Below are positions 1 through 64,000 of a stretch of DNA of 64,000 bases, piece by piece (the stretch's first letter is position 1; each line of letters opens with the position of its first letter). Both the position numbers and the translations under genes were made by a program. Source of the DNA: Mangrovibacillus cuniculi (GTDB lineage: Bacteria; Bacillota; Bacilli; Bacillales; R1DC41); assembly GCF_015482585.1 (NCBI RefSeq), contig NZ_CP049742.1:1446501-1510500 (forward strand), written 5' to 3'. The notes under the pieces were generated by a model. It was not told where the DNA came from, did no database searches, and saw nothing but the letters and a program-made list of their open reading frames with translations.

Positions 1-96
1 AATCGCCACCACTTCTCCTTCTTTAAAGTCTACAGAAATATCTTTTAAGACTTCTAACGATCCAAATGATTTTGAAAGTTGTTCTACTTTAATCAT
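1..96 (-). CDS. artM: Amino-acid (arginine-type) ABC transporter ATP-binding protein, N-terminal fragment
   Basis: Only the first 32 codons lie in the window; the gene continues past its left edge. The visible start reads MIKVEQLSKSFGSLEVLKDI and then a GEVVAI segment, the usual opening of polar amino-acid ABC ATPases just before Walker A. The ATG at 94-96 overlaps the end of the permease gene by 8 bp, so the two are translationally coupled. The order binding protein, permease, ATPase next to brxB matches B. subtilis artPQM-yqiW, which supports the name. The Walker and signature motifs are outside the window. Confidence 0.85.
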   Translation of the reverse strand, partial: MIKVEQLSKSFGSLEVLKDISVDFKEGEVVAI

Positions 97-748
97 GCGC
101 ACTCAACTTCCTTTCCACTGCTTTTCCTGCAAACGTTAAAATCATAACGAGAACATAATAAATTAGACCAGCAAACAACATTGGTTCAAAGAAGGAATAT
201 AAATCACTTCCGACAATATAGGTTCTTCGCATAATGTCCGTTACACCTATTACCGTAACAATGGCAGATTCTTTTGTTAGTGTAATAAACTCATTCATTA
301 GCGCAGGCAAGATATTTTTCATTGCTTGCGGAATAATTAAGTCTTTCATTGTTTTTTTATACGGAATACCTAATGCTGTCGCAGCCTCCATTTGCCCTTT
401 ATCCACTGCTTGAATCCCTGCACGAATGATTTCAGAAATATAAGCTGCTGAATTTAACCCGAAACTTAAGACCGCTGCGGTATATCCATCGATTTGATAG
501 CCAATTAACTGCGGTGATCCATAAAATATTATCATTAACTGAAGAACCAATGGTGTTCCTCTAAAAATAGATGTATAAAAATCCGCTAACCACATTAATG
601 GCTTCACTTTGCTAACTTTGAATAATGCCAAAAACACTCCAAGTATAAATCCTAGAATTGCTGCTAATGCAACGATCTGAAGGGTAACCTGAATTCCCTT
701 TAAAATAAAAGGAATAGACGGTACTATCCGCATGAAATCTAGTTCCAT
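89..748 (-). CDS. artQ: Amino-acid (arginine-type) ABC transporter permease
   Basis: This 219-residue inner-membrane permease belongs to the HisM/GlnP family of polar amino-acid importers. It has about five hydrophobic helices. The coupling loop with the family EAA motif is visible around residues 115-140 (EAATALGIPYKKTMKDLIIP). The ATG at 748 is preceded by AGGAGG about 10 nt upstream. It lies downstream of the solute-binding protein gene artP, separated by a 175-bp spacer that holds a hairpin and two dispersed repeats. Arginine specificity is inferred from synteny with B. subtilis artPQM; other basic or polar amino acids are possible. Confidence 0.88.
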   Translation of the reverse strand: MELDFMRIVPSIPFILKGIQVTLQIVALAAILGFILGVFLALFKVSKVKPLMWLADFYTSIFRGTPLVLQLMIIFYGSPQLIGYQIDGYTAAVLSFGLNSAAYISEIIRAGIQAVDKGQMEAATALGIPYKKTMKDLIIPQAMKNILPALMNEFITLTKESAIVTVIGVTDIMRRTYIVGSDLYSFFEPMLFAGLIYYVLVMILTFAGKAVERKLSAHD

Positions 749-764
749 TGTTTAAAACCTCCTA

Positions 765-805
765 AGAAAAGCGGAAGGTGAGCGGTTGCGCACCTAAAGC
801 TTGAC
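765..805. repeat. Short form of dispersed repeat A
   Basis: This roughly 41-bp block, AGAAAAGCGGAAGG followed by GAGCGGTTGCGCACCTA and AGCTTGACA, matches both ends of a longer repeat at 30732-30854 but lacks that repeat's internal hairpin. It contains a small stem of its own, AGGTG with CACCT. It sits in the artP-artQ spacer. The relation to the long copy is seen directly; its origin by internal deletion is inferred. Confidence 0.6.
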
Positions 806-813
806 ATTATAAT

Positions 814-852
814 AATAGAGAGCGCAGGGCGTTTGCCTTACGCTCTCTTATT
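814..852 (-). terminator. Hairpin in the artP-artQ spacer, possible attenuating terminator
   Basis: GAGAGCG (818-824) pairs with CGCTCTC (841-847), flanked by complementary A/T-rich ends. Read on the minus strand it follows artP and is trailed by a TATTATTATAAT stretch rather than a clean U-run. A leaky terminator here would favour the binding protein over the permease and ATPase, a common arrangement in ABC import operons. That function is an inference. Confidence 0.5.
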
Positions 853-853
853 C

Positions 854-885
854 TTTTGTTACGTGACCAGTAACAACTCATCGTT
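854..885 (-). repeat. Dispersed hairpin repeat C, copy 1
   Basis: A 32-nt block with the core GTTACGTGACCAGTAAC followed by AACTCATCGTT. It is nearly identical, in reverse orientation, to 48282-48313, and a degenerate copy lies at 30908-30935. GTTAC and GTAAC can pair as a short stem. All three copies are intergenic. Confidence 0.55.
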
Positions 886-923
886 GAACACGTTGTGTGG
901 GTTGAACTTAGAGGAATATCCTT

Positions 924-1706
924 TTATTTTTCGTTTGCATCCCCAAACCATTTGTTTACTAACTCGTCTAACTCTCCACTATCCTTCATCTCTTGAAGAG
1001 CTTCATTAAACTTCGCTGTTAACTCTGAATCTTTTGGAAAAGCGATTGCTGATCCAGCTTCTTCTTCATCCACTTCCATTGTATAACCTTTTAGATCTTT
1101 GTTATTTTCCATAAAGCCTTTTGCAACTGTATTCTCAATAATTGCAGCATCAAAACGGCCATTTACTACTTCTTGAACTAATTCAGGAATACGATTACGG
1201 GATTCTACTGTAAAACCATATTGTTCCGCTAGCTCTTTCGCAGAATCTTCTTGAATTGAACCTAATTGAACACCTACAGTTAATCCTGCTAAGTCTTCTT
1301 CTGAACTAATTGGTGTTCCATCTTTATATACAATCATATCTTTTGCAACATAATAAATTTCTGTAAAATCTACTGATTCTTTTCGCTCTTCTGTTGGTGT
1401 CATTCCAGCTAATACAAGATCTACTTGACCACCTTTAACCGCTTCAATCAAGCCGCTAAATTCCATATCTTTGACTTCAATTTCATAGCCTATTTTTTCT
1501 GCCAAAGCGTTAGCCAAATCAACGTCAAAACCAATAATTTCTTCTCCTTTTGCCGTATCGATGTACTCAAATGGAGGATAATCCGCTGACGTTCCCATGA
1601 TTAACTTCTTCTCATCATCTCCACCGCTACCCGTTACAGAAGAAGTACCGCATCCTGCAACTAGTAAACTAGTTCCTAGTAAAATTGATAAAAGTGCTTT
1701 TTTCAT
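924..1706 (-). CDS. artP: Amino-acid (arginine-type) ABC transporter substrate-binding lipoprotein
   Basis: This is a family 3 extracellular solute-binding protein of 260 residues. The start at 1706 (MKKALLS) is preferred over an upstream ATG because it gives a clean lipoprotein signal peptide ending in LLVAGC, with Cys as the lipid-anchored residue, and because GAGGGGGAA lies just upstream. The mature protein shows the family pattern: DYPPFEY, IIGFDVDLANALAEKIG, and a central DLVLAGMTPTEERK motif. It delivers the amino acid to the ArtQ/ArtM complex on the outer face of the membrane. Arginine as substrate is inferred from synteny with brxB and from ARG-box-like sites upstream. Confidence 0.9.
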   Translation of the reverse strand: MKKALLSILLGTSLLVAGCGTSSVTGSGGDDEKKLIMGTSADYPPFEYIDTAKGEEIIGFDVDLANALAEKIGYEIEVKDMEFSGLIEAVKGGQVDLVLAGMTPTEERKESVDFTEIYYVAKDMIVYKDGTPISSEEDLAGLTVGVQLGSIQEDSAKELAEQYGFTVESRNRIPELVQEVVNGRFDAAIIENTVAKGFMENNKDLKGYTMEVDEEEAGSAIAFPKDSELTAKFNEALQEMKDSGELDELVNKWFGDANEK

Positions 1707-1766
1707 AAATAATTCCCCCTCAGATAAATAATTATGCATAAAAATTAATAAATATTTAATAACTGC

Positions 1767-1819
1767 ATTTTATCACGAATAAATTTTTATGCAATACTTT
1801 TTATAAAAATTTATTCTAG
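1767..1819 (-). promoter_or_regulatory. artP promoter with paired ARG-box-like operator
   Basis: On the minus strand TTGCAT (1789-1794), a 16-bp spacer and TAAAAT (1767-1772) form a plausible sigma-A promoter. Overlapping and upstream of it are two inverted copies of GAATAAATTTTTAT (1777-1790 and, reversed, 1803-1816), a perfect 14-bp inverted repeat with a 12-bp spacer. The left copy extends to CACGAATAAATTTTTATGCA, close to the Bacillus ARG box consensus bound by ArgR/AhrC. Control by the ArgR encoded at 24657-25109 is inferred. Confidence 0.55.
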
Positions 1820-1917
1820 ATAATCCCTACCCAAAACAAGAAACCGCTTACAATATTTATTATTCTAGTACTCTTTAAAAAATTCAATTCGTGTCGTAAA
1901 AATCCTTCAAAAAGAAT

Positions 1918-1945
1918 AAAAAAAAACGCCTAATAGGCGCTTTTA
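1918..1945 (-). terminator. Terminator of brxB
   Basis: The stem CGCC-TAATA-GGCG lies directly after the brxB stop. On the minus strand it is followed by a run of nine T, the classical intrinsic terminator arrangement. Confidence 0.75.
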
Positions 1946-1948
1946 TTA

Positions 1949-2386
1949 TCAAACTTCTTCACAAAACTCTTCAAAGTATGATTGTAATTTTTCAACTACT
2001 GACATTGGTTCGTGTCCTTCAATTTCATGACGCTCTACCATTGTTTGGATCTTGCCATCTTTTAATAATGCGAAAGATGGTGATGAAGGTGGGTATCCTT
2101 CAAAATAGCTTCTAGCAACTGCAGTCGCTTCTTTATCCTGACCAGCAAATACCGTTACTAGGTGATCTGGGCGGTGGTCGTGATGGATAGAATGTACTGC
2201 TGCTGGTCTTGCAATTCCTCCTGCACAACCACATACAGAGTTAATCATCACTAATGTTGTACCTGGACGAGCAAATGCAGTCTCTACATCTTCTTGCGTA
2301 CGCAACTGCTCATAGCCGTTCATTTCTAATTCTTGACGTGCTTGTCGCACGATGTCATTCATTAATAAATCAAAATTCATTTCCAT
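1949..2386 (-). CDS. brxB: Bacilliredoxin BrxB (YphP/YqiW family)
   Basis: This 145-residue thioredoxin-like protein has the unusual CGC active site at residues 52-54 ([11 protein letters not shown]), diagnostic of the bacilliredoxins. These remove bacillithiol from S-bacillithiolated proteins after oxidative stress in the cytoplasm. The start at 2386 is chosen because GGGGAG lies 7 nt upstream; a TTG two codons earlier is less likely. Location next to artP matches B. subtilis yqiW. The gene has its own terminator and stands alone, between the mut cluster and the transporter. Confidence 0.93.
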
Positions 2387-2466
2387 CTGCAAACTCCCCT
2401 TTACGTAGCTTGCCTACAGTATACCAAGAATTGATAAAGAGTACCATGTGAAAAGCACTATGAAAA

Positions 2467-3465
2467 TTATTCATTTCGAAACTTTCTTATAAGTTCTCTT
2501 AACTCTGCATAAGGAATAGGAGAATGAAGGGAAAGTTTACTTTCCATTATAGCTATTTCTTGTTTCATTTCTTTTTCAAACAACCTTTGTATTTCCATAC
2601 GTATATGTTGATTAGACCATTCTATCAACTGCTCGAATCTCCTTTTTTGTACAGAAGGTAGAATCGTCATCGCCATTTTTACACGCTCTAAACTTTTCAC
2701 TATTTCATGTTTATCTTCTCTTAGCAATGTAGAATGTAACCAGACTTCTTGCTCAAATCCTTCTGTTGACGGTGTAAACAGTTGAATTAATTGTTCCGTA
2801 GACGTTTTTAAGTTTTCAGCTTCTTTCCTAACATTAGGATCTGCTTTATTGATAATGAAAACATCCGCTAGTTCTAGAATTCCTCTTTTTACTCCTTGAA
2901 GGTCATCACCCGTACGAGATAATAGGAGTAAAATAAAACAATCAACAAGTTCACGAACCATGCCCTCACTTTGTCCGACACCTACCGTTTCAACAAAGAT
3001 AGTTTGGTAGCCTGCCGCTTCGCAGAGATAGAGCACTTCCGTTGTGCGATGGTGAACCCCACCAAGTGTCCCACCTGTCGAAGTAGGCCTGACAAATGCG
3101 TTGGGATGGAGGGATAAACGCTCCATTCTCGTTTTGTCTCCTAGAATACTCCCTTTTGAATACCTAGAACTTGGATCAATCGCTAGAACAGCTACTTTTT
3201 CTCCATTCTCACAAAGTGATAATCCAATGTCTTCAATAAATGTGCTTTTTCCTGCCCCAGGGATACCCGAAACACCTATCCGAAAACTAGTAGTTGTTCG
3301 GTCCAGCTTTTCCAGCAGCTTTTCTGCGTCGTATCGATGCTCCTCTTTGTTACTTTCCACAAGCGTGATTGCTTTTGCTAATGCACCGCGACTTCCTTGC
3401 ATAAGCTCAGTAGCTACACCATCAATGTCTAAAGGCTGTGTGTTCTTTTTCTTCCAAGCCATCAT
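2467..3465 (-). CDS. meaB: Methylmalonyl-CoA mutase-associated GTPase MeaB (ArgK family)
   Basis: This 332-residue G3E-type P-loop GTPase protects and reloads methylmalonyl-CoA mutase with adenosylcobalamin. Visible motifs are the P-loop GIPGAGKST (about residues 67-75), [27 protein letters not shown] and the guanine-specificity motif NKAD. The ATG at 3465 overlaps the TGA of mutB (ATGA), which indicates coupled translation. It closes the mutA-mutB-meaB operon. The older name ArgK and a role in arginine transport were a misassignment for this family. Confidence 0.93.
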
Positions 3466-5525
3466 GATGATTGTTCATATCCTAATTGTTCAAATATAGC
3501 TAACAACACTTGTTTTGCTGCTAATGGAATAACGGTACCTGGACCAAAGATAGAATGTGCCCCTTGCTCTATTAAGAAGTCATAATCTTGCTTTGGAATC
3601 ACTCCCCCAACGATAATTAAGATATCCTCTCGATTTGCGTCTAGTAATGCTTTTTTGATCGAAGGAACGATCGTTTTGTGACCGGCTGCAAGTGAACTAA
3701 CTCCAATGACATGGACATCATTTTCTACTGCTTGCCGCACAGTTTCTTCTGGTGTTTGAAACAATGGTCCAATATCCACGTCAAAACCATGGTCCGCAAA
3801 TGCAGTTGCAATAATTTTTGCTCCTCGATCGTGCCCGTCTTGCCCTATTTTAGCTAACAACATTCTTGGACGTCGACCTTCTACTTCCTCAAACTGATCA
3901 GCAAGTGTTCTAACTTCTTCAATAGTTGCTAATTGACTAGATTGAGATTGATAGACCCCTTGTACGGAGAGTATCTTCGCTTGGTGTCTGCCACAAACCT
4001 TTTCAATGGCATCTGATATCTCGCCGAGAGTACACCTTACTCTTGCAGCTTCTACAACCGCCCCTACTAAGTTTGCACTAGGTTGTTTTGCTATTTCTGT
4101 AATCTTTTGAAGAGCTGATTGCACGTCTTTTGAATTTCTTTCTTTCTTTAAGTGATTTAATCGTTCTAGTTGGTTTTTTCGTACTATTTCTGTTTCAATA
4201 GACAATACATCTACGGTTTCTTCTTCTAATGTAGCAAATCGATTAACTCCCATAATGGATTCCTTTTTGCTATCGATCCATGCCTGCCTTTTCGTAGCTG
4301 CTTCTTCAATTGTTAATTTCGGTAGACCTGTTTCAATTGCTTTAGCCATGCCACCTAAATTCTCTATTTCAGCGAGTATGTTTTTCGCTTTTTCATACAA
4401 TTCTTCTGTTTTTAATTCAACGATATCAGATCCGAAAAATGGATCAATGGAATCTGTGATACCTACTTCCTCTTGTAAAAATAACTGCGTATTGCGGGCA
4501 ATTCTTGCAGAAGAAGGGGTAGGTAAGGCAATAGCTTCATCTAAAGCATTGGTGTGAAGAGACTGTGTCCCCCCTAGCGTTGCCGCAAATGCCTCTATAT
4601 ACGTTCTACTTACATTGATAAACGGTTCCTGCTCTGTTAAACTCCAGCCGGATGTTTGGCTATGCGCACGAAGCATCATAGACTTTTCGTTGTTAGGTGA
4701 GAACTGTTGCATCTGTTCTGCCCAAAGCTTTCTTCCCGTTCTTAGTTTAGCAACTTCTGTAAGTAGATCCATCCCAATACCCCAAAAGAAAGACAAACGT
4801 GGAGCAAAATCATCTACATTTATCCCAGCTTCTAATCCAGTCCGAACATACTCTAATCCATCTGCAATAGTATAAGCTAGTTCTACTTCAGCTGGCGCTC
4901 CCGCTTCTTGCATATGATAACCAGATATAGAGATAGAATTGAATTTAGGCATTTGTTTTGATGTATACGAGAAGATATCTCTTATAATCCTCATCGACAT
5001 GGTTGGTGGATAAATATATGTATTTCTCACCATGTATTCTTTTAAAATATCGTTTTGAATCGTCCCAGATAATTGTTCTGGAAGTACGCCTTGTTCCTCT
5101 GCAGCCACGATATAAAAAGCTAATATCGGTAGAACTGCTCCATTCATCGTCATGGAAACAGACATCTTATCGAGTGGTATTCCATCAAATAATAATTTCA
5201 TATCCTCTACACTGTCAATTGCTACTCCTGCTTTCCCTACATCTGCCAACACTCTAGGATGATCAGAGTCATATCCTCGGTGAGTAGGTAGATCAAAAGC
5301 AATGGACAACCCCTTTTGCCCTTGTGCTAAGTTTTCACGATAAAAAGCGTTACTCTCTTCTGCAGTAGAAAAACCTGCATACTGTCTTATCGTCCAAGGT
5401 CTAGTAACATACATGGTAGGGTAAGGACCTCGTAAAAACGGAAACACACCTGGGAAAGCGTGTTCATTTTCCTTTTTAGTGGAGTGCGTAGAAACATATT
5501 TTCTTTCTCTTTTAGCCTTTTGCAT
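3462..5525 (-). CDS. mutB: Methylmalonyl-CoA mutase large (catalytic) subunit
   Basis: This 687-residue enzyme interconverts (R)-methylmalonyl-CoA and succinyl-CoA using adenosylcobalamin. The N-terminal substrate barrel carries [19 protein letters not shown] and [12 protein letters not shown]. The C-terminal B12 domain has the DxHxxG motif as DGHDRG at 563-568, with His565 as the expected lower axial cobalt ligand, and a further GG pair in IIVGGVIP. It is slightly short at the N-terminus compared with the roughly 715-730 residues common in the family. The ATG follows the mutA stop with no spacer. Together with bkd it lets the cell feed propionyl-CoA-derived carbon from Val and Ile into the TCA cycle. 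Confidence 0.95.
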
Positions 5526-6860
5526 TTACGCTAGCTCCTTCCAAATGGTTTCGATTAGCTGAAGTGTGGAAACTACAGGGATGTTCCTCACTTTTTTATT
5601 TATGACTAGTGTAAGTTGATTGTTGATATAGTCTTGGACATGAAGATTAGCAAACTCCGTTTCTACTTTTTTTAAACCAAACAAATGAAAAATTGTCGTA
5701 ATTTGTTTCGCATCTTCTGCCGAAAGTTCTTTTGATAATGAATAAGTAACAGAATGCATTTTTCCTTGCCACTGTTCTAATTTATCCGACCATCTGAATT
5801 CAGTAGTTGAAAGTGGGAATTGGTTCATTAAATTGGTAAAATAAATATTAGAACCTACCAATTTCACCCTACCTTCTAGCACATCTTCCGCTGTTTTTGC
5901 TTGATACTTTAAGCATAATTCTTCCTGTTCCTGATTTTGTATCCAGCATGATACCCCACCGTTTTCTTCTATGCAATGGTAGATGTCCCAAGATAATTCA
6001 TATATTTTTTCGCTTACCTCCTTAATGGTCCAGGAATCCGTTGCATAAGTAGAAGGTAATAATCTCGCTTCTTCCCAAACAAGATAAGGAATTGTTCTAG
6101 CAAGCCTAATGCCTCGCTTAGAAGCCCCCTTTACTGAAAATTCGTCATAAGGAATGGTGTGAATGGTACCAATTCCACTTAGTGCTGCTAACGTGACACT
6201 ATTTGTTAGGCGCAATAGATTCATCTCATGATCTAAACTAGACCATCTTCTAGTGGAAGGTGATGTGATGATAATTCCAGGAAAAGTTGAAAATCCTTCT
6301 TCCGAAAAAATGGTATACAAACCATTTCGAAGAGAATCGAATTTCGCTATTTCTGTTATAAAATGTTGATCTGTAGGTAAATGAATGAGCAATCGCTCAC
6401 TCTTAGTTGTAAAAAAAGGCTTTCTTTCTCTAATCCATTCTTCCACAGCAGAGAAGATGAAAGCTAGTTCATATTGGACAGGTACACCAGACTGATGTAG
6501 TGGATATGTACTTATAAGGTGGTAAGCTTGCCCCGCGACTCTCGCTTCTGACCGTAACTCTTTTACATTTACATAATCATCAGATGTTTTTTCCTCTGAT
6601 ACAAAAATATCTACACCTTCGAATTTCTCATTCAAATATTTTGATGACATCCATAGCTGTGGTTGTGTAGAGTCTATAAAAAAATCTTTCGTGTGCTCAT
6701 CCTTTTGATTTTCCACATCGTTCATACTAATCAATGGGATGGTAATACCGTCTCGAGTAAGTTTTTCTAGATTTTTAACATCTTGACCCTTTGTCGTTTT
6801 CTTTACTTTCTCTAGCCATTCCTCCATACCATTTATCTCTATTCCTGAATATTGCTTCAT
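5526..6860 (-). CDS. mutA: Methylmalonyl-CoA mutase small subunit, short form
   Basis: This 444-residue partner of MutB resembles the barrel domain of the mutase family (WMSSKYLNEKFEG, TFPGIIITSP, HTIPYDEF). I see no DxHxxG cobalamin motif, as expected for the non-catalytic subunit. The protein also lacks most of the C-terminal Rossmann domain that keeps many small subunits above 600 residues. The ATG at 6860 is chosen because GGGAGGGAT sits just upstream; the alternative GTG start lies inside that ribosome binding site. It is the first gene of the mutA-mutB-meaB operon, under a sigma-A-like promoter with a cre site. Confidence 0.87.
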   Translation of the reverse strand: MKQYSGIEINGMEEWLEKVKKTTKGQDVKNLEKLTRDGITIPLISMNDVENQKDEHTKDFFIDSTQPQLWMSSKYLNEKFEGVDIFVSEEKTSDDYVNVKELRSEARVAGQAYHLISTYPLHQSGVPVQYELAFIFSAVEEWIRERKPFFTTKSERLLIHLPTDQHFITEIAKFDSLRNGLYTIFSEEGFSTFPGIIITSPSTRRWSSLDHEMNLLRLTNSVTLAALSGIGTIHTIPYDEFSVKGASKRGIRLARTIPYLVWEEARLLPSTYATDSWTIKEVSEKIYELSWDIYHCIEENGGVSCWIQNQEQEELCLKYQAKTAEDVLEGRVKLVGSNIYFTNLMNQFPLSTTEFRWSDKLEQWQGKMHSVTYSLSKELSAEDAKQITTIFHLFGLKKVETEFANLHVQDYINNQLTLVINKKVRNIPVVSTLQLIETIWKELA

Positions 6861-6883
6861 ACTTATCCCTCCCACCCTTTCGA

Positions 6884-6953
6884 AGAAAACGTTTACATTA
6901 TTACGTTAAACTTTGTTATTTTTAATTGTAACGTGGATTTAAAAGAGTGACAA
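6884..6953 (-). promoter_or_regulatory. mutAB promoter with downstream cre site
   Basis: On the minus strand TTGTCA (6948-6953), a 17-bp spacer and TACAAT (6925-6930) form a good sigma-A promoter. About 30 bp downstream, TGTAAACGTTTTCT (6884-6897) matches the CcpA cre consensus TGWAARCGYTWNCW at every position. A cre at this place would act as a roadblock, so catabolite repression of the mut operon is inferred. Confidence 0.65.
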
Positions 6954-6961
6954 TAAAGAAA

Positions 6962-6988
6962 TAGCTGCCACGAGATTCATGGCAGCAG
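6962..6988 (-). terminator. Terminator of the bkd operon
   Basis: GCTGCCA (6964-6970) pairs with TGGCAGC (6980-6986) just past the bkdB stop. On the minus strand it is followed by the T-rich TATTTCTTTATTG. It overlaps the start of the mutAB promoter region. Confidence 0.65.
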
Positions 6989-6993
6989 TGAGT

Positions 6994-8277
6994 TTAATAT
7001 AATGGTGTGTTTTCTTTTGAAGTGTTTTCTAAAATTTCTTTTACTCGCTGTAAGAAGCGACCGCACACCAATCCATCTAATACACGGTGGTCTAGAGACA
7101 TACACAGATTAACCATATCTCGAACACCAATCATTCCGTGGTCCATTACTACTGGGCGTTTAACAATAGACTCCACTTGCAAAATAGCTGCTTGCGGGTA
7201 ATTAATAATTCCCATAGATTGAACGGATCCGAACGAACCCGTATTATTGACAGTAAATGTTCCATCCTTCATATCATCAGATGAAAGTTTACCTGCTCTT
7301 ACTTTTCCAGCTAAGTCAGCAATTTCACGAGCAATTCCTTTGATTGTTTTCTCGTCAGCATGTTTAATTACTGGAACGAATAAAGCATCATCCGTCGCAA
7401 CGGCGATAGAGATATTGATGTCTTTTTTCTGGACAATTTTTTCTCCAGCCCACATCGAATTAATCTGAGGGAATTCTTTCAGTGCTTGAGCAACAGCTTT
7501 TACGAAGAATGCAAAGAACGTTAAATTGAATCCTTCTTTTTCTTTAAATTCACCTTTTACGCTATTACGATATGCAACTAAGTTGGTTACATCTACTTCC
7601 ATCATGGTCCATGCATGTGGAACTTCTTGCTTGGCGCGAACCATGTTTTGTGCGATTGCTTTACGAACTCCTGTAACAGGAATCTCTATGTCTCCTTTTC
7701 CTACCGGTACGTAAGGTTGCGCTGGTTTAGGAGTACTTGGTGTAGGCGGAGCAGACTCCATCACTGGAGCAGTCACTTGCTCTTGAACTGGTTCATTAGC
7801 AGACTGTCCACCAGATTCAACAATTGCTAAGATATCTTTTCGCGTTATACGTCCATCTTTTCCGCTTCCTGTAACACGGTTTAAATCAATATCGTGTTCT
7901 TGGGAAAGCTTTAACACCGCTGGAGAATAACGTACTTTTCCTTTCTCAGCAGCTGGCTTGTTAGTCGTTGCAGGAGTAGAAGAGTTACTAATCTCTTCTT
8001 TCTTCTCCACTCTTTTCTCACTAGATGGCGTACTACCTTCTACTTCAACAGCACAGATTACTTCTCCTACCGCTAATGTATCACCTTCATTTGCCACCAA
8101 CTCTTTTACTACTCCTGTAAAAGAAGATGGCACTTCCGCACTAACTTTATCCGTTTGGACTTCCGCAATTGGATCGTATTTATTGATTTTATCACCAGGC
8201 TTTACTAACCAACGTTCAATCGTACCTTCTGTAACACTTTCCCCTAACTGAGGCATGGTCATTTTTTCAATCGCCAT
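6994..8277 (-). CDS. bkdB: Branched-chain 2-oxoacid dehydrogenase E2, dihydrolipoyl acyltransferase
   Basis: This 427-residue core component transfers the branched acyl group from E1 to CoA. It has one N-terminal lipoyl domain with the modified lysine at K44 (TDKVSAE), a proline/alanine-rich linker, a peripheral subunit-binding domain at about 114-150 (VRYSPAVLKLSQEHDIDL), a second linker, and a catalytic acyltransferase domain ending in DHRVLDG with active-site His397. It is the last gene of the bkd operon, before a terminator. Products feed both branched fatty acid synthesis and acyl-CoA catabolism. Confidence 0.95.
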   Translation of the reverse strand: MAIEKMTMPQLGESVTEGTIERWLVKPGDKINKYDPIAEVQTDKVSAEVPSSFTGVVKELVANEGDTLAVGEVICAVEVEGSTPSSEKRVEKKEEISNSSTPATTNKPAAEKGKVRYSPAVLKLSQEHDIDLNRVTGSGKDGRITRKDILAIVESGGQSANEPVQEQVTAPVMESAPPTPSTPKPAQPYVPVGKGDIEIPVTGVRKAIAQNMVRAKQEVPHAWTMMEVDVTNLVAYRNSVKGEFKEKEGFNLTFFAFFVKAVAQALKEFPQINSMWAGEKIVQKKDINISIAVATDDALFVPVIKHADEKTIKGIAREIADLAGKVRAGKLSSDDMKDGTFTVNNTGSFGSVQSMGIINYPQAAILQVESIVKRPVVMDHGMIGVRDMVNLCMSLDHRVLDGLVCGRFLQRVKEILENTSKENTPLY

Positions 8278-8295
8278 GGTCTACACTCCTTTCTA

Positions 8296-9279
8296 TTAAA
8301 ATTCTGCAAGTTCTCTCATTGCTTTTTCGACTTTATCTGGATTCATCATGAAATATTTTTCCATCGTAGGTGCATAAGGCATTGCCGGTACATCAGGACC
8401 AGCTAAGCGCTTAATTGGAGCATCAAGGTCAAATAGGCAGTTTTCTGCAATAATGGCTGCCACTTCTCCCATTATGCTTCCTTCTTTATTGTCTTCCGTT
8501 ACTAAAAGTACTTTACCTGTTTTAGATGCAGCTTCTATAATCGCTTCTTTATCTAATGGATAAATGGTACGTAAATCAAGAATGTGTGCAGAAATACCAT
8601 CTTGCGCTAACTTTTCTGCTGCTTGAAGAGCAAAGTGAACACATAGACCGTATGTAATGACTGTAATATCATCACCTTCTCGCTTCACATCAGCCTTTCC
8701 GATAGGAAGCGTGTAATCGTCTGTTGGAACCTCTCCTTTGATTAAACGGTAAGCTCGTTTATGTTCAAAGAATAGCACTGGATCGTCATCTCGAATCGCA
8801 GCTTTTAAAAGTCCTTTGACATCATAAGGAGTAGACGGCATTACGATTTTCAATCCAGGTTGATTAGCAAATACTGCTTCAACAGATTGAGAATGATAAA
8901 GTGCACCATGAACACCACCACCATAAGGAGCACGAACAACAATTGGACAAGTCCAGTCATTGTTAGAACGATAACGAATACGAGCTGCTTCTGAAATAAT
9001 TTGGTTTACTGCAGGCATAATAAAGTCTGCAAATTGCATCTCAGCAATTGGACGCATACCATACATTGCAGCACCGATCCCTACTCCAGCAATTGCGGAT
9101 TCCGCTAGAGGTGTATCTAAAACTCTAGCTTCTCCGAATTGATCGTATAAGCCGTGAGTAGCTTTGAAGACGCCACCTTTTTTCCCTACATCTTCTCCAA
9201 GTACAAATACTTTTTCATCTCGTTCCATTTCTTCTCTTATTGCCATTGTGACAGCATCAATGTAAGAAATTACAGCCAT
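8296..9279 (-). CDS. bkdAB: Branched-chain 2-oxoacid dehydrogenase E1 beta subunit
   Basis: This 327-residue transketolase-like subunit pairs with BkdAA to decarboxylate the keto acids of Val, Leu and Ile with thiamine diphosphate. Motifs typical of E1 beta are visible: VFVLGEDVGKKGGVF near the N-terminus, EMQFADFIMPAVNQI, and RAPYGGGVHGALYHSQS. The C-terminal transketolase domain contains VLLVTEDNKEGSIMGEV. It lies 14 bp after bkdAA with its own ribosome binding site (GGGGGAAAAG). Length and order match B. subtilis bkdAB. Confidence 0.95.
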   Translation of the reverse strand: MAVISYIDAVTMAIREEMERDEKVFVLGEDVGKKGGVFKATHGLYDQFGEARVLDTPLAESAIAGVGIGAAMYGMRPIAEMQFADFIMPAVNQIISEAARIRYRSNNDWTCPIVVRAPYGGGVHGALYHSQSVEAVFANQPGLKIVMPSTPYDVKGLLKAAIRDDDPVLFFEHKRAYRLIKGEVPTDDYTLPIGKADVKREGDDITVITYGLCVHFALQAAEKLAQDGISAHILDLRTIYPLDKEAIIEAASKTGKVLLVTEDNKEGSIMGEVAAIIAENCLFDLDAPIKRLAGPDVPAMPYAPTMEKYFMMNPDKVEKAMRELAEF

Positions 9280-9293
9280 TTGTCTTTTCCCCC

Positions 9294-10292
9294 TTATTCA
9301 TTTTCCGCGTAAACGTACTTTAGTGCATCCTCAGCTTCTGCATAAGGAGCATTCTCGGCATATTCCGTTGCCTCGTTTACTTGCTTCATTACTCGATCAT
9401 TCATTTCTTTTTCTACTTCTTCTGTCAGCACTCCTACTTCACGAAGATACGCAGCAAATGTAATAATCGGATCTTTTGTTTTTGCGTCTTGTACTTCATC
9501 ACCAGAACGATACGTACGATCATCATCATCTGAGGAGTGAGGAGTCAATCGGTAAGAGATCGTTTCAATTAATGTTGGACCTTCTCCACGTCGGCCACGA
9601 TCAGCTGCTTCTTTTACAGCTTTATATACTGCAATAGGGTCATTGCCATCGATTGTGAAGCCAGGCATTCCATAGCCAATTGCACGGTCAGAAACATTTT
9701 CACATGCAAGCTGTTTTTCAATTGGAACAGAAATAGCGTATTTGTTATTTTCACACATAAAGATAACTGGTAACTTATGCACACCAGCAAAGTTTGCTCC
9801 TTCATGGAAATCCCCTTGGTTGGAAGATCCTTCACCAAACGTTACGAATGTTACTAAATCTTTTCCTTCCATTTTACCTGCTAAAGCGATTCCAACAGCA
9901 TGTGGTACTTGTGTTGTTACAGGTGAAGATCCTGTAACAATACGATTTTTCTTTTGGCCAAAATGCCCTGGCATTTGACGTCCACCTGAGTTTGGATCTT
10001 CTGCTTTCGCAAATCCTGATAACATTAAATCAGTAGGTGTCATTCCAAATGTTAAAACAACTCCCATATCACGATAGTAAGGTAAAACATAATCTTTCTC
10101 TCTATCTAGCGCGAAAGCTGCACCAACTTGCGCTGCCTCTTGTCCTTGACAAGAAATAACAAATGGAATTTTTCCAGAACGATTTAATAACCACATACGC
10201 TCGTCAACACGACGTGAAAGTAACATAGTTTCATACATTTCTAGAACAGTTTGATCTGATAAACCTACTGATTGATGACGATTTTCTGTCAT
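9294..10292 (-). CDS. bkdAA: Branched-chain 2-oxoacid dehydrogenase E1 alpha subunit
   Basis: This 332-residue subunit carries the thiamine diphosphate binding signature, which begins FGEGSSNQGDFHEG and ends in CENNKYAIS. The phosphorylation-loop region YRLTPHSSDDDDRTYR is also recognisable. With BkdAB it forms the E1 heterotetramer that acylates the lipoyl arm of BkdB. It sits between lpdV and bkdAB with short spacers, as in B. subtilis. The ATG at 10292 is preceded by GGAGGGATATCT. Confidence 0.95.
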   Translation of the reverse strand: MTENRHQSVGLSDQTVLEMYETMLLSRRVDERMWLLNRSGKIPFVISCQGQEAAQVGAAFALDREKDYVLPYYRDMGVVLTFGMTPTDLMLSGFAKAEDPNSGGRQMPGHFGQKKNRIVTGSSPVTTQVPHAVGIALAGKMEGKDLVTFVTFGEGSSNQGDFHEGANFAGVHKLPVIFMCENNKYAISVPIEKQLACENVSDRAIGYGMPGFTIDGNDPIAVYKAVKEAADRGRRGEGPTLIETISYRLTPHSSDDDDRTYRSGDEVQDAKTKDPIITFAAYLREVGVLTEEVEKEMNDRVMKQVNEATEYAENAPYAEAEDALKYVYAENE

Positions 10293-10310
10293 AGATATCC
10301 CTCCGTTTTT

Positions 10311-11735
10311 TTATGAATGAATGGCTTTTCCATCAACAGCTAACGCTGCTTCCCCGATTGCCTCTGCTAAAGTAGGATGCGGGTGAATTGTATGGGCAAC
10401 TTCCCACGGGGTAGCATCGAGAACTTTTGCAAGACCCGCTTCAGAAATCATGTCTGTTACATGCGGTCCTATCATATGAACGCCTAACAAATCATCTGTA
10501 TTTTTGTCTGCAATTATTTTGACAAAACCTTCTGATTCCCCGTACACAAGTGCTTTACCTACCGCTTTAAAAGGAAACTTTCCAACTTTAATCTCTAAGC
10601 CTTTGTCTACTGCTTCTTTTTCTGTCAATCCAACACTCGCCATCTCTGGTCTGCTGTATATACATTTAGAAATAAGCGTAGAATCTATTGGGCTAGGTTT
10701 TTGATCTGCAATATGTTCAACGGCGACGATTCCTTCGTGGGATGCAACATGAGCAAGTTGTAAACCACCAATCACATCACCAATCGCATATATATGCGAT
10801 TCTTTCGTTTGGTACATGTTATTCACAGAAATGAACCCATTTTCTACTTGAATATCTGTATTTTCTAACCCAATACCTTCCACATTAGCTTGACGACCCA
10901 CTGATACAAGTAACTTTTCAGATGTAAAGGTTTTCATTTCTCCTTTGACTTCTGCTTGGATAGTTACTTTTCCTTCTTCTTTGGTTAGTGTCTCTGGTAA
11001 TACTTTTGCGTTCAATTCCATCTTAATGCCACGTTTCTTCAAGATTTGGAACATTTCTTTGGAAACATCATGGTCTTCTGTTGGAACAATACGATCCGCA
11101 TACTCCACTACGGTTACCTCTACACCAAAATCGTGTAACATAGATGCCCACTCAATTCCAATTACTCCACCTCCAACAATGGTAATGGAAGTTGGTAATT
11201 GTTCAAGTTGTAATGCATGATCGGAAGATAATACATGCGAACCATCTAATTCTAAACCAGGCAAAGTTCTCGGTCTTGAACCGGTAGCAACAATGACGTT
11301 CTTCGGTATTAACATTTCATTATCTTCTCCGTTGTTCATTTCGACAGAGATAGTACCAGGCATTGGAGAAAAAATAGAAGGCCCTAAAATTCTTCCCATC
11401 CCTTCATAAACATCAATTTTCCCCTGTTTCATCAGATATTGAACACCTTTATGTAACTGATCCACAATAGAGTCTTTTCTTTCTTGTACTTTATTGAAGT
11501 TAAGCGTAGCTCCACTTAAGGAAATCCCATATTTTTCACTCTCTTTAGCTGTAGCAAAAACTTCTGCAGAACGAAGAAGTGCTTTACTTGGGATACACCC
11601 TGCATGCAAACAAGTTCCACCTAATTTTGCTTTTTCTACTATCGCTGTCTTTAGCCCTAGTTGTGAAGCTCGGATGGCTGCAACATAGCCACCCGTTCCT
11701 CCACCAAGGACAACCAGATCATATTCTTGTGCCAT
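10311..11735 (-). CDS. lpdV: Dihydrolipoyl dehydrogenase (E3) of the branched-chain complex
   Basis: This 474-residue flavoprotein reoxidises the dihydrolipoyl group of BkdB with NAD+. It shows the N-terminal FAD motif VVLGGGTGGYVAAIRASQLG, the redox-active disulfide Cys42-Cys47 in GGTCLHAGCIPSK, the NAD motif IVGGGVIGIEWASML, and the C-terminal catalytic HPHPTLAE sequence. Position between buk and bkdAA identifies it as LpdV rather than the pyruvate dehydrogenase E3. Confidence 0.95.
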   Translation of the reverse strand: MAQEYDLVVLGGGTGGYVAAIRASQLGLKTAIVEKAKLGGTCLHAGCIPSKALLRSAEVFATAKESEKYGISLSGATLNFNKVQERKDSIVDQLHKGVQYLMKQGKIDVYEGMGRILGPSIFSPMPGTISVEMNNGEDNEMLIPKNVIVATGSRPRTLPGLELDGSHVLSSDHALQLEQLPTSITIVGGGVIGIEWASMLHDFGVEVTVVEYADRIVPTEDHDVSKEMFQILKKRGIKMELNAKVLPETLTKEEGKVTIQAEVKGEMKTFTSEKLLVSVGRQANVEGIGLENTDIQVENGFISVNNMYQTKESHIYAIGDVIGGLQLAHVASHEGIVAVEHIADQKPSPIDSTLISKCIYSRPEMASVGLTEKEAVDKGLEIKVGKFPFKAVGKALVYGESEGFVKIIADKNTDDLLGVHMIGPHVTDMISEAGLAKVLDATPWEVAHTIHPHPTLAEAIGEAALAVDGKAIHS

Positions 11736-11750
11736 CTGATTTCCTCTCCC

Positions 11751-12854
11751 TTACTTAGTAATTGTTTCTTTCACTTCATTAGGATAGCGCTTAGCTTTTT
11801 CCTCACCTGTTAACACTCGGAGTGCTCCTTCAGCTAATGCTTGTAGCTCATTTTCACCCGGGTGCACTAACACATCAGAGATCCAAGCTACTCTTTCTTG
11901 TATGCTTTTAACAAATGAATTTCCATACGCCAATCCACCAGTCAAAATTATTGCATCTACTTTCCCTGAAAGGACTGCACTTGCACTACCAATTTCTTTC
12001 GCAACTTGATACCCCATCGCTTCAAAAACAAGTTTTGCTTTTTCGTCACCAGCATCAATTCGTTTTTCCACTTCTACTGCATCATTCGTTCCTAAATACC
12101 CAACCATGCCACCTTGACCAACTAATCGCTTCATTAACTCATCACGGTAGTGTTCACCAGAGAAACATAAGTCAATCAAATCACCAGCTGGAACGGTTCC
12201 CGCTCGCTCTGGAGAGAATGGACCATCTCCGTGAAGACCATTATTTACATCTACTACTTTCCCATTCTCATGAACACCTACTGTAATTCCTCCACCCATG
12301 TGAGTGACGATTAAACGAAGTTCTTCATACGGTTTTCCTAATTGTTTTGCTACACGACGTGCAACCGCTTTTTGGTTCAGCGCGTGGAAGATACTTTTTC
12401 TCTCAATTAAGGAGAACCCAGACACTCTTGCAACATCTGCTAATTCATCTACCACCACAGGATCGACAATGAAGGATCTAATACTTAATTGATCCGCAAT
12501 TTCTTTTGCAATAATTCCGCCAAGATTAGATGCGTGCTGACCAGAGAAGCCTTGTCTTAAGTCTTCTATCATCGCTTCATTTACTTCATAGGTTCCACCT
12601 TCAATTGGACGAAGCAATCCACCTCGGCCGCATACAGCATCTAATTTAGAGATATTAATGCCTTCTTCTTTTAAAGAAGCTAAAATCGTCTCTTTTCTAA
12701 ACTCATATTGATCAATAATGGAAGGAAATTGGTTAATTTGTGCTGCATCATGACGTATTGTTTTTTCAAAGAGCACTTGCTCTCCTTCAAAGACGCCAAT
12801 TTTCGTAGAAGTAGACCCAGGGTTAATCGTTAGAATTCTGTATAACTTAGACAC
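11751..12854 (-). CDS. buk: Butyrate kinase
   Basis: This 367-residue acetokinase-family enzyme makes ATP from butyryl- or branched acyl-phosphate. Visible family features are the N-terminal [17 protein letters not shown] phosphate-binding strand, [29 protein letters not shown] and [11 protein letters not shown]. The gene starts with GTG behind GGAGGAAAAAC. A terminator-like hairpin lies between it and bcd, so buk may depend on read-through or on the weak promoter-like TTGCCG-N17-TTACAA in the same gap. It acts together with Ptb. Confidence 0.93.
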
Positions 12855-12964
12855 GTTTTTCCTCCAATATTTCTTAATTTAAGCGCATTCATTTTAATTA
12901 ACAGTTACTTTTGTAATCAAAAAGAATGTATAACGGCAAACTTAATGGTTTTCATTCACGTAAT

Positions 12965-13010
12965 AAAAAGGGAAGATCCAGAACTAAACATCTCTGGACA
13001 ATCCCTTCCC
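12965..13010 (-). terminator. Terminator-like hairpin between bcd and buk
   Basis: Outer arms GGGAAG (12970-12975) and CTTCCC (13005-13010) enclose inner arms TCCAGA (12977-12982) and TCTGGA (12993-12998). On the minus strand the stem is followed by TTTTTATTA. It lies inside the bkd operon just after bcd, so it should reduce transcription of buk and the genes behind it. Confidence 0.65.
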
Positions 13011-13021
13011 TTATCCTAACC

Positions 13022-14116
13022 TTAACGGCCGCTTAAAATATGTTTTCCATTTTGTAAAAATTGGCTTCTAGATTGACGCATACGTTCAATACGCTCTTCT
13101 GCCATACGGTCTGCTGCAACATATGTTGGAATGCCATCACGTTTAGAAATTTCGAACACTTTTTCTACATTATTGTAGATTGTTTCTACACGTTTAATCG
13201 CTCTTTCGTGATTGTAGCCATTCAATTCGTCTGCAACATTGATAACTCCACCAGCGTTAATAACATAGTCTGGTGCATACACAAGACCAAGTTCATGGAT
13301 TAAATCTCCATGACGCGTTTCTTTTAACTGGTTGTTAGCTGCACCTGCAATTACTTTTGCTTTCAATTGTGGAATTGTCTCGTCATTAATAATTGCCCCT
13401 AGTGCACATGGAGCAAAGATATCACAATCAACACTGTAGATTTCATGTACTTCTACCGCTTTTGCATCGAAGTCCTCTACTACACGTTGTACCGCTTCTT
13501 TATTAATATCAGTAACGATTAATTTTGCACCTTCTTCATGTAAATACTTACATAAAGTATACGCTACGTTTCCTACACCTTGAACCGCTACAACTTTTCC
13601 TTCTAATGAATCATGCCCAAATGCTTCTTTCGCAGCAGCTTTCATTCCACGGTATACACCATACGCTGTAACTGGTGAAGGATTTCCTGAAGAACCGAAT
13701 GCAGGAGAGATTCCAGTTACATAGTTTGTTTCTTCATGAATTAAATCCATATCAGCTACAGTTGTACCAACATCTTCTGCCGTAATATAACGTCCATTTA
13801 ACCCTTGGATATAGCGACCAAATGCACGGAACATCTCTTCATTTTTATCTTTACGAGGATCTCCAATGATTACTGTTTTACCTCCACCCAGGTTAAGCCC
13901 CGCTGCAGCATTTTTATATGTCATACCTTTTGCTAGACGTAATGCATCTTCAATAGCTGCTTCTTCATTTTCATACGTCCACATACGAGTACCACCTAAA
14001 GCTGGTCCTAAGGTAGTATCGTGAATAGCAATAATTGCTTTTAAGCCAGAAGTTTTATCTTGGCAAAAAACTAACTGCTCATAATCATAAGTCTCCATAT
14101 AGTCAAAAATTTTCAT
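13022..14116 (-). CDS. bcd: Leucine (branched-chain amino acid) dehydrogenase
   Basis: This 364-residue Glu/Leu/Phe/Val dehydrogenase deaminates Leu, Ile and Val to their 2-oxo acids with NAD+. The family signature with the catalytic lysine appears as [20 protein letters not shown]. The NAD-binding fold is marked by [17 protein letters not shown]. It is second in the operon, after ptb, and feeds its products directly to the Bkd complex. It has a good ribosome binding site (TAGGAGGAACCG) before the ATG at 14116. Confidence 0.95.
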
Positions 14117-14134
14117 CTTCGGTTCCTCCTAAAA

Positions 14135-15040
14135 TTAATTTGATGTTGTGCAAATTGCTAGAGCTAAAGAATATAGTTTACTTTCAGCAGAGTCCGCTCT
14201 TGATGTTAATACAATTGGAGCCTTCGCTCCTGCGATCACCGCTCCAACTTTTGCATTTGCGAAATATACTAAAGATTTATATAAGACATTTCCTGCTTCA
14301 ATAGTAGGAACCATCAATATATCGGCATTACCTGCTACTTCCCCTTTTATGCCTTTGTGTTCTGCAGCAGTAATAGAGATGGCATTGTCTAATGCAAGTG
14401 GACCATCAACCGATGCGCCTTTTATTTGGCCTCTACTTGCCATTTGTACCAAGGCAGCTGCATCTAATGTAGCTTGCATGGAAGGATTGACAACTTCTAC
14501 AGCAGTTAATACTGCTACTTTCGGTTTGTTAATACCAACGCTAGTCGCAATGGAGATGGAATTTTGAATAATTTGCGCTTTTTGCGTAAGATCTGGTGCA
14601 ATATTCATTGCAGCATCTGTTACCCAAATTAACCTTTCGAAGCCATCCACTTCAAACGCTGCGACATGTGAAAGAACAGCACCAGTTCGTAATCCCCATT
14701 CTTTATTCAACACAGCCTTTAATAGCGTAGCTGTAGGTACGTGCCCTTTCATTAACACTGTAGCTTCACCTGAAGAAACGGATTGAACTGCTTTTGTGGC
14801 AGCATCTGTTGCCGACTGTGTCGGTACAAATGTTACGGCATCTGTAGATAACAATTCTGGAAATGACTGTTTTGCTAAATGAACCATTTTGGACTCATTT
14901 CCAAAAAGTAAAAATGAGGCTAGTCCTTCTCTCACTGCCATTTGAACGGACTCTAATACCTCTAAGTCCGCTGCGTCGGCAACTGCTACAATCGCAGTTG
15001 ATTGAGACCTTGCCCTTTGACGAAAATGTTCTAAAGACAT
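14135..15040 (-). CDS. ptb: Phosphate butyryltransferase
   Basis: This 301-residue member of the phosphate acetyl/butyryl transferase family exchanges CoA for phosphate on butyryl- and branched acyl-CoA. It shows VLMKGHVPTATLLKAVL, RLIWVTDAAMNIAPDL and a C-terminal KVGAVIAGAKAPIVLTSRAD typical of the family. The gene begins only 11 bp after bkdR. No -24/-12 sigma-54 promoter is visible in the roughly 110 nt before it, so transcription probably comes from the bkdR promoter. Confidence 0.93.
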   Translation of the reverse strand: MSLEHFRQRARSQSTAIVAVADAADLEVLESVQMAVREGLASFLLFGNESKMVHLAKQSFPELLSTDAVTFVPTQSATDAATKAVQSVSSGEATVLMKGHVPTATLLKAVLNKEWGLRTGAVLSHVAAFEVDGFERLIWVTDAAMNIAPDLTQKAQIIQNSISIATSVGINKPKVAVLTAVEVVNPSMQATLDAAALVQMASRGQIKGASVDGPLALDNAISITAAEHKGIKGEVAGNADILMVPTIEAGNVLYKSLVYFANAKVGAVIAGAKAPIVLTSRADSAESKLYSLALAICTTSN

Positions 15041-15051
15041 TTCTACACCCC

Positions 15052-17118
15052 CTATTCCACTTCCATTTCTTCTATTTCATACTTTTCTAACTTATAGTAT
15101 AAATTTCGCACAGAAATTTGTAGCCTCTTTGCAGCTGCTGTCTTGTTTCCACCACAAGCTTGAATTGCTTCTTGAATAATTGTCTTTTCAACATGTTCTA
15201 GTTTCTCTACTAATCCCATGGATGATTCTTCTTGATCTGTAAAGGAGATAGAGTTGTTACGCCATGAAGTTAAGCTGGGAAGATCATCAGCCGTCATCCA
15301 ATGTTTATGGAAGTCCATAAATATTAAAGCTCGAGACAATACGTTTTCTAACTCACGAATGTTCCCTGGCCAATCATATTCCATTAATCGTTTCATCGCC
15401 TCTTCATCAATACCTTTAACAGATCTTCCAAAGTCCGTATTTATTCGATCAATAAAAGTTTGACTGAGAGTCGGAATATCTTCTTTTCTTCTTTTTAATG
15501 GTGGTAGCTGTATCGGCATTCGATTTAATCGGTAATACAAATCTTCACGGAAGGTGCCTCTGGCCATTTCCTTCTCTAGATTTTTTGCAGATGCAGCAAT
15601 TACCCTCACTTGAATAGGTATAGGTTCTTTTCCACCAATTCTCCAAAGTTCTTTATCTTGTAATACGCGAAGTAATTTTGTTTGAGCAGTTAGTGGCAAA
15701 TCAGCGATTTCATCTAGGAAAATCGTGCCTCCATGAGCCTCTTCAAAGAAGCCTCTTTTCACAAACTTACGAAAACCTGCGTCTTCTTCTCCTTCAAAGC
15801 CAAATAATTCTTGCTCAGCCATGTTTTTAGAGAATGACCCACAGTGCACTCGAACAAATTTATTATACTTTCGGTCACTTTCATAATGGATCGCATGTGC
15901 CAATAATTCTTTACCTGTGCCCGAATCACCTCGAAGTAATACAGCAGCTGGTGTCTTAGCTGCCACTCTCGCTTGTTCCACTACTAAGCTCATTTCTTCA
16001 GAAACAGCGATAATGTCCTCAAAAGTGTAGGTTTCTTCTAAACTTCGAATCATTTTACGAGCTCTAGAAAGTTCTTCGGTTAACGCTTTTATTTCACTGA
16101 CATCGTGAATAACTCCAACACTGCCCTTTAGTTTCCCATTAACAATTATTGGAGCAACATTAACAATAACTTCTTTTCTATTTGGCCCAACTTTCATTCG
16201 AACACCACGAACTGGCTTTCTTGTATTCAGAACCTGCAGGTGGACACTTTCTCCTTCATAGATATCAGCTTGTGCTCCCTTGCCAATTATCTCCTCTTTA
16301 GAAAGTCCAGTAATCCTTGAGTATGCAGGATTCACCATTAATCCTGTCCCATGTTCATCTACTACTGAAATCGCTTCATCACTAGAGTGAATAATCGCTT
16401 CCAACATGGAATGAACATCTTTTAAATCTGTTAGTTCTTCAGCTAAATGAACAATTTCCGTGACATCTTTAAAAACGGCAAATGCACCAAGCATTTGATC
16501 GTCTTCAGAAATGATTGGAATTCTTGTCGTAATAATGTGCCTTCCATTTGGCAGTACTAGGCGTTGATTAACTTCTGTTCGCTTTGTTTCTAATATCCTC
16601 ATCAATTGTGAAGTAGAGATAGCATTAGACACTAGCATACCTATATGTACGTGTCTAGATAAGCCAGTCATGCGCTCTGCACTCTCATTGATAAATGTAA
16701 TAACTCCATCAGGATCCACTACAATCATACCGTCATTAGTCGCATTAAAAATTAATTCTTGTTTATATGAGGTATTTTCCAATTCTTCAATCAATTGCTC
16801 TTTTTCTTTCAATAACCTTGAAACCAAATGAGCAATTGTTCCAGAAATTAATTGGGTATTGGAATGTGCGCTATTCTCTAACTCTTTTTTAAATTCCAGA
16901 TTTCCCGTTACATCAAAAATAATCTGCACATCTTTTGTGTAGATATCTTTCCATTTTTTCGAAGTTGGGATGGATAATTGTTTTGCCAAGTGGATTCCTG
17001 GTGCTTGTTCATTTTGATCCACTACACCAACGATGTGATACATGTCTAGCTGAGAAAGCATGTTGATAACGGCTACTCCACCTTTACCCGCACCAATCAC
17101 TAATACATTATGCAACAT
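15052..17118 (-). CDS. bkdR: BkdR, AAA+ activator of the bkd operon, with a non-canonical sigma-54 contact loop
   Basis: This 688-residue regulator has an N-terminal Rossmann-like segment (VLVIGAGKGGVAVINML), two PAS domains (roughly 120-230 and 235-345), an AAA+ domain (Walker A GDSGTGKE, Walker B GGTIFLDEIAD) and a C-terminal Fis-type helix-turn-helix at 656-681. After ELFG (437-440) the usual EKGAFTGA loop is absent. The sequence reads FEGEEDAGFRKF instead, so the residues that normally contact sigma-54 are missing. The start at 17118 is chosen because AGGAGGAAAG precedes it; an upstream ATG would lie before that site. In B. subtilis this gene is a sigma-L-dependent activator of bkd. Confidence 0.9.
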   Translation of the reverse strand: MLHNVLVIGAGKGGVAVINMLSQLDMYHIVGVVDQNEQAPGIHLAKQLSIPTSKKWKDIYTKDVQIIFDVTGNLEFKKELENSAHSNTQLISGTIAHLVSRLLKEKEQLIEELENTSYKQELIFNATNDGMIVVDPDGVITFINESAERMTGLSRHVHIGMLVSNAISTSQLMRILETKRTEVNQRLVLPNGRHIITTRIPIISEDDQMLGAFAVFKDVTEIVHLAEELTDLKDVHSMLEAIIHSSDEAISVVDEHGTGLMVNPAYSRITGLSKEEIIGKGAQADIYEGESVHLQVLNTRKPVRGVRMKVGPNRKEVIVNVAPIIVNGKLKGSVGVIHDVSEIKALTEELSRARKMIRSLEETYTFEDIIAVSEEMSLVVEQARVAAKTPAAVLLRGDSGTGKELLAHAIHYESDRKYNKFVRVHCGSFSKNMAEQELFGFEGEEDAGFRKFVKRGFFEEAHGGTIFLDEIADLPLTAQTKLLRVLQDKELWRIGGKEPIPIQVRVIAASAKNLEKEMARGTFREDLYYRLNRMPIQLPPLKRRKEDIPTLSQTFIDRINTDFGRSVKGIDEEAMKRLMEYDWPGNIRELENVLSRALIFMDFHKHWMTADDLPSLTSWRNNSISFTDQEESSMGLVEKLEHVEKTIIQEAIQACGGNKTAAAKRLQISVRNLYYKLEKYEIEEMEVE

Positions 17119-17174
17119 CTTTCCTCCTATGTACACATTAAATTCTTTTAATATGCAAATCTTTTCATAGTGTA

Positions 17175-17203
17175 AGTGTACACGATTTTCGTATTCTTGA
17201 CAA
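17175..17203 (-). promoter_or_regulatory. Sigma-A-like promoter of bkdR and probably the whole bkd operon
   Basis: On the minus strand TTGTCA (17198-17203) and TACACT (17175-17180) are separated by exactly 17 bp. The -35 overlaps the TTGACA of the divergent yqzF promoter. No TGGCAC-N5-TTGC element is visible between this point and the bkdR start. Confidence 0.7.
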
Positions 17204-17224
17204 ATTAATTTCTTCTATTAAGAT
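17197..17224 (+). promoter_or_regulatory. Sigma-A-like promoter of yqzF
   Basis: A consensus TTGACA at 17197-17202 with a weaker TAAGAT at 17219-17224 (16-bp spacer). It is divergent from, and overlaps at the -35, the bkdR promoter. Confidence 0.55.
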
Positions 17225-17257
17225 AAACGTAAAGGCTTACATAAGAGGAGATTTTTT

Positions 17258-17500
17258 ATGACTAGAATCATCGCCCTTATCATACTTGTTATCCCAGCAA
17301 TATTGGCTGTCTACGGAATTAAACTAATGAGAGATATGGCTTTCCAAATACTAACACCACCATTTCCTGCTTTATGGATGCAATTTTTAGCAGGATTGTT
17401 ATTTTTCATCCTTGGATTAGCTTTTGTTGCAGGATTCATCTTACATCGTGACCGCAAACAAAATAAAGTGCAAGAGCGTTTTAAGTCACCCAATGCATAA
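17258..17500 (+). CDS. yqzF: DUF2627 small membrane protein (YqzF)
   Basis: This 80-residue protein has two hydrophobic segments (about 4-24 and 42-64) and a basic C-terminus, as in the DUF2627 family. Function is unknown. It is divergent from bkdR and convergent with the glycerophosphodiesterase gene, the same position as B. subtilis yqzF. The ribosome binding site AGAGGAG lies about 7 nt before the ATG. Confidence 0.85.
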   Translation: MTRIIALIILVIPAILAVYGIKLMRDMAFQILTPPFPALWMQFLAGLLFFILGLAFVAGFILHRDRKQNKVQERFKSPNA

Positions 17501-17556
17501 GTTAAAGGGAAGTCATCTATGATTAAGGAAGACACTACCTACACTAGAATTTATAG

Positions 17557-17589
17557 AAAAAAGAGGTCGACTTAGTCGACCTCTTTTTT
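17557..17589. terminator. Bidirectional terminator between yqzF and yqiK
   Basis: A perfect 15-bp stem with an AAAAAAGAGGTCGAC left arm, a TTA loop and the complementary right arm is flanked by A and T runs, so it can work on both strands. The loop TTA is also the stop codon of the minus-strand gene. Confidence 0.85.
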
Positions 17590-18300
17590 TAGCGTTATTG
17601 CTCTTTCTGGGTAGTCTGTAAAAATTGCTTCTACTCCCCAAATTAGCGCTTGTTTTATTCTCTTTTTTGCATTCACCGTATAACATCTGATAGCAATATT
17701 GTTTTCTGCAAATTTTTGCACAGTGAAAGTGTCTAGCGTTCGATAAGCAGGATGAACACTTGATAATCCCATCATTCTGACATAATCCCATGGTTGAAAC
17801 AAAGGCTCTCCATAAAGAGGTGAGTACTCCAATTGTGGTGCAAACTGTTTCATATGCATAAGTGAGCGATGATGAAAAGAAGAAATAATGACTCTGTCGC
17901 TTAATCCAAACTCTTGAATTAACTCAAAAACCTTTCTATCTAGTCCAAAATATTCAACCACACTATTTTTCAATTCAATATTGCACACAAGACGATTAGT
18001 AGTTAAAAATTGAAAGACTTCTCTAAGAGTTGGAATAGGGGTAAATCTATTTCCTACGTTAAATGTGTAACTAGCCTGAAAAGATTGTAGTTCTTGTAAA
18101 GTAAAATTTCTCACTTCCCCACTACCATTTGTGGTGCGATCAATTGTTTCATCGTGGATCACAACCACTTCACCGTCTGCAGAAAGCTGCACATCTAATT
18201 CTATCCCATCAGCACCAACTTCTAGTGCTTTTTCAAATGCCAACATGGTATTTTCCGGGTAAGTTCCTGCTGCACCTCGATGCGCGAAAATTAACGTCAT
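17572..18300 (-). CDS. yqiK: Glycerophosphodiester phosphodiesterase (YqiK/UgpQ type)
   Basis: This 242-residue TIM-barrel enzyme hydrolyses glycerophosphodiesters to glycerol-3-phosphate and an alcohol. The catalytic pattern is complete: AHRGAAGTYPENT with His and Arg near residues 7-8, GADGIELDVQLSADGE for metal binding, and VIHDETIDRTTNGSG. No signal peptide is seen, so it is probably cytoplasmic. The last codons form one arm of the bidirectional terminator. Position between yqzF and the spo0A region agrees with B. subtilis yqiK. Confidence 0.9.
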   Translation of the reverse strand: MTLIFAHRGAAGTYPENTMLAFEKALEVGADGIELDVQLSADGEVVVIHDETIDRTTNGSGEVRNFTLQELQSFQASYTFNVGNRFTPIPTLREVFQFLTTNRLVCNIELKNSVVEYFGLDRKVFELIQEFGLSDRVIISSFHHRSLMHMKQFAPQLEYSPLYGEPLFQPWDYVRMMGLSSVHPAYRTLDTFTVQKFAENNIAIRCYTVNAKKRIKQALIWGVEAIFTDYPERAITLKKEVD

Positions 18301-18311
18301 ATGTGATCCTC

Positions 18312-19892
18312 CTATTCAAAACGCAGCTGTCGGTCTAACAAGTAGTAGGTGCCCTTAGTTAAGGTTCTGATATATTTTTGTTGTGGTCCAATTTCAATCA
18401 ATGTTTGAGGAAAAATACCCGCTTTCGCAGAAACTTCCCCCTCTCCTTTAATGGACAACATATTCATATGATGCTTCCTCTTATCATCTACTCGTGTCAA
18501 CTTTTGCTGTAAGTCTTTTAACTCTTGCCTTTTCTTCTTTTGAGATACTTTTTCTCCCTCCGTTAACTTGCTTGTATCTGTAGGAAAGCTTTGTACCTCC
18601 TTCTTTACCTGCTCTAACTCAATTAATAATTCTCTATACTCTAATAATACAACTTTAAGTGCTTCCTCTTCCATTTTCCTTTGAAAACCTTTTACATGTA
18701 CGGAGGTTTTTCTCTCTAATTTATTTCCTATTGAACTGGCACATACCTTCCCAACAGCAACAATTTTCCCACCAATAATAGAACCTTTTCGTTCATCAGC
18801 CAAAACATTAGTTGCATTCAAATCGCATCCAATGGCATAGTTCCCAATAAAGATATCTCCTTTGGCATGAAGTTGACACTCATTTGCATGTTTTAAATAA
18901 ATATGTCTACCGGATTCTACGATTGTACCTGATTTACCAAAAATGCCTCCTTTAATAAAGATATCTCCTTTAGCAGTAATAATTGATTTCGCATTACTTA
19001 CACCTAAATCACTTAAAATCGATAAGTCTTTGGTTGCTTTGATAGCATAACCCGACATAACTGTACCTTTAACCGTTACAGTTCCATCAAATTCAATGTT
19101 TCCAGTTTCAATTCCAACATCACCATCTATAAGTAAATGTTTACCAATAGAAAGACGACCGTTTTTTCTTTCCAAGATCCCATCTTGAAGTGCTCTTAAC
19201 ACCCATTTACCCTCTTCACTAACAACATGAACAGTTTCTGGATCATATAGAAGAGGTTTATCTTCACCACTTAATGCAAGTAATACATCTCCAAATATTG
19301 TATTTCCATTTTTTCCTGGAGTAGATGGTGTCTTCTCTCCCAACCAATCCCCTTTAAAGACTTCTTCTACAAAATGTAGATCATAATAGTCCGCATTCCC
19401 ATCGTCCTTTATCATAGGAGTACGAGCTGGAAGAGGCTTGTATTCTATCTTTGCGTCTTCTCCATTTATAGGTGCTACTCCTTCTGCTAACAACAACCCA
19501 TCCGGTTGCTTTTTAAGTTCTTTAAAATTTGGGGATGAAATTCCTGTTCTTATGTTGTATTCTTCTATCATATAATTTATCTTACTTTGTATTTCTGATT
19601 CTCGTTTTATCCATTCTTCTTCCGGTACATTCACTGTTAAAAACGCTTTCATTTTATCAGATGTTATCATTATATCTACCAACGACTTCCATTCACCAAT
19701 TAATGTAAATTCTTCAGAAGGTTTCTCTAGCGCTTTTTTTAACGCTAAAAAATTAGTAAGCGAAATCCTTGGGTGGTCTTTTAGCGAATGATTTAGTTGA
19801 AGTAGCGGAAAACCACTCTGTTTCACTAAAATGTATACATTAATTTCATCTGTTAAAAGTTGAAAGTAATCATTTTCCATTAATACATCCAT
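18312..19892 (-). CDS. FapA family protein (DUF342)
   Basis: This roughly 526-residue protein matches the FapA/DUF342 pattern. An N-terminal region of about 170 residues contains the conserved APINGEDAKIEYK segment. A long beta-helix of glycine-rich repeats follows (GDVGIETGNIEFDGTVTVKG, TAKGDIFIKGGIFGKSG), and a coiled-coil-like region lies near residues 415-480 (LLEYRELLIELEQVKKEV). The biochemical role is uncertain. The ATG at 19892 is chosen over an upstream TTG. It lies 11 bp before yqiK and may be co-transcribed with it. Confidence 0.8.
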   Translation of the reverse strand: MDVLMENDYFQLLTDEINVYILVKQSGFPLLQLNHSLKDHPRISLTNFLALKKALEKPSEEFTLIGEWKSLVDIMITSDKMKAFLTVNVPEEEWIKRESEIQSKINYMIEEYNIRTGISSPNFKELKKQPDGLLLAEGVAPINGEDAKIEYKPLPARTPMIKDDGNADYYDLHFVEEVFKGDWLGEKTPSTPGKNGNTIFGDVLLALSGEDKPLLYDPETVHVVSEEGKWVLRALQDGILERKNGRLSIGKHLLIDGDVGIETGNIEFDGTVTVKGTVMSGYAIKATKDLSILSDLGVSNAKSIITAKGDIFIKGGIFGKSGTIVESGRHIYLKHANECQLHAKGDIFIGNYAIGCDLNATNVLADERKGSIIGGKIVAVGKVCASSIGNKLERKTSVHVKGFQRKMEEEALKVVLLEYRELLIELEQVKKEVQSFPTDTSKLTEGEKVSQKKKRQELKDLQQKLTRVDDKRKHHMNMLSIKGEGEVSAKAGIFPQTLIEIGPQQKYIRTLTKGTYYLLDRQLRFE

Positions 19893-20084
19893 CTTCTCAC
19901 GTCCCACCAACTAAAATGTAAGTAATTGCTTTTCTACCTACTACAAATATACATGAATTTTCGCAGTTTCAAACGTTTCTCTTATTACTTATATCGTCAA
20001 AAACCCTTCCTATTCCAGCAAAAGTTGAGTTAACGATTCCATAACATGATATACTGAAAAAAAGTTAATATTTGGAGGTTTTTT

Positions 20085-20285
20085 ATGAGTAGTTATTCGA
20101 AAAATGCTTTTGATGTTACCATCGAACTATTAAAATTAGCAAATCAGCACGGTGCAGTTGATCAACACAATATTGAGGAATTATTTCTTAGATATTATGC
20201 TACGGTGACAGTTGCAGAAGGACTAAGCTTCGAAGACATCGAACACTATGCAATACCTGAATTACGCAACAAAGGAAATTACTAA
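20085..20285 (+). CDS. Small protein of unknown function, 66 aa
   Basis: I do not recognise this family. The ORF has a strong ribosome binding site (TTGGAGGTTTTTT before the ATG), a TTGAGT/TATACT promoter-like pair with a rather long 19-bp spacer (20025-20055), and its own terminator, so it is very probably real. The protein is soluble, acidic and apparently helical (KNAFDVTIELLKLANQHGA, LSFEDIEHYAIPEL). It is the only plus-strand gene between yqzF and yqhQ and sits convergent to spo0A. Confidence 0.7.
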   Translation: MSSYSKNAFDVTIELLKLANQHGAVDQHNIEELFLRYYATVTVAEGLSFEDIEHYAIPELRNKGNY

Positions 20286-20295
20286 TTCTTCACAT

Positions 20296-20332
20296 AAAAA
20301 AGTTACCACTATTTTGTAGCGGTAACTTTTTT
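20296..20332. terminator. Terminator shared by the 66-aa gene and spo0A
   Basis: AAAAAGTTACC (20297-20307) pairs with GGTAACTTTTT (20321-20331), flanked by A and T runs on both sides. It can therefore end the plus-strand small gene and the minus-strand spo0A. Confidence 0.8.
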
Positions 20333-20351
20333 TCTACTTATCTTCCGTCTT

Positions 20352-21152
20352 TCAAGAAGCTTTGTGTTCCAGACGTAATTTATCCGCCACCATTGCGATA
20401 AATTCTGAATTTGTTGGTTTTGCTTTTGTCATGGAAACTGTGTAGCCAAACAAGGAGGAAATACTGTCAATATTACCACGGCTCCATGCGACTTCAATAG
20501 CATGACGAATTGCTCTTTCTACACGGCTAGCTGTCGTGTTATATTTTTTTGCTATGTCTGGATATAACACTTTTGTAATAGATCCTAAAAGTTCAATATC
20601 ATTATATACCATAGAAATCGCTTCTCTTAAATAAAGGTAACCTTTGATATGGGCAGGTACGCCAATCTCATGAATAATGCTAGTTATACTTGAATCAAGA
20701 TTTCTCGGCTTTGATTCTGACTGGATAAAGGAAGATTGAAGTCTTGATGATGATGGCTTTTTCGTCTGAGTAGAAACATTCCCACCAATAGTTCGAATGT
20801 GACTCGCTAAATTCTCCATATCGAAAGGTTTCAGTATAAAATAAGAAGCTCCTAAATCAACTGCTTTTTTCGTTACATCTTCTTGACCAAAAGCTGTTAA
20901 CATAATAACATAAGGCATTTTGCTATTTTCTCTTTCCCGAAGCCTTTGAAGCACTGCTAAGCCATCTAAATGAGGCATAATAATATCTAGAACAAGTACG
21001 TCAGGTTGTAATTCATCTAGAAGGTTCATACACTCTTGCCCATTAAAAGCCGTACCGATCACTTCCATATCTGGCTGAGATGATATAAACTCTTCCAATA
21101 AAGACACTAATTCGCGGTTATCATCCACGATACATACACTAATTTTTTTCAC
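20352..21152 (-). CDS. spo0A: Sporulation master regulator Spo0A
   Basis: This 266-residue phosphorelay response regulator has an N-terminal receiver domain with acidic residues DD at 10-11 and the phosphorylation site Asp56 ([13 protein letters not shown]). The C-terminal DNA-binding domain contains [18 protein letters not shown]. The start is taken as GTG at 21152, 9 nt after AGGAGG, giving [16 protein letters not shown]. subtilis spo0A also starts with GTG. Three Spo0A-box-like sites lie upstream, consistent with autoregulation. It lies downstream of spoIVB, as in all Bacillus. Confidence 0.97.
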
Positions 21153-21218
21153 AACCAATTTCCTCCTCAGATACACGTCCGTCTAAATTTTGACTTACTT
21201 TTTATTCTAAAGAACAAA

Positions 21219-21345
21219 TTCGACAATGCAAGATAAATTCCTCTTTTATTTTAAAAAATCTTATCATTTCTTATCATTTCTTTTGTTTTCTCGATTATTC
21301 TCTTGTTTTCGACTTGGTTCGATAGGGATTTGCGCGATTGTCGAA
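21219..21345 (-). promoter_or_regulatory. spo0A upstream region with Spo0A-box-like sites
   Basis: The 377-bp spoIVB-spo0A gap holds TTCGACA at 21219-21225, TTCGACT at 21308-21314 and TGTCGAA at 21339-21345. Two match the 0A box TGTCGAA exactly and one matches at six of seven positions. Downstream of the first site the minus strand has TTAGAATAAA, which resembles a sigma-H -10 element. Feedback control by Spo0A~P is inferred. No gene was seen in the gap. Confidence 0.55.
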
Positions 21346-21499
21346 AAATCATTAATATTTACTAATATTAACATTAATGAAGTTGTATGTATAGAATTAG
21401 ACTAATGGATTGATTTCCATTGCCTTACTAAAACGGTTATTGGTTTGTAAGAGACTTAATTAAGGTGCCCTTCTTGCATTATAACCGTTCACATAACAA

Positions 21500-21523
21500 A
21501 AACTGAGAGGAGTACTCTCAGTT
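21500..21523 (-). terminator. Terminator of spoIVB
   Basis: AACTGAGAG (21501-21509) pairs with CTCTCAGTT (21515-21523) around the loop GAGTA, followed on the minus strand by TTTTTGTTATG. It lies 7 bp after the spoIVB stop. Confidence 0.8.
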
Positions 21524-21529
21524 CAGCAG

Positions 21530-22798
21530 TTAATCAGCATATATATTGATTCCAGCTTCATGTAGCATCCATTCAATATGAACACCATAACCTGAAGTTG
21601 GATCATTTACAAATACATGTGTTACCGCACCCACTACTTTATTATCTTGAATAATGGGGCTACCACTCATCCCTTGAACGATTCCACCTGTAGCTTCTAA
21701 AAGTTTTGGATCCGTAATCTTAATGACCATACCTTTTGTTGCAGGAAACTTTTGCGGAATAGTACTTACTATTTCAATTTCGTACTCCTCCACTTTATCC
21801 CCCTCAACTACAGTATAGATCTTCGCAGGTCCTTCTTTTACTTGATGAGATAAAGCAATCGGTAATGCTTTATCATTAATCCCATTGCTCAGCTGTTCGT
21901 GAAGTTCCCCAAAGATTCCATATGGGCTATTTCGAAAAATATTCCCAACGACATGACGTTCATCTTTAAATCGTGCGAGCTTTTCTCCTGGGTTACCATT
22001 TAACCCTTTTTCAATACTTGTCACGGTTGAACGTACTACTTCTCCATCACGTACCACTATTGGCTTTTTTGTATCCATATCTGAAATAACATGACCTAGT
22101 GCACCATATTTGTGGCTAGTAGGTTCATAAAAAGTCAACGTACCAATTCCTGCTGCAGAATCTCTGATATACAATCCAAGTTTATAATTATTGTCGTTTT
22201 GATCTTGCAGTGGTGTTAAAGAGGTAGTAAATGTCTTTTGATCTCGCTGTACAGTAAGTTCCATAGAACCATTTTCTGTACCTGCTTTTTGAACAAAGCT
22301 ACCTACATCAGCCATTGAGGTAATCGTTTGGCCATTTATTTTCGTTATCATATCACCTATCTGTATACCAGCAATTTCTCCAGGAGATTGTTTACCTTCT
22401 ACTGTAGGTATTAAGTGATGACCAACGACCAATACTCCTAATGTGTTTAACTTAACACCGATGGATTGTCCACCAGGAATGACCTTAAAATCTTTTAGTA
22501 CTTGCACGTCTACTTTCTTAACAGGAAATCCTGCAAAGTCTAACACTAAATCTTCTGTTCCAACTGATTCACCAGCAATGGCAATAGAGGATGGTTGTTG
22601 TAGTACCGATAAGTGATTACCACCGCTACCTGTTGCGGATACAGGTAACGCGTCCACTAATTGATGGGTTTGCCCCTCAAAAATCGTTACATTCGTAGGA
22701 ATGGATAAATAGGATTGGAATGGTTTTGAGAAACCAATTGCAAGTAGGGAAACAAGGAGGATGATTCCGATCGTTTTTCTAAGATCCTTTTTTCTCAT
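21530..22798 (-). CDS. spoIVB: SpoIVB sporulation serine peptidase
   Basis: This 422-residue forespore-secreted signalling protease (family S55) triggers pro-sigma-K processing in the mother cell by cleaving SpoIVFA. It has an N-terminal membrane anchor (about residues 10-25), a PDZ domain ([20 protein letters not shown]) and a C-terminal peptidase domain. The catalytic His is in GALGHVISD and the Ser in [11 protein letters not shown]. The ATG at 22798 is preceded by GAGGAGA at good spacing; the upstream GTG overlaps that site. Gene order recN-spoIVB-spo0A is standard. Confidence 0.95.
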
Positions 22799-22937
22799 AA
22801 ACACTCTCCTCGCTTCAGACCTTATTAGCTAACTGGCTACATGTTTAATTTGACCTTTAACAGCCTAAATTATAAGTACGATTAAACATTTCCAATTAAA
22901 AATAAGTTCCATCGCATTTCGCAACAGAACTATATTT

Positions 22938-24638
22938 TTATACTTTATTTGGTTGTTTTTTTACTGTTTTCGCAAGTGTAACAAGTTCTTTCGCATGCTT
23001 TCTTGTTAATTCTGTCACTTCTATACCAGAAATCATACGACCTATTTCATCAATTTTATCCGTTTCTGATAACGGAAGAACTGAAGAGAATGTCCGGCCA
23101 TTCTCGGTACGTTTGGAAATAAATAAGTGTGTATCTGCTAATGCAGCAACTTGTGGTAAATGGGATATACATAACACTTGCGAGTGAACAGCTACCTGAT
23201 AAATTTTTTCCGCAATAGATTGAGCAACTCTTCCTGAAACGCCAGTATCTACTTCATCAAAAATAATGGAAGTAACACCTTGGTGACGAGAGAAGATGGT
23301 TTTTAATGCAAGCATGATTCTAGATAACTCTCCACCTGAGGCAATTTTAGCTAGTGGCTTTAAAGGCTCTCCCTGGTTAGTGGAGATCAAAAAGGTTACT
23401 TCATCTATACCAGAAGACGTGTACGCACCTTCATTGGTTGCGATATTTACATGAAAACGAGCTTTTTCCATGTACAATTGTTGTAACTGATCATGGATTT
23501 GCTCTGTTAACGTTACAGCAGCTGCTGTACGTTCTTCCGATAATGCTTTTGCTTCAATTTTTAAATCTTCTTCTATGGAGCTAAGTTGTTTTTCTAGATC
23601 ATTCACCGTACCTTCTCGATTTAGCAATTCATCTAGTTCAACAGACTTTTCCTCCCCATATTGAATCACTTCCGCTATTGTTGATCCATATTTTCGTTTT
23701 AGTTGATTCAATTCATTTAATCTGTGTTCTATTTCATTTAACCGTTCGGGTTGAAACTCTAATCCATCTAACATGTTTCGAATAGTAGAGGCTGCATCTT
23801 CCAATGCATAGTAACTGTTCTGAACATTCTCAGACACAGACTCCATTTCGGAGTCTAAGCTAGCTGCAAACTCTACTTCACGGGATGCGATAGAGATCCA
23901 ATCGAGTCCTTTTTGTTCACCTTTTAGCATTTCATAACTATTTTGTAATGATTCATATAGTTTCTCGAAATTAGACAACCTTTTTCGTTCCTCTTGTAAC
24001 TCTTCATCTTCCCCAGTCTTTAGTGCTGCTTGTTGAATCTCATTCACTTGGAAAGAAAGTAAATCAATACGGTGTGCAATTTGTTGTTCGTTTGAGGAAA
24101 TCTCATCTAACCTTTTTTTCACCTGTTTATAAGAACGGTATAATTCTTGGTATTGCGTCATTGTCATTTCTAACGAATCTTTAGCAAAATGATCTAACAA
24201 AGAAATATGTTGATGTTCCTGTAATAAACTCTGTGTTTCATGTTGACCATGTATGTCCATTAACGTTGCGCCAACTTCTCTCAAAGTGGCTATCGTCACA
24301 AGCTTCCCGTTGACTCTACATACACTTTTTCCATTTTTATAAATGTCACGTCTAAAGACGATCATGCCATCTTCAATGGTTAAACCGAACTCTTGTGCCT
24401 TTTCATATACTGGGTGATTTGATCTATCAACGAAGAACAAACCTTCTAATTCCGCTTTATCTTCTCCGTGACGAATAAAATCAGTAGAACCTCTTCCACC
24501 TACCAAAAGATGAACAGCATCAATAATGATTGATTTCCCGGCACCTGTTTCACCTGTTAAGACTGTTAGACCCTCTTGGAAAGGTACGGAGAGTTCCGTA
24601 ATAATTGCAAAGTTTTTAATTGTTAATTCTGTTAACAC
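22938..24638 (-). CDS. recN: DNA repair protein RecN
   Basis: This 566-residue SMC-like ATPase acts early at double-strand breaks. It has the N-terminal Walker A (LTGETGAGKSIIIDAVHLL), a long central coiled coil (about 150-380), the ABC signature LAKIASGGELSRIMLALK and Walker B SIIFDEVDTGVSG. Length is normal for the family. It starts 18 bp after argR, so the two are probably co-transcribed. Confidence 0.96.
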   Translation of the reverse strand: MLTELTIKNFAIITELSVPFQEGLTVLTGETGAGKSIIIDAVHLLVGGRGSTDFIRHGEDKAELEGLFFVDRSNHPVYEKAQEFGLTIEDGMIVFRRDIYKNGKSVCRVNGKLVTIATLREVGATLMDIHGQHETQSLLQEHQHISLLDHFAKDSLEMTMTQYQELYRSYKQVKKRLDEISSNEQQIAHRIDLLSFQVNEIQQAALKTGEDEELQEERKRLSNFEKLYESLQNSYEMLKGEQKGLDWISIASREVEFAASLDSEMESVSENVQNSYYALEDAASTIRNMLDGLEFQPERLNEIEHRLNELNQLKRKYGSTIAEVIQYGEEKSVELDELLNREGTVNDLEKQLSSIEEDLKIEAKALSEERTAAAVTLTEQIHDQLQQLYMEKARFHVNIATNEGAYTSSGIDEVTFLISTNQGEPLKPLAKIASGGELSRIMLALKTIFSRHQGVTSIIFDEVDTGVSGRVAQSIAEKIYQVAVHSQVLCISHLPQVAALADTHLFISKRTENGRTFSSVLPLSETDKIDEIGRMISGIEVTELTRKHAKELVTLAKTVKKQPNKV

Positions 24639-24656
24639 ACTAACACCTCTTAGTAA

Positions 24657-25109
24657 TTAAAGTAGATCAAGAAGACGTGATGTAATTGTTTTCGTATCCT
24701 CTGGTGTTCGACAGATAATTAAACAAGTGTCATCTCCACAAATCGTACCAAGAATTTCATTCCATTCTAGATGATCAATTAATGCCCCAACAGCATTTGC
24801 GTTACCTGGTAAGGTTTTTAACACTAGCATATGTCCAGCTGCATCAACTTTAACGAATGCATCTATTAGTGTTCGCTTTAATTTCTGTAAAGGATTAAAC
24901 CGTTGATCTGCTGGTAAGCTGTATTTGTATTTGCCATCTACAAGTGGCACTTTTACTAAGTGCAATTCTTTTATGTCACGTGAAACTGTAGCTTGTGTAA
25001 TTTGAAATCCTTGTGCTTTCAGAGAATCTACTAGCTCGTCCTGTGTTTCAATGTCGTTTTGAGAAATAATTTCTCGAATTTTTATATGGCGTTGTCCTTT
25101 ATTAATCAT
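24657..25109 (-). CDS. argR: Arginine repressor ArgR/AhrC
   Basis: This 150-residue regulator represses arginine biosynthesis and activates catabolism when bound to arginine as a hexamer. The N-terminal winged helix contains [20 protein letters not shown] and [19 protein letters not shown]. The C-terminal oligomerisation and arginine-binding domain contains [17 protein letters not shown] and [15 protein letters not shown]. The ATG at 25109 is chosen because GGAG lies about 7 nt upstream; a TTG four codons earlier is less likely. The ARG-box-like repeats before artP are a plausible target. Confidence 0.95.
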
Positions 25110-25254
25110 AGACGTCTCCAATCGGATATGTATATTTATACTGAAGTATACAGTTATAGTACACTATTTCCTAATATAAGTATAGAGATACCCTTCTTCT
25201 CCATTTGATTTAGTAGTGATGGATGCATGTTTTAACATGGCAATGTACAACACA

Positions 25255-25288
25255 AAAAATCAGACACATCATGGCGTGTCTGATTTTT
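25255..25288 (-). terminator. Terminator after the TlyA-type gene
   Basis: AAAATCAGACAC pairs with GTGTCTGATTTT around an 8-nt loop, with T-runs at both ends. The stop codon of the upstream gene (25269-25271) is inside the loop region, so the terminator begins within the coding sequence. Confidence 0.8.
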
Positions 25289-26111
25289 GTTTTAATACTT
25301 CATGGGCTTCTTCCACTACAGTGCGAAAACTTTGTTGTAGGTGATTAACACCTGTGTGCCCTTCAAGACCTTTCCAAGAAAGGTGTGCTAAGAACTCAAT
25401 GTTACCGTCTCCACCTGTAATAGGTGAGTACGAAAGATTTATTAAATCAAACCCTTCCTTAAGGGAAAAAGAGATAATTCTGTCCAGTACTTCTTCATGC
25501 ACTTTAGGATCACGCACAATTCCTTTTTTTCCTACCTGTTCTCTACCCGCTTCAAATTGAGGTTTAATCAACATTAACACGTCACTATCTTGAACTAAAA
25601 TAGTTCTCAAAACAGGAAGAATTAATCGAAGGGAAATAAATGAAACATCGATAGAAGCTAGGGATGGTAAACCTTGATCAAAGTCCGCTGGAGTAACGTA
25701 GCGAAAATTCGTTCTTTCCATTACTTTTACTCTTTCATCTTGACGAAGCTTCCAGGCAAGTTGGTTGTACCCAACGTCTAAAGCATAGGAAAAAGCTGCT
25801 CCATTCTGTAAAGCGCAATCCGTAAAACCACCTGTGGACGCACCAATGTCAACCATAACCTTATCCTGTACATTCACATGAAATTCTTTTATAGCTTTTT
25901 CTAACTTATACCCTCCACGGCTTACATAAGGCATTACGTTTCCTTTTACACGCAATGGAGAGTCCTCTTCAATTTTTTCACCAGGTTTATCTAATCTTGT
26001 CTCATTACTGAAAACTAAACCAGCCATAATGGCTCTTTTAGCTTTTTCTCTAGTTTCTACTAGTCCTTTTTCAACCAGTAGTATATCAACACGTTGTTTT
26101 TTTGCTTTCAT
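25269..26111 (-). CDS. yqxC: TlyA-family rRNA 2'-O-methyltransferase / hemolysin-like protein (YqxC)
   Basis: This 280-residue protein has an N-terminal S4 RNA-binding domain (RVDILLVEKGLVETREKAKR) and a C-terminal FtsJ/RrmJ-like methyltransferase domain with the AdoMet motif VMVDIGASTGGFTDCALQ. The family includes mycobacterial TlyA, which methylates 16S and 23S rRNA, so a cytoplasmic rRNA substrate is likely; the hemolysin label is historical. It lies between dxs and argR, as in B. subtilis. Confidence 0.9.
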   Translation of the reverse strand: MKAKKQRVDILLVEKGLVETREKAKRAIMAGLVFSNETRLDKPGEKIEEDSPLRVKGNVMPYVSRGGYKLEKAIKEFHVNVQDKVMVDIGASTGGFTDCALQNGAAFSYALDVGYNQLAWKLRQDERVKVMERTNFRYVTPADFDQGLPSLASIDVSFISLRLILPVLRTILVQDSDVLMLIKPQFEAGREQVGKKGIVRDPKVHEEVLDRIISFSLKEGFDLINLSYSPITGGDGNIEFLAHLSWKGLEGHTGVNHLQQSFRTVVEEAHEVLKQKSDTP

Positions 26112-26125
26112 TTGTATGTCCTTTA

Positions 26126-28005
26126 TTAATTACTTGATATTAATTTTAGTAATCGAGTTTCCGCTTCATTTGTTGTTAAGTGAATTTCCTCTAGAAGTTG
26201 ATCCACACTTCCATGCTCAATGAAGTAATCAGGAATACCCATTCGATCAACTATCGCACCGAAGAAGCCTAACTCTTGAGCCTTCTCCATTACTCCAGAG
26301 CCAAATCCACCTTGTAGAACTGCTTCTTCAATAGTTAGAATTGGCATCTTGGAATCAAATAATTCTTTTAGCATATTTTCATCCATTGGTTTAATAAAAC
26401 GTGCATTGATTACTTTTATAGAGAAGCCTTTACTTTCTAGTCTGTCTGCTGCTTCTAGAGCCATAGGAATGGTAGTTCCAAAAGTTAAGATAGCTGCATG
26501 AGATCCTTCTCTTAACACTTCCCAAGTCCCAATTGGAATCTCTTCTAAGTCATCATCCATTGGAATACCATAGCCGTTTCCACGTGGGAACCTCATCGCA
26601 ATTGGGCCATCATCATAAGATAAAGCTGTTTTCACCATATGTTGACCTTCATTTTCGTCTTTCGGCATCATTAAAACCATATTCGGAATATGACGTAAGA
26701 AAGAAATGTCAAAAACACCTTGGTGTGTTTCACCGTCAGCTCCAACTAAACCAGAACGATCTATTCCTATAAAAACATTTAAATTCTGTCTACAAATATC
26801 GTGAACCACTTGATCATAGGCCCTTTGTAGGAAAGTAGAGTATATTGCTAAGAAGGGTTTCATACCTTGCGTCGCTAGTCCAGCAGCTAGTGTAGCTGCA
26901 TGCTGTTCCGCAATACCAACGTCATACATACGATCTGGTAACTCTTTTGCGAATTTTTCCAACTTTGACCCAACAGGCATTGCTGGTGTAATAGCAACAA
27001 CTCGTGAATCTTCTTTAGCAATTCTAAGAGCCGTGTCACTTACTAGTTGACTCCAACCAGGACCTTTTGCCTTCGACTTAACTAAATCACCTGTTTCAAT
27101 TTTGTATGGACCGGTACCATGCCAAGTTCCTACAGTATCGCTCTCGGCTGGGTGATACCCTTTTCCTTTTTTCGTAATGACGTGAATTAAAACAGGGCCA
27201 TCCATTTTTTTTGCATATTGGAGCTGCTCAAATAATTGGTCATACGAGTGCCCATCGACAGGACCTAAATACGTGAATCCTAGATCTTCAAAGAACATTC
27301 CAGATACAAGGAAATACTTCATACTATCTTTTAACCGCTCCGCAGTAGAAGCTAATTTCCCTCCAACCGCAGGAACCTTCTTAATAAGATACTCTAATTC
27401 ATCCTTTACCCATTGGTACTTTCCAGCTGAACGAAGTCTGCCTAGGACATTATGCAAAGCACCTACATTTGGCGCAATGGACATTTCATTATCATTTAAG
27501 ATAACAATCATGTTTTTTGTTCATGACCAATATGATTTAACGCTTCAAGTGCCATTCCACCTGTTAATGCTCCATCACCTATAATAGGAATTATATATGA
27601 GTCCTCTTCTTTTAAATCACGAGCAATTGCCATACCCATTGCTCCTGATAAAGAAGTAGAGCTATGTCCAGTTTCCCAAACATCATGGTCACTTTCTACC
27701 ATTTTAGGGAAACCACAAAGTCCCTTATATTGTTTAAGGGTATCAAACTGATCCGCTCTGCCAGTTAAAATTTTATGCACATAGGATTGATGCCCAACAT
27801 CCCACAAAAATTTATCTTTTGGACTGTTAAATACCTTATGAAGTGCAATAGTAAGTTCGACAACTCCTAAATTAGGTCCAATATGACCACCATGAACAGA
27901 ACACTTTTCAATTAAAAAGTTTCTAATTTCTTCACTTAATTTTTCTAACTCGTCTATCCCCAAATCTTTCAAAAAGCTGGGGTCTTTAATATTTTCAAGA
28001 TCCAT
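26126..28005 (-). CDS. dxs: 1-deoxy-D-xylulose-5-phosphate synthase, frameshifted as sequenced
   Basis: The first enzyme of the MEP isoprenoid pathway is present in two reading frames. Residues 1-165 (28005-27508) contain [15 protein letters not shown] and the thiamine diphosphate motif [18 protein letters not shown], then stop. The rest (27511-26126) resumes at [17 protein letters not shown], normally continuous with it. The break is at a run of six A (27513-27518 on the minus strand). A seventh A would give [12 protein letters not shown] and an intact protein of 626 residues, the normal length. A sequencing or recent indel is most likely; the ATGA overlap would also permit a split translation. 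It belongs to the ispA-xseB-xseA cluster. Confidence 0.9.
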
Positions 28006-28210
28006 TTAGGATCACTCACTTTCATTTAGCAATTTACAATCTTTTTTACCTGTTTGTAATGTAGTTTCTTTCATTATAGCGATATTTTATATTTCCTCAA
28101 CCATTTATAGGTAGCATAACTGTCTTTTATAGCTTCCTTCTTTCAAGTAGTATCAACAGTATATGTTTGTACCCTAAAAATAAGACAAGTAAATTACATG
28201 CTACATTACT

Positions 28211-29089
28211 TTATCGGTCTCGCTTTTCTACCCACTCTACTAATTGTAAAAGAACTTGATTATCACCACTGTAATCTTCCAATAACTCTGCCGCTTGTCT
28301 AATGTGGAATTGTAGTTTTTGTTTTGCACCTTGAAGTGTTAACAAAGAGGGATATGTACTTTTTTCCGTAGACTGGTCTTTTCCAACAGACTTTCCTATG
28401 ACTTCTTCTAGGCCTTCCACATCAAGAATATCATCTTTAATCTGAAAAGCGATTCCTAAATGATAAGAGAAATTTTCTAATTTTTTAATAGTGTCTTCAC
28501 TTGCCTCTGCAATTTTGGCACCAGCTACAATACTAAAGGTAAGTAGTTTACCTGTTTTTAGTTCATGCACTTGCTGTAATTTTTCCAAAGGTAGCGATTG
28601 TTTTTCCCCTTCCATATCCAGCATTTGTCCACCAACCATGCCTTTTGAACCAGCATGAGAGGAAAGATCGCCTATTAGATGAACTTTTTGCTGATTCGTC
28701 AGTGTAGTGGAATGAGCAATTGCTTGGAATGCAAGCGTCAATAATGCATCTCCAGCCAAGATTGCAGTAGCTTCACCAAACACAACATGATTTGTTGGCT
28801 TTCCTCTTCGAAGGCTATCATTATCCATACTTGGTAAATCATCATGAATTAAAGAATATGTATGTACCATCTCAATGGCAGCGGCTGCGTCTAATCCTTT
28901 ATCAATGTTACCACCAAGAGACTCTATTGTAGCTAATAATAAAGATGGACGCATTCTTTTTCCACCAGCCTCCATGGAATAACGCATAGATTTATGTAAG
29001 GTTTCTGCAACAGCAGCTCCATCAATCCATTCCATTATCCTTTGTTCTACAGGTGGAATATACTTACCTAACGTTTTTGCAATTTCCAT
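28211..29089 (-). CDS. ispA: Farnesyl diphosphate synthase
   Basis: This 292-residue polyprenyl synthase condenses isopentenyl diphosphate with dimethylallyl and geranyl diphosphate. The first aspartate-rich region is SLIHDDLPSMDNDSLRRGKP and the second is FQIKDDILDVEG. It follows xseB with a 2-bp gap and precedes dxs, the first enzyme of its own precursor pathway, by about 205 bp with no gene. Confidence 0.94.
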   Translation of the reverse strand: MEIAKTLGKYIPPVEQRIMEWIDGAAVAETLHKSMRYSMEAGGKRMRPSLLLATIESLGGNIDKGLDAAAAIEMVHTYSLIHDDLPSMDNDSLRRGKPTNHVVFGEATAILAGDALLTLAFQAIAHSTTLTNQQKVHLIGDLSSHAGSKGMVGGQMLDMEGEKQSLPLEKLQQVHELKTGKLLTFSIVAGAKIAEASEDTIKKLENFSYHLGIAFQIKDDILDVEGLEEVIGKSVGKDQSTEKSTYPSLLTLQGAKQKLQFHIRQAAELLEDYSGDNQVLLQLVEWVEKRDR

Positions 29090-29091
29090 TA

Positions 29092-29304
29092 TTACTCCTC
29101 ATTTTTCCCTGTTTTAGAATCTGTGACTACTTTTGTCATTTCTTCTTCTACATGTTGTAGCTTCTCATGGCACCACTTAGAAAGTTCCATTCCTTTTTGA
29201 TAATAGGTCAATGCCTCTTCTAAAGGGACATCTCCTTCTTCCAATTTTCTTACAATCACTTCTAACTCTTGCATTGTTTCTTCAAACGTTCTAGTTTTTG
29301 TCAT
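29092..29304 (-). CDS. xseB: Exodeoxyribonuclease VII small subunit
   Basis: This 70-residue subunit shows the family helix-turn-helix pair [20 protein letters not shown] and [14 protein letters not shown]. It assembles with XseA to form the processive single-strand nuclease. The ATG at 29304 is chosen because AAGGAGGAAAA lies upstream; it overlaps the end of xseA by 14 bp, which implies translational coupling. Confidence 0.93.
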
Positions 29305-30646
29305 GCGGTTTTTCCTCCTTCCCATTCACCGTGCAATAGAGCGTTCCATCAACCATTCGTACATGTATAGAATCATTTTCTTCCACTTGTCTAATGGATT
29401 TAATAAGATTATCTTCTTCTTTATATGTAACACTATAACCTCTGTTCATAATTGCGAGAGGGTTTAGTCCTTCAAGTTTTGTTAAAACAGTACTAAAGGA
29501 ATGAGTAGACTGTATCATATGTTTCTTCATTCCATAATTCAACTGTTGATCGAGGTACGATAAGTTTTTTTGAAGTTTTTCCACTCTGCTCAAAGGGTGC
29601 TGATTAGTCATGCGTGAAGTCAAATGTTCCATTTTCATTTTCTTATTTTCTAGTATACGAACAGGGAGTTGTTGCAGTACTTGTTCTGCTCTACTTAATC
29701 GTTCTGTAGGATACCGTAACATTAAATCCGGTCGTGTGAAAACAGGCTTATTTTGTATACTTTTCAACTTCGTCTTTTGATTTTCCATTAAATTTTTCAT
29801 AGCTAAACGAATCTGTTGCGTCTTTGTTTCGACAGTAGCTACTACATCTAGTATATTAGGAACGGCTAATTCAGCTGCAGCAGTAGGTGTAGGAGCTCTT
29901 AAATCAGCTACAAAATCAGCAATGGTAAAATCCGTTTCATGACCTACTGCTGATATGACCGGTATAGAGGACTCCTCAATAGCTCTAGCTACAATCTCTT
30001 CGTTAAATGCCCATAGTTCTTCAATAGATCCTCCACCTCGACCTACCAGTAATACGTCCAGCGTTTGATCCATATTAGCTTTTTGAATAGCTTCCACTAT
30101 TGAAGAAGGTGCTTGTGTTCCTTGAACTAATGCAGGAAATAATAAAACTTCCGCAATTGGATACCTTCGTTTAAGTGTAGTCATCATATCTTGAACTGCG
30201 GCGCCAGTTTTTGAAGTAATTAGTCCAACTTTTGCAGGATAAGCAGGTATAGATCTTTTTCGCGCTGTAGCGAATAACCCTTCCTGTTCTAGCTTTTGCT
30301 TTAGTTGTTCATATGCTACATATAGAGCACCTTTGCCGTCTGGCTCCATTGCATGCACATATAACTGGTATTGCCCAGTTTGTTCGTAAACAGACACATC
30401 CGCTTCTACAAAAACGTTCATTCCACTTTCCGGTTTAAATGGTAAGTTTTTTGCTGCCGAAGAAAACATCACTGCTAAAATTCGAGCATGTTCATCTTTT
30501 AATGTAAAATAAATGTGTCCACTAGTATGTATTTTCACATTGGATAATTCCCCTTTTACCCAAACGCGCTTTAAATAAGGATCTACGTCAAACTTCTTTT
30601 TGATGTATTTTGTTAAAGAACGAACGGTAATAAAAGTAGTTTGCAT
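29291..30646 (-). CDS. xseA: Exodeoxyribonuclease VII large subunit
   Basis: This 451-residue catalytic subunit begins with an OB-fold ([20 protein letters not shown]) followed by the nuclease domain, with [36 protein letters not shown] and [21 protein letters not shown] coiled-coil region binds XseB subunits. The gene is separated from folD by an insertion sequence and repeats, whereas in B. subtilis the two are adjacent in one operon. Confidence 0.95.
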
Positions 30647-30731
30647 CTCATCGACCTCCTTTCTACTAATTCTTCTTTTTAATTATTTCAATTTTACCCT
30701 TTTTGCCTAGTAAATGAAAGTGATAGGATGT

Positions 30732-30854
30732 AGAGAAAAGCGAAAGGCGCGCGTTTAGCCGCGGCAGGAAACTTCTGAAGACCTATGAGGCAGCTCCTCA
30801 GCCACCACAGGGCTTTCGGAGTTTCCTGAGCGGTTGCGCACCTAGAGCTAGACA
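30732..30854. repeat. Long form of dispersed repeat A, imperfect palindrome
   Basis: The ends AGAAAAGCGAAAGG and GAGCGGTTGCGCACCTAG match the short copy at 765-805. Inside, CAGGAAACT pairs with AGTTTCCTG and TGAGG with CCTCA, so the whole can fold into a long cruciform or hairpin. No ORF is present. It looks like a MITE or REP-like element. The 30647-31146 gap holds no gene. Confidence 0.6.
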
Positions 30855-30907
30855 CCCCTTCAGGTAATGATACTCAGTTAAGTAGCGACCATATCATTAG
30901 ATCAGAA

Positions 30908-30935
30908 TCGAGTTGTTACCAGTGACTTAACAAAA
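30908..30935 (+). repeat. Dispersed hairpin repeat C, degenerate copy
   Basis: TCGAGTTGTTACCAGTGACT followed by TAACAAAA resembles the copies at 854-885 and 48282-48313 with several substitutions. The GTTAC pairing potential is partly kept. Confidence 0.4.
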
Positions 30936-30981
30936 GTGGAAGCTGCGCTTATGTGGAAAGGGTAAACACAAGAAAAAGTAA

Positions 30982-31014
30982 TAACAGGTGCATTCTTTAA
31001 GAATGCACCTGTTA
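30982..31014 (-). terminator. Perfect 33-bp palindrome, probable terminator downstream of folD
   Basis: TAACAGGTGCATTC and GAATGCACCTGTTA flank TTTAA. On the minus strand it is followed by TTACTTTTTCTT. It would end transcription coming from folD or from the insertion sequence before xseA, splitting the ancestral accB-to-argR cluster. Confidence 0.6.
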
Positions 31015-31078
31015 TAGTCTGTGTAACAATTAAAATAATTTAGAACTGCAGAAATAATGTATTACTTTACTAAAGTTT

Positions 31079-31146
31079 GGGGTTGGAGCGGAAGGGGGCG
31101 ACTCCTGCGGAAAAGGTGGGTAGCTGAGACCCCACAGGAGGTAGGA
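31079..31146. repeat. Left half of dispersed repeat B, interrupted by the insertion sequence
   Basis: GC-rich sequence GGAGCGGAAGGGGGCGACTC continuing to GAGACCCCACAGGAG, unlike the AT-rich surroundings. It is the beginning of a palindromic intergenic element whose other half lies at 32578-32650, on the far side of the insertion sequence. Confidence 0.6.
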
Positions 31147-31178
31147 TGAACTGCCCCCTGAAATTGGACACAGATTAT

Positions 31179-32033
31179 TTAAGCTGCTTGCTCATAATTT
31201 CTTCTATAGGCAACTGGGCTTTTTCTATTTAGTTTAGATTTAATTCTTAAGTTATTGTAGTAAAAAATGTAATTTTCTAATTCATGTATGAAGTGCTCTA
31301 CACTCTCAAATTGTTCTAACTGTATAAATTCTGATTTAAATATCCCAAAGAAGTTCTCTATAACTGCGTTATCGTAACAGTTTCCTTTTCTAGACATACT
31401 TTGGGTGATATTGTGATCTTTCAATAATCGACGATATTGGGGCATTCGATAATGCCACCCCTGATCTGAGTGAATTAATAAATCATCACTTGTTTTTTTA
31501 CGAGTAAGGGCTTGGAGCATCATATTTTCTACTAAATCGTATGTCGGTCTTGTTTGAAGGGTATAGGAAATAATCTCACCATTAAATAAATCTAATATAG
31601 GTGAGAAATATAGTTTCTGTCCAAATAGTTTAAATTCCGTAATATCTGTCACCCATTTTTGATTGGGCTTTGAGGCATGGAAATTACGATTTAATATGTT
31701 TTCAGAAGCTTTTCCGAACCCACTGATGTACGATTGATATTTTTTCATTCTTACTATACAGCGTAACCCCAAATCACCCATGATACGATAGACTTTCTTT
31801 TTGTTTATACAGTGACCCTTTTCTTGGAGAATGTCTGTAATTCGTCTATATCCTAATCGACCTTTATGTTTTTTATAGATGAATTTAATGCGTCGTTTCC
31901 ATTTTCGATCAGGATCTTTTCTTTGCCAACACTTCACAATGAAATAGTAAGTGCTTCTTGAAATTCTAGCTACTTTAACTAGGTCTTTAACGGGGAATTC
32001 ATGCCTTAGTTCATATATTACCTTGGCTTTCAT
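31179..32033 (-). CDS. IS150-type transposase OrfB (DDE integrase domain)
   Basis: This 284-residue protein carries an N-terminal HTH_21-type region (LGYRRITDILQEKGHCINKK) and the retroviral-integrase-like catalytic core. The DDE residues are visible in WVTDITEF, IHSDQGWHY and NAVIENFFG. Its ATG overlaps the orfA stop (ATGA) in the -1 frame, so it may be made as an OrfAB fusion by frameshifting and also separately. No disruption is seen. Confidence 0.9.
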   Translation of the reverse strand: MKAKVIYELRHEFPVKDLVKVARISRSTYYFIVKCWQRKDPDRKWKRRIKFIYKKHKGRLGYRRITDILQEKGHCINKKKVYRIMGDLGLRCIVRMKKYQSYISGFGKASENILNRNFHASKPNQKWVTDITEFKLFGQKLYFSPILDLFNGEIISYTLQTRPTYDLVENMMLQALTRKKTSDDLLIHSDQGWHYRMPQYRRLLKDHNITQSMSRKGNCYDNAVIENFFGIFKSEFIQLEQFESVEHFIHELENYIFYYNNLRIKSKLNRKSPVAYRRNYEQAA

Positions 32034-32524
32034 TTCTTTGGTGATTTTTCCTGAACTAAGGCTTTCAACTTTTTTAAATAAGCATTTTCCATTCTCAGAT
32101 AATCCAGTTCTTTTTGAAGTTCTTCTATTGATGGATTTGATTGTTTATCTTGTTTGGTATTTTTTGATTTGGTCATGTCTACTAGCCTCACTTCTTCTTG
32201 AAAGGCTTGGGATCCTTGACTTTCCCACTTCCTAATCCATTTACGCACCATAGAAGGATCAGGAATTTGAAAAATAGCAGCTGCTTTCCTAATAGAATAG
32301 TCCAAGCCTTTAACGGATTTAATTACTTTTAGTTTAAAGGCTGAAGAATAGTTTGTATAGGGAAAGGAAAACGCAGTATCTCCATGATAGTGAACTAATG
32401 CCACCCAATGTCGAAGGACCGAAGGATCAATTCCTAGTTCTTTGGATAACGAGCGATAACTTACATTTTCAGTTTGATATCGATAAACAGCAAGTAACTT
32501 TTGTTCTTTAGAAAATTGGGACAA
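32030..32524 (-). CDS. IS150-type transposase OrfA (helix-turn-helix)
   Basis: About 164 residues are encoded, with two helix-turn-helix units (YRSLSKELGIDPSVLRHWV and SIRKAAAIFQIPDPSMVRKW) and a C-terminal leucine-zipper-like segment (ELQKELDYLRMENAYLKKL). The TTG at 32524 is taken as start because GGAGGT lies 9 nt upstream and inside the element; the open frame extends past the terminal repeat but that part is not expected to be translated. Confidence 0.82.
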   Translation of the reverse strand: MSQFSKEQKLLAVYRYQTENVSYRSLSKELGIDPSVLRHWVALVHYHGDTAFSFPYTNYSSAFKLKVIKSVKGLDYSIRKAAAIFQIPDPSMVRKWIRKWESQGSQAFQEEVRLVDMTKSKNTKQDKQSNPSIEELQKELDYLRMENAYLKKLKALVQEKSPKK

Positions 32525-32577
32525 AAAAACACACCTCCAACTGTGGAATGTGTGTCCAACAATTGGGGTGCAGTTCA

Positions 32578-32650
32578 AGAGCGCAGCGACCACGACGAGG
32601 AGGCTCAGATGCCCGCCCCGCGGAAAGCGTCCCCCTGGAGCGGAAATCCC
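32578..32650. repeat. Right half of dispersed repeat B
   Basis: GCGCAGCGACCACGACGAGG continuing to GGAAAGCGTCCCCCTGGAG completes the GC-rich palindromic element begun at 31079. GGGGGCG on the left can pair with CGTCCCCC here, apart from one mismatch. Confidence 0.6.
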
Positions 32651-32685
32651 TGTGCAGTTACTTGGTGTTTGTCCAACCTTATCTA

Positions 32686-33564
32686 TTACCTAGAAGTATA
32701 AGAATAAGCGGACGTTAACAACCGATGCCTCGCTGCTTCGATTGTGTTATTTAATAACATGGTAATCGTCATTGGGCCTACTCCACCAGGAACTGGGGTA
32801 ATAGCCGATACTAACGATAAAAGTTCATTGTACTCGACATCTCCACAAAGCTTCCCTTCTTCATCTCGATTCATCCCAACATCCACAACAACAGCTCCAG
32901 GTTTTACGTGATTCTTTGTAATTAACCCTTTTACTCCAACAGCTGATATTAGTACATCTGCCTGTTTTGTAACTGCAGAAAGATTTTGCGTACGAGAGTG
33001 TGCAATGGTAACCGTGGCATTTTCTTGAAGAAGAAGTTGCGCCATTGGTTTTCCAACAATGTTAGATCTACCAACTATCACAGCGTTCTTCCCTTCTAAA
33101 TCAACACCATAGTACTCTAGCATCTTCATTATTCCATAGGGAGTACATGACTTTAATCCCGGTAAACCAATAGATAATCTACCTACGTTAACAGGATGAA
33201 ATCCATCAACGTCTTTATCGGGAGAAATTGCTTCAATGACTCTTTGTTCGTGAATATGCTCTGGGAGAGGAAGTTGTACCAAGATCCCATCAATATGTTG
33301 CAAACGATTATATTGTTCTACAATTGTTAAAAGTTCCACTTCCGACGTTTCTTCTGGAAGTTCAATTAGTTCAAAATGAAAACCTAAAGCCTCTGCTGCT
33401 TTCTTTTTCATATTGACATATGTTCTAGATGCTTGATTGTTTCCAACCAACACAACTGCCAATCCAGGTTGATGACCTTTTTCAACTAATTCTTTACATT
33501 CTTCTTGCAATGAACTTCTTAATGATGCAGATACTTCTCGTCCGTCTAATATAGTCGGTTTCAT
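32686..33564 (-). CDS. folD: Bifunctional methylenetetrahydrofolate dehydrogenase / methenyl-THF cyclohydrolase
   Basis: This 292-residue enzyme interconverts 5,10-methylene-, methenyl- and 10-formyl-tetrahydrofolate. Family signatures are YVNMKKKAAEALGF with the catalytic lysine, QLPLPEHI, KDVDGFHPVN, VIVGRSNIVGKPMAQLLL and TPVPGGVGPMTITMLL. The ATG at 33564 follows GGAGGGAT. It is a few residues longer than usual at the C-terminus, ending about 35 bp from repeat B. It was presumably transcribed into xseA before the insertions. Confidence 0.95.
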   Translation of the reverse strand: MKPTILDGREVSASLRSSLQEECKELVEKGHQPGLAVVLVGNNQASRTYVNMKKKAAEALGFHFELIELPEETSEVELLTIVEQYNRLQHIDGILVQLPLPEHIHEQRVIEAISPDKDVDGFHPVNVGRLSIGLPGLKSCTPYGIMKMLEYYGVDLEGKNAVIVGRSNIVGKPMAQLLLQENATVTIAHSRTQNLSAVTKQADVLISAVGVKGLITKNHVKPGAVVVDVGMNRDEEGKLCGDVEYNELLSLVSAITPVPGGVGPMTITMLLNNTIEAARHRLLTSAYSYTSR

Positions 33565-33585
33565 GGTATATCCCTCCAATTTTGT

Positions 33586-33969
33586 TTAGCCTTGGTGTAT
33601 TTTTGCTAATACACTATTCACAAACTTACTAGATTGATCATCACCAAACGTCTTCGCAATTTCAACAGCTTCATTCATTACTACTTTATCTGGAGTTTCT
33701 GTTTGAAACTTCAATTCGTACGTAGCTAATCTAATGACATTTCGATCAATCTTCGCTAATCTGTTGACTGTCCAGTTTTCTAGATTAGATTGGATTGTTT
33801 GATCAATTTCTTCTTTATTTTCCCAAGTACCTTCCACAAGTGAAGACAAAAAAGTATCTACTTGCTCATCTTCTACGACGTGAGATAAAGCTTCTTTCAC
33901 TGTCAAATCGCTTCCATCTAGCTGAAATAATACTTGTAAAGCTTTAGTCCGTGCTTCTCTTCTTTTCAT
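33586..33969 (-). CDS. nusB: Transcription antitermination factor NusB
   Basis: This 127-residue all-helical protein (REARTKALQVLFQLDGSDL, YELKFQTETPDKVVMNEAVE, KTFGDDQSSKFVNSVLAKI) is a standard-length NusB. With NusE/S10 it binds boxA in rRNA leaders for antitermination. It lies between yqhY and folD; a strong terminator upstream at 34167-34207 suggests a separate promoter in the 253-bp gap. Confidence 0.94.
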   Translation of the reverse strand: MKRREARTKALQVLFQLDGSDLTVKEALSHVVEDEQVDTFLSSLVEGTWENKEEIDQTIQSNLENWTVNRLAKIDRNVIRLATYELKFQTETPDKVVMNEAVEIAKTFGDDQSSKFVNSVLAKIHQG

Positions 33970-34166
33970 AAATGAACTCCTTTTAGTCCTACTTTTACGT
34001 GTATTTGTTCACTAAGTTAGTTTTATAAATCAAATAATAACACAGAAGGCGAAACATTCACAGAAATTCTAACGAAATAAACGGAAATTGGTTTATTAAC
34101 ATCTAATTTAATTACATTTTTCTGAAAAATGTTCGCAATTTAATAAACTAGTTAACTAAACAATAA

Positions 34167-34207
34167 AGAGGTTGGAGCAAAACATATGTCGTTTTGCTCC
34201 AACCTCT
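34167..34207 (-). terminator. Strong hairpin between yqhY and nusB
   Basis: A perfect 17-bp stem, AGAGGTTGGAGCAAAAC with its complement, encloses a 7-nt loop. On the minus strand the stem is followed by TTTATTG, so it can end the accB-accC-yqhY transcript. Confidence 0.75.
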
Positions 34208-34222
34208 ATGAACCATTCTATC

Positions 34223-34633
34223 TTATATAGAATCGATTTCTTGTGGTTCTATCTTCTGGTTTTCAAATTGAACACCAACTACATGTACGTTAACTTCTGT
34301 AGCTTCAAGTGCAGTCATGTTTGATAGTGCTTGACGAACATTATCTTGAATTTTTTGCGCCACAGTCGGGATAGAAACCCCAAACATCATAGAACAGTAT
34401 ACATCAATAGAAATCCCATCTTCTGTAAGCTCTACCTTAACGCCTTTACCATGATTTTTCTTACCTAGTCTTTCTACAACACCAGCTGCAAAGTTACCGC
34501 GCATTTGCGCAACTCCTTCAATCTCAGATGCTGCAATTCCAGCGATTACTTCAATAACCTCTGGTGCAATTTCAACTTTTCCAAGACTATTTTTATCGTG
34601 ACCGATATCTAGTACATGATTCGTTTCTGCCAT
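34223..34633 (-). CDS. yqhY: Asp23/Gls24 family envelope stress protein YqhY
   Basis: This 136-residue Asp23/DUF322 protein shows EVIEVIAGIAASEIEGVAQM and VKVELTEDGISIDVYCSMMFG. In B. subtilis YqhY is encoded with accBC and has been linked to control of acetyl-CoA carboxylase; loss of yqhY selects suppressors in acc genes. The same linkage is kept here, 13 bp after accC. Confidence 0.92.
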   Translation of the reverse strand: MAETNHVLDIGHDKNSLGKVEIAPEVIEVIAGIAASEIEGVAQMRGNFAAGVVERLGKKNHGKGVKVELTEDGISIDVYCSMMFGVSIPTVAQKIQDNVRQALSNMTALEATEVNVHVVGVQFENQKIEPQEIDSI

Positions 34634-34646
34634 TTTGGCACCCCCA

Positions 34647-36002
34647 TTAATTACTTTTCATCACATCATATGTTTCAAGGAACTTCGTATTAAAGTCTCC
34701 CTCAACAAATACCTCATGTTCTAATAAACGCAAGTGAAAAGGAATCGTTGTATGAACACCTTCAATAACAAATTCCCCTAGAGCACGTTTCATTCTTGCA
34801 ATTGCTTCTTCACGAGTATCACCGTAAGTAATAACTTTAGCAATCATAGAATCATAATAAGGTGGAATAGTATACCCAGGATATGCCGCAGAATCCACTC
34901 GCACACCTAACCCACCAGGAGGAAGATATAGATCGATCTTTCCAGCGGATGGCATAAAGTTTTTCTCTGGGTTCTCTGCGTTTATTCTACATTCAATTGA
35001 CCAACCCGTAAAGGTAACATCATCTTGCTTCATACTTAGCGGTATGTTAGAGGCTACACGAATTTGTTCCTTAATTAAATCTACACCAGTAACCATTTCT
35101 GTTACGGGATGTTCCACTTGGATACGTGTGTTCATCTCCATGAAATAAAATGTAGACTCACGATGGTCATATATAAATTCTACCGTTCCTGCACCAGAAT
35201 ATGCAACTGCTTTTGCTGCTTTTACAGCTGCATCTCCCATTTCAGCTCTTTTTTTAGGGGTAATAGCTGGAGATGGCGTCTCTTCTAGTAGCTTTTGAAG
35301 ACGACGTTGAATGGAACAATCACGTTCACCTAAGTGAATAGCGTTACCGAAGTTATCTGCTAAAACTTGAATTTCTACATGTCGGAAATCCTCAATATAT
35401 TTTTCTAAATAAAGACCTGGATTACCAAATGAAGTCATCGCTTCTTGTTGCGTAACTTTCATACCCTTCTCAAGCTCCGTTTCTGTTCTTGCTACACGGA
35501 TACCTTTCCCTCCACCACCAGCTGTGGCTTTAATAATGACAGGGTAGCCAATTCTTTCTGCAATTCTTTTGGCATCATCCACATCTTGAACTAATCCGGT
35601 GGAACCAGGAACGATTGGTACTCCCGCTTCTTTCATTGTTTCTCTAGCGATATCTTTTGTCCCCATCTTGGTAATTGCCTCTGGAGATGGTCCTATAAAG
35701 GTAATATTACAATCGCGACAAATCTCAGCAAAGTCAGCATTCTCAGCTAAGAATCCATAACCGGGGTGGATTGCATCACAATCTGTTAATTTAGCAACAC
35801 TAATAATATTTGTCGTGTTTAGGTAGCTGTCTTTAGAGGCTTTAGGTCCAATACAATACGCCTCATCTGCTAACTGTACATGAAGTGCATCTCGATCCGC
35901 TTCGGAAAATACCGCTACCGATTCTATTCCAAGCTCTCTACAAGCACGAATAATACGAACCGCGATTTCCCCACGATTAGCAATTAATACTTTTCTAATC
36001 AC
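34647..36002 (-). CDS. accC: Acetyl-CoA carboxylase biotin carboxylase subunit
   Basis: This 451-residue ATP-grasp enzyme carboxylates biotin on AccB in the first step of fatty acid synthesis. It contains [20 protein letters not shown], the glycine-rich ATP loop [16 protein letters not shown], and [16 protein letters not shown] with catalytic residues. Length is normal. It follows accB by 38 bp and is co-transcribed with yqhY. Confidence 0.96.
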
Positions 36003-36040
36003 TGGTTCTCCTCCTTATGTAAGTCGGTTTAAGTTTCCTA

Positions 36041-36547
36041 TTATATTGGTCTAACAGAGAATAATTGTTGACCATACTCTACTAGTTGGCCATCTTTCAC
36101 TAATACTTCCACAATTTCTCCTTCTACTTCCGCTTCAATTTCATTAAATAGTTTCATAGCTTCGACAATACAAACAACGGAATCTTTTGTTACTTTAGAT
36201 CCTGCTTGTACATATGGTGGTGTGTCTGGTGATGATGCTTGATAGAACGTTCCAACCATTGGCGAAGTGACATACTGTAAGTTTTCTACTTTTTCATTTA
36301 CAGGTTCTACTGCTACTTTTTCTAAAGCTGCAACCGACTTCTCTTGAGTTGGAGCTACTTGTGATGTAGTTTGTGGCACTGCTGTTGGAGCAGAAACTTG
36401 CACTGGAGCAGGATTTTCCGCAACTTGTACAGCACCATTTACTTTTTTCATCTTTATGGATGTTCCATTTTGTTCAAGTTCAAATTCATGAATAGTTGAT
36501 TCGTCAATTAATTTTATCATTTCTCTAATTTCTTGTATTTTTAGCAC
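36041..36547 (-). CDS. accB: Acetyl-CoA carboxylase biotin carboxyl carrier protein
   Basis: This 168-residue carrier starts with the conserved [17 protein letters not shown], has a Pro/Ala/Val-rich linker (about 50-85) and a C-terminal biotinyl domain with the modified lysine at K132 in EAMKLFNE; the family form is usually EAMKLMNE. GTG at 36547 is taken as the start because GGGGAG lies 9 nt upstream and the resulting N-terminus matches other BCCPs. A TTGAAT-N18-TATCAT pair in the upstream gap could be its promoter. Confidence 0.94.
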
Positions 36548-36749
36548 AGTCTTGTACTCCCCTTCCAACATTATGACTAGCTACTAATATGATACGATAA
36601 CACCTAGTCTAAATTCAATCTTTTTGTGGTATGACCACCTATTTTATTCTACAATACATTTCGGTAAACGCTACCAAAATTCCTGCTTTATCATGAATTT
36701 TCAAGGTTAATTAACAAAATTTCTGATTGGTGGACTTTAAAGATAACAG

Positions 36750-36786
36750 AAAAACAGATGGTTCTTGCAGAGACCCATCTGTTTTT
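36750..36786 (-). terminator. Terminator of the spoIIIA operon
   Basis: AAAAACAGATGG (36750-36761) pairs with CCATCTGTTTTT (36775-36786). It lies in the 367-bp gap between spoIIIAH and accB, which holds no gene. A second hairpin closer to spoIIIAH, TTCTTCTCT (36829-36837) with AGAGAAGAA (36852-36860), has no T-run. Confidence 0.75.
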
Positions 36787-36914
36787 CGTCATGTATGAAA
36801 TTAAGGTTATTGACCTCTTAGATGAGGCTTCTTCTCTCCATCCTAGGGATTAGAGAAGAAACCAGTGACAAATTTGACCTGTCTAGCTTCTAATGCAAAA
36901 CTGTTCGTTTTTCT

Positions 36915-37532
36915 TTATTCCGCATCCGGCTGGAACACTACCGCTACTACTTGGTGACCATCCATTTGCTCATTTACTAACTGCATTACTGAATTTGCTA
37001 ACGTTTTATTATGCTCTTCAGAAGATTTTACTGTTACACGTACGTTTGGACCATCAGCCATTACTAGCGCATCTGTTACACCAAATCCCATAGAAACGAT
37101 TAATTGCTCTAACACATCTTCTTGGGACATTGTTTCACGAATTGTTGCGATTTCTTCGTAAGCAGAATTGATTTCATCTGCACTAAATTCGTTTGCAGAG
37201 CCGACTTTTGTCTCTAACTCTTCGATTAAACGGCTACGCTCCATATCCATTGCAAGACGAGCAGTTTCAAACTCTTCATCTAGTTCAGTTGTTACTACAT
37301 TACCACTTGTTTCTGTTGTATCAGCAGATGTTTCATCACTTTCTTCATGCTGTTCTTCTTGCTCACCTTCAGTTTTTGTTCCTTTTTCCGTACCTTCTTG
37401 TCCTTCTTCTTGTGCTACTAATGCAAGATCTCCACCAGTATTACCAGGAGGTGCTGTTACGTAATAGATTGATAGTACCGCCACTAGACTTAACATCGTT
37501 AATAACCAGACTGTTTGTTTTTTCACTAACAT
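36915..37532 (-). CDS. spoIIIAH: Stage III sporulation protein AH
   Basis: This 205-residue mother-cell membrane protein reaches into the intermembrane space and binds forespore SpoIIQ to form the feeding-tube channel. It has one N-terminal transmembrane helix (VWLLTMLSLVAVLSIYYV), a long acidic low-complexity stretch (about 35-75), and a C-terminal YscJ/FliF-like ring domain (VSMGFGVTDALVMADGPNVR region). Its ATG overlaps the spoIIIAG stop by one base. It is the last gene of the operon. Confidence 0.94.
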   Translation of the reverse strand: MLVKKQTVWLLTMLSLVAVLSIYYVTAPPGNTGGDLALVAQEEGQEGTEKGTKTEGEQEEQHEESDETSADTTETSGNVVTTELDEEFETARLAMDMERSRLIEELETKVGSANEFSADEINSAYEEIATIRETMSQEDVLEQLIVSMGFGVTDALVMADGPNVRVTVKSSEEHNKTLANSVMQLVNEQMDGHQVVAVVFQPDAE

Positions 37533-38206
37533 TATGATTCATCCCCTTTTGATTTTTTAGGCATTACTGCAACTCGGTGAATTGGTACATCTAAAGCGCT
37601 TGTAACTGATTCGATGATCCATTTTTTCACCTGTATATTATCAGCACCTTCTGCAACTACTAGGACACCTCTAATTTTTGGCATCTTCGTTTCTATTACA
37701 ATAGGTTGCTCGGACTCACCGTTACGAATGATAACAATTTGTTCATCAGTAGTTTTGTCTTCAATCGTTCGATTCCCACCTTGCTTGTCTGTTTCTTTGG
37801 TTATTTGAGTCTGATGACTCTTATTCTTTTCATAAACAATTTTCTCAGACGCATCGACATTTACGACAACTTTTACTTCCCCAATACCTGTGACATCCTG
37901 GAGCGCATCCGTTAATTGATCTTCGTAATACGCTTCAAAATCACTAGTTGGAATAGTGCCTTTTTCGGATTTGGAACTAAATGTTTCTACTGGTTCTTCG
38001 GATGTTTCCTCTGGCTGTCCTTCCACAGGAACTGCTGTTTTTGGAGATATTAAATCTTGCAGGAGCATAAATCCAATCCCCACAACAGCGACCAAGATGA
38101 CATAGTGGAATAAGTTTGGCTTTTTTTTGATTTCATCTTCTTGTCCATCTTTTGCTACGAATAGTTTTTCTTTCAGCCAATCTAGTGGCCCTCTACGTTC
38201 CCTCAT
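37532..38206 (-). CDS. spoIIIAG: Stage III sporulation protein AG
   Basis: This 224-residue protein has one transmembrane helix (about 30-47, FHYVILVAVVGIGFMLLQDL) and an extracellular ring-forming domain. TGIGEVKVVVNVDASEKIVYE and PKIRGVLVVAEGADNIQVKK are recognisable YscJ-like strands, separated by an insertion rich in charged residues. It forms the large ring of the SpoIIIA-SpoIIQ complex. It overlaps spoIIIAF by 14 bp. Confidence 0.94.
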   Translation of the reverse strand: MRERRGPLDWLKEKLFVAKDGQEDEIKKKPNLFHYVILVAVVGIGFMLLQDLISPKTAVPVEGQPEETSEEPVETFSSKSEKGTIPTSDFEAYYEDQLTDALQDVTGIGEVKVVVNVDASEKIVYEKNKSHQTQITKETDKQGGNRTIEDKTTDEQIVIIRNGESEQPIVIETKMPKIRGVLVVAEGADNIQVKKWIIESVTSALDVPIHRVAVMPKKSKGDES

Positions 38207-38837
38207 GAGCTTGTTCCATCCCTCCTTCTACCTTTACCAATACAAGCGATGGGTCTGTTCCCCATATCTCTGCTAACATATGCTGTACCTTGTCCCATTT
38301 ATTCGTATCTTCTTGAATTTTTTCTTTTTCTTCAGAGATTTGAACAGAGACTTCCATGACATTCTCAACATCTTGTACAGAATTTTCTTCGTGTACCTGA
38401 GCATCGTCATGAACTAACGTTACAGCGATAGATTCAATATGTTCGACAGTTAACGGATTAACATCTTCTGCTAGTACCTGTATATCTGTTATTTTCAACG
38501 AATGTTGATCTAACAGTTTCTCACTAGCAGCGGAAGTTAATTGGACAGCCATCTGTTCTAACATATATGCACGACTTGACGCTTGTATTTCTTTTTTTTG
38601 CTCTTCTATGGAATTTTTTATTTCTTCACTCTGTTCCATTGGAAGATTTAAGTCCCAATCTTCTGGATTACTATTTAAAAAAGAGAGGATAGGAGAAAGA
38701 ATGATTGAAATTAACAATAACCCCGTGACCATTTTTGTATACTTTTTTAAATTTGAACTAGGCAAAACGAGATCTAAAATTACAGTAAGTAAAATAAAAA
38801 CAATAATATTTGTTACCCAACTTGATAGCCACTCCAT
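38193..38837 (-). CDS. spoIIIAF: Stage III sporulation protein AF
   Basis: This 214-residue protein has two N-terminal transmembrane helices (NIIVFILLTVILDLVLPSS and MVTGLLLISIILSPILSFL) and a soluble C-terminal ring-building-like domain facing the intermembrane space. It is a component of the mother-cell SpoIIIA machinery. The gene lies 11 bp after spoIIIAE and overlaps spoIIIAG. Confidence 0.93.
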   Translation of the reverse strand: MEWLSSWVTNIIVFILLTVILDLVLPSSNLKKYTKMVTGLLLISIILSPILSFLNSNPEDWDLNLPMEQSEEIKNSIEEQKKEIQASSRAYMLEQMAVQLTSAASEKLLDQHSLKITDIQVLAEDVNPLTVEHIESIAVTLVHDDAQVHEENSVQDVENVMEVSVQISEEKEKIQEDTNKWDKVQHMLAEIWGTDPSLVLVKVEGGMEQAHEGT

Positions 38838-38848
38838 ACACTAGCCTC

Positions 38849-40051
38849 CTACCTGACCATCATGGTGATGTTTCCAGCTGCAATCATGACTGTTAAGCTT
38901 AAGAAAAACATAAAAGAAACGATTGCTAAAGCAGCAAACACATAAATGATATTTTTGCTAATAACATCTAAACAACCTATGATAGGACCCCCACCTAATG
39001 GCTGTAATAAGGCAGCTGCTAATTTGTAAGCAAGCGCAATCATCAATATCTTTATTGCTGGAAAAGCAGCTATTAACAAAACAATCGCAACCCCTGCAAT
39101 CCCCACTGTGTTCTTTAACAACACAGATGCTGTAATTACAGTATCTGCTGCATCAGTGAACATTCTACCGATAACAGGAATGAAGTTACCCGTAACAAAT
39201 TTAGCCGTCCGAATGGTAATTCCGTCTGTAACAGCTGCTGTTGCCCCCTGTACCGATACTACTCCTAAAAATACAGTCATAAAAATCCCTAGTAACGTGA
39301 TACTCCATGTTCGAAACAAACTGGCTAATTGTGTCACTTTGTGATGCTCTGACAATATACTCACAATACTTAAAAGAACAGCCATAAATAACAGTGGTAA
39401 AACTACATGTTGAATTAACAAACCGCTTGTGTTCATAAGGAAAACTAGGATTGGATGAAAAAAAGCTGCTGATATTAGACCACCAGAGGAAGCTATTAAT
39501 GCTAACACAAGAGGGAGGAGGGCAAGGATAAAGCCCATCATGGATGTAATGGCATCTTTTGTATATTCAATAGCAATATAAAAACTATTAAGTGCAATAA
39601 TCATTAGGACGATAAAAACAATTGCGTAGGCTATCTTGCTTATCGTTCCATTCTCAAAAGCGTTTTGAAGAGATTGCAAAAACATACTAAATATCGTTAG
39701 CATAATTAGCGTTCCAAGTAACTTCCCATTCATGAGGAACTCATGGAAAGCGAATCTAAGTAAGCCGTTAAACCATTGATCCAGAGAAAATTTCTTCTCT
39801 CCTGAGATAAAATCAATTAAACTACCCTTCTGACTTTCTGGGAGAAAACCACCATAATCAGTAATGATTTCATCCCAATAAGTGGAGAGTTCATCTAATC
39901 GTAACTTTTCTACTTGTTCTTGTATCCAAACATCTTGCACAGCTTGACTGGAATCCGCGGCAGAGGTTGTGTCATTTGCATCTGCTGTTAGTGGTAGAAA
40001 GAATAGTAGGAATAAAGTAAATAAAATAATAGGTATCCTGCGACTTACCAT
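38849..40051 (-). CDS. spoIIIAE: Stage III sporulation protein AE
   Basis: This 400-residue multispanning membrane protein has an apparent N-terminal signal sequence (IPIILFTLFLLFFLPLTADA) and about seven further helices. Conserved glycine-rich segments GNFIPVIGRMFTDAADTV and LLQPLGGGPIIGCLDVI match the family. It is thought to be part of the export-apparatus-like core of the SpoIIIA complex in the mother-cell membrane. Confidence 0.94.
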   Translation of the reverse strand: MVSRRIPIILFTLFLLFFLPLTADANDTTSAADSSQAVQDVWIQEQVEKLRLDELSTYWDEIITDYGGFLPESQKGSLIDFISGEKKFSLDQWFNGLLRFAFHEFLMNGKLLGTLIMLTIFSMFLQSLQNAFENGTISKIAYAIVFIVLMIIALNSFYIAIEYTKDAITSMMGFILALLPLVLALIASSGGLISAAFFHPILVFLMNTSGLLIQHVVLPLLFMAVLLSIVSILSEHHKVTQLASLFRTWSITLLGIFMTVFLGVVSVQGATAAVTDGITIRTAKFVTGNFIPVIGRMFTDAADTVITASVLLKNTVGIAGVAIVLLIAAFPAIKILMIALAYKLAAALLQPLGGGPIIGCLDVISKNIIYVFAALAIVSFMFFLSLTVMIAAGNITMMVR

Positions 40052-40064
40052 GACGAGGCTCCTT

Positions 40065-40466
40065 TCACATACCAGTTGCTTTTGGTACCATTGTCAGAAC
40101 TGTTTCAATGATAATGGTTAGAATTGGGATAGCCATTGTCAAAATGAGAATTTTCGCAGCTAGTTCCACTTTTGCAGCAATTGCTCCTTGTCCAGCATCT
40201 CTAGTAATATGAGCTGCAAATTCTGCGATATATGCTATCCCAATGATTTTTAAAATCGTTTCTACGTAAATCAAATTTACATTTGCATTCACTGCAATTC
40301 GTTCAATCATGTGAATTACTGCACTAATCTGATCCATCAAAAACAAAAAAATACTTGCTCCAACAAATAAGACGAGAAGTAGTGCAAAAGTAGGCTTCTG
40401 TTCTTTAATGATGATTGCTAAGAAGGTGGCAATTAATGCTACTCCAACGATATTGAGAATACTCAA
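40065..40466 (-). CDS. spoIIIAD: Stage III sporulation protein AD
   Basis: This 133-residue membrane protein has about four helices and the conserved IIGIAYIAEFAAHITRDAGQ segment. It resembles SpoIIIAC, with which it shares ancestry. It lies between spoIIIAC and spoIIIAE in the operon, with 13-16-bp gaps. Its exact role in the channel is not known. Confidence 0.93.
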   Translation of the reverse strand: MSILNIVGVALIATFLAIIIKEQKPTFALLLVLFVGASIFLFLMDQISAVIHMIERIAVNANVNLIYVETILKIIGIAYIAEFAAHITRDAGQGAIAAKVELAAKILILTMAIPILTIIIETVLTMVPKATGM

Positions 40467-40482
40467 AAGCCTGTCCCTCCTT

Positions 40483-40689
40483 TTAACTGGTAAACAAAAA
40501 CACCGACTTTATTTTGTCGAATAGTTGATTAACAACTCCTGCTACTGAAAACAAAATATATAGAAATCCAGCTAATGTAATCCATTGAGAGTATTCTTTT
40601 TTCCCCATTTGTTCTAACACTGTGCTTAAAAATGCAACTAATAAACCAATACCAGCTATTTTAAAGATTAATTCTACTTCCATTCCCAT
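40483..40689 (-). CDS. spoIIIAC: Stage III sporulation protein AC
   Basis: This 68-residue, two-helix membrane protein contains IAGIGLLVAFLSTVLEQMGK followed by EYSQWITLAGFLYILFSVAG, the typical SpoIIIAC pattern. The ATG at 40689 has AGGAG 9 nt upstream; an in-frame ATG two codons later is also possible. Confidence 0.93.
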   Translation of the reverse strand: MGMEVELIFKIAGIGLLVAFLSTVLEQMGKKEYSQWITLAGFLYILFSVAGVVNQLFDKIKSVFLFTS

Positions 40690-40729
40690 CTCCCCAATCT
40701 CCTAGATAGCAAGCTCATCTTCAAATTTT

Positions 40730-41245
40730 TTACATCAACAAAACAACTAACAGTAATCCTGATAAGACACCTAAACTTTTCACCATTTTTTCATATTTTT
40801 GTTGCTGATCCCTGGCCTCTTCTTCCTCTTGCTCTAAATGAGTCAATGTAAGCATAATTTGATTTTGTTGCGTATAGCGATCATGTTTTCCAAGGTTTTC
40901 TCCAAACTGTAGAAGGACTTCATACTCTCTTTGCTTCAAAGCTGTTAATTTCCATGCTTCGTCTAACCCCGATTTCCACGCTTCTTTGACGGTAGTATCG
41001 CCACTTTGCAAATTCTCTGAGAAACAATGAAATATCCATCCAATCGGTTTTGGAACTTGTGTGGAAATTCTTTTTGCTGCAACGTCTAAGTGGGTGTGTC
41101 CGAACATTATTTCTGCTTCTAACGTTTGGAGAGCGTTTTTTACCCATCGTAATTGTCGAGGTCTTTCACTTAGAGATCTAGAGAATTCAAATCCTGCCCA
41201 AGTAGTCGATAAGAGGATTAATATTGCACCAACAAGCTTCAACAT
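40730..41245 (-). CDS. spoIIIAB: Stage III sporulation protein AB
   Basis: This 171-residue protein has transmembrane helices at both ends (MLKLVGAILILLSTTWAGFE at the N-terminus and LGVLSGLLLVVLLM at the C-terminus) around a helical cytoplasmic domain similar to GspF-type fold proteins. The ATG at 41245 gives the family's usual start and lies 8 nt after AGAGGG. A GTG three codons earlier overlaps the spoIIIAA stop. Confidence 0.92.
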   Translation of the reverse strand: MLKLVGAILILLSTTWAGFEFSRSLSERPRQLRWVKNALQTLEAEIMFGHTHLDVAAKRISTQVPKPIGWIFHCFSENLQSGDTTVKEAWKSGLDEAWKLTALKQREYEVLLQFGENLGKHDRYTQQNQIMLTLTHLEQEEEEARDQQQKYEKMVKSLGVLSGLLLVVLLM

Positions 41246-41250
41246 ATTGT

Positions 41251-42213
41251 TCACCCTCTATTTATGAGATCAATTGATAGTTTTTTATTTGCATATATTT
41301 CTTGTTTAAGCGGCTTACCTTGCTTATCCAATATGGAAAGAACAGCACCAGGATAGGGATTTCTTCCAACAACAATGTATCGTTCAAACGCTTCTGCTTT
41401 AAGAAGTCTATTCATTTGAGGTCTTTTCTTAATGTCTTCATATGAATTTCCATGAACTGTCGAAAGTAACGTTATTCCTGCATGCATTGCCTCTTCCATC
41501 GCGTCAATATCTTCGGTTCGCCCAACTTCATCAATGACTAATGCCCGCGGGCTCATCGAACGGATCATCATCATCATACCTTCTGCTTTTGGGCATGCAT
41601 CCAAGACATCTACCTCTATACCAAAGGATAACTGTGGTACTCCAGACACAGAGCCAGCTATTTCCGATCTCTCATCTACTATTCCTACTTTCATCGGCGG
41701 CACTTCAGCATGTTTGTCACCTAGAGAAACGATGCGTGCTAGATCACGAAGAAGGGTAGTCTTCCCTGATTGAGGGGGGCCAATAATCATCGTGTGCATC
41801 CATGTTTTGTCTTCTTTCAGGAGATAATTGATGAGCTTGTTACTAACTCCTTTTGTTTCCCTAGCTATTCGGATGTTAAAAGAAGATACGTTACGAATTG
41901 CTTTTACTTCGCCATTTTCTAAAATAACTTTTCCTGCGAATCCTACTCGATGGCCACCTTCAATCGTCAAATATCCTTTTCGTAATTCTTCATCTAGCGT
42001 ATAGATAGAGAATTTGGCCAAACGCTGCATCAATTGGTCTGCATCTGCCGCTGTTACCGTGTAAGGAAGAGTCATGGTGGTTTGATGAAGATGAATCACT
42101 ATTGGTCGATTTATTCTAAGGCGAATTTCTTCCAATTGGCTCCAATGATTTTCCGATAAGGGAGAGAGTGCAGAAAGAATAGACTGAGGAAAAAAATTTG
42201 TAATTAATTTCAT
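41251..42213 (-). CDS. spoIIIAA: Stage III sporulation protein AA, ATPase
   Basis: This 320-residue cytoplasmic ATPase, related to type II/IV secretion ATPases, is required to keep sigma-G active in the forespore. It has an N-terminal regulatory domain (VGFAGKVILENGEVKAIRNV), Walker A GPPQSGKTTLLRDL, Walker B ALVIDEVGR and a STVHGNSYED segment. It is the first gene of the eight-gene operon behind a sigma-E-like promoter. Confidence 0.95.
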   Translation of the reverse strand: MKLITNFFPQSILSALSPLSENHWSQLEEIRLRINRPIVIHLHQTTMTLPYTVTAADADQLMQRLAKFSIYTLDEELRKGYLTIEGGHRVGFAGKVILENGEVKAIRNVSSFNIRIARETKGVSNKLINYLLKEDKTWMHTMIIGPPQSGKTTLLRDLARIVSLGDKHAEVPPMKVGIVDERSEIAGSVSGVPQLSFGIEVDVLDACPKAEGMMMMIRSMSPRALVIDEVGRTEDIDAMEEAMHAGITLLSTVHGNSYEDIKKRPQMNRLLKAEAFERYIVVGRNPYPGAVLSILDKQGKPLKQEIYANKKLSIDLINRG

Positions 42214-42291
42214 TTATTCTCTCCTTTCCAAATATATCTAAGGTACTTGTCCAATTTGTTTAGATAGATTTTAGAAACAGCAATTTACTAG

Positions 42292-42320
42292 AGCATATGC
42301 GTGCATTACTAGATTATGAC
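42292..42320 (-). promoter_or_regulatory. Sigma-E-like promoter of the spoIIIA operon
   Basis: On the minus strand GTCATAAT (42313-42320) and CATATGCT (42292-42299) are separated by 13 bp, close to the mother-cell sigma-E consensus (KTCATATT / CATACAHT). It lies about 80 bp before spoIIIAA, in the 350-bp gap that holds yqhV in B. subtilis. I see no ORF here. Confidence 0.65.
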
Positions 42321-42520
42321 AAGAAAAGTAGAAAAGGGAGTGGAGACTGAGTGTGATAGAATCCACTGCTTTAGTGAGGGTGTTGTTGTTGGAAATGTGA
42401 TAAATAAGTGCTCCAGCCTTTCATACTTCATTCTTAAACACACGTTATTTTCAGATCGTGTGTTCTACTTTCTTGTTACCTCTTCTTGAACGTGCACTTT
42501 TAACAATTTTTAAGCGCAAA

Positions 42521-42550
42521 AAAACGACCTAGCATACGCTAGATCGTTTT
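42521..42550 (-). terminator. Terminator of efp
   Basis: AAAACGA pairs with TCGTTTT, then one C/A mismatch, then CTAGC with GCTAG around the loop ATAC. It starts 13 bp after the efp stop and, on the minus strand, is followed by TTTTTTGCGC. Confidence 0.75.
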
Positions 42551-42563
42551 CTTATAGGTTTCA

Positions 42564-43121
42564 TTACGCACGAGATACGTAAGAGCCATCAGTAGTATTT
42601 ATAATTAAAACATCTCCTTCATTTACGAAGAAAGGAACGTTTACTACTAAACCAGTTTCCATAGTTGCTGGTTTAGATCCACCAGAAGCAGTATCACCTT
42701 TGATACCAGGATCTGTTTCTGCAACTTTAAGATTTACTGTATTTGGTAGCTCTACTCCTAATGTTTCAGATTGATACATCATGATAGATACTTCCATATT
42801 TTCAAGTAGATATTTTAATTCATACTCGATTTGGCCGCTTGGAAGTTCAATTTGCTCATAAGATTCATTATCCATGAATACGTGCATATCTCCATTTGCA
42901 TAAAGATATTGCATGCGACGGTTGTCAATTTGAGCTTTACCAACTTTCTCACCAGCACGGAAAGTCTTCTCTTGGATTGCTCCAGTACGAAGGTTACGTA
43001 GCTTTGAACGAACGAAGGCTGCTCCTTTTCCCGGTTTAACATGTTGGAAATCCATTACACGCCAAATACCGTTATCTACTTCAATTGTTAAACCTGTACG
43101 AAAATCATTTACTGAAATCAT
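42564..43121 (-). CDS. efp: Translation elongation factor P
   Basis: This 185-residue factor relieves ribosome stalling at polyproline. The N-terminal KOW-like domain carries the loop VKPGKGAAF with Lys32, the residue that B. subtilis modifies by 5-aminopentanolylation. The C-terminal OB domains include [14 protein letters not shown] and [12 protein letters not shown]. It follows yqhT with a 19-bp gap. Confidence 0.96.
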
Positions 43122-43140
43122 TTTTTTCCTCCTACTTACC

Positions 43141-44199
43141 TTACAGAATCAATAATTCTTTTGTGGAATGTGATAGTGACTCATTACCTGTTTCTGTAAT
43201 TAATGTGTCATCCTCAATTCGAACGCCACCTAATCCAGCTACATAAATTCCTGGCTCAACTGTTACAACCATGTTAGGTTCTAATTTAAGGTCGGATCGT
43301 TTATGTAGTCCAGGTCCTTCATGAACTTCTAATCCGATTCCATGCCCTAAAGAATGACCAAAAGCAGGTCCATAGCCTTTTTCTGTGATATAATCACGCG
43401 CAATAGCATCCGCTTCCTTACCAGTCAAACCAGGTTTAATGTTTTCCATTGATAGAAGTTGTGATTCTAAAACAATGTTATAGATGTTCTTTAATTCATC
43501 ACTTACATTACCTACCGCTACCGTTCGAGTAATATCTGAACAGTAACCTTTATAATAAGCCCCGAAATCTAGTGTCACAAACTCTTCTGATTCAATCACT
43601 TTCTCTGAGGCTACGCCATGAGGAAGTGCAGAACGAAGACCAGAAGCAACGATAATGTCAAATGATGAGGAAGTAGCACCTGCTTTACGCATAAAGAATT
43701 CAAGCTCATTGGAAACGTCAATCTCTTTTACCCCAGGTTTTATGTAATCAAGAATATGCTTAAATGCTGCATCCGCAATGTCGGTTGCTTCCTTTAATAT
43801 CTTAATCTCATCTGGAGTCTTAATCAAGCGCAAGTTTTCTAAAACTTGTGATACAGGTACAAGTTCCACTCCTAGGTGATCACGGTATGTTTCATATTGA
43901 GAAAATGTCACATGGTCTTTTTCAAAACCAAGGCGTTTCACCCCATACTTTTCTAAATGTGACCTTACTTCTTCATGGATGGTACCTTTGTGTTCCACAA
44001 CGGTAAACCCTTCTGCTTGTTTCTTCGCTTGTTCTGTGTAGCGGAAGTCAGTAATAAATAATGCTTCCTCTTCTGTAATTAGAGCTACACCTGAACTACC
44101 TGTAAAACCAGTCATGTACCTTCGATTATATGTACTTGTAACTAAGATTGCCTCAATTCCCAATGATTTAAACGAGTCACGAATTCTATTGACCTTCAT
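43141..44199 (-). CDS. yqhT: Xaa-Pro aminopeptidase-like M24B peptidase (YqhT)
   Basis: This 352-residue metallopeptidase has an N-terminal creatinase-like domain ([20 protein letters not shown]) and a pita-bread catalytic domain. Metal ligands are expected in [35 protein letters not shown] and VTVEPGIYV. It probably cleaves N-terminal residues before proline in the cytoplasm. Linkage to efp is conserved in Bacillus. It overlaps aroQ by 14 bp. Confidence 0.93.
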
Positions 44200-44644
44200 T
44201 CTCCATTCCTCCTCTAATTTTATCTATAAAATACTGTAAAGCTAGTTTGTACCCATCTGCACCTAAGCCAGCAATTTGCCCTACACAAACAGCAGCTGTA
44301 ACAGATTGGTGACGAAAAGCCTCACGTTGATGAATATTAGATAGGTGAACTTCTAAAACAGGAACTTGGATGGAGGCAATAGCGTCTCTAATGGCGTAAC
44401 TATAGTGAGTCCAGGCACCTGGATTGATAATGATTGCATCCAACGATTCATCACCCCATTGATGAATCGTATCAATGGCAACACCTTCATGGTTTGTTTG
44501 AACATGTTGCAATGTTCCCCCATTAGCAGCAAGAAAAGTTACACAACCATTGATAATATCTTCTAATGTTTCGCTGCCATATGTATCTGGTTCTCGAGTG
44601 CCTAAACGATTTAAATTAGGTCCATTTAATATGCCAATCCTCAT
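44186..44644 (-). CDS. aroQ: Type II 3-dehydroquinate dehydratase
   Basis: This 152-residue shikimate-pathway enzyme has ILNGPNLNRLGTREPDTYG at the N-terminus, where the catalytic Arg and Tyr lie, IINPGAWTHYSYAIRDAI, and EVHLSNIHQREAFRHQS. Type II enzymes are dodecamers without Schiff-base chemistry. It corresponds to B. subtilis yqhS. Confidence 0.94.
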   Translation of the reverse strand: MRIGILNGPNLNRLGTREPDTYGSETLEDIINGCVTFLAANGGTLQHVQTNHEGVAIDTIHQWGDESLDAIIINPGAWTHYSYAIRDAIASIQVPVLEVHLSNIHQREAFRHQSVTAAVCVGQIAGLGADGYKLALQYFIDKIRGGMENEGQ

Positions 44645-44715
44645 TTTACCTCACCTACCTTCTCCTTCTTATAGTAGCATAAAGAGAGAAATAGGAATAG
44701 AAACTCGTTTATCTT

Positions 44716-45234
44716 TTAGCTTTCTTGGAGATCTGCCTTACTTGGAGATTTGTGGTCTTCTATTTCACTTTGTTCATAGGAAATGGAGAATCCTACAAAT
44801 GTTCCAAACAAGATGTATAAACATAAACTAGTAAGCATCGTGTTTAAGTCAAGTTTTAGAATGGAAGGCATGCTAGGGAACAATGGATGTAGGACTACAA
44901 ACACCACAGCATATAAAGCAACTCCAAATCCCACAGCCACATAAATAGAACGAAATCTTTTAAGTGCTGCATAATAAAAAAATCCAAGCCCCATTCCCAA
45001 TATTCCATATAGTGTAAGTGCAATGACGACACCTAGCCAACCATCTTTCCAAGCACCTACTGCAATCGGTTCTAAAATAATCTTAGGAGAAAGCTTTGTT
45101 AAATTAAAATAATAAAATATATAACCGATCCCACTCCATACTAATCCTCCTATTAACCCTGTCAAAAGAGACATAGCTTGAAGCGACATTGGTTTTTCTT
45201 GTTGATTTTGATCAAGTTTCTTTTTATCCGACAT
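44716..45234 (-). CDS. yqhR: Conserved membrane protein YqhR
   Basis: This 172-residue protein has about four transmembrane helices (for example LLTGLIGGLVWSGIGYIFYY and GVVIALTLYGILGMGLGFFY). It matches YqhR in position, between yqhQ and aroQ. Function is unknown. The ATG at 45234 is chosen over a GTG three codons upstream because AGGGTG sits about 6 nt before it. Confidence 0.82.
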   Translation of the reverse strand: MSDKKKLDQNQQEKPMSLQAMSLLTGLIGGLVWSGIGYIFYYFNLTKLSPKIILEPIAVGAWKDGWLGVVIALTLYGILGMGLGFFYYAALKRFRSIYVAVGFGVALYAVVFVVLHPLFPSMPSILKLDLNTMLTSLCLYILFGTFVGFSISYEQSEIEDHKSPSKADLQES

Positions 45235-45395
45235 TATCTTCACCCTATCTTTAAGACTTTGACTTTAGTATGTCCACCCAATCTGTTTTATTGCATAATA
45301 GTTAGTTGCACTAGAGATTTTTACCGATTTTTAGTACACTTATAATAATTTTAAGATAGAATAATCAAATTATTTTACGTCATGGAGTTGTGTAT

Positions 45396-46340
45396 ATGAG
45401 TAATGAAGGTAAACCTGTCTATGGTGGTCAAGCTGTTATTGAAGGGGTAATGTTCGGCGGTAAAGACCATACTGTAACAGCTGTAAGAAGGACGGATGGA
45501 TCGCTTGACTATTTCCATCTACCAAGAGAAAAGAAACCACTCTTGCAAAAATTAAAGAGGATTCCCTTTGTTCGTGGAGTTGTAGCCATTATTGAAGCAA
45601 GTGCAACTGGAACAAAACATTTAAACTTTTCATCTGAAAGATTTGAAGTGCCACCTGGTGAAGAAGAAGTTGTTGAGGAAACGAATACTAGCGGATCTAC
45701 AGCTAAAATGGTGTTAAGCGTTGCTGCCATAGGTGTTTTATCTTTCTTATTCGGTAAATTCTTGTTCACTTTAATCCCTGCATTTGCGGCAAGTCTTTTC
45801 TTACCAGTAATACCTGGTGTAACTGGGCAAGTTTTATTAGAAACGGTATTCAAATTAGTGCTGCTGCTAGCATACATTTATGTAATATCATTAACACCAA
45901 TGATTAAGCGTGTGTTTCAATATCACGGTGCCGAACATAAGGTCATCAATGCCTATGAAAATAACAAGCAGTTAACAGTTGAAAATGTTCAATCACAATC
46001 CAGGCTACATTATCGTTGTGGAAGTAGTTTTATCTTGTTCACTGTATTAGTAGGGATGTGTATTTACTTCTTTATCCCAGTAGATGACCACTTGATTAGA
46101 TTCGGTAGTAGAATTCTATTAATTCCTGTTGTGTTAGGGATCTCTTTTGAAGTTTTGCAGTTTACAAACAAACTGCGTGATATCCCCGTTTTACGATACT
46201 TGGGTTACCCTGGTTTATGGTTGCAATTACTGACAACAAAAGAACCTGATAACGAACAAGTAGAAGTTGCTATTGCTTCTTTTGAAGAGTTGTTACGTAC
46301 AGAAAAAGCAGGTAAACCAACTGAGGAAAAATTAGTGTAA
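45396..46340 (+). CDS. yqhQ: DUF1385 membrane protein YqhQ
   Basis: This 314-residue protein opens with the DUF1385 signature YGGQAVIEGVMFGG. It has about four hydrophobic segments, and the central conserved YHGAEHKVINAYE and RLHYRCGSSFILF, whose His and Cys residues suggest metal binding. Biochemical function is not established. It is divergent from yqhR; GGAG lies 8 nt before the ATG at 45396, while an upstream GTG is too close to it. Confidence 0.88.
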   Translation: MSNEGKPVYGGQAVIEGVMFGGKDHTVTAVRRTDGSLDYFHLPREKKPLLQKLKRIPFVRGVVAIIEASATGTKHLNFSSERFEVPPGEEEVVEETNTSGSTAKMVLSVAAIGVLSFLFGKFLFTLIPAFAASLFLPVIPGVTGQVLLETVFKLVLLLAYIYVISLTPMIKRVFQYHGAEHKVINAYENNKQLTVENVQSQSRLHYRCGSSFILFTVLVGMCIYFFIPVDDHLIRFGSRILLIPVVLGISFEVLQFTNKLRDIPVLRYLGYPGLWLQLLTTKEPDNEQVEVAIASFEELLRTEKAGKPTEEKLV

Positions 46341-46438
46341 ACCCTTTAGCAGGAACGCTTATTTTCTTGTTAAAACGACAAAAAACATGTTTATTTTACC
46401 CTTCTTTGGTACATCCTTCTAAGTAGGAGGTGATGACG

Positions 46439-46798
46439 TTGAGCAAACAAAAAGCATTCTTTTATACACTAGTTGGTTTTGCGATTGTAGGTTTAGTTTA
46501 CGCCTTAATAGAGAATCCAACTGGTCTTATGATGAATTTACTAACTACAGCAGTCATCATTGCAGTAATTGGCTATCTTTTCTTACGCTTTAGTGGTAGT
46601 GGTGGAAATCGTTCAAAGGATCAGCGCTTATTTGTGAAAGCAGCAAAGCAATCACGCAAGCGGTTAAAAAAGCGCACATCGCAGCCAGCAAGTTTGTCCA
46701 AGTCTAAAAAGCAGATACCACGCAAAAAATCATCCGCTCAATTAACCGTAATTGAAGGAAAGAAACAAAAGAAAAATCAACGAAATGCAAACTTTTAA
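46439..46798 (+). CDS. yqhP: Small membrane protein YqhP
   Basis: This 119-residue protein has two N-terminal transmembrane helices (FFYTLVGFAIVGLVYALI and LTTAVIIAVIGYLFLRF) and a very basic cytoplasmic tail (KKRTSQPASLSKSKKQIPRK). It follows yqhQ as in B. subtilis. TTG at 46439 lies 8 nt after AGGAGG and is preferred to the GTG/ATG codons that overlap that site. Function is unknown. Confidence 0.8.
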   Translation: MSKQKAFFYTLVGFAIVGLVYALIENPTGLMMNLLTTAVIIAVIGYLFLRFSGSGGNRSKDQRLFVKAAKQSRKRLKKRTSQPASLSKSKKQIPRKKSSAQLTVIEGKKQKKNQRNANF

Positions 46799-46824
46799 AA
46801 GCTGTCATTCTGTCAGCTTTTTTT
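46797..46824 (+). terminator. Terminator of yqhQ-yqhP
   Basis: AAAAGCTG (46797-46804) pairs with CAGCTTTT (46814-46821) around a 9-nt loop, followed by a T-run. It overlaps the yqhP stop codon. Confidence 0.7.
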
Positions 46825-46887
46825 CTATGGGGTACTATTTTTGAAAGGGAACTATCATCCTTCTACTAAATAGTGGTGGGAATTATT

Positions 46888-46914
46888 CCTTTCCAGTAAA
46901 ATTAACTGGAAAGG
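46888..46914 (+). promoter_or_regulatory. Perfect hairpin covering the ribosome binding site of the NERD gene
   Basis: CCTTTCCAGT (46888-46897) and ACTGGAAAGG (46905-46914) form a perfect 10-bp stem with loop AAAATTA. The right arm contains the Shine-Dalgarno-like GGAAAGG. If it folds in the mRNA, translation of the NERD gene would be reduced. It could also be a DNA operator; both readings are inference. Confidence 0.5.
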
Positions 46915-46926
46915 ATGTGGTAGATA

Positions 46927-47850
46927 TTGAAAAAAGAACGTGAGGAACCCCTTGAATTAAAGTTGTTAAAAGTGTTAAAACGGAGGACCGTGTTGAACGA
47001 ACAATTAAAAAGAAGGATTATGGCACTAGAGAAAGGCTATGAAGGAGAACGGCGATTCGATAAAGTTTTCCAAGGTTCTCTTGGCAATTGCTTATTTTTA
47101 AACGATTTACATTTTAGTCACGATAGCAACTATTTTCAAATTGATTCACTCCTTATCTCTGCGCTTGGCATTCACCTTTATGAAATTAAAAATATGGAGC
47201 AAGAGTACTTTATGGAGGATAATAAATTATTTAAATTTCCGCGTTATGAAATTTCCAACCCACTTAATCAACTATCGAGAACAGAATTACTCTTCAAACA
47301 AATGCTGCAAAAATATGAGCTTAGAGTAGATTTCAACCCCTATGTTGTGTTCATAAATCCAAACTTCACTTTACTGCAAGCACCCATCAATAAGAGAATA
47401 ATCCTACCTACTCAAATTAACCATCATTTACAAAGTTTGTCAAAGAAGCTCCCTCCTCTACCGCCAACCAAATTTGAATTGGCCAAGGAAATTTTATCAT
47501 TAGAAACTACTGAACGTGTGATTCGGGAAATGCCTACGTATACCTTTGAGGAATTAAGGAAAGGCGTCAGTTGTCTAAGGTGTGGTGGGCTTAATACTAA
47601 GAGGGAGTATCGCATGATTAAGTGTTTGACTTGTTCAAATGTAAACTCTTTAGATGAAAGTATTCTTCATACTATTGACGAATTTGAACTGTTATTTCCT
47701 TTTGAAAGATTAACTACTAGCATTATAGTGAACTGGTGCAACCAAGAAATATCACCGTCTATAGCGTTGAGAATACTAAAAAAGCGTTATGAAATGCAAA
47801 AAACTAAGAGGTGGAGTTATTTTGTTCCCATAGAGACGACAAAGAAGTAA
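46927..47850 (+). CDS. NERD-domain protein with C-terminal zinc ribbon
   Basis: This 307-residue protein carries a nuclease-related domain at about 40-150. Its core EGERRFDKVF, FQIDSLLIS and IHLYEIKNMEQEYF has the E...D...ExK layout of the PD-(D/E)XK superfamily. A zinc-ribbon-like CLRCGG...CLTCSN lies at about 220-240, followed by a possible helix-turn-helix (EISPSIALRILKKRYEM). Such proteins are common in Bacillus, and their substrate is not known. The start is a TTG behind a suboptimally spaced GGAAAGGA. It is flanked by a hairpin upstream and a 52-bp tandem array downstream. Confidence 0.82.
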   Translation: MKKEREEPLELKLLKVLKRRTVLNEQLKRRIMALEKGYEGERRFDKVFQGSLGNCLFLNDLHFSHDSNYFQIDSLLISALGIHLYEIKNMEQEYFMEDNKLFKFPRYEISNPLNQLSRTELLFKQMLQKYELRVDFNPYVVFINPNFTLLQAPINKRIILPTQINHHLQSLSKKLPPLPPTKFELAKEILSLETTERVIREMPTYTFEELRKGVSCLRCGGLNTKREYRMIKCLTCSNVNSLDESILHTIDEFELLFPFERLTTSIIVNWCNQEISPSIALRILKKRYEMQKTKRWSYFVPIETTKK

Positions 47851-47863
47851 GTGAAAATAGATT

Positions 47864-48176
47864 CTATTCTCTTCTCAATCTCTAACTTGCTTGACCAGAT
47901 GAGTATAGAGCGCCTCTATTCTCTTCTCAGTATCTAACTTGCTCGACCAGATGAGTATAGAACGCCTCTATTCTCTTCTCGTTCTCTAACTTGCTCGACC
48001 AGATGAGTATAGAACGCCTCTATTCTCTTCTCAGTCTCTAACTTGCTCGACCAGATGAGTATAGAACGCCTCTATTCTCTTCTCAGTTTCTAACTTGTTC
48101 GCCCAGATGAGTATAGCGCGCCTCTATTCTCTTCTCGATCGCTTTTTCGTTCCTCCAGATGTGTTTAAATCGGTCT
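47864..48176. repeat. Tandem repeat of 52 bp, five clear copies plus a degenerate sixth
   Basis: Copies begin at 47864, 47916, 47968, 48020 and 48072, each starting CTATTCTCTTCTC and containing CCAGATGAGTATAG. A sixth, decayed copy begins at 48124. There are no spacers. The period is not a multiple of three and no ORF runs through. In each copy ATAGA(G/A)CGCCTCTAT at the junction forms a short hairpin, and most variation is at unit positions 14-18. It fills most of the 501-bp gap 47851-48351, which has no gene. Confidence 0.9.
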
Positions 48177-48281
48177 TACTCCCTTCCAGTTCACTGATTT
48201 CTCTTTCTTCGTAAATTAAAAGTTAATAATGACCTCTATAAATAAGAAGACTCATCAAACAACTACCTACATCACGACGCG

Positions 48282-48313
48282 AACGATGAGTTGTTACTGA
48301 TCACGTAACAAAA
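48282..48313 (+). repeat. Dispersed hairpin repeat C, copy 2
   Basis: AACGATGAGTTGTTACTGAT followed by CACGTAACAAAA is the reverse complement of the 854-885 copy with one difference over 32 nt. It directly adjoins the sulP terminator. Confidence 0.55.
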
Positions 48314-48347
48314 AAACTCTCGATGACCAAAAATCATCGAGAGTTTT
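48313..48347 (-). terminator. Terminator of the SulP gene
   Basis: A perfect 14-bp stem, AAAACTCTCGATGA with its complement, has a 7-nt loop and is followed on the minus strand by a T-run. It begins 4 bp after the gene's stop. Confidence 0.85.
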
Positions 48348-48351
48348 ACCA

Positions 48352-49826
48352 TTAATGACCACTACCCAAGCTGGCCCCTTCTTTATCATAAACTGCTAAT
48401 CTATCAACTAGAGAAGTACTTGCTTCATTCATGCCTTTAATCGTTACTTCCGTTCCTACTTCTCGTAACTTTAATACTACTTTATCAATTGCAGCTACCG
48501 CTGAATCATCCCACACATGTGAACTTGTTAAATCAAGCACTACCTCTTGGCCTGCTTCTTTTAAATCAATCGCATTAACAAATTCTGTAACAGATGCGAA
48601 GAATAATTGTCCATACACCTTATAAACTTTCGTGCCTTGAACAACTTGCGATTCCACACGAACTTTAGAGATTTTCACCATGAAGAAAATCGCGCTTAGT
48701 AGTATACCAGCAAATACACCGATAGCTAAATTATGTGTGAATACTACTGTAACAACTGTAACGACCATAACAATGGAATCTGTTACCGGTACTTTCTTAA
48801 AGCTCACTAACGATTTCCAATCAAATGTCCCAATAGACACCATAATCATTACACCAACTAATGCAGCCATCGGAATTTGTGATACTACATCCGCCAACAC
48901 TAAGATTAGGAAAATTAAAAATAAACCAGCAACTAATGTAGAAAGTCTACCTCTTCCACCTGACTTAACATTAATAACAGATTGACCAATCATTGCACAA
49001 CCAGCCATTCCACCGAAAAATCCAGTTACTACATTTGCAATACCTTGGCCACGACTTTCTCTATTCTTATCACTTTCGGTATCTGTCATATCATCTACAA
49101 TTTGAGATGTTAGTAAAGACTCTAATAATCCAACGATTGCTAATGAAAGAGAATAAGGAAGGATAATCAATAATGTCTCAAGGGTAAACGGAACATCTGG
49201 AATAAAGAAATTTGGTAATGAACTTGTAATAGTACCTAAATCACCCACTGTATTAAGTGAATTAAACCCGCCAAAAACAGCAATGACCGTAATTACAACA
49301 ATTGCTACTAATGGCGAAGGAAGTATCTTGGTGAATCTAGGTAGAATATAAATGATAGCTAAAGTTGCAGCTACAAAAATATACGTAGTGTTGTTGATAC
49401 CTACAAAATGTACTAATTGGGCCATAAAAATTAAAATGGCTAGCGCATTAACAAATCCAACCATAACAGAACGTGGGACAAATTTCATTAGATTACCTAC
49501 TTTCAAGTAACCTAAAATTAACTGAATTATACCTGTCAGAATGGTTGCAGCTAGCAAGTATTGCAAACCGTAATCTCTTACAAGCGTTACCATAACGAGT
49601 GCCATTGCTCCAGTAGCCGCCGAAATCATTCCAGGTCTACCACCTAAAAATGCAATAACAATTGCTATACAAAAGGAAGCATAAAGTCCAACCATAGGAT
49701 CAACTTCTGCAATGATGGAAAAAGCAATCGCTTCTGGAATTAACGCCAAGGCTACTAAAATACCAGAAATAATGTCCCCCTAACATTACCAAACCACTCA
49801 TATTTAATTTTTTCACTAAGACTCAT
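48352..49826 (-). CDS. SulP-family anion transporter with STAS domain, frameshifted as sequenced
   Basis: The long frame (49749-48352) encodes most of a SulP permease: [20 protein letters not shown], about ten helices, [19 protein letters not shown], and a cytoplasmic STAS domain from about residue 380 ([20 protein letters not shown]). The true start is the ATG at 49826, behind GAGGTGG, giving [17 protein letters not shown]. That frame fails at a run of five G (49776-49780 on the minus strand). A sixth G restores continuity ([18 protein letters not shown]) and a protein of about 491 residues. The anion may be sulfate, bicarbonate or another; substrate is not predictable here. Confidence 0.85.
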
Positions 49827-49923
49827 AAATCCACCTCAATCTATAAATTTTTATGACCCCAAAGTCTCATTAAGGTCGGGTCCGTATGCAATATTGTAAT
49901 CATAACAGGTATAGAGACATATA

Positions 49924-49957
49924 AAAAAAGCCATGTATCCGCATACATAGCCATTTT
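49924..49957 (-). terminator. Probable terminator of yqhO
   Basis: ATGTAT (49933-49938) pairs with ATACAT (49943-49948), extended by interrupted GC pairs and flanked by A and T runs. It lies between the patatin-like gene and the SulP gene. Confidence 0.5.
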
Positions 49958-50041
49958 TCGTTTAATATCTATTCTTTTCTCTTTTAATCACATTAACTTA
50001 TCAAACAGAAAAAACGTCATATGTTTTTATTTTCTGAAAAC

Positions 50042-50926
50042 TCATCTCGTCCATTTATTCAAAAATTCCTTCGTACGCTCTTTTCCAAGCTTTATCATAG
50101 ATTCTTTACGCAAATCATTAATTTCAAAGTCCGTAGCAATGACATTGTCCGCCTCGATAAAGACGATATTTTTCACATGTTCTTTTTCAATATATCGATG
50201 ATCGTGTGCAACACGCATTGTTGCAAATAGTGCGGTAAATAAATCAAACGCATTAGATATATTATTTTTATGATCTTCTATAAATTTAGAGTTCAAATTA
50301 ATTCCGATTAGCGGACGGACTTTTTTCCCTTCATCCTCATCAAATGCCCACATTGGTAAGTTACTTAATATTCCACCATCAACAATATAAGAAACACCAT
50401 CCAGTGATCGTTGCTTTACTGGTTCAAAGAAGAACGGGATGGTGCAACTCATTCGAACAGCTCTAGCTACTGTAAAAGTTTGAGAAGGAATTCCGTATTC
50501 CTCTAAATCATCCGGTAAAACTAGAATTCGTTCATTTGTTAAATCGGAAGCAATAATCTTTAAAGAACCTTTTTTAACATCAGCAAAAGTGTAAACTCCT
50601 TTCGCAGCTAATTTTTTTTCTAACCACTCTTCCAACTTATCCCCTTTATATAATCCCATTTTCCAATAATATAATATCCATTTTGTAAATCCCGATGGAA
50701 GAATACTCCAACGTTTGTGTAAAAGGGTTTTCACATCCAACTCTTGCACCAATTCCACCATCTCTTCTCCTGTATACCCTGCCATTGCTAAAGCCGCTAT
50801 AATAGATCCCGCACTAGTCCCAGCTGCTCTTTCTATCTTATAGCCTCTATTACATAGTTCTTGATAAGCTCCTATTAATGCAAAACCCCTAATCCCTCCA
50901 CCTGAAAAAACGGCATCGATCTTCAT
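50042..50926 (-). CDS. yqhO: Patatin-like phospholipase family protein (YqhO-like)
   Basis: This 294-residue alpha/beta hydrolase has the patatin catalytic set: oxyanion loop SGGGIRG (8-14), nucleophile motif GTSAGS with Ser38, and the Asp-containing IVDGGILSNLPMWAF. No signal peptide is visible, so it is probably cytoplasmic or membrane-associated and may hydrolyse acyl esters. B. subtilis carries yqhO next to yqhP; here the SulP and NERD genes have come in between. Confidence 0.85.
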   Translation of the reverse strand: MKIDAVFSGGGIRGFALIGAYQELCNRGYKIERAAGTSAGSIIAALAMAGYTGEEMVELVQELDVKTLLHKRWSILPSGFTKWILYYWKMGLYKGDKLEEWLEKKLAAKGVYTFADVKKGSLKIIASDLTNERILVLPDDLEEYGIPSQTFTVARAVRMSCTIPFFFEPVKQRSLDGVSYIVDGGILSNLPMWAFDEDEGKKVRPLIGINLNSKFIEDHKNNISNAFDLFTALFATMRVAHDHRYIEKEHVKNIVFIEADNVIATDFEINDLRKESMIKLGKERTKEFLNKWTR

Positions 50927-50996
50927 CTATTCACGCCCTTTTTTATACTTCTTCTTTATAAATGTAAGGACGCAAAAGAAATTATAGAACATGAAA

Positions 50997-51025
50997 AAAA
51001 GAGCGTGAACGAATCACACTCTTTT
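50997..51025 (-). terminator. Terminator of the Bce-type operon
   Basis: AAAAGAG-C-GTGA pairs with TCAC-A-CTCTTTT around the loop ACGAA. It lies downstream of the histidine kinase gene and upstream of yqhO. Confidence 0.7.
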
Positions 51026-51087
51026 CACCTGATTATGATGTTTCATTTTTATAGTTAGTTCGAAATAATTTCTTATATATTGCAGGT

Positions 51088-52113
51088 TCAATGAATATGT
51101 GGAAAATAAAACTGAATCTCAAAACCCTGATCTGCAGCTGCGTTAACTTCTATGTCAATATTTAAATCATTACATAGTCTCTTTACCAAAAATAAACCAA
51201 TGCCAGTTGATTGCTTCTTATCCGAATTATCGCCAGTAAACCCTTTTTCAAAAATAAATGGAAGATCTGACTGTAACAGTCCTACCCCATTATCTTTTAT
51301 TTGCGCATAAAATTGATTCCTTTCATCGGAGTAACCTGTATGTATCCAAATAGTGTTATTAACTTCTTCCTTCACGTACTTTATTGCATTTAGAAGAACT
51401 TGGGTAAATATAAATCTCAATGCTTTTTCATCAGAAACCACATGAGCAGCTTCCCAATTAAATACGACGTTTACTTCTTTTTCATTCAGTAATTCTTGAA
51501 GCTCGATCAACACATCTTCTAAACAAATTTCAAGAGCTAGTTTTTGAAATAAGTAATCCACATGTGAGTCATTTAGTCTTGAGTAAAACAGTATCTTTTC
51601 TACATCATCATTCAATCTAATCCTTGCATTTTCCATTCGTTGAAATACTAAATGAGACATTTCATCTTTACGGTTTTCTAAAACTAATGTCATTAAAGAA
51701 ATGGGAGCTTTTATTTCATGCACCCAACTTTCTATATATTGTTCGTAATCATTTGCCTGAAGTGTTATATGATTTAATTGATCTTGAAGCGTGCGGAATT
51801 TTTCTGCTAGGAAGTGAATTTGCTCTGTAGAATTTTCCCCTCCAACTTTTATTAATTCTTTCTCCTTTTCTCGAGAAGGTTCTTGTAAAAATTGATAGAA
51901 TGCTTGATTATATTTTTTTTTATAATTGTTTATCAATAAAGCACCTACCAATAAACTAAAAAGAGAAAACATAATCATACTTAAAACTAAAATATTAAAA
52001 GTTTCTGGATTTGCTAACCATGCAAGAAAGCTAAAGAAAAATTGATTTATCAAAAGAACAAACATCCAGATTTTCGCTTCTAAAGAAAAGGATAACCATT
52101 TAAACCATTTCAT
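51088..52113 (-). CDS. Bce-type intramembrane-sensing histidine kinase
   Basis: This 341-residue kinase has two N-terminal transmembrane helices (about 15-33 and 41-62) with almost no extracellular loop. A HisKA region follows with His132 in SWVHEIKAPIS, and then a HATPase domain (FTQVLLNAIKYVKEEV, DNGVGLLQSDLPFIFEKGFTG, STGIGLFLVKRL). This layout is that of BceS-like sensors, which read the activity of their partner ABC transporter rather than binding the peptide. It overlaps the regulator gene by 4 bp and is the last gene of the operon. Confidence 0.9.
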   Translation of the reverse strand: MKWFKWLSFSLEAKIWMFVLLINQFFFSFLAWLANPETFNILVLSMIMFSLFSLLVGALLINNYKKKYNQAFYQFLQEPSREKEKELIKVGGENSTEQIHFLAEKFRTLQDQLNHITLQANDYEQYIESWVHEIKAPISLMTLVLENRKDEMSHLVFQRMENARIRLNDDVEKILFYSRLNDSHVDYLFQKLALEICLEDVLIELQELLNEKEVNVVFNWEAAHVVSDEKALRFIFTQVLLNAIKYVKEEVNNTIWIHTGYSDERNQFYAQIKDNGVGLLQSDLPFIFEKGFTGDNSDKKQSTGIGLFLVKRLCNDLNIDIEVNAAADQGFEIQFYFPHIH

Positions 52114-52799
52114 TGGCTATCATCTCCTTCTAAGTAATAGCCAATTCCCCTTTTAGTCTTTATCCTATGCGCCAACCCGACTTCTTCTAATGTTTTTCTC
52201 AACCTAGTCATATTTACTTGTAGGATATTTTCGTCTACAAATTGGCTACTCCCCCATAATAACTGAAATAGTTTTTCCTTGTTCACAATAGATGGAGACG
52301 ATTTGACTAACTCTTTCATTATTATTCCTTCATTATCAGATAGGATAATAGATTTTTTTCCAACTAGTAATCTATTGGATAAATCCTCTATCTTAAAGTC
52401 TCCAGCATCTAAAATAGGTGAGATAGTAGAATAAATGGTAAGTAACTTCTGCACTCTTGCAATCAATCGTCTTGGATGACAGGGTTTTGTTAAATAATCA
52501 TCTGCTCCTAAATCCAATGCATGCAACTCATCATTTAACTGATTGCGAGAAGTTAATACTACTATTGGACCTATTCCTTTTGCTTTCACTCTTCGACAAA
52601 TTTCAAATCCACTTAGATTGGGTAAATTGAGGTCTAAAATAATTAGGGATGGGGCGGCAGAGATAATATCATCTACTGAATCATTAAAAGACGTAATACA
52701 TTCTACAACATACCCTTGTTTTTCTAATATATTTTGCATTTCTTCACGTAGAAGTACATCATCTTCTACAATGACTATCTTATCCACCCACTCACTCAC
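52110..52799 (-). CDS. Bce-type OmpR-family response regulator
   Basis: This 229-residue regulator has a receiver domain with Asp56 (IILDLNLPNLSG) and conserved Lys (YLTKPCHP). The winged-helix output domain (QVNMTRLRKTLEEVG, KTKRGIGYYLEG) is of the OmpR type. It probably binds the inverted repeat before the ABC ATPase gene. It starts 2 bp after the permease stop. Confidence 0.92.
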   Translation of the reverse strand: MSEWVDKIVIVEDDVLLREEMQNILEKQGYVVECITSFNDSVDDIISAAPSLIILDLNLPNLSGFEICRRVKAKGIGPIVVLTSRNQLNDELHALDLGADDYLTKPCHPRRLIARVQKLLTIYSTISPILDAGDFKIEDLSNRLLVGKKSIILSDNEGIIMKELVKSSPSIVNKEKLFQLLWGSSQFVDENILQVNMTRLRKTLEEVGLAHRIKTKRGIGYYLEGDDSQ

Positions 52800-52801
52800 C
52801 C

Positions 52802-54856
52802 CTATTTCATATCTATTAACTTTTTGATTTCCTTATCGCTTTTGCGTTGAATGATCCAAATATACATTATTTCTATTGCTAAAAATAATAGTATAAAAAC
52901 TATTATTAAGCTAGTATCATTTTGTACATTTATCCTTTTGGGGAATGACTCTAACATAGACCAGACACCAAAAATAGAGCTACATAATGCAACTATAATA
53001 ACTAATCCAAAGAATAACCAAATTTGAATCCTAGCTGATACACACATTGATTTAACACTTGCTCCTAACTTAGTTAGCGTGTAATACCTGTGATTGGTAC
53101 TTTTTTGATGCATAAGAAATTCTATCCCTAACACGGTGTTTGCAATAATTAGAAACATTAAACCTAAATAAGTGGTTGTATAACTACCAGCCACGGTATA
53201 GAACAAATTTCTTCCCATGCTGGACAAATAGCTATCGTATTCGAGGTTCGTTGCATCCAACAACTTTTCTGCCTGATGCATTGATTGCATTAATCCTTTT
53301 TCATCCACTAACTTTGATGTTAGTACCATATTGAATAGAGTGGTTTCATATGAATGATCTACAACAGAATCAAAAACTTCATCCGGAACTATTAATGCAT
53401 ATGATAAAGTTATAGCTCTATCGGCAACCACGTTTTTTGTATATAGCTTGGATTGCAAAATGTATTCGTTCTCATTTAAATGTATAGTTGGATTAGTCAT
53501 TAGCACTTTACTCAACAAAGGATGAGCATAAGACCAATCTTCATCTGAATACATGGCAATCTCCTTATCCTTTAATTTTATTTCTGGCATTTTAATGGTA
53601 CGTAATAAATCGTTGTAACTGGAGAGAGAAATAATATATGGAGTGTCATGAAAATTAAAATTGTTTAGTAATACATCTTTTTGATCAGAATCACTTTCTT
53701 TTCTGATAGAATTCATCAAACCCGACCATGAAACTGTTGAATCAGGATTTTCACTATCAGACGAGTATGTGCTAGCGATTCGCATAGGGTAAAATTGTTC
53801 TACATATGGATTAATTTCTTTCGTATTTAAAGCATCTACAATAACATTCTCAGAGCCTCTAAAAGTAAAATCCGCTGTTCTATTCAATGTATGATTAGAA
53901 CTAAAAACGGTGGTTAATCCATATGTAAGACAAACCATAGACATTAAGAGCAATAAAGATGCAATCGAAAGAGAAGTCCACTGGCTAACAACATTTTCTT
54001 GGAGTTGTCTTCCTGTAAATACGAATAATCCCTTTGAAGTACTACTCTTTCTTTTAATCCACATACCAATAAAGCTGCCCAACCCTTTAAACAACGAACA
54101 CGTCCCAATTATTCCTAAAATAAGTATCAACGCAAATATTTTATAGTCAAACTCTCGAAGATATAAAATGGATAATCCATAGGCTATACATAAGAATATT
54201 GCTCCAAAAGTTAGTGCAATACCAGAAGCTAAACTCACCATGCTCTTTACTGGAGATAGGATTTTTTGTTTATCTTCTTTTTGTATTCTTAATAGATCAA
54301 GAGGTTCCTTTTTACTTATCTTTATACAATGTATGGCCACAGCCATCATCTGCACAGAGATAAAACCCATTATCGTTAAAAACAACCCTTTCCACGAAAT
54401 ACGAAATTCATGTCCTATAATGCCCATCCCAATAACGCGTGAGGTACCCAAACTAATCATTTCTGTTATAAATAAAGATATTGGGATACCTATTAGTAAA
54501 GCAATTAACCCATTCCAAAATGTTTCTCCCATTAACATTAGGAAAAGCTTTCTTCTCTTCATCCCCAACATTTGATATAATCCGAATTCATGTCTACGAA
54601 GTTCAATTTGATATTTATTCGCAAAGTATACTAAAAAAAACACAAAAAATAGAGAAACACCATAGAGAACAGGGATCAGTAATAATAATCGTCCCACAGC
54701 GTCACTTTCTATGGTCTTAAGGTAGATCATCACATCTTGTTCTTCAAGAGAAAGAATAACATAAAAAGCAATAATGGAAATAATTAGAGAACTAAAGTAG
54801 ACTCCATTCTCTTTTCTAGCATGATTGCTGTTGCGCTTTACAAAATTAAAGAACAT
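52802..54856 (-). CDS. BceB-type ABC transporter permease (antimicrobial peptide detoxification and sensing)
   Basis: This 684-residue FtsX-family permease follows the BceB plan: about ten transmembrane helices with a large extracellular domain (about residues 315-530) between helices 7 and 8. Features include IELRRHEFGLYQMLGMKRRK after helix 2 and MHQKSTNHRYYTLTKLGAS near the C-terminal bundle. Such permeases remove cell-wall-active peptides from lipid II cycle intermediates and signal to their kinase. The ATG at 54856 gives MFFNFVKRN. The inducing peptide cannot be predicted. Confidence 0.9.
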   Translation of the reverse strand: MFFNFVKRNSNHARKENGVYFSSLIISIIAFYVILSLEEQDVMIYLKTIESDAVGRLLLLIPVLYGVSLFFVFFLVYFANKYQIELRRHEFGLYQMLGMKRRKLFLMLMGETFWNGLIALLIGIPISLFITEMISLGTSRVIGMGIIGHEFRISWKGLFLTIMGFISVQMMAVAIHCIKISKKEPLDLLRIQKEDKQKILSPVKSMVSLASGIALTFGAIFLCIAYGLSILYLREFDYKIFALILILGIIGTCSLFKGLGSFIGMWIKRKSSTSKGLFVFTGRQLQENVVSQWTSLSIASLLLLMSMVCLTYGLTTVFSSNHTLNRTADFTFRGSENVIVDALNTKEINPYVEQFYPMRIASTYSSDSENPDSTVSWSGLMNSIRKESDSDQKDVLLNNFNFHDTPYIISLSSYNDLLRTIKMPEIKLKDKEIAMYSDEDWSYAHPLLSKVLMTNPTIHLNENEYILQSKLYTKNVVADRAITLSYALIVPDEVFDSVVDHSYETTLFNMVLTSKLVDEKGLMQSMHQAEKLLDATNLEYDSYLSSMGRNLFYTVAGSYTTTYLGLMFLIIANTVLGIEFLMHQKSTNHRYYTLTKLGASVKSMCVSARIQIWLFFGLVIIVALCSSIFGVWSMLESFPKRINVQNDTSLIIVFILLFLAIEIMYIWIIQRKSDKEIKKLIDMK

Positions 54857-55628
54857 TGCTGCTACCTCCACCTAACTGTGCCAGAACAGATAAAATACGC
54901 TCATAAAAAGAACTTTGTGACTCCCCTGGTACTCTTCTTCTCATTTCATGGAACAACACACCATCTTGAATAAATAAAATTCTAGAGCAAAAACTTGCTG
55001 CATTAGCATCATGTGTTACCATTAAAACAGTAGTATCATCATTACTATTAATTGTAGATAATTTCTCCATAAGATTTTTGGCATTTTTAGTATCAAGTGC
55101 TCCTGTTGGTTCATCTGCTAAAAGAATACTTGGATTAGCAATTAGCGCTCTGGCTGCTGCAACCCTTTGTTTTTGACCTCCTGACAGTTGAGATGGAAAC
55201 TTTTGTAAAACATCTAAAATATCTAGCTGATCTGCTAACTCTTCCAATTTTTTATCTCGGCTTTTTATTTCTTCTCCATGAATTGCTAACGGTAGTAAAA
55301 TGTTTTCTTTTGCTGTTAGGTTATCTATTAATTCAAACTCTTGAAACAAATACCCTATTTTACTTCCTCTATAGTTTGATAATTGTGCACTTTTGAATGA
55401 CGATATATCTACCCCCTGAAGTAATATCTTCCCTTTTGTAGGCTTTTGCATCGTAGCAATGCAATGAAGTAACGTTGACTTACCTGATCCACTTGCTCCC
55501 ATAATCCCTAAAAACTCTCCAGAAAATACATCAAACGTTATTCCCTTTAATGCTTCGGTCTCAGTCTGTCCTGTACCATAGGTTTTTTCTACTTGTATGA
55601 CTTCTAATAATTTCTCATAATTTTTCAT
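54846..55628 (-). CDS. BceA-type ABC transporter ATP-binding protein
   Basis: This 260-residue ATPase of the MacB/LolD-like group has Walker A GASGSGKST, the Q-loop LFQEFELIDNLT, signature LSGGQKQRVAAARAL, Walker B ILLADEPTGALD and the H-loop MVTHD. It powers the downstream permease, which it overlaps by 11 bp. It is first in an ATPase-permease-regulator-kinase operon; in the B. subtilis bce, psd and yxd loci the regulator and kinase come first. Confidence 0.92.
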   Translation of the reverse strand: MKNYEKLLEVIQVEKTYGTGQTETEALKGITFDVFSGEFLGIMGASGSGKSTLLHCIATMQKPTKGKILLQGVDISSFKSAQLSNYRGSKIGYLFQEFELIDNLTAKENILLPLAIHGEEIKSRDKKLEELADQLDILDVLQKFPSQLSGGQKQRVAAARALIANPSILLADEPTGALDTKNAKNLMEKLSTINSNDDTTVLMVTHDANAASFCSRILFIQDGVLFHEMRRRVPGESQSSFYERILSVLAQLGGGSSNVL

Positions 55629-55672
55629 TTCACTAGCTCCTTTTTATCGTTTGTATACTATAAACATACATA

Positions 55673-55708
55673 AGTATAATACCGATGAATACTTACAGTT
55701 GTTGTAAG
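55673..55708 (-). promoter_or_regulatory. Bce-type operon promoter with inverted-repeat operator
   Basis: The perfect inverted repeat CTTACA-GTTGT-TGTAAG (55692-55708) lies 13 bp upstream of a TATACT -10 element (minus strand, 55673-55678). Bce-type regulators activate from TNACA/TGTNA-like inverted repeats in this position. Binding by the regulator at 52110-52799 is inferred. Confidence 0.6.
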
Positions 55709-55761
55709 GTTACTAGTTAAATGATATAAATCTTTCTAAAACAACTAATTATCCTGACAAA

Positions 55762-55791
55762 AAACCCCTTCGAATAAAATCAAAGGGGTTT
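55762..55791 (-). terminator. Terminator of nrdJ
   Basis: AAACCCCTT (55762-55770) pairs with AAGGGGTTT (55783-55791). It lies downstream of the ribonucleotide reductase gene, followed on the minus strand by TTTTTTGTC. Confidence 0.75.
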
Positions 55792-55849
55792 CTTCCTGAT
55801 TATATCTTACTACCTTATTTAGTCATATAAGTTTAATCTAATGAGTTTC

Positions 55850-58378
55850 TTACAATCCACACTTCAACTGAGCACCACAACTGTTACAAGTATTGCAGCC
55901 ACCTAGTTCCATTACTTCCCCTTCACGACACACCGGACAAGTGTCGCCAACTTCGGAACCAATCACCACTTCTTCCGTTGCAGCCGCTACTTGTTTTCTA
56001 GCAACATTACTAACACCATTGCTTTCATCAAACGTATTATCTTCTGCTTTTAACGTAAGAACTTGCGCATCACGACTTCCATCCACATACACCGTTCCAC
56101 CTTTTGCTCCACCTTGATACAAGCGCTCATATACTTTTTGTACTTGCTCTACTGTATAGCCTTTTGGAGCATTCACCGTCTTAGAGATAGAGCTGTCGAT
56201 CCATCGTTGGATAATACATTGCACATCCGCATGAGCTTCTGGCGAAAGTTCCATAGCAGATTTAAACCACTCTGGAAGCTCTGTTGCTTCTGGATGTCTA
56301 TCCATATACTCTTTCGCTATGGCAGCTTTTACTTCAATAAATTTGCCTAATCTTCCACTACGGAAATAAGAGAAAGAGAAGTACGGTTCTAAACCTGTTG
56401 CTACTCCCACCATTGTTCCTGTCGAACCAGTCGGCGCGACTGTAAGTAAGTGAGAATTGCGAATACCATGCTCTAAAATAGATTCACGAACAGACTCTGG
56501 CATTTGCTTCATAAATCCAGATTCAATAAAGCGAGAACGGATAATTTTCGCTTCCTCTTCCGATTCACCATTTAAGAACGGGAAGCTCCCTTTTTCCTTG
56601 GCCAGTTCAACCGACGCTTCATATGCAGCAACTGCAATTGTTTCAAAAACTTTATCTACTAATCGGTTACCTTCCGGGGACCCATACTCTAGCTCACAAT
56701 AAATTAGTAGATCTGCAAGACCCATTACGCCTAAGCCTACACGTCTTTCACCTAGTGCTTGCTTCTTATTTTCCTCCAAGAAATACGGAGTAGCATCAAT
56801 GACATTATCTTGCATACGCACTCCTGTACGCACAGTAGATTTAAGCTTTTCTAAGTCTACTGCTTTTGCACCTTTGTCCACCATATTCGCTAGGTTTATA
56901 GCTGCTAAGTTACAAACCGAGTATGGCGCAAGAGGTTGCTCACCACAAGGATTTGTCGCTACTACATGTTGTCCGTAGCTCTTAGCATTTGTTTTTTCAT
57001 TCGCATTATCAATGAAGAAGATTCCTGGCTCAGCAGAGTACGTTGCACAAATGTTAATTAAATTCCACAGCTCTTTCGCCTTAATGGATCGATACGTACG
57101 AACAGCAAGTCCACGTTTTTCCCATTCTCGAACGTCTCCAACTTCATGCCATTCCTTATTGTAGATTTCCATTTCTTCTTTAGAATAATTTTCTACATGA
57201 GGGAAACGCAGTTCATACATTTTATCTTTTTCAACAGCTTCCATAAAATCATCTGTTAAACAAACAGAAATATTGGCACCAGTTAAAAATTCAGGATTCT
57301 GTACCGTGTAACTTCCACCGTCTTGTAGTTTCTCCACTGCATGCTGTATCACTTTTGGATCAAATCCACCGTTTCCAGGTACGTTTGCAAAGTTAGCAAT
57401 ACCTTGGTACATTGCATTTTCCGTTGGTGTTAATGGAGTAAACGAGAGTTTTTCTTCTGCTAATTTACGAATGTAAGAATCGTTCGTTGTTTCAATTAGG
57501 AATCGTAAAATACGAGGATTTTGCATTTTTGAAATAATAAATTCAATAATATCTGGATGCCAATCTGCAAGCATAATCATTTGTGCTCCTCGTCTGGAGC
57601 CACCTTGTTCTACTAAATGAGTTAATTTAGCAATATCATCTAACCATGAAACGGAACCAGATGATTTACCGTTAACGCCTCTAGCTAAAGTGTTTCTTGG
57701 TCTTAAAGTAGAACCATTTGTTCCAACTCCACCACCACGACTCATAATTTCCATTACTTGCTTACGATGCTCAGAAATTCCTTCACGAGAATCTTGCACA
57801 TAAGGCATGACATAGCAGTTGAAGTACGTTACATCTGTCTGTGCTCCTGCTCCGTATAATACTCTCCCAGCTGGTACAAAATTCATCGATGATAATTCTT
57901 CGTAAAACTTCTTTTTCCACTTCTCTTGCAATTCATTTGATTTTTCAACCGAAGAAAGACCCGTTGCATTACGAAGAGCAATCTGTTCGTAATAAATTTC
58001 TAACGGTTTATCCAATGAATCAATTGACTTCTCTATAATACCTGATTCTTGCTGTTCTCCAGTCAGAGCTCCTCGATACTCCTCTTCTATCCAGATAGTC
58101 GCCGTTCTCGTATCCCAATTTATATCTTGCACAAAACCTACTCCGCGAGCAGGAAATTTTGGATCATCTTTAACTGTTAACACGACAAAATCACCAGGGG
58201 ATAAAGTTGTCTTCGCTGTATCTTTAAAAGAATAACGATCTAACATAACTAGACGAGATACTCCACTATGCGTAATCTTCATATCTTTTGTAATTGGATA
58301 CACTTGTGGAAATTGCTCAATATCTTGGTTTAACTTTTCCACATTTACTGTTTGAATACGATTTTCGACAACTGTCAT
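55850..58378 (-). CDS. nrdJ: Adenosylcobalamin-dependent (class II) ribonucleoside-diphosphate reductase
   Basis: This 842-residue enzyme makes deoxyribonucleotides using adenosylcobalamin as radical source and works with or without oxygen. Diagnostic segments are DVTYFNCYVMPY (substrate-reducing Cys), MSRGGGVGTN, the active-site loop ATNPCGEQPLAPYSVCNL, and APTGSTGTMVGVATGLEPYF. The C-terminal zinc-ribbon-like tail CPVC...CNTCNSCG...KCGL supplies the Cys pairs for re-reduction. No small subunit gene is nearby, as expected. Two NrdR-like boxes lie in the promoter. It stands alone between terminators and shares its B12 need with MutB. Confidence 0.95.
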   Translation of the reverse strand: MTVVENRIQTVNVEKLNQDIEQFPQVYPITKDMKITHSGVSRLVMLDRYSFKDTAKTTLSPGDFVVLTVKDDPKFPARGVGFVQDINWDTRTATIWIEEEYRGALTGEQQESGIIEKSIDSLDKPLEIYYEQIALRNATGLSSVEKSNELQEKWKKKFYEELSSMNFVPAGRVLYGAGAQTDVTYFNCYVMPYVQDSREGISEHRKQVMEIMSRGGGVGTNGSTLRPRNTLARGVNGKSSGSVSWLDDIAKLTHLVEQGGSRRGAQMIMLADWHPDIIEFIISKMQNPRILRFLIETTNDSYIRKLAEEKLSFTPLTPTENAMYQGIANFANVPGNGGFDPKVIQHAVEKLQDGGSYTVQNPEFLTGANISVCLTDDFMEAVEKDKMYELRFPHVENYSKEEMEIYNKEWHEVGDVREWEKRGLAVRTYRSIKAKELWNLINICATYSAEPGIFFIDNANEKTNAKSYGQHVVATNPCGEQPLAPYSVCNLAAINLANMVDKGAKAVDLEKLKSTVRTGVRMQDNVIDATPYFLEENKKQALGERRVGLGVMGLADLLIYCELEYGSPEGNRLVDKVFETIAVAAYEASVELAKEKGSFPFLNGESEEEAKIIRSRFIESGFMKQMPESVRESILEHGIRNSHLLTVAPTGSTGTMVGVATGLEPYFSFSYFRSGRLGKFIEVKAAIAKEYMDRHPEATELPEWFKSAMELSPEAHADVQCIIQRWIDSSISKTVNAPKGYTVEQVQKVYERLYQGGAKGGTVYVDGSRDAQVLTLKAEDNTFDESNGVSNVARKQVAAATEEVVIGSEVGDTCPVCREGEVMELGGCNTCNSCGAQLKCGL

Positions 58379-58420
58379 AATCTAGCAACCCCTCTACTCT
58401 ATTAATCTACAAGCAATACC

Positions 58421-58470
58421 TTACCATATGTTGTGTTGGCAAAACAAGATATAAACACAATATATAGTTA
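58421..58470 (-). promoter_or_regulatory. Pair of NrdR-box-like sites upstream of nrdJ
   Basis: ACACAATATATAGTTA (58455-58470) and, on the minus strand, ACACAACATATGGTAA (58421-58436) resemble the 16-bp NrdR box ACACWATATATWGTGT, with centres 34 bp apart, about three helical turns. The first overlaps a TTGTCG-N17-TATTGT promoter-like pair. Repression by NrdR is inferred. No cobalamin riboswitch was recognised in the 353-bp gap 58379-58731, which contains no gene. Confidence 0.6.
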
Positions 58471-58571
58471 TGAGTTTTTCGACAAATTACTATATATAGA
58501 ATTTTTTATAGAAACCTTTCCATTTGTCAAACTTCAAATAGAATAAAAAAAAGAGAAAAACGACGAAAACA

Positions 58572-58607
58572 AAAGAACTAGAGTACAAATTTCGACTCTA
58601 GTCCTTT
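58572..58607 (-). terminator. Probable terminator of lipM
   Basis: ACTAGAGT (58577-58584) pairs with ACTCTAGT (58595-58602), extended by a few A/T and G/C pairs. On the minus strand it is followed by TTCTTTTGTTTTCG. It is 125 bp downstream of the lipM stop. Confidence 0.6.
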
Positions 58608-58731
58608 ATATGAATGTTGCAGGAATAATTTTACTATGAATATCTTGATTTAAAATAGAGGAAAGTAGTTGTTATGCTATTCCTTTTAAAAAAGATACAT
58701 TCACCCTATTATTACAATTATGTTACAATTA

Positions 58732-59568
58732 CTATCTTCGGTAATTCCATTCATCTGATTCGTATCTTTCTTTTGCTAGTTTTTCTACATATGCTTCTTG
58801 CTCGTCTGTTAAAACGTATGGCTTTAATTCAATATTTAAGCCTTCTTCAAATCCTTTGTGAAATGCTTCTTTCGCTTCGTGTATCGTAATGTTACGATCG
58901 GTTAATTGACTTATAGCTACTGCTTTTTTACGAAATGCTTGGCGCATTCTTTCTTTTACACGTTCATTAGAGTAGATAAAACAACTAAATAATTTATCCT
59001 CATCTAAGTCTAAAAGGATTGATCCATGTTGAAGGATTACTCCTTTTTGTCTTGTTTGTGCACTACCTGCTACTTTTCTTCCTTCTACCACTAATTCATA
59101 CCAAGAAGGAGCATCAAAGCATACAGAAGAACGAGGATTCTTCAAACTATTTTTTTCTTCATCCGTTCTTGGAATAGCAAAGTAAGCTTCCATTCCAAGT
59201 GCATGAAACCCTTTTAGAATTCCTTCTGAAATAACTCGATACGCTTCCGTAACAGTCTTAGGCATCTCTGGATGTTCTTCAGATACAATGACAGAATATG
59301 TTAATTCATGCTCATGAAGAACACCTCTTCCACCTGTCGGACGACGAACAAATCCAAGACCTAATTCTTTTACTTTTTCCAAATCTATTTCTTTTTCAGC
59401 TTTTTGAAAATAACCAATGGAAAGCGTAGGAGGATTCCAACCGTAGAATCGGACCACTGGAGGAATCTCTCCTTTGCTGTGCCACTCTAAAAGTGCCTCA
59501 TCTAATGCCATATTATAAGAGGGAGAGCGATCTCCAGAATCAATAAATGCCCAAATTTCTTTTGTCAA
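58732..59568 (-). CDS. lipM: Octanoyltransferase LipM
   Basis: This 278-residue enzyme moves octanoate from acyl carrier protein to the lipoyl domain of GcvH, the first step of lipoate assembly in Bacillus. It has the family [19 protein letters not shown] loop, the catalytic Cys150 ([20 protein letters not shown]), and the conserved lysine in [11 protein letters not shown]. Cys at exactly position 150 matches B. subtilis LipM. Its products serve BkdB and the glycine cleavage system encoded nearby. Confidence 0.94.
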
Positions 59569-59659
59569 TCTAACCAGATCCTTTTCTCATAGTGTCCTAG
59601 TAAGTCTATCAAAGAAGCAGATTGCTTTCAAAGTTTTGATACAAATTGTTCTGTTTCCT

Positions 59660-59688
59660 TTGATAATTCTAATGTAGATGAATATAAT
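59660..59688 (+). promoter_or_regulatory. Sigma-A-like promoter of yqhL
   Basis: TTGATA (59660-59665) and TATAAT (59683-59688) are separated by 17 bp. The yqhL start codon follows 37 bp further on, behind GAAAGGGAG. Confidence 0.75.
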
Positions 59689-59724
59689 AGAATATAGTGT
59701 TTAGGTAGAAAGGGAGATAGTGGT

Positions 59725-60105
59725 ATGGAAAGTTTATATGTACTATTTATAATTTTAGGAGCAATTATCTCGTATTCACTTTATACGTATTTTAAACAAA
59801 AACGTATATTGAAACCGTTGACAGAAGAAGAGTTTCGTCAAGGGTATCGTAAAGCTCAATTGATTGATGTTCGTGAAACAAAAGAACATGAAGGCGGACA
59901 CATTTGGGGTTCTCGAAATATACCGGTATCTCAATTCCGTACTCGTGCACAAGAAATTCGTCCAGACCAACCTGTATACTTATATTGTCAAAACGGGATT
60001 AGAAGCGGTCGAGCTGCACAACTTCTATATAAAAAAGGACATCGTGAACTTTACCATTTAAAAGGCGGCTTCCGTACTTGGACTGGTAAGGTGAAGAAGA
60101 AATAA
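59725..60105 (+). CDS. yqhL: Rhodanese-like protein YqhL
   Basis: This 126-residue protein has an N-terminal membrane helix (about 5-22) followed by a single rhodanese domain: QLIDVRETKEHEGGHIWGSRNIP and the active-site loop YLYCQNGIRSGRAA with Cys88. It probably handles sulfane sulfur at the membrane. It is divergent from lipM, the same order as in B. subtilis, where yqhL lies beside lipM and gcvP. Confidence 0.92.
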   Translation: MESLYVLFIILGAIISYSLYTYFKQKRILKPLTEEEFRQGYRKAQLIDVRETKEHEGGHIWGSRNIPVSQFRTRAQEIRPDQPVYLYCQNGIRSGRAAQLLYKKGHRELYHLKGGFRTWTGKVKKK

Positions 60106-60106
60106 T

Positions 60107-60138
60107 AAAAAAACGCGGGCTAACAACCTGCGTTTTTT
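60107..60138. terminator. Bidirectional terminator between yqhL and the CapA-like gene
   Basis: AAAACGCGGG pairs with CCTGCGTTTT (one G-T pair) around CTAACAA, with A and T runs on either side. It serves yqhL on the plus strand and the convergent gene on the minus strand. Confidence 0.8.
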
Positions 60139-61275
60139 ATTGCTTAGGCAATAATACAAACCCACCATTCCCTAAGCTTTCAGCCTTAACAAAGTAAGAA
60201 ATCCCTTCTAAATATCTTCTCTGACTTTCAATGTAGGTATCACTTGGACCAACAATCTGATTATCTAAAATGACATATGGAAAGAATTCCAATGTTATTT
60301 TATCGTCCACTACAAAATTCATAATACCTGTATCAGCAGATAGCCCGGAAACATAATCAGGAAATAAAAAGTTACCTAACGAATAGGCAATAGGTTTTTC
60401 CTTGTAATATTCTACTCCTTGAAGTACATGAGGATGTGAGCCTACAACTGCATCCGCACCAGCATCCACCATCATTTTTCCGTAGTTACGAATATACTGT
60501 TCTGGGTGAGAAATTTTCTCTTTTCCCCAATGAATGTACACAAAAACAAGATCATTTTCTGCCTTTTCTTTCTGAATAATATCTACTACTCGATCTTCTT
60601 GGTACCCACTGGCTATACCTGGAGAATTTCCAACAGCATACCAATCTACAGTTGGAAGTACTCGAGAAAAAGCTAAAAAACTAACTTTTCGCCCCCTAGC
60701 GTCATTTCGATCGATTGATACGCTTCTTCTTCTGATTTTCCCGCACCAATATAACGCATACCTGAAGCAGTAATATAATCAAACGTATCTAACAAACCTT
60801 CCACTCCATAGTCTAAAGAGTGATTATTTGCTAAAGAAACAATATCAACTCCAGCATTTGCTAAACCCTTTAAAGAGTCTGGTGCAGAGCGGAAAGCATA
60901 TTGTTTATCGTCTGCAATCCCTCTTGTTGTCACAGCAGTTTCTAGATTCGCAATACTTATATCTGATGCAGATAGAATAGGCGTGACATCTTTCCATGGA
61001 AAATCGGGACCATATTTTTCTATTGCTCCTTTGACAGACCAATCCATCATGACATCCCCAACAAATGATACTACGAAAGGACTAGTTTCTTTTTCATATA
61101 CTTTTGGTTTCTTTTTTAAGAAGTCAATCAATGGTGGACTGTAAGGAGCCTTACTTACTTTTTCACTCATTACCTCTTCTTCTGAAGACGGTGCATCTAT
61201 TGGCAAATCAGAAGGGATAGAATTGCACCCAACTAAGTAGAACATTATTACTAACGTCAAACTCAAAAGCCTCAA
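60137..61275 (-). CDS. CapA/PgsA-family poly-gamma-glutamate synthesis-type lipoprotein, frameshifted as sequenced
   Basis: The N-terminal frame (61275-60673) encodes a lipoprotein signal (VIMFYLVGCNS) and the first half of a PGA_cap metallophosphoesterase-like domain (FVGDVMMDWSVKGAIEKYG, VSLANNHSLDYG). The second frame (to 60137) carries GADAVVGSHPHVLQGVEYY and AYSLGNFLF. The break is at a run of six T in the coding strand (60675-60680). A seventh T reads through KLVFLAFSRVLPTVDWYAVG and gives one protein of about 379 residues. No capB or capC genes are nearby, so a role in polyglutamate capsule is uncertain. The start codon is TTG after GAGGGG. Confidence 0.82.
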
Positions 61276-61360
61276 TTCTACCCCTCTTTTCTTCTAATCC
61301 TGTTTATTATTACCCTACTATATATTTTTACATTTTTAGTAAAATTCCTGCATAAATCTA

Positions 61361-61397
61361 AAAAAGAGTATAAGGAACTAGTCCTATATACTCTCTT
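61361..61397 (-). terminator. Terminator of the glycine cleavage operon
   Basis: AAGAGTATA-AGGA pairs with TCCT-A-TATACTC around ACTAG, followed on the minus strand by TTTTTTAGA. It lies 9 bp after the gcvPB stop. Confidence 0.75.
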
Positions 61398-61405
61398 AAA
61401 CTATT

Positions 61406-62866
61406 TTATGCTTTTTGATAACGTAAAATCGGTTTACGTGCAGCTGTCGCCTCGTCAAGTCGCTTAATAACAGTCGTATGTGGTGCTTCTTGAACAAGTT
61501 CAGGTGTATCTTCTACTTCTTTTGCAATTTGAATCATGGCATCTACAAATGCATCAAGCGTCTCTTTTGATTCTGTTTCCGTTGGTTCAATCATCATGCA
61601 CTCTTCCACGTTAAGAGGGAAATAAATTGTTGGTGGATGATAACCAAAGTCAAGCAGACGTTTAGCCATATCAAGTGTTCTTACCCCTAGAGCTTTTTGT
61701 TTCTTACCAGAAATTACGAACTCATGTTTACAATGTCGATCATATGGTAATACGAAATAAGGAGCTAATCTTCTCATCATGTAGTTTGCATTTAGAACAG
61801 CATTTTCCGTTACTGCTTTTAAGCCATCTGGACCCATGGAGCGAATATAAGTATAAGCACGAACATTGATCCCGAAGTTTCCATAGAAAGGCTTCACACG
61901 TCCAATTGCTTCTGGACGATTATAATCAAAGGTATAACGATCACCTGATTTAACCAAAACAGGTTTCGGTAAATATGGAATTAAGTCTTGCTTCACTCCA
62001 ACAGGACCAGAACCAGGACCTCCACCACCGTGTGGACCAGTAAATGTTTTATGCAAGTTTAAGTGAACTACGTCAAATCCCATATCTCCTGGACGAGCTT
62101 TGGATAGAACAGCATTTAGGTTAGCTCCGTCGTAATAAAGCTTACCTCCAGCTTCATGAACGATTTGTGCCATTTCTACAATATGTTCCTCAAATAAACC
62201 TAACGTGTTTGGATTCGTTAACATTAATGCGGCAGTATCAGGACCTACAACACGTTTTAAATCTTCTAAATCTACTAATCCATGTTCATCTGATTTTACT
62301 TCTACCGTTTCAAATCCAGCTACGGTCGCAGATGCAGGGTTTGTTCCATGTGCCGAGTCTGGAACAATTACTTTCGTACGATGAATGTCGCCATTCGCTT
62401 CATGGTACGCACGAATCATCATTAATCCAGTCCATTCCCCATGGGCACCTGCTGCAGGTTGAAGCGTTACCTCGTCCATCCCTGTAATTTCTCTAAGGTG
62501 CGTTTGTAAATCATACATTAATTCCATTGCGCCTTGCACTGTTTCCTCATCTTGAAGAGGATGAATATGAGCAAATCCTGCAAATCTGGCAACAGCTTCA
62601 TTAATTTTCGGGTTATATTTCATCGTACAAGATCCAAGCGGATAAAACCCAGAATCCACCCCATGATTTCGCTTAGATAGAGCAGTATAATGACGCATGA
62701 TATCTAATTCAGAGATCTCTGGAAGCTCTGCTGGAGTTTCACGAATAAATGTTTCATCCAGTAAACTCTCTAAAGGAGCCTCTGGTACATCTAAATCTGG
62801 CAAACTATAACCAATACGTCCTTCTTTTGATAATTCAAATAGTAAAGGTTGTTCATGCGTTAACAT
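61406..62866 (-). CDS. gcvPB: Glycine dehydrogenase (decarboxylating) subunit 2
   Basis: This 486-residue subunit holds the pyridoxal phosphate site of the glycine cleavage P-protein, with the lysine in [20 protein letters not shown]. Other family segments are [20 protein letters not shown] and [18 protein letters not shown]. With GcvPA it decarboxylates glycine and passes aminomethyl to lipoyl-GcvH. It overlaps gcvPA by 14 bp and ends the operon. Confidence 0.96.
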
Positions 62867-64000
62867 AAGATCCCTCCAGCTCTACAACGAATTGATCAAT
62901 TTCTTCTTTTGTTCTAAGTTCTGTTACAGCAACTAACATTAGGTTATTCCACTCGTTTTTTACTCGACCAAGGTCAAATCCACCAATGATGCCTTTGTTT
63001 CGAAGAAGTGCATTCACTTCGCTAACTGGACGCTCTAATTTAACGACGAATTCGTTGAACGATGCACCATCCCATTCAATGGTAAAACCAGACTCTTTTA
63101 ATCGATTCTTTGCGTAATGTGCTTTTTGAAGATTTAAAAGTGCCATCTCCTTTACGCCTCTCTTCCCTAATGCTGCCATCGCAACAGAAGACGCAAGAGC
63201 ATTTAACGCTTGGTTTGAACAAATGTTAGAAGTGGCTTTATCTCTTCTTATATGTTGTTCACGAGCTTGAAGAGTTAAAACAAATCCTCGTTTTCCATTC
63301 TCATCTACCGTTTGACCGACTAAACGGCCAGGGACTTTTCTCATCAGCGCTTTTGTTACAGCAAAGTATCCACAATGCGGTCCACCAAATGATGCTGGTA
63401 TTCCAAACACTTGCGTATCCCCAGCTACGATGTCTGCTCCAAATGCTCCAGGCGGTTTTAGTGCACCTAAAGACATTGGATTACTGGAAACTACAAACAT
63501 TGATTTTTGACTGTGAGCTAACACTTCGATCTCTTGCATCGGCTCTAGACGTCCGAAGAAATTTGGATATTGCACAATGACAGCTGCAGGAGGAGCAACT
63601 TGAATTGCCTCTTCTAAAGCGTGTAAATCCGTAACACCATTCGCCAGAGGGATTGTAACGACTTCAATATTTTGACCCTTTGCATACATGGTTACAACAT
63701 CTCTCGTTTCCGGGTGAACACCTTCCGAAATATACACTAGTTTTCTTTTTGTGTTAGCAGCACTTAACGTTGCTGCTTCTGCTAGTGCAGTTCCACCATC
63801 GTACATAGAGGAATTTGCTACATCCATTCCTGTTAATTCACAGATCATCGTTTGGAATTCAAAAATGGCTTGTAGTTCACCTTGTGATATTTCTGGTTGA
63901 TAAGGTGTATATGCTGTATAAAATTCGGATCTTGATATAACGTGATCTACAATGGTAGGAATAGAGTGGTCATAAACACCAGCTCCAAGGAATGAAACGG
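62853..64000 (-). CDS. gcvPA: Glycine dehydrogenase (decarboxylating) subunit 1, 5' end outside the window
   Basis: At least 381 codons are visible. The frame stays open from the right edge ([20 protein letters not shown]) through [20 protein letters not shown] and [20 protein letters not shown] to the stop at 62853. These are typical of the N-terminal half of the P-protein, split in Bacillus. The start lies beyond position 64000; the internal ATG at 63848 is not the start. It is expected to follow gcvT, whose glycine riboswitch would also be outside. Confidence 0.94.

Follow-up and report, generated by a model that had tools for sequence, protein, structure and literature searches.

The bkd locus of Mangrovibacillus cuniculi, analysed here within a stretch of 64,000 nucleotides (the window; Table 1), raises the question of how a regulator built like a sigma-54 activator may serve its operon once the GAFTGA loop is gone. 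To our knowledge, there are few worked examples of bacteria abandoning a sigma factor whose activators depend on that factor. In Pfam, the window BkdR matches Sigma54_activat (PF00158, 5.8e-56), PAS (two stretches), AAA_lid_14, and HTH_8; the SD sequence AGGAGG (17128-17123) precedes its ATG, and an alternative GTG frame of 694 aa starts at 17136. The preliminary description of this DNA had reported that the protein lacks the GAFTGA loop and that the other two frames do not recover it, and both statements hold: positions 15740-15828 of the minus strand translate as KNMAEQELFGFEGEEDAGFRKFVKRGFFE, with FEGEEDAGFRKFVKRG where relatives read YEEGAFSGAKRGGKRG, and translating both other frames restores no GAFTGA, which rules out a local indel or frameshift. 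Since the loop is as long as that of relatives, substitutions with no net indel account for its loss. The earlier numbering of ELFG as residues 437-440 agrees with the 688-aa ATG protein (443-446 in the 694-aa GTG frame); the span then given, 15775-15798, covers only part of the altered stretch (FEGEEDAG), and the full 16 residues between ELFG and FFEEA occupy 15751-15798.

The rest of the AAA+ domain had been described as intact, which is correct for Walker A, Walker B, both R-finger arginines, and the sensor II arginine and incorrect for sensor I, which reads S-A here and T-N (171) or T-H (6) in 177 sequences with the loop (GAF+). Identity to the GAF+ consensus is 62% in the AAA domain (GAF+ mean 87%) and 70% in the second PAS domain (PAS2; mean 80%). 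As a bEBP, the protein has the PF00158 AAA+ domain with Walker A/B, R-fingers, and sensor II and lacks GAFTGA in loop L1. With the TyrR equivalog model NF008085 it scores 254.4 bits, below the cut-off of 576, and does not belong to the TyrR family proper; with the BkdR group it shares the position 5' of the ptb and bkd genes, the PAS-PAS-AAA-HTH_8 architecture, and similarity over the full length. We regard it as a genuine orthologue in the BkdR group, one that has most likely given up its work with sigma-54.

Table 1. Features of the bkd locus, numbered from the first nucleotide of the window.
Feature	Positions	Strand	Description
bkdB	6994-8277	-	E2; NF006667 above cut-off
bkdAB	8296-9279	-	E1 beta; NF004309 below cut-off
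bkdAA	9294-10292	-	E1 alpha; TIGR03181 below cut-off
bkdAA-bkdAB-bkdB	6994-10292	-	2-oxoacid dehydrogenase block; bkd names assigned by position
lpdV	10311-11735	-	Dihydrolipoyl dehydrogenase; TIGR01350 above cut-off
buk	11751-12854	-	Butyrate kinase; TIGR02707 above cut-off
bcd	13022-14116	-	Amino-acid dehydrogenase, presumably leucine dehydrogenase by position; NCBIfam ScyB model 5.6e-131, below cut-off
ptb	14135-15040	-	Phosphate butyryltransferase, first structural gene after bkdR; NCBIfam NF005837 above cut-off
bkdR-ptb gap	15041-15051	-	11 nt, too short for a promoter
bkdR	15052-17118	-	688-aa PAS-PAS-AAA+-HTH_8 regulator; ATG start at 17118
Degenerate L1 loop	15751-15798	-	FEGEEDAGFRKFVKRG where relatives read YEEGAFSGAKRGGKRG
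Likely BkdR operator	17154-17167	-	TGAAAAGATTTGCA, one mismatch to TGCAAN4TTGCA
Sigma-A-like bkdR promoter	17175-17203	-	-35 TTGTCA (17203-17198), 17-nt spacer, -10 TACACT (17180-17175)
DUF2627 gene	17258-17500	+	80 aa, divergent, sharing the bkdR promoter region; PF11118 1.8e-37

Two further points that the preliminary description had named, an rpoN search as a check and a -24/-12 bkd promoter as contrary evidence, both came out in its favour. No RpoN was found in the genome (98% complete) with PF04552 or PF04963, and no -24/-12 element scoring at least 14 lies 5' of the window ptb (best 11.5 of 16.5). BkdR is the only EBP of this genome at E<=1e-25. The cause of the loop loss, as read from these sequences, is not local: RpoN and the -24/-12 promoter are missing too. 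This supports the earlier suggestion that BkdR acts in a TyrR-like manner, by another mode or on promoters that would be read by sigma-A. Strings resembling -24/-12 with up to two mismatches occur 42 times in the window (chance mean 26), a count left unused because the pattern is too loose.

Across the host's order, 348 genomes were searched, 294 carried BkdR, and 209 loci were read and counted, the other 85 standing outside the counts; a single Pfam domain decided RpoN status in most genomes, two domains in 32, and the consensus sequences and weights for -24/-12, cre, and sigma-A elements were general ones or set by us. GAF[ST]GA was present in 175 of the 183 RpoN+ genomes, so that its absence from the window is not a matter of chance, and absent from 24 of the 26 RpoN- genomes, including all 24 that are at least 90% complete. 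In the comparison of orthologues proposed in the preliminary description, relatives show the motif almost without variation, with losses in several lineages. Within 220 nt before ptb (or bcd), a -24/-12 element scoring at least 14 of 16.5 was found at 170/177 GAF+ and 0/31 GAF- loci; in this and later counts, including those of operators, G119 (GSFTGA) is classed as GAF+ and G016, where ptb/bcd was not found, is left out. The gap to ptb measures 100 nt at minimum (median 135) in the 137 GAF+ loci with ptb next and 69 nt at maximum (median 21) in the 31 GAF- loci. Across the 209 loci, the loop is associated with RpoN and with the -24/-12 promoter before ptb. Candidates for a residual sigma-54 promoter before ptb in GAF- loci were rejected, as the best GGN10GC scored at most 13.5 and many resembled the HTH codons for G-N-K-T-A. 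Loci L054 and L055, reading EMFG...GAFSGA, keep the loop and are no exceptions.

RpoN loss is no prerequisite for loop loss, since seven RpoN+ genomes in the order, one of them with a truncated gene, lack the loop. Outside the order, G369 and G587 have no RpoN above cut-off yet keep GAFTGA and -24/-12. The class sample included 23 RpoN+ loci outside family f49, hand-picked among many, and f49 itself has 24 BkdR+ genomes, three of them unread (G349, G390, and G695, all RpoN-). A tree from which the AAA columns were excluded shows 8 changes of GAF state, which suggests that the loop was lost in about 7-8 lineages. Genome counts overstate independent events, since 12 of the 31 GAF- rows come from one genus, and the losses in f30 and f39 may be a single event given their very similar bkdR promoters. 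The sign test on independent pairs had five pairs only and reached p 0.0625 at best, with RpoN following the loop in 3.2 of the five on average. Nine of the 14 loci of f39 belong to Jeotgalibacillus (contig search with the f39 alignment), a genus that includes both an RpoN- species, J. campisalis, and an RpoN+ one, J. soli.

Upstream of bkdR, the window carries a sigma-A-like promoter, similar to those of relatives, and a likely operator whose centre lies 14 nt past the end of the -10, over the expected transcript start. The motif TGCAAN4TTGCA was derived in the present analysis as a predicted BkdR site, and its occurrence at the locus is a further putative trait shared with the BkdR group. 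An AAA+ domain without GAFTGA and an operator at a sigma-A-type promoter likewise place the protein, on sequence grounds, beside the GAFTGA-less EBPs of sigma-70/A promoters. The window's family is represented by one genome, and the evidence for its promoter and operator is a single sequence compared with relatives; the four operator matches with at most one mismatch in the 64 kb equal the chance mean of 4.0, all of them within 17154-17852 and three inside two neighbouring genes, and the operator of Table 1 could serve the divergent DUF2627 gene instead.

In the order, the operator (at most one mismatch) occurs in the bkdR-ptb region of 167/177 GAF+ and 5/31 GAF- loci, the latter having shorter regions. 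In GAF+ loci it precedes the sigma-54 promoter and, in about two thirds of them, also sits shortly past the -10 of bkdR; GAF- loci mostly retain this second site. Within 400 nt upstream of bkdR it was found at 114/177 GAF+ and 29/31 GAF- loci, and within 150 nt at 114/176 and 27/30 (1.5% and 2% in shuffles, which covered this upstream region only; the 150-nt count leaves out the truncated G331 and one further GAF+ locus with a short upstream region). The operator centre follows the end of the best -10 by a median of 14 nt in GAF+ and GAF- alike, and in 24 of 30 GAF- loci, the window included, the centre lies 14-19 nt downstream. To judge from its position, a cre-like box accompanies the promoter: it occurs in the bkdR-ptb gap of 91/177 GAF+ and 1/30 GAF- loci and upstream of bkdR in 15/177 and 21/30 (0-1% in shuffles of the upstream region), with G331 left out here and in residue conservation. 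No cre box with up to two mismatches was found before the window bkdR, the best having three, and CcpA was reported to have no role at the B. subtilis bkd operon (PMC2358912).

We propose that loss of the sigma-54 promoter put ptb-bcd-buk-lpd-bkd under the autoregulated promoter of bkdR, with BkdR probably acting as a sigma-A repressor. The ancestral BkdR would have bound TGCAAN4TTGCA in the bkdR-ptb gap, activating the -24/-12 promoter of the branched-chain degradation operon, and also at its own sigma-A promoter, over the start region, as autoregulation. Once the gap had gone, in the window lineage and in others, and with it the sigma-54 promoter and the operators there, the structural genes would have ended up at the far end of the bkdR transcript. 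The operator left a short way past the -10 might now control the whole operon, which would make BkdR most likely a ligand-relieved repressor on ordinary RNA polymerase. With its sigma-54 target gone, drift may have set in at the GAFTGA loop and later at further ATPase residues, nucleotide-binding residues, PAS sensors, and HTH being retained and rpoN often lost. A gap of 167 nt lies 5' of buk and may weigh against this reading. Tentatively, we extend it to a repeated and predictable route from sigma-54 activator to sigma-A repressor, with the autorepressed promoter as a ready-made fallback. Losing a short sigma-54 promoter region would flip activation to repression in one step and thereby free the GAFTGA loop, and rpoN could be lost after the last EBP had decoupled. 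A second route might be seen in f49, where -24/-12 seems to have been altered in place to an extended -10-like sequence with the upstream operators kept, and genomes that still have RpoN beside a decoupled BkdR, such as that of Jeotgalibacillus soli, would be intermediates that have survived. GAFTGA-less EBPs as such are already known; our literature search found no report of such a repeated decoupling route.

BkdR could also, independently of sigma-54, activate the fused operon from its sigma-A promoter instead of repressing it. NtrC without GAFTGA is reported to activate sigma-70 promoters in R. capsulatus and Caulobacter (PMC10274813), and thirteen f49 loci retain two operators upstream of ptb, ahead of the extended -10-like sequence at the former -24/-12, an arrangement that suits activation and not repression there. 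We nevertheless regard activation as unlikely in the window, where the operator lies over the expected start as in most GAF- loci, which suits repression; this arrangement is also frequent before bkdR in GAF+ loci. That BkdR is decaying without a regulatory role, the operon simply being expressed from the bkdR promoter, seems improbable, even though the AAA domain is relaxed (two GAF- families have within-family identities of 0.72 and 0.77, against 0.91-0.95 for five GAF+ families), one R-finger arginine survives in just 13/30 and the other in 14/30 GAF- sequences, and several lineages carry partial deletions of the loop. Against decay, PAS2 identity is 0.85-0.94 in all seven families, the operator persists, as do the HTH residues at three tested positions, and frames of at least 670 aa are open in 30/31 GAF- genomes; the Walker A lysine and Walker B aspartate are kept in 30/30 GAF- sequences. 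Whole-gene dN/dS is 0.02-0.11 in seven GAF- pairs (f39, f2, and f14; two with saturated dS), and these comparisons show purifying selection in three related GAF- lineages; together with the open frames, they rule out a pseudogene.

Continued dependence on sigma-54, with rpoN in unassembled DNA and the odd loop functional, would fit a completeness of 98% rather than 100 and is very improbable, as the window has an 11-nt gap, no -24/-12 before ptb, and no remnant of GAFTGA, the genome has no further EBP at E<=1e-25, and the same losses recur in 23 more RpoN- genomes that are at least 90% complete. That the loop reflects faulty sequencing, a frameshift, or mis-assembly is hardly conceivable: the motif appears in none of the frames, the stretch has its usual length between normal flanks, and the other, linked losses in the locus and in the genome do not hinge on it. 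The repressor reading is the one that we prefer.

TyrR and DhaR of E. coli and HupR of R. capsulatus belong to Proteobacteria with RpoN. They are GAFTGA-less EBP relatives described as sigma-70 dependent (PMC3162934), resembling the window BkdR in having an AAA+ EBP domain with a lost sigma-54 loop and differing in that they form other orthologous groups, for which the relevant part of that source describes no linked loss of target promoters. The BkdR of B. subtilis and B. thuringiensis, a sigma-L/sigma-54 activator of bkd, occupies the same place before ptb and has two PAS domains, and the B. thuringiensis ptb promoter is reported to require sigma-54 and BkdR (PMC4428206); the window differs by the missing GAFTGA, RpoN (not found), and -24/-12 and by its 11-nt gap. 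In NtrC of R. capsulatus and Caulobacter the L1 loop is deleted and sigma-70 promoters are reported to be regulated, with ATP binding but not hydrolysis required in R. capsulatus (PMC10274813). These are response regulators, and Caulobacter retains the GAFTGA EBPs TacA and FlbD, whereas in BkdR the loss recurs inside one orthologous group along with its promoter. Fusobacterium nucleatum and Jannaschia have EBPs in genomes without sigma-54, with Thr/Ser->Glu in the loop and proposed sigma-70 use (PMC3162934); like the window BkdR they are left without RpoN, but they are two cases, presented there without a comparison of promoters or operators. The B. thuringiensis EBP SoxR is reported to regulate itself negatively via the same UAS at a promoter without -12/-24, a dual state like that which we infer for the ancestral BkdR, though SoxR is still sigma-54 dependent; a sigL deletion lowered the autoregulated promoter, in which the authors see a positive effect of sigma-54 and which is not as simple autorepression predicts (PMC4941409).

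A strong match to PF00158, the 'sigma-54 interaction domain', does not equal sigma-54 dependence. A single orthologous regulator, BkdR, displays the states before, during, and after decoupling within one order, in what appear to be about 7-8 lineages. Its loop, promoter, operator, and cre box can be read across them, as can rpoN, which makes the proposed mechanism concrete and testable. Species of Jeotgalibacillus represent both the RpoN- and the intermediate state.

In the BkdR of Mangrovibacillus cuniculi the GAFTGA motif is absent from the stretch that joins ELFG to Walker B, as the preliminary description had stated: the in-frame reading is ELFG-FEGEEDAGFRKFVKRG-FFE, the stretch has the same canonical length as in relatives, and the other two frames hold nothing resembling the motif. 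The span 15775-15798 assigned to the loss does encode FEGEEDAG, but the complete aberrant stretch is larger (15751-15798). The residue numbers used in that description follow from the probable start, the ATG at 17118 with AGGAGG ahead of it. A search for rpoN/sigL, proposed there as a check, found no RpoN by PF04552 or PF04963 in the assembly (3.15 Mb, 2 contigs, 98% complete), and BkdR is its only Sigma54_activat protein at E<=1e-25, four further stretches reaching E 6e-11 or worse. With no RpoN and BkdR as the sole enhancer-binding protein (EBP), there is therefore hardly any room left for sigma-54 dependence.

The same association runs through the order, where RpoN scored over the cut-off in 302/348 genomes and a BkdR-like match at E<=1e-100 was present in 294/348. 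The 46 genomes lacking RpoN comprise 26 with BkdR, all among the 209 loci read, and 20 without a match at E<=1e-100; G300 was scored as lacking RpoN with a PF04552 match under the cut-off and none for PF04963. GAF[ST]GA is missing from 24 of these 26 genomes, in 19 of which BkdR is the sole EBP at E<=1e-25 (one extra EBP in the other five), and present in 175 of 183 genomes with RpoN. In the two genomes keeping the motif rpoN was probably missed, since their assemblies are 80% and 62% complete and encode 7 and 10 EBPs. Eight genomes have RpoN without GAF[ST]GA. One, G119, reads GSFTGA and was entered as GAF+ (loop motif present) in later counts, and six carry a seemingly decoupled BkdR (G029, G038, G222, G245, G089 with GAFEGA, G118 with GAFPGA), with RpoN detected by both domains and 1-4 other EBPs. 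In the eighth, G331 (L167), bkdR seems truncated, its 423-aa open frame stopping short of the AAA loop, and ptb follows.

The sigma-54 promoter goes missing together with the loop. A -24/-12 element that reaches at least 14 of 16.5 stands in the 220 nt preceding ptb (or bcd) in 170/177 GAF+ versus 0/31 GAF- loci; the ptb promoter of Bt has been reported as sigma-54- and BkdR-dependent (PMC4428206). The bkdR-ptb distance is 100-859 nt (median 135) in the 137 GAF+ loci that have ptb as the next gene, versus at most 69 nt (median 21; the value of -322 is the truncated G331) in 31 GAF- loci, and 11 nt in the window. The bcd-buk gap of the window (12855-13021, 167 nt) has room for another promoter.

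Ahead of the -24 element, GAF+ gaps have a palindrome in common, TGCAAN4TTGCA, and a cre-like box frequently lies between the two. This predicted BkdR operator (at most 1 mismatch) occurs in the bkdR-ptb region of 167/177 GAF+ versus 5/31 GAF- loci, and at least two sites (at most 2 mismatches) in 169/177 versus 1/31, counts that carry no shuffle control and come from shorter regions in GAF- loci. Upstream of bkdR the operator (at most 1 mismatch) is found in 114/177 GAF+ and 29/31 GAF- loci within 400 nt, and in 114/176 and 27/30 within the nearest 150 nt, where dinucleotide shuffles give 1.5% and 2%. In both groups its centre is a median of 14 nt downstream of where the best sigma-A-like -10 ends. 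The 64-kb window holds four matches with at most 1 mismatch, the number expected by chance; all fall in 17154-17852, where the bkdR promoter contains one and the DUF2627 and 17572-18300 genes contain the other three. The DUF2627 gene (17258-17500, + strand) is divergent from bkdR and shares its promoter region, and the operator there might serve it too.

Features of the window's bkdR promoter and groups of loci (f, family; g, group within a family; f1, family of the window; f39, Jeotgalibacillus; f49, family outside the order; G, genomes; L, loci)
Feature	Location	Strand	Remark
Sigma-A-like -35	17203-17198	-	TTGTCA
Sigma-A-like -10	17180-17175	-	TACACT
Predicted BkdR operator	17167-17154	-	at most 1 mismatch to TGCAAN4TTGCA
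Loop changes	window f1; f2; f7 g103; f7 g49; f14 g14; f30; f36 G186; f39		7 genomes in f2, 2 in each g group, 3 in f30, 12 in f39
Second EBP-like protein, Jeotgalibacillus	L251:886-2220 (G258), L254 (G038), L255 (G300)		
Second EBP-like protein, f30	L252:938-2335 (G072), L253 (G029)		one genome without, one with RpoN
f49 loci keeping two operators and gap	L274-L282, L284-L286, L290		

Cre-like boxes (at most 2 mismatches) are distributed differently as well, with 91/177 GAF+ versus 1/30 GAF- loci in the bkdR-ptb gap and 15/177 versus 21/30 upstream of bkdR (0-1% in shuffled upstream regions). These 21 are 6/7 f2, 12/12 f39 and 3/3 f30 rows, the f39/f30 form being weaker and without the central CG; before the window's bkdR none was found at this threshold, the best having 3 mismatches. 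Such a shift would be expected if the operon transcript now begins at bkdR. For B. cereus a putative cre has been reported ahead of the bkd operon, an operon upregulated when ccpA is mutated, while CcpA was reported without a role at that of B. subtilis (PMC2358912).

Loss of the sigma-54 promoter region would place the operon behind bkdR's own promoter, where an operator overlapping the expected transcript start would let BkdR repress, until relieved by a PAS-domain ligand (branched-chain 2-oxo acids are a guess). Operator geometry and the analogy with Bt SoxR suggest that autorepression was ancestral, although sigL deletion reportedly lowered the autoregulated promoter there, contrary to simple autorepression (PMC4941409); whether BkdR represses or activates is the least secure part of this model. 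There is precedent for GAFTGA-less EBP relatives working with sigma-70, and loop changes in two genomes devoid of sigma-54 were described by Francke et al. (PMC3162934). A 2025 sigma-54 survey retains GAFTGA proteins only and does not mention BkdR (PMC12316311), and no title or abstract opening among the matches listed, with most subscription journals outside the scope, describes a repeated decoupling route.

Whole-gene dN/dS is 0.02-0.11 in seven GAF- pairs (f39, f2, f14; dS saturated in two). Across 30 GAF- sequences there is no variation at the Walker A Lys, the Walker B Asp or three tested HTH positions (R, N and first Y of RNLYY); of the two R-finger arginines one survives in 13 sequences and the other in 14, and sensor I is variable. 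Within-family AAA identity is 0.91-0.95 in five GAF+ families versus 0.72 (f39) and 0.77 (f2), with no such drop in PAS2. Together these values show a protein under selection in f39, f2 and f14 with relaxed ATP-hydrolysis machinery. Nucleotide binding may still matter, by likeness to R. capsulatus NtrC (PMC10274813).

A quick tree of 111 BkdR, made with the AAA columns left out, has 8 changes of loop state; the window row forms a long branch, and the program cautions that long branches come together at f14 g14. The count could be 7, because the bkdR promoters of f30 and f39 are so alike. Independent pairs on the starred branches number five (best attainable p = 0.0625): a gap change accompanies the loop change in 5/5 (p 0.0625), and on average -24/-12 follows the loop in 4.6 and RpoN in 3.2, none in the opposite direction. 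Since J. soli (G038, f39) and G029 (f30) combine RpoN with a decoupled BkdR, the most economical interpretation is that decoupling can occur first and rpoN be lost afterwards; a regain of rpoN by transfer in such genomes is a possible alternative. Jeotgalibacillus genomes (G258, G038, G300) also encode a second EBP-like protein (~445 aa, AAA + HTH) with L1 deleted too, and a second EBP is found at E 1e-26 to 1e-32 in 4/11 f39 genomes lacking RpoN. That of f30, presumably RocR-like (PAS-AAA-HTH_8), has L1 deleted and Walker B altered.

Outside the order, 18 genomes of the class sample (398 genomes) have BkdR without RpoN over the cut-off (sub-threshold matches in G587 and G640), and 46 loci were read, 15 from these and 31 with RpoN. 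The 25 loci outside f49 all have GAFTGA, and 24 the promoter. Two of them, G369 and G587, lack RpoN and either break the rule or are draft assemblies missing rpoN (90 and 170 contigs; partial RpoN match in G587, E 5.7e-4). In f49 all 21 loci read (13 without, 8 with RpoN) lack GAF[ST]GA and score <14 for -24/-12. Thirteen keep two operators and a gap of ~135 nt, with TGNTTTAAT (10) or TGNTTAAAT (3), extended -10-like, at the -24/-12 place and a degraded loop (GAMPG, GALPG, GTIPG and similar). They point to a second decoupling route, in which BkdR may activate. The other 8 have a gap <=73 nt and keep the operator upstream of bkdR.
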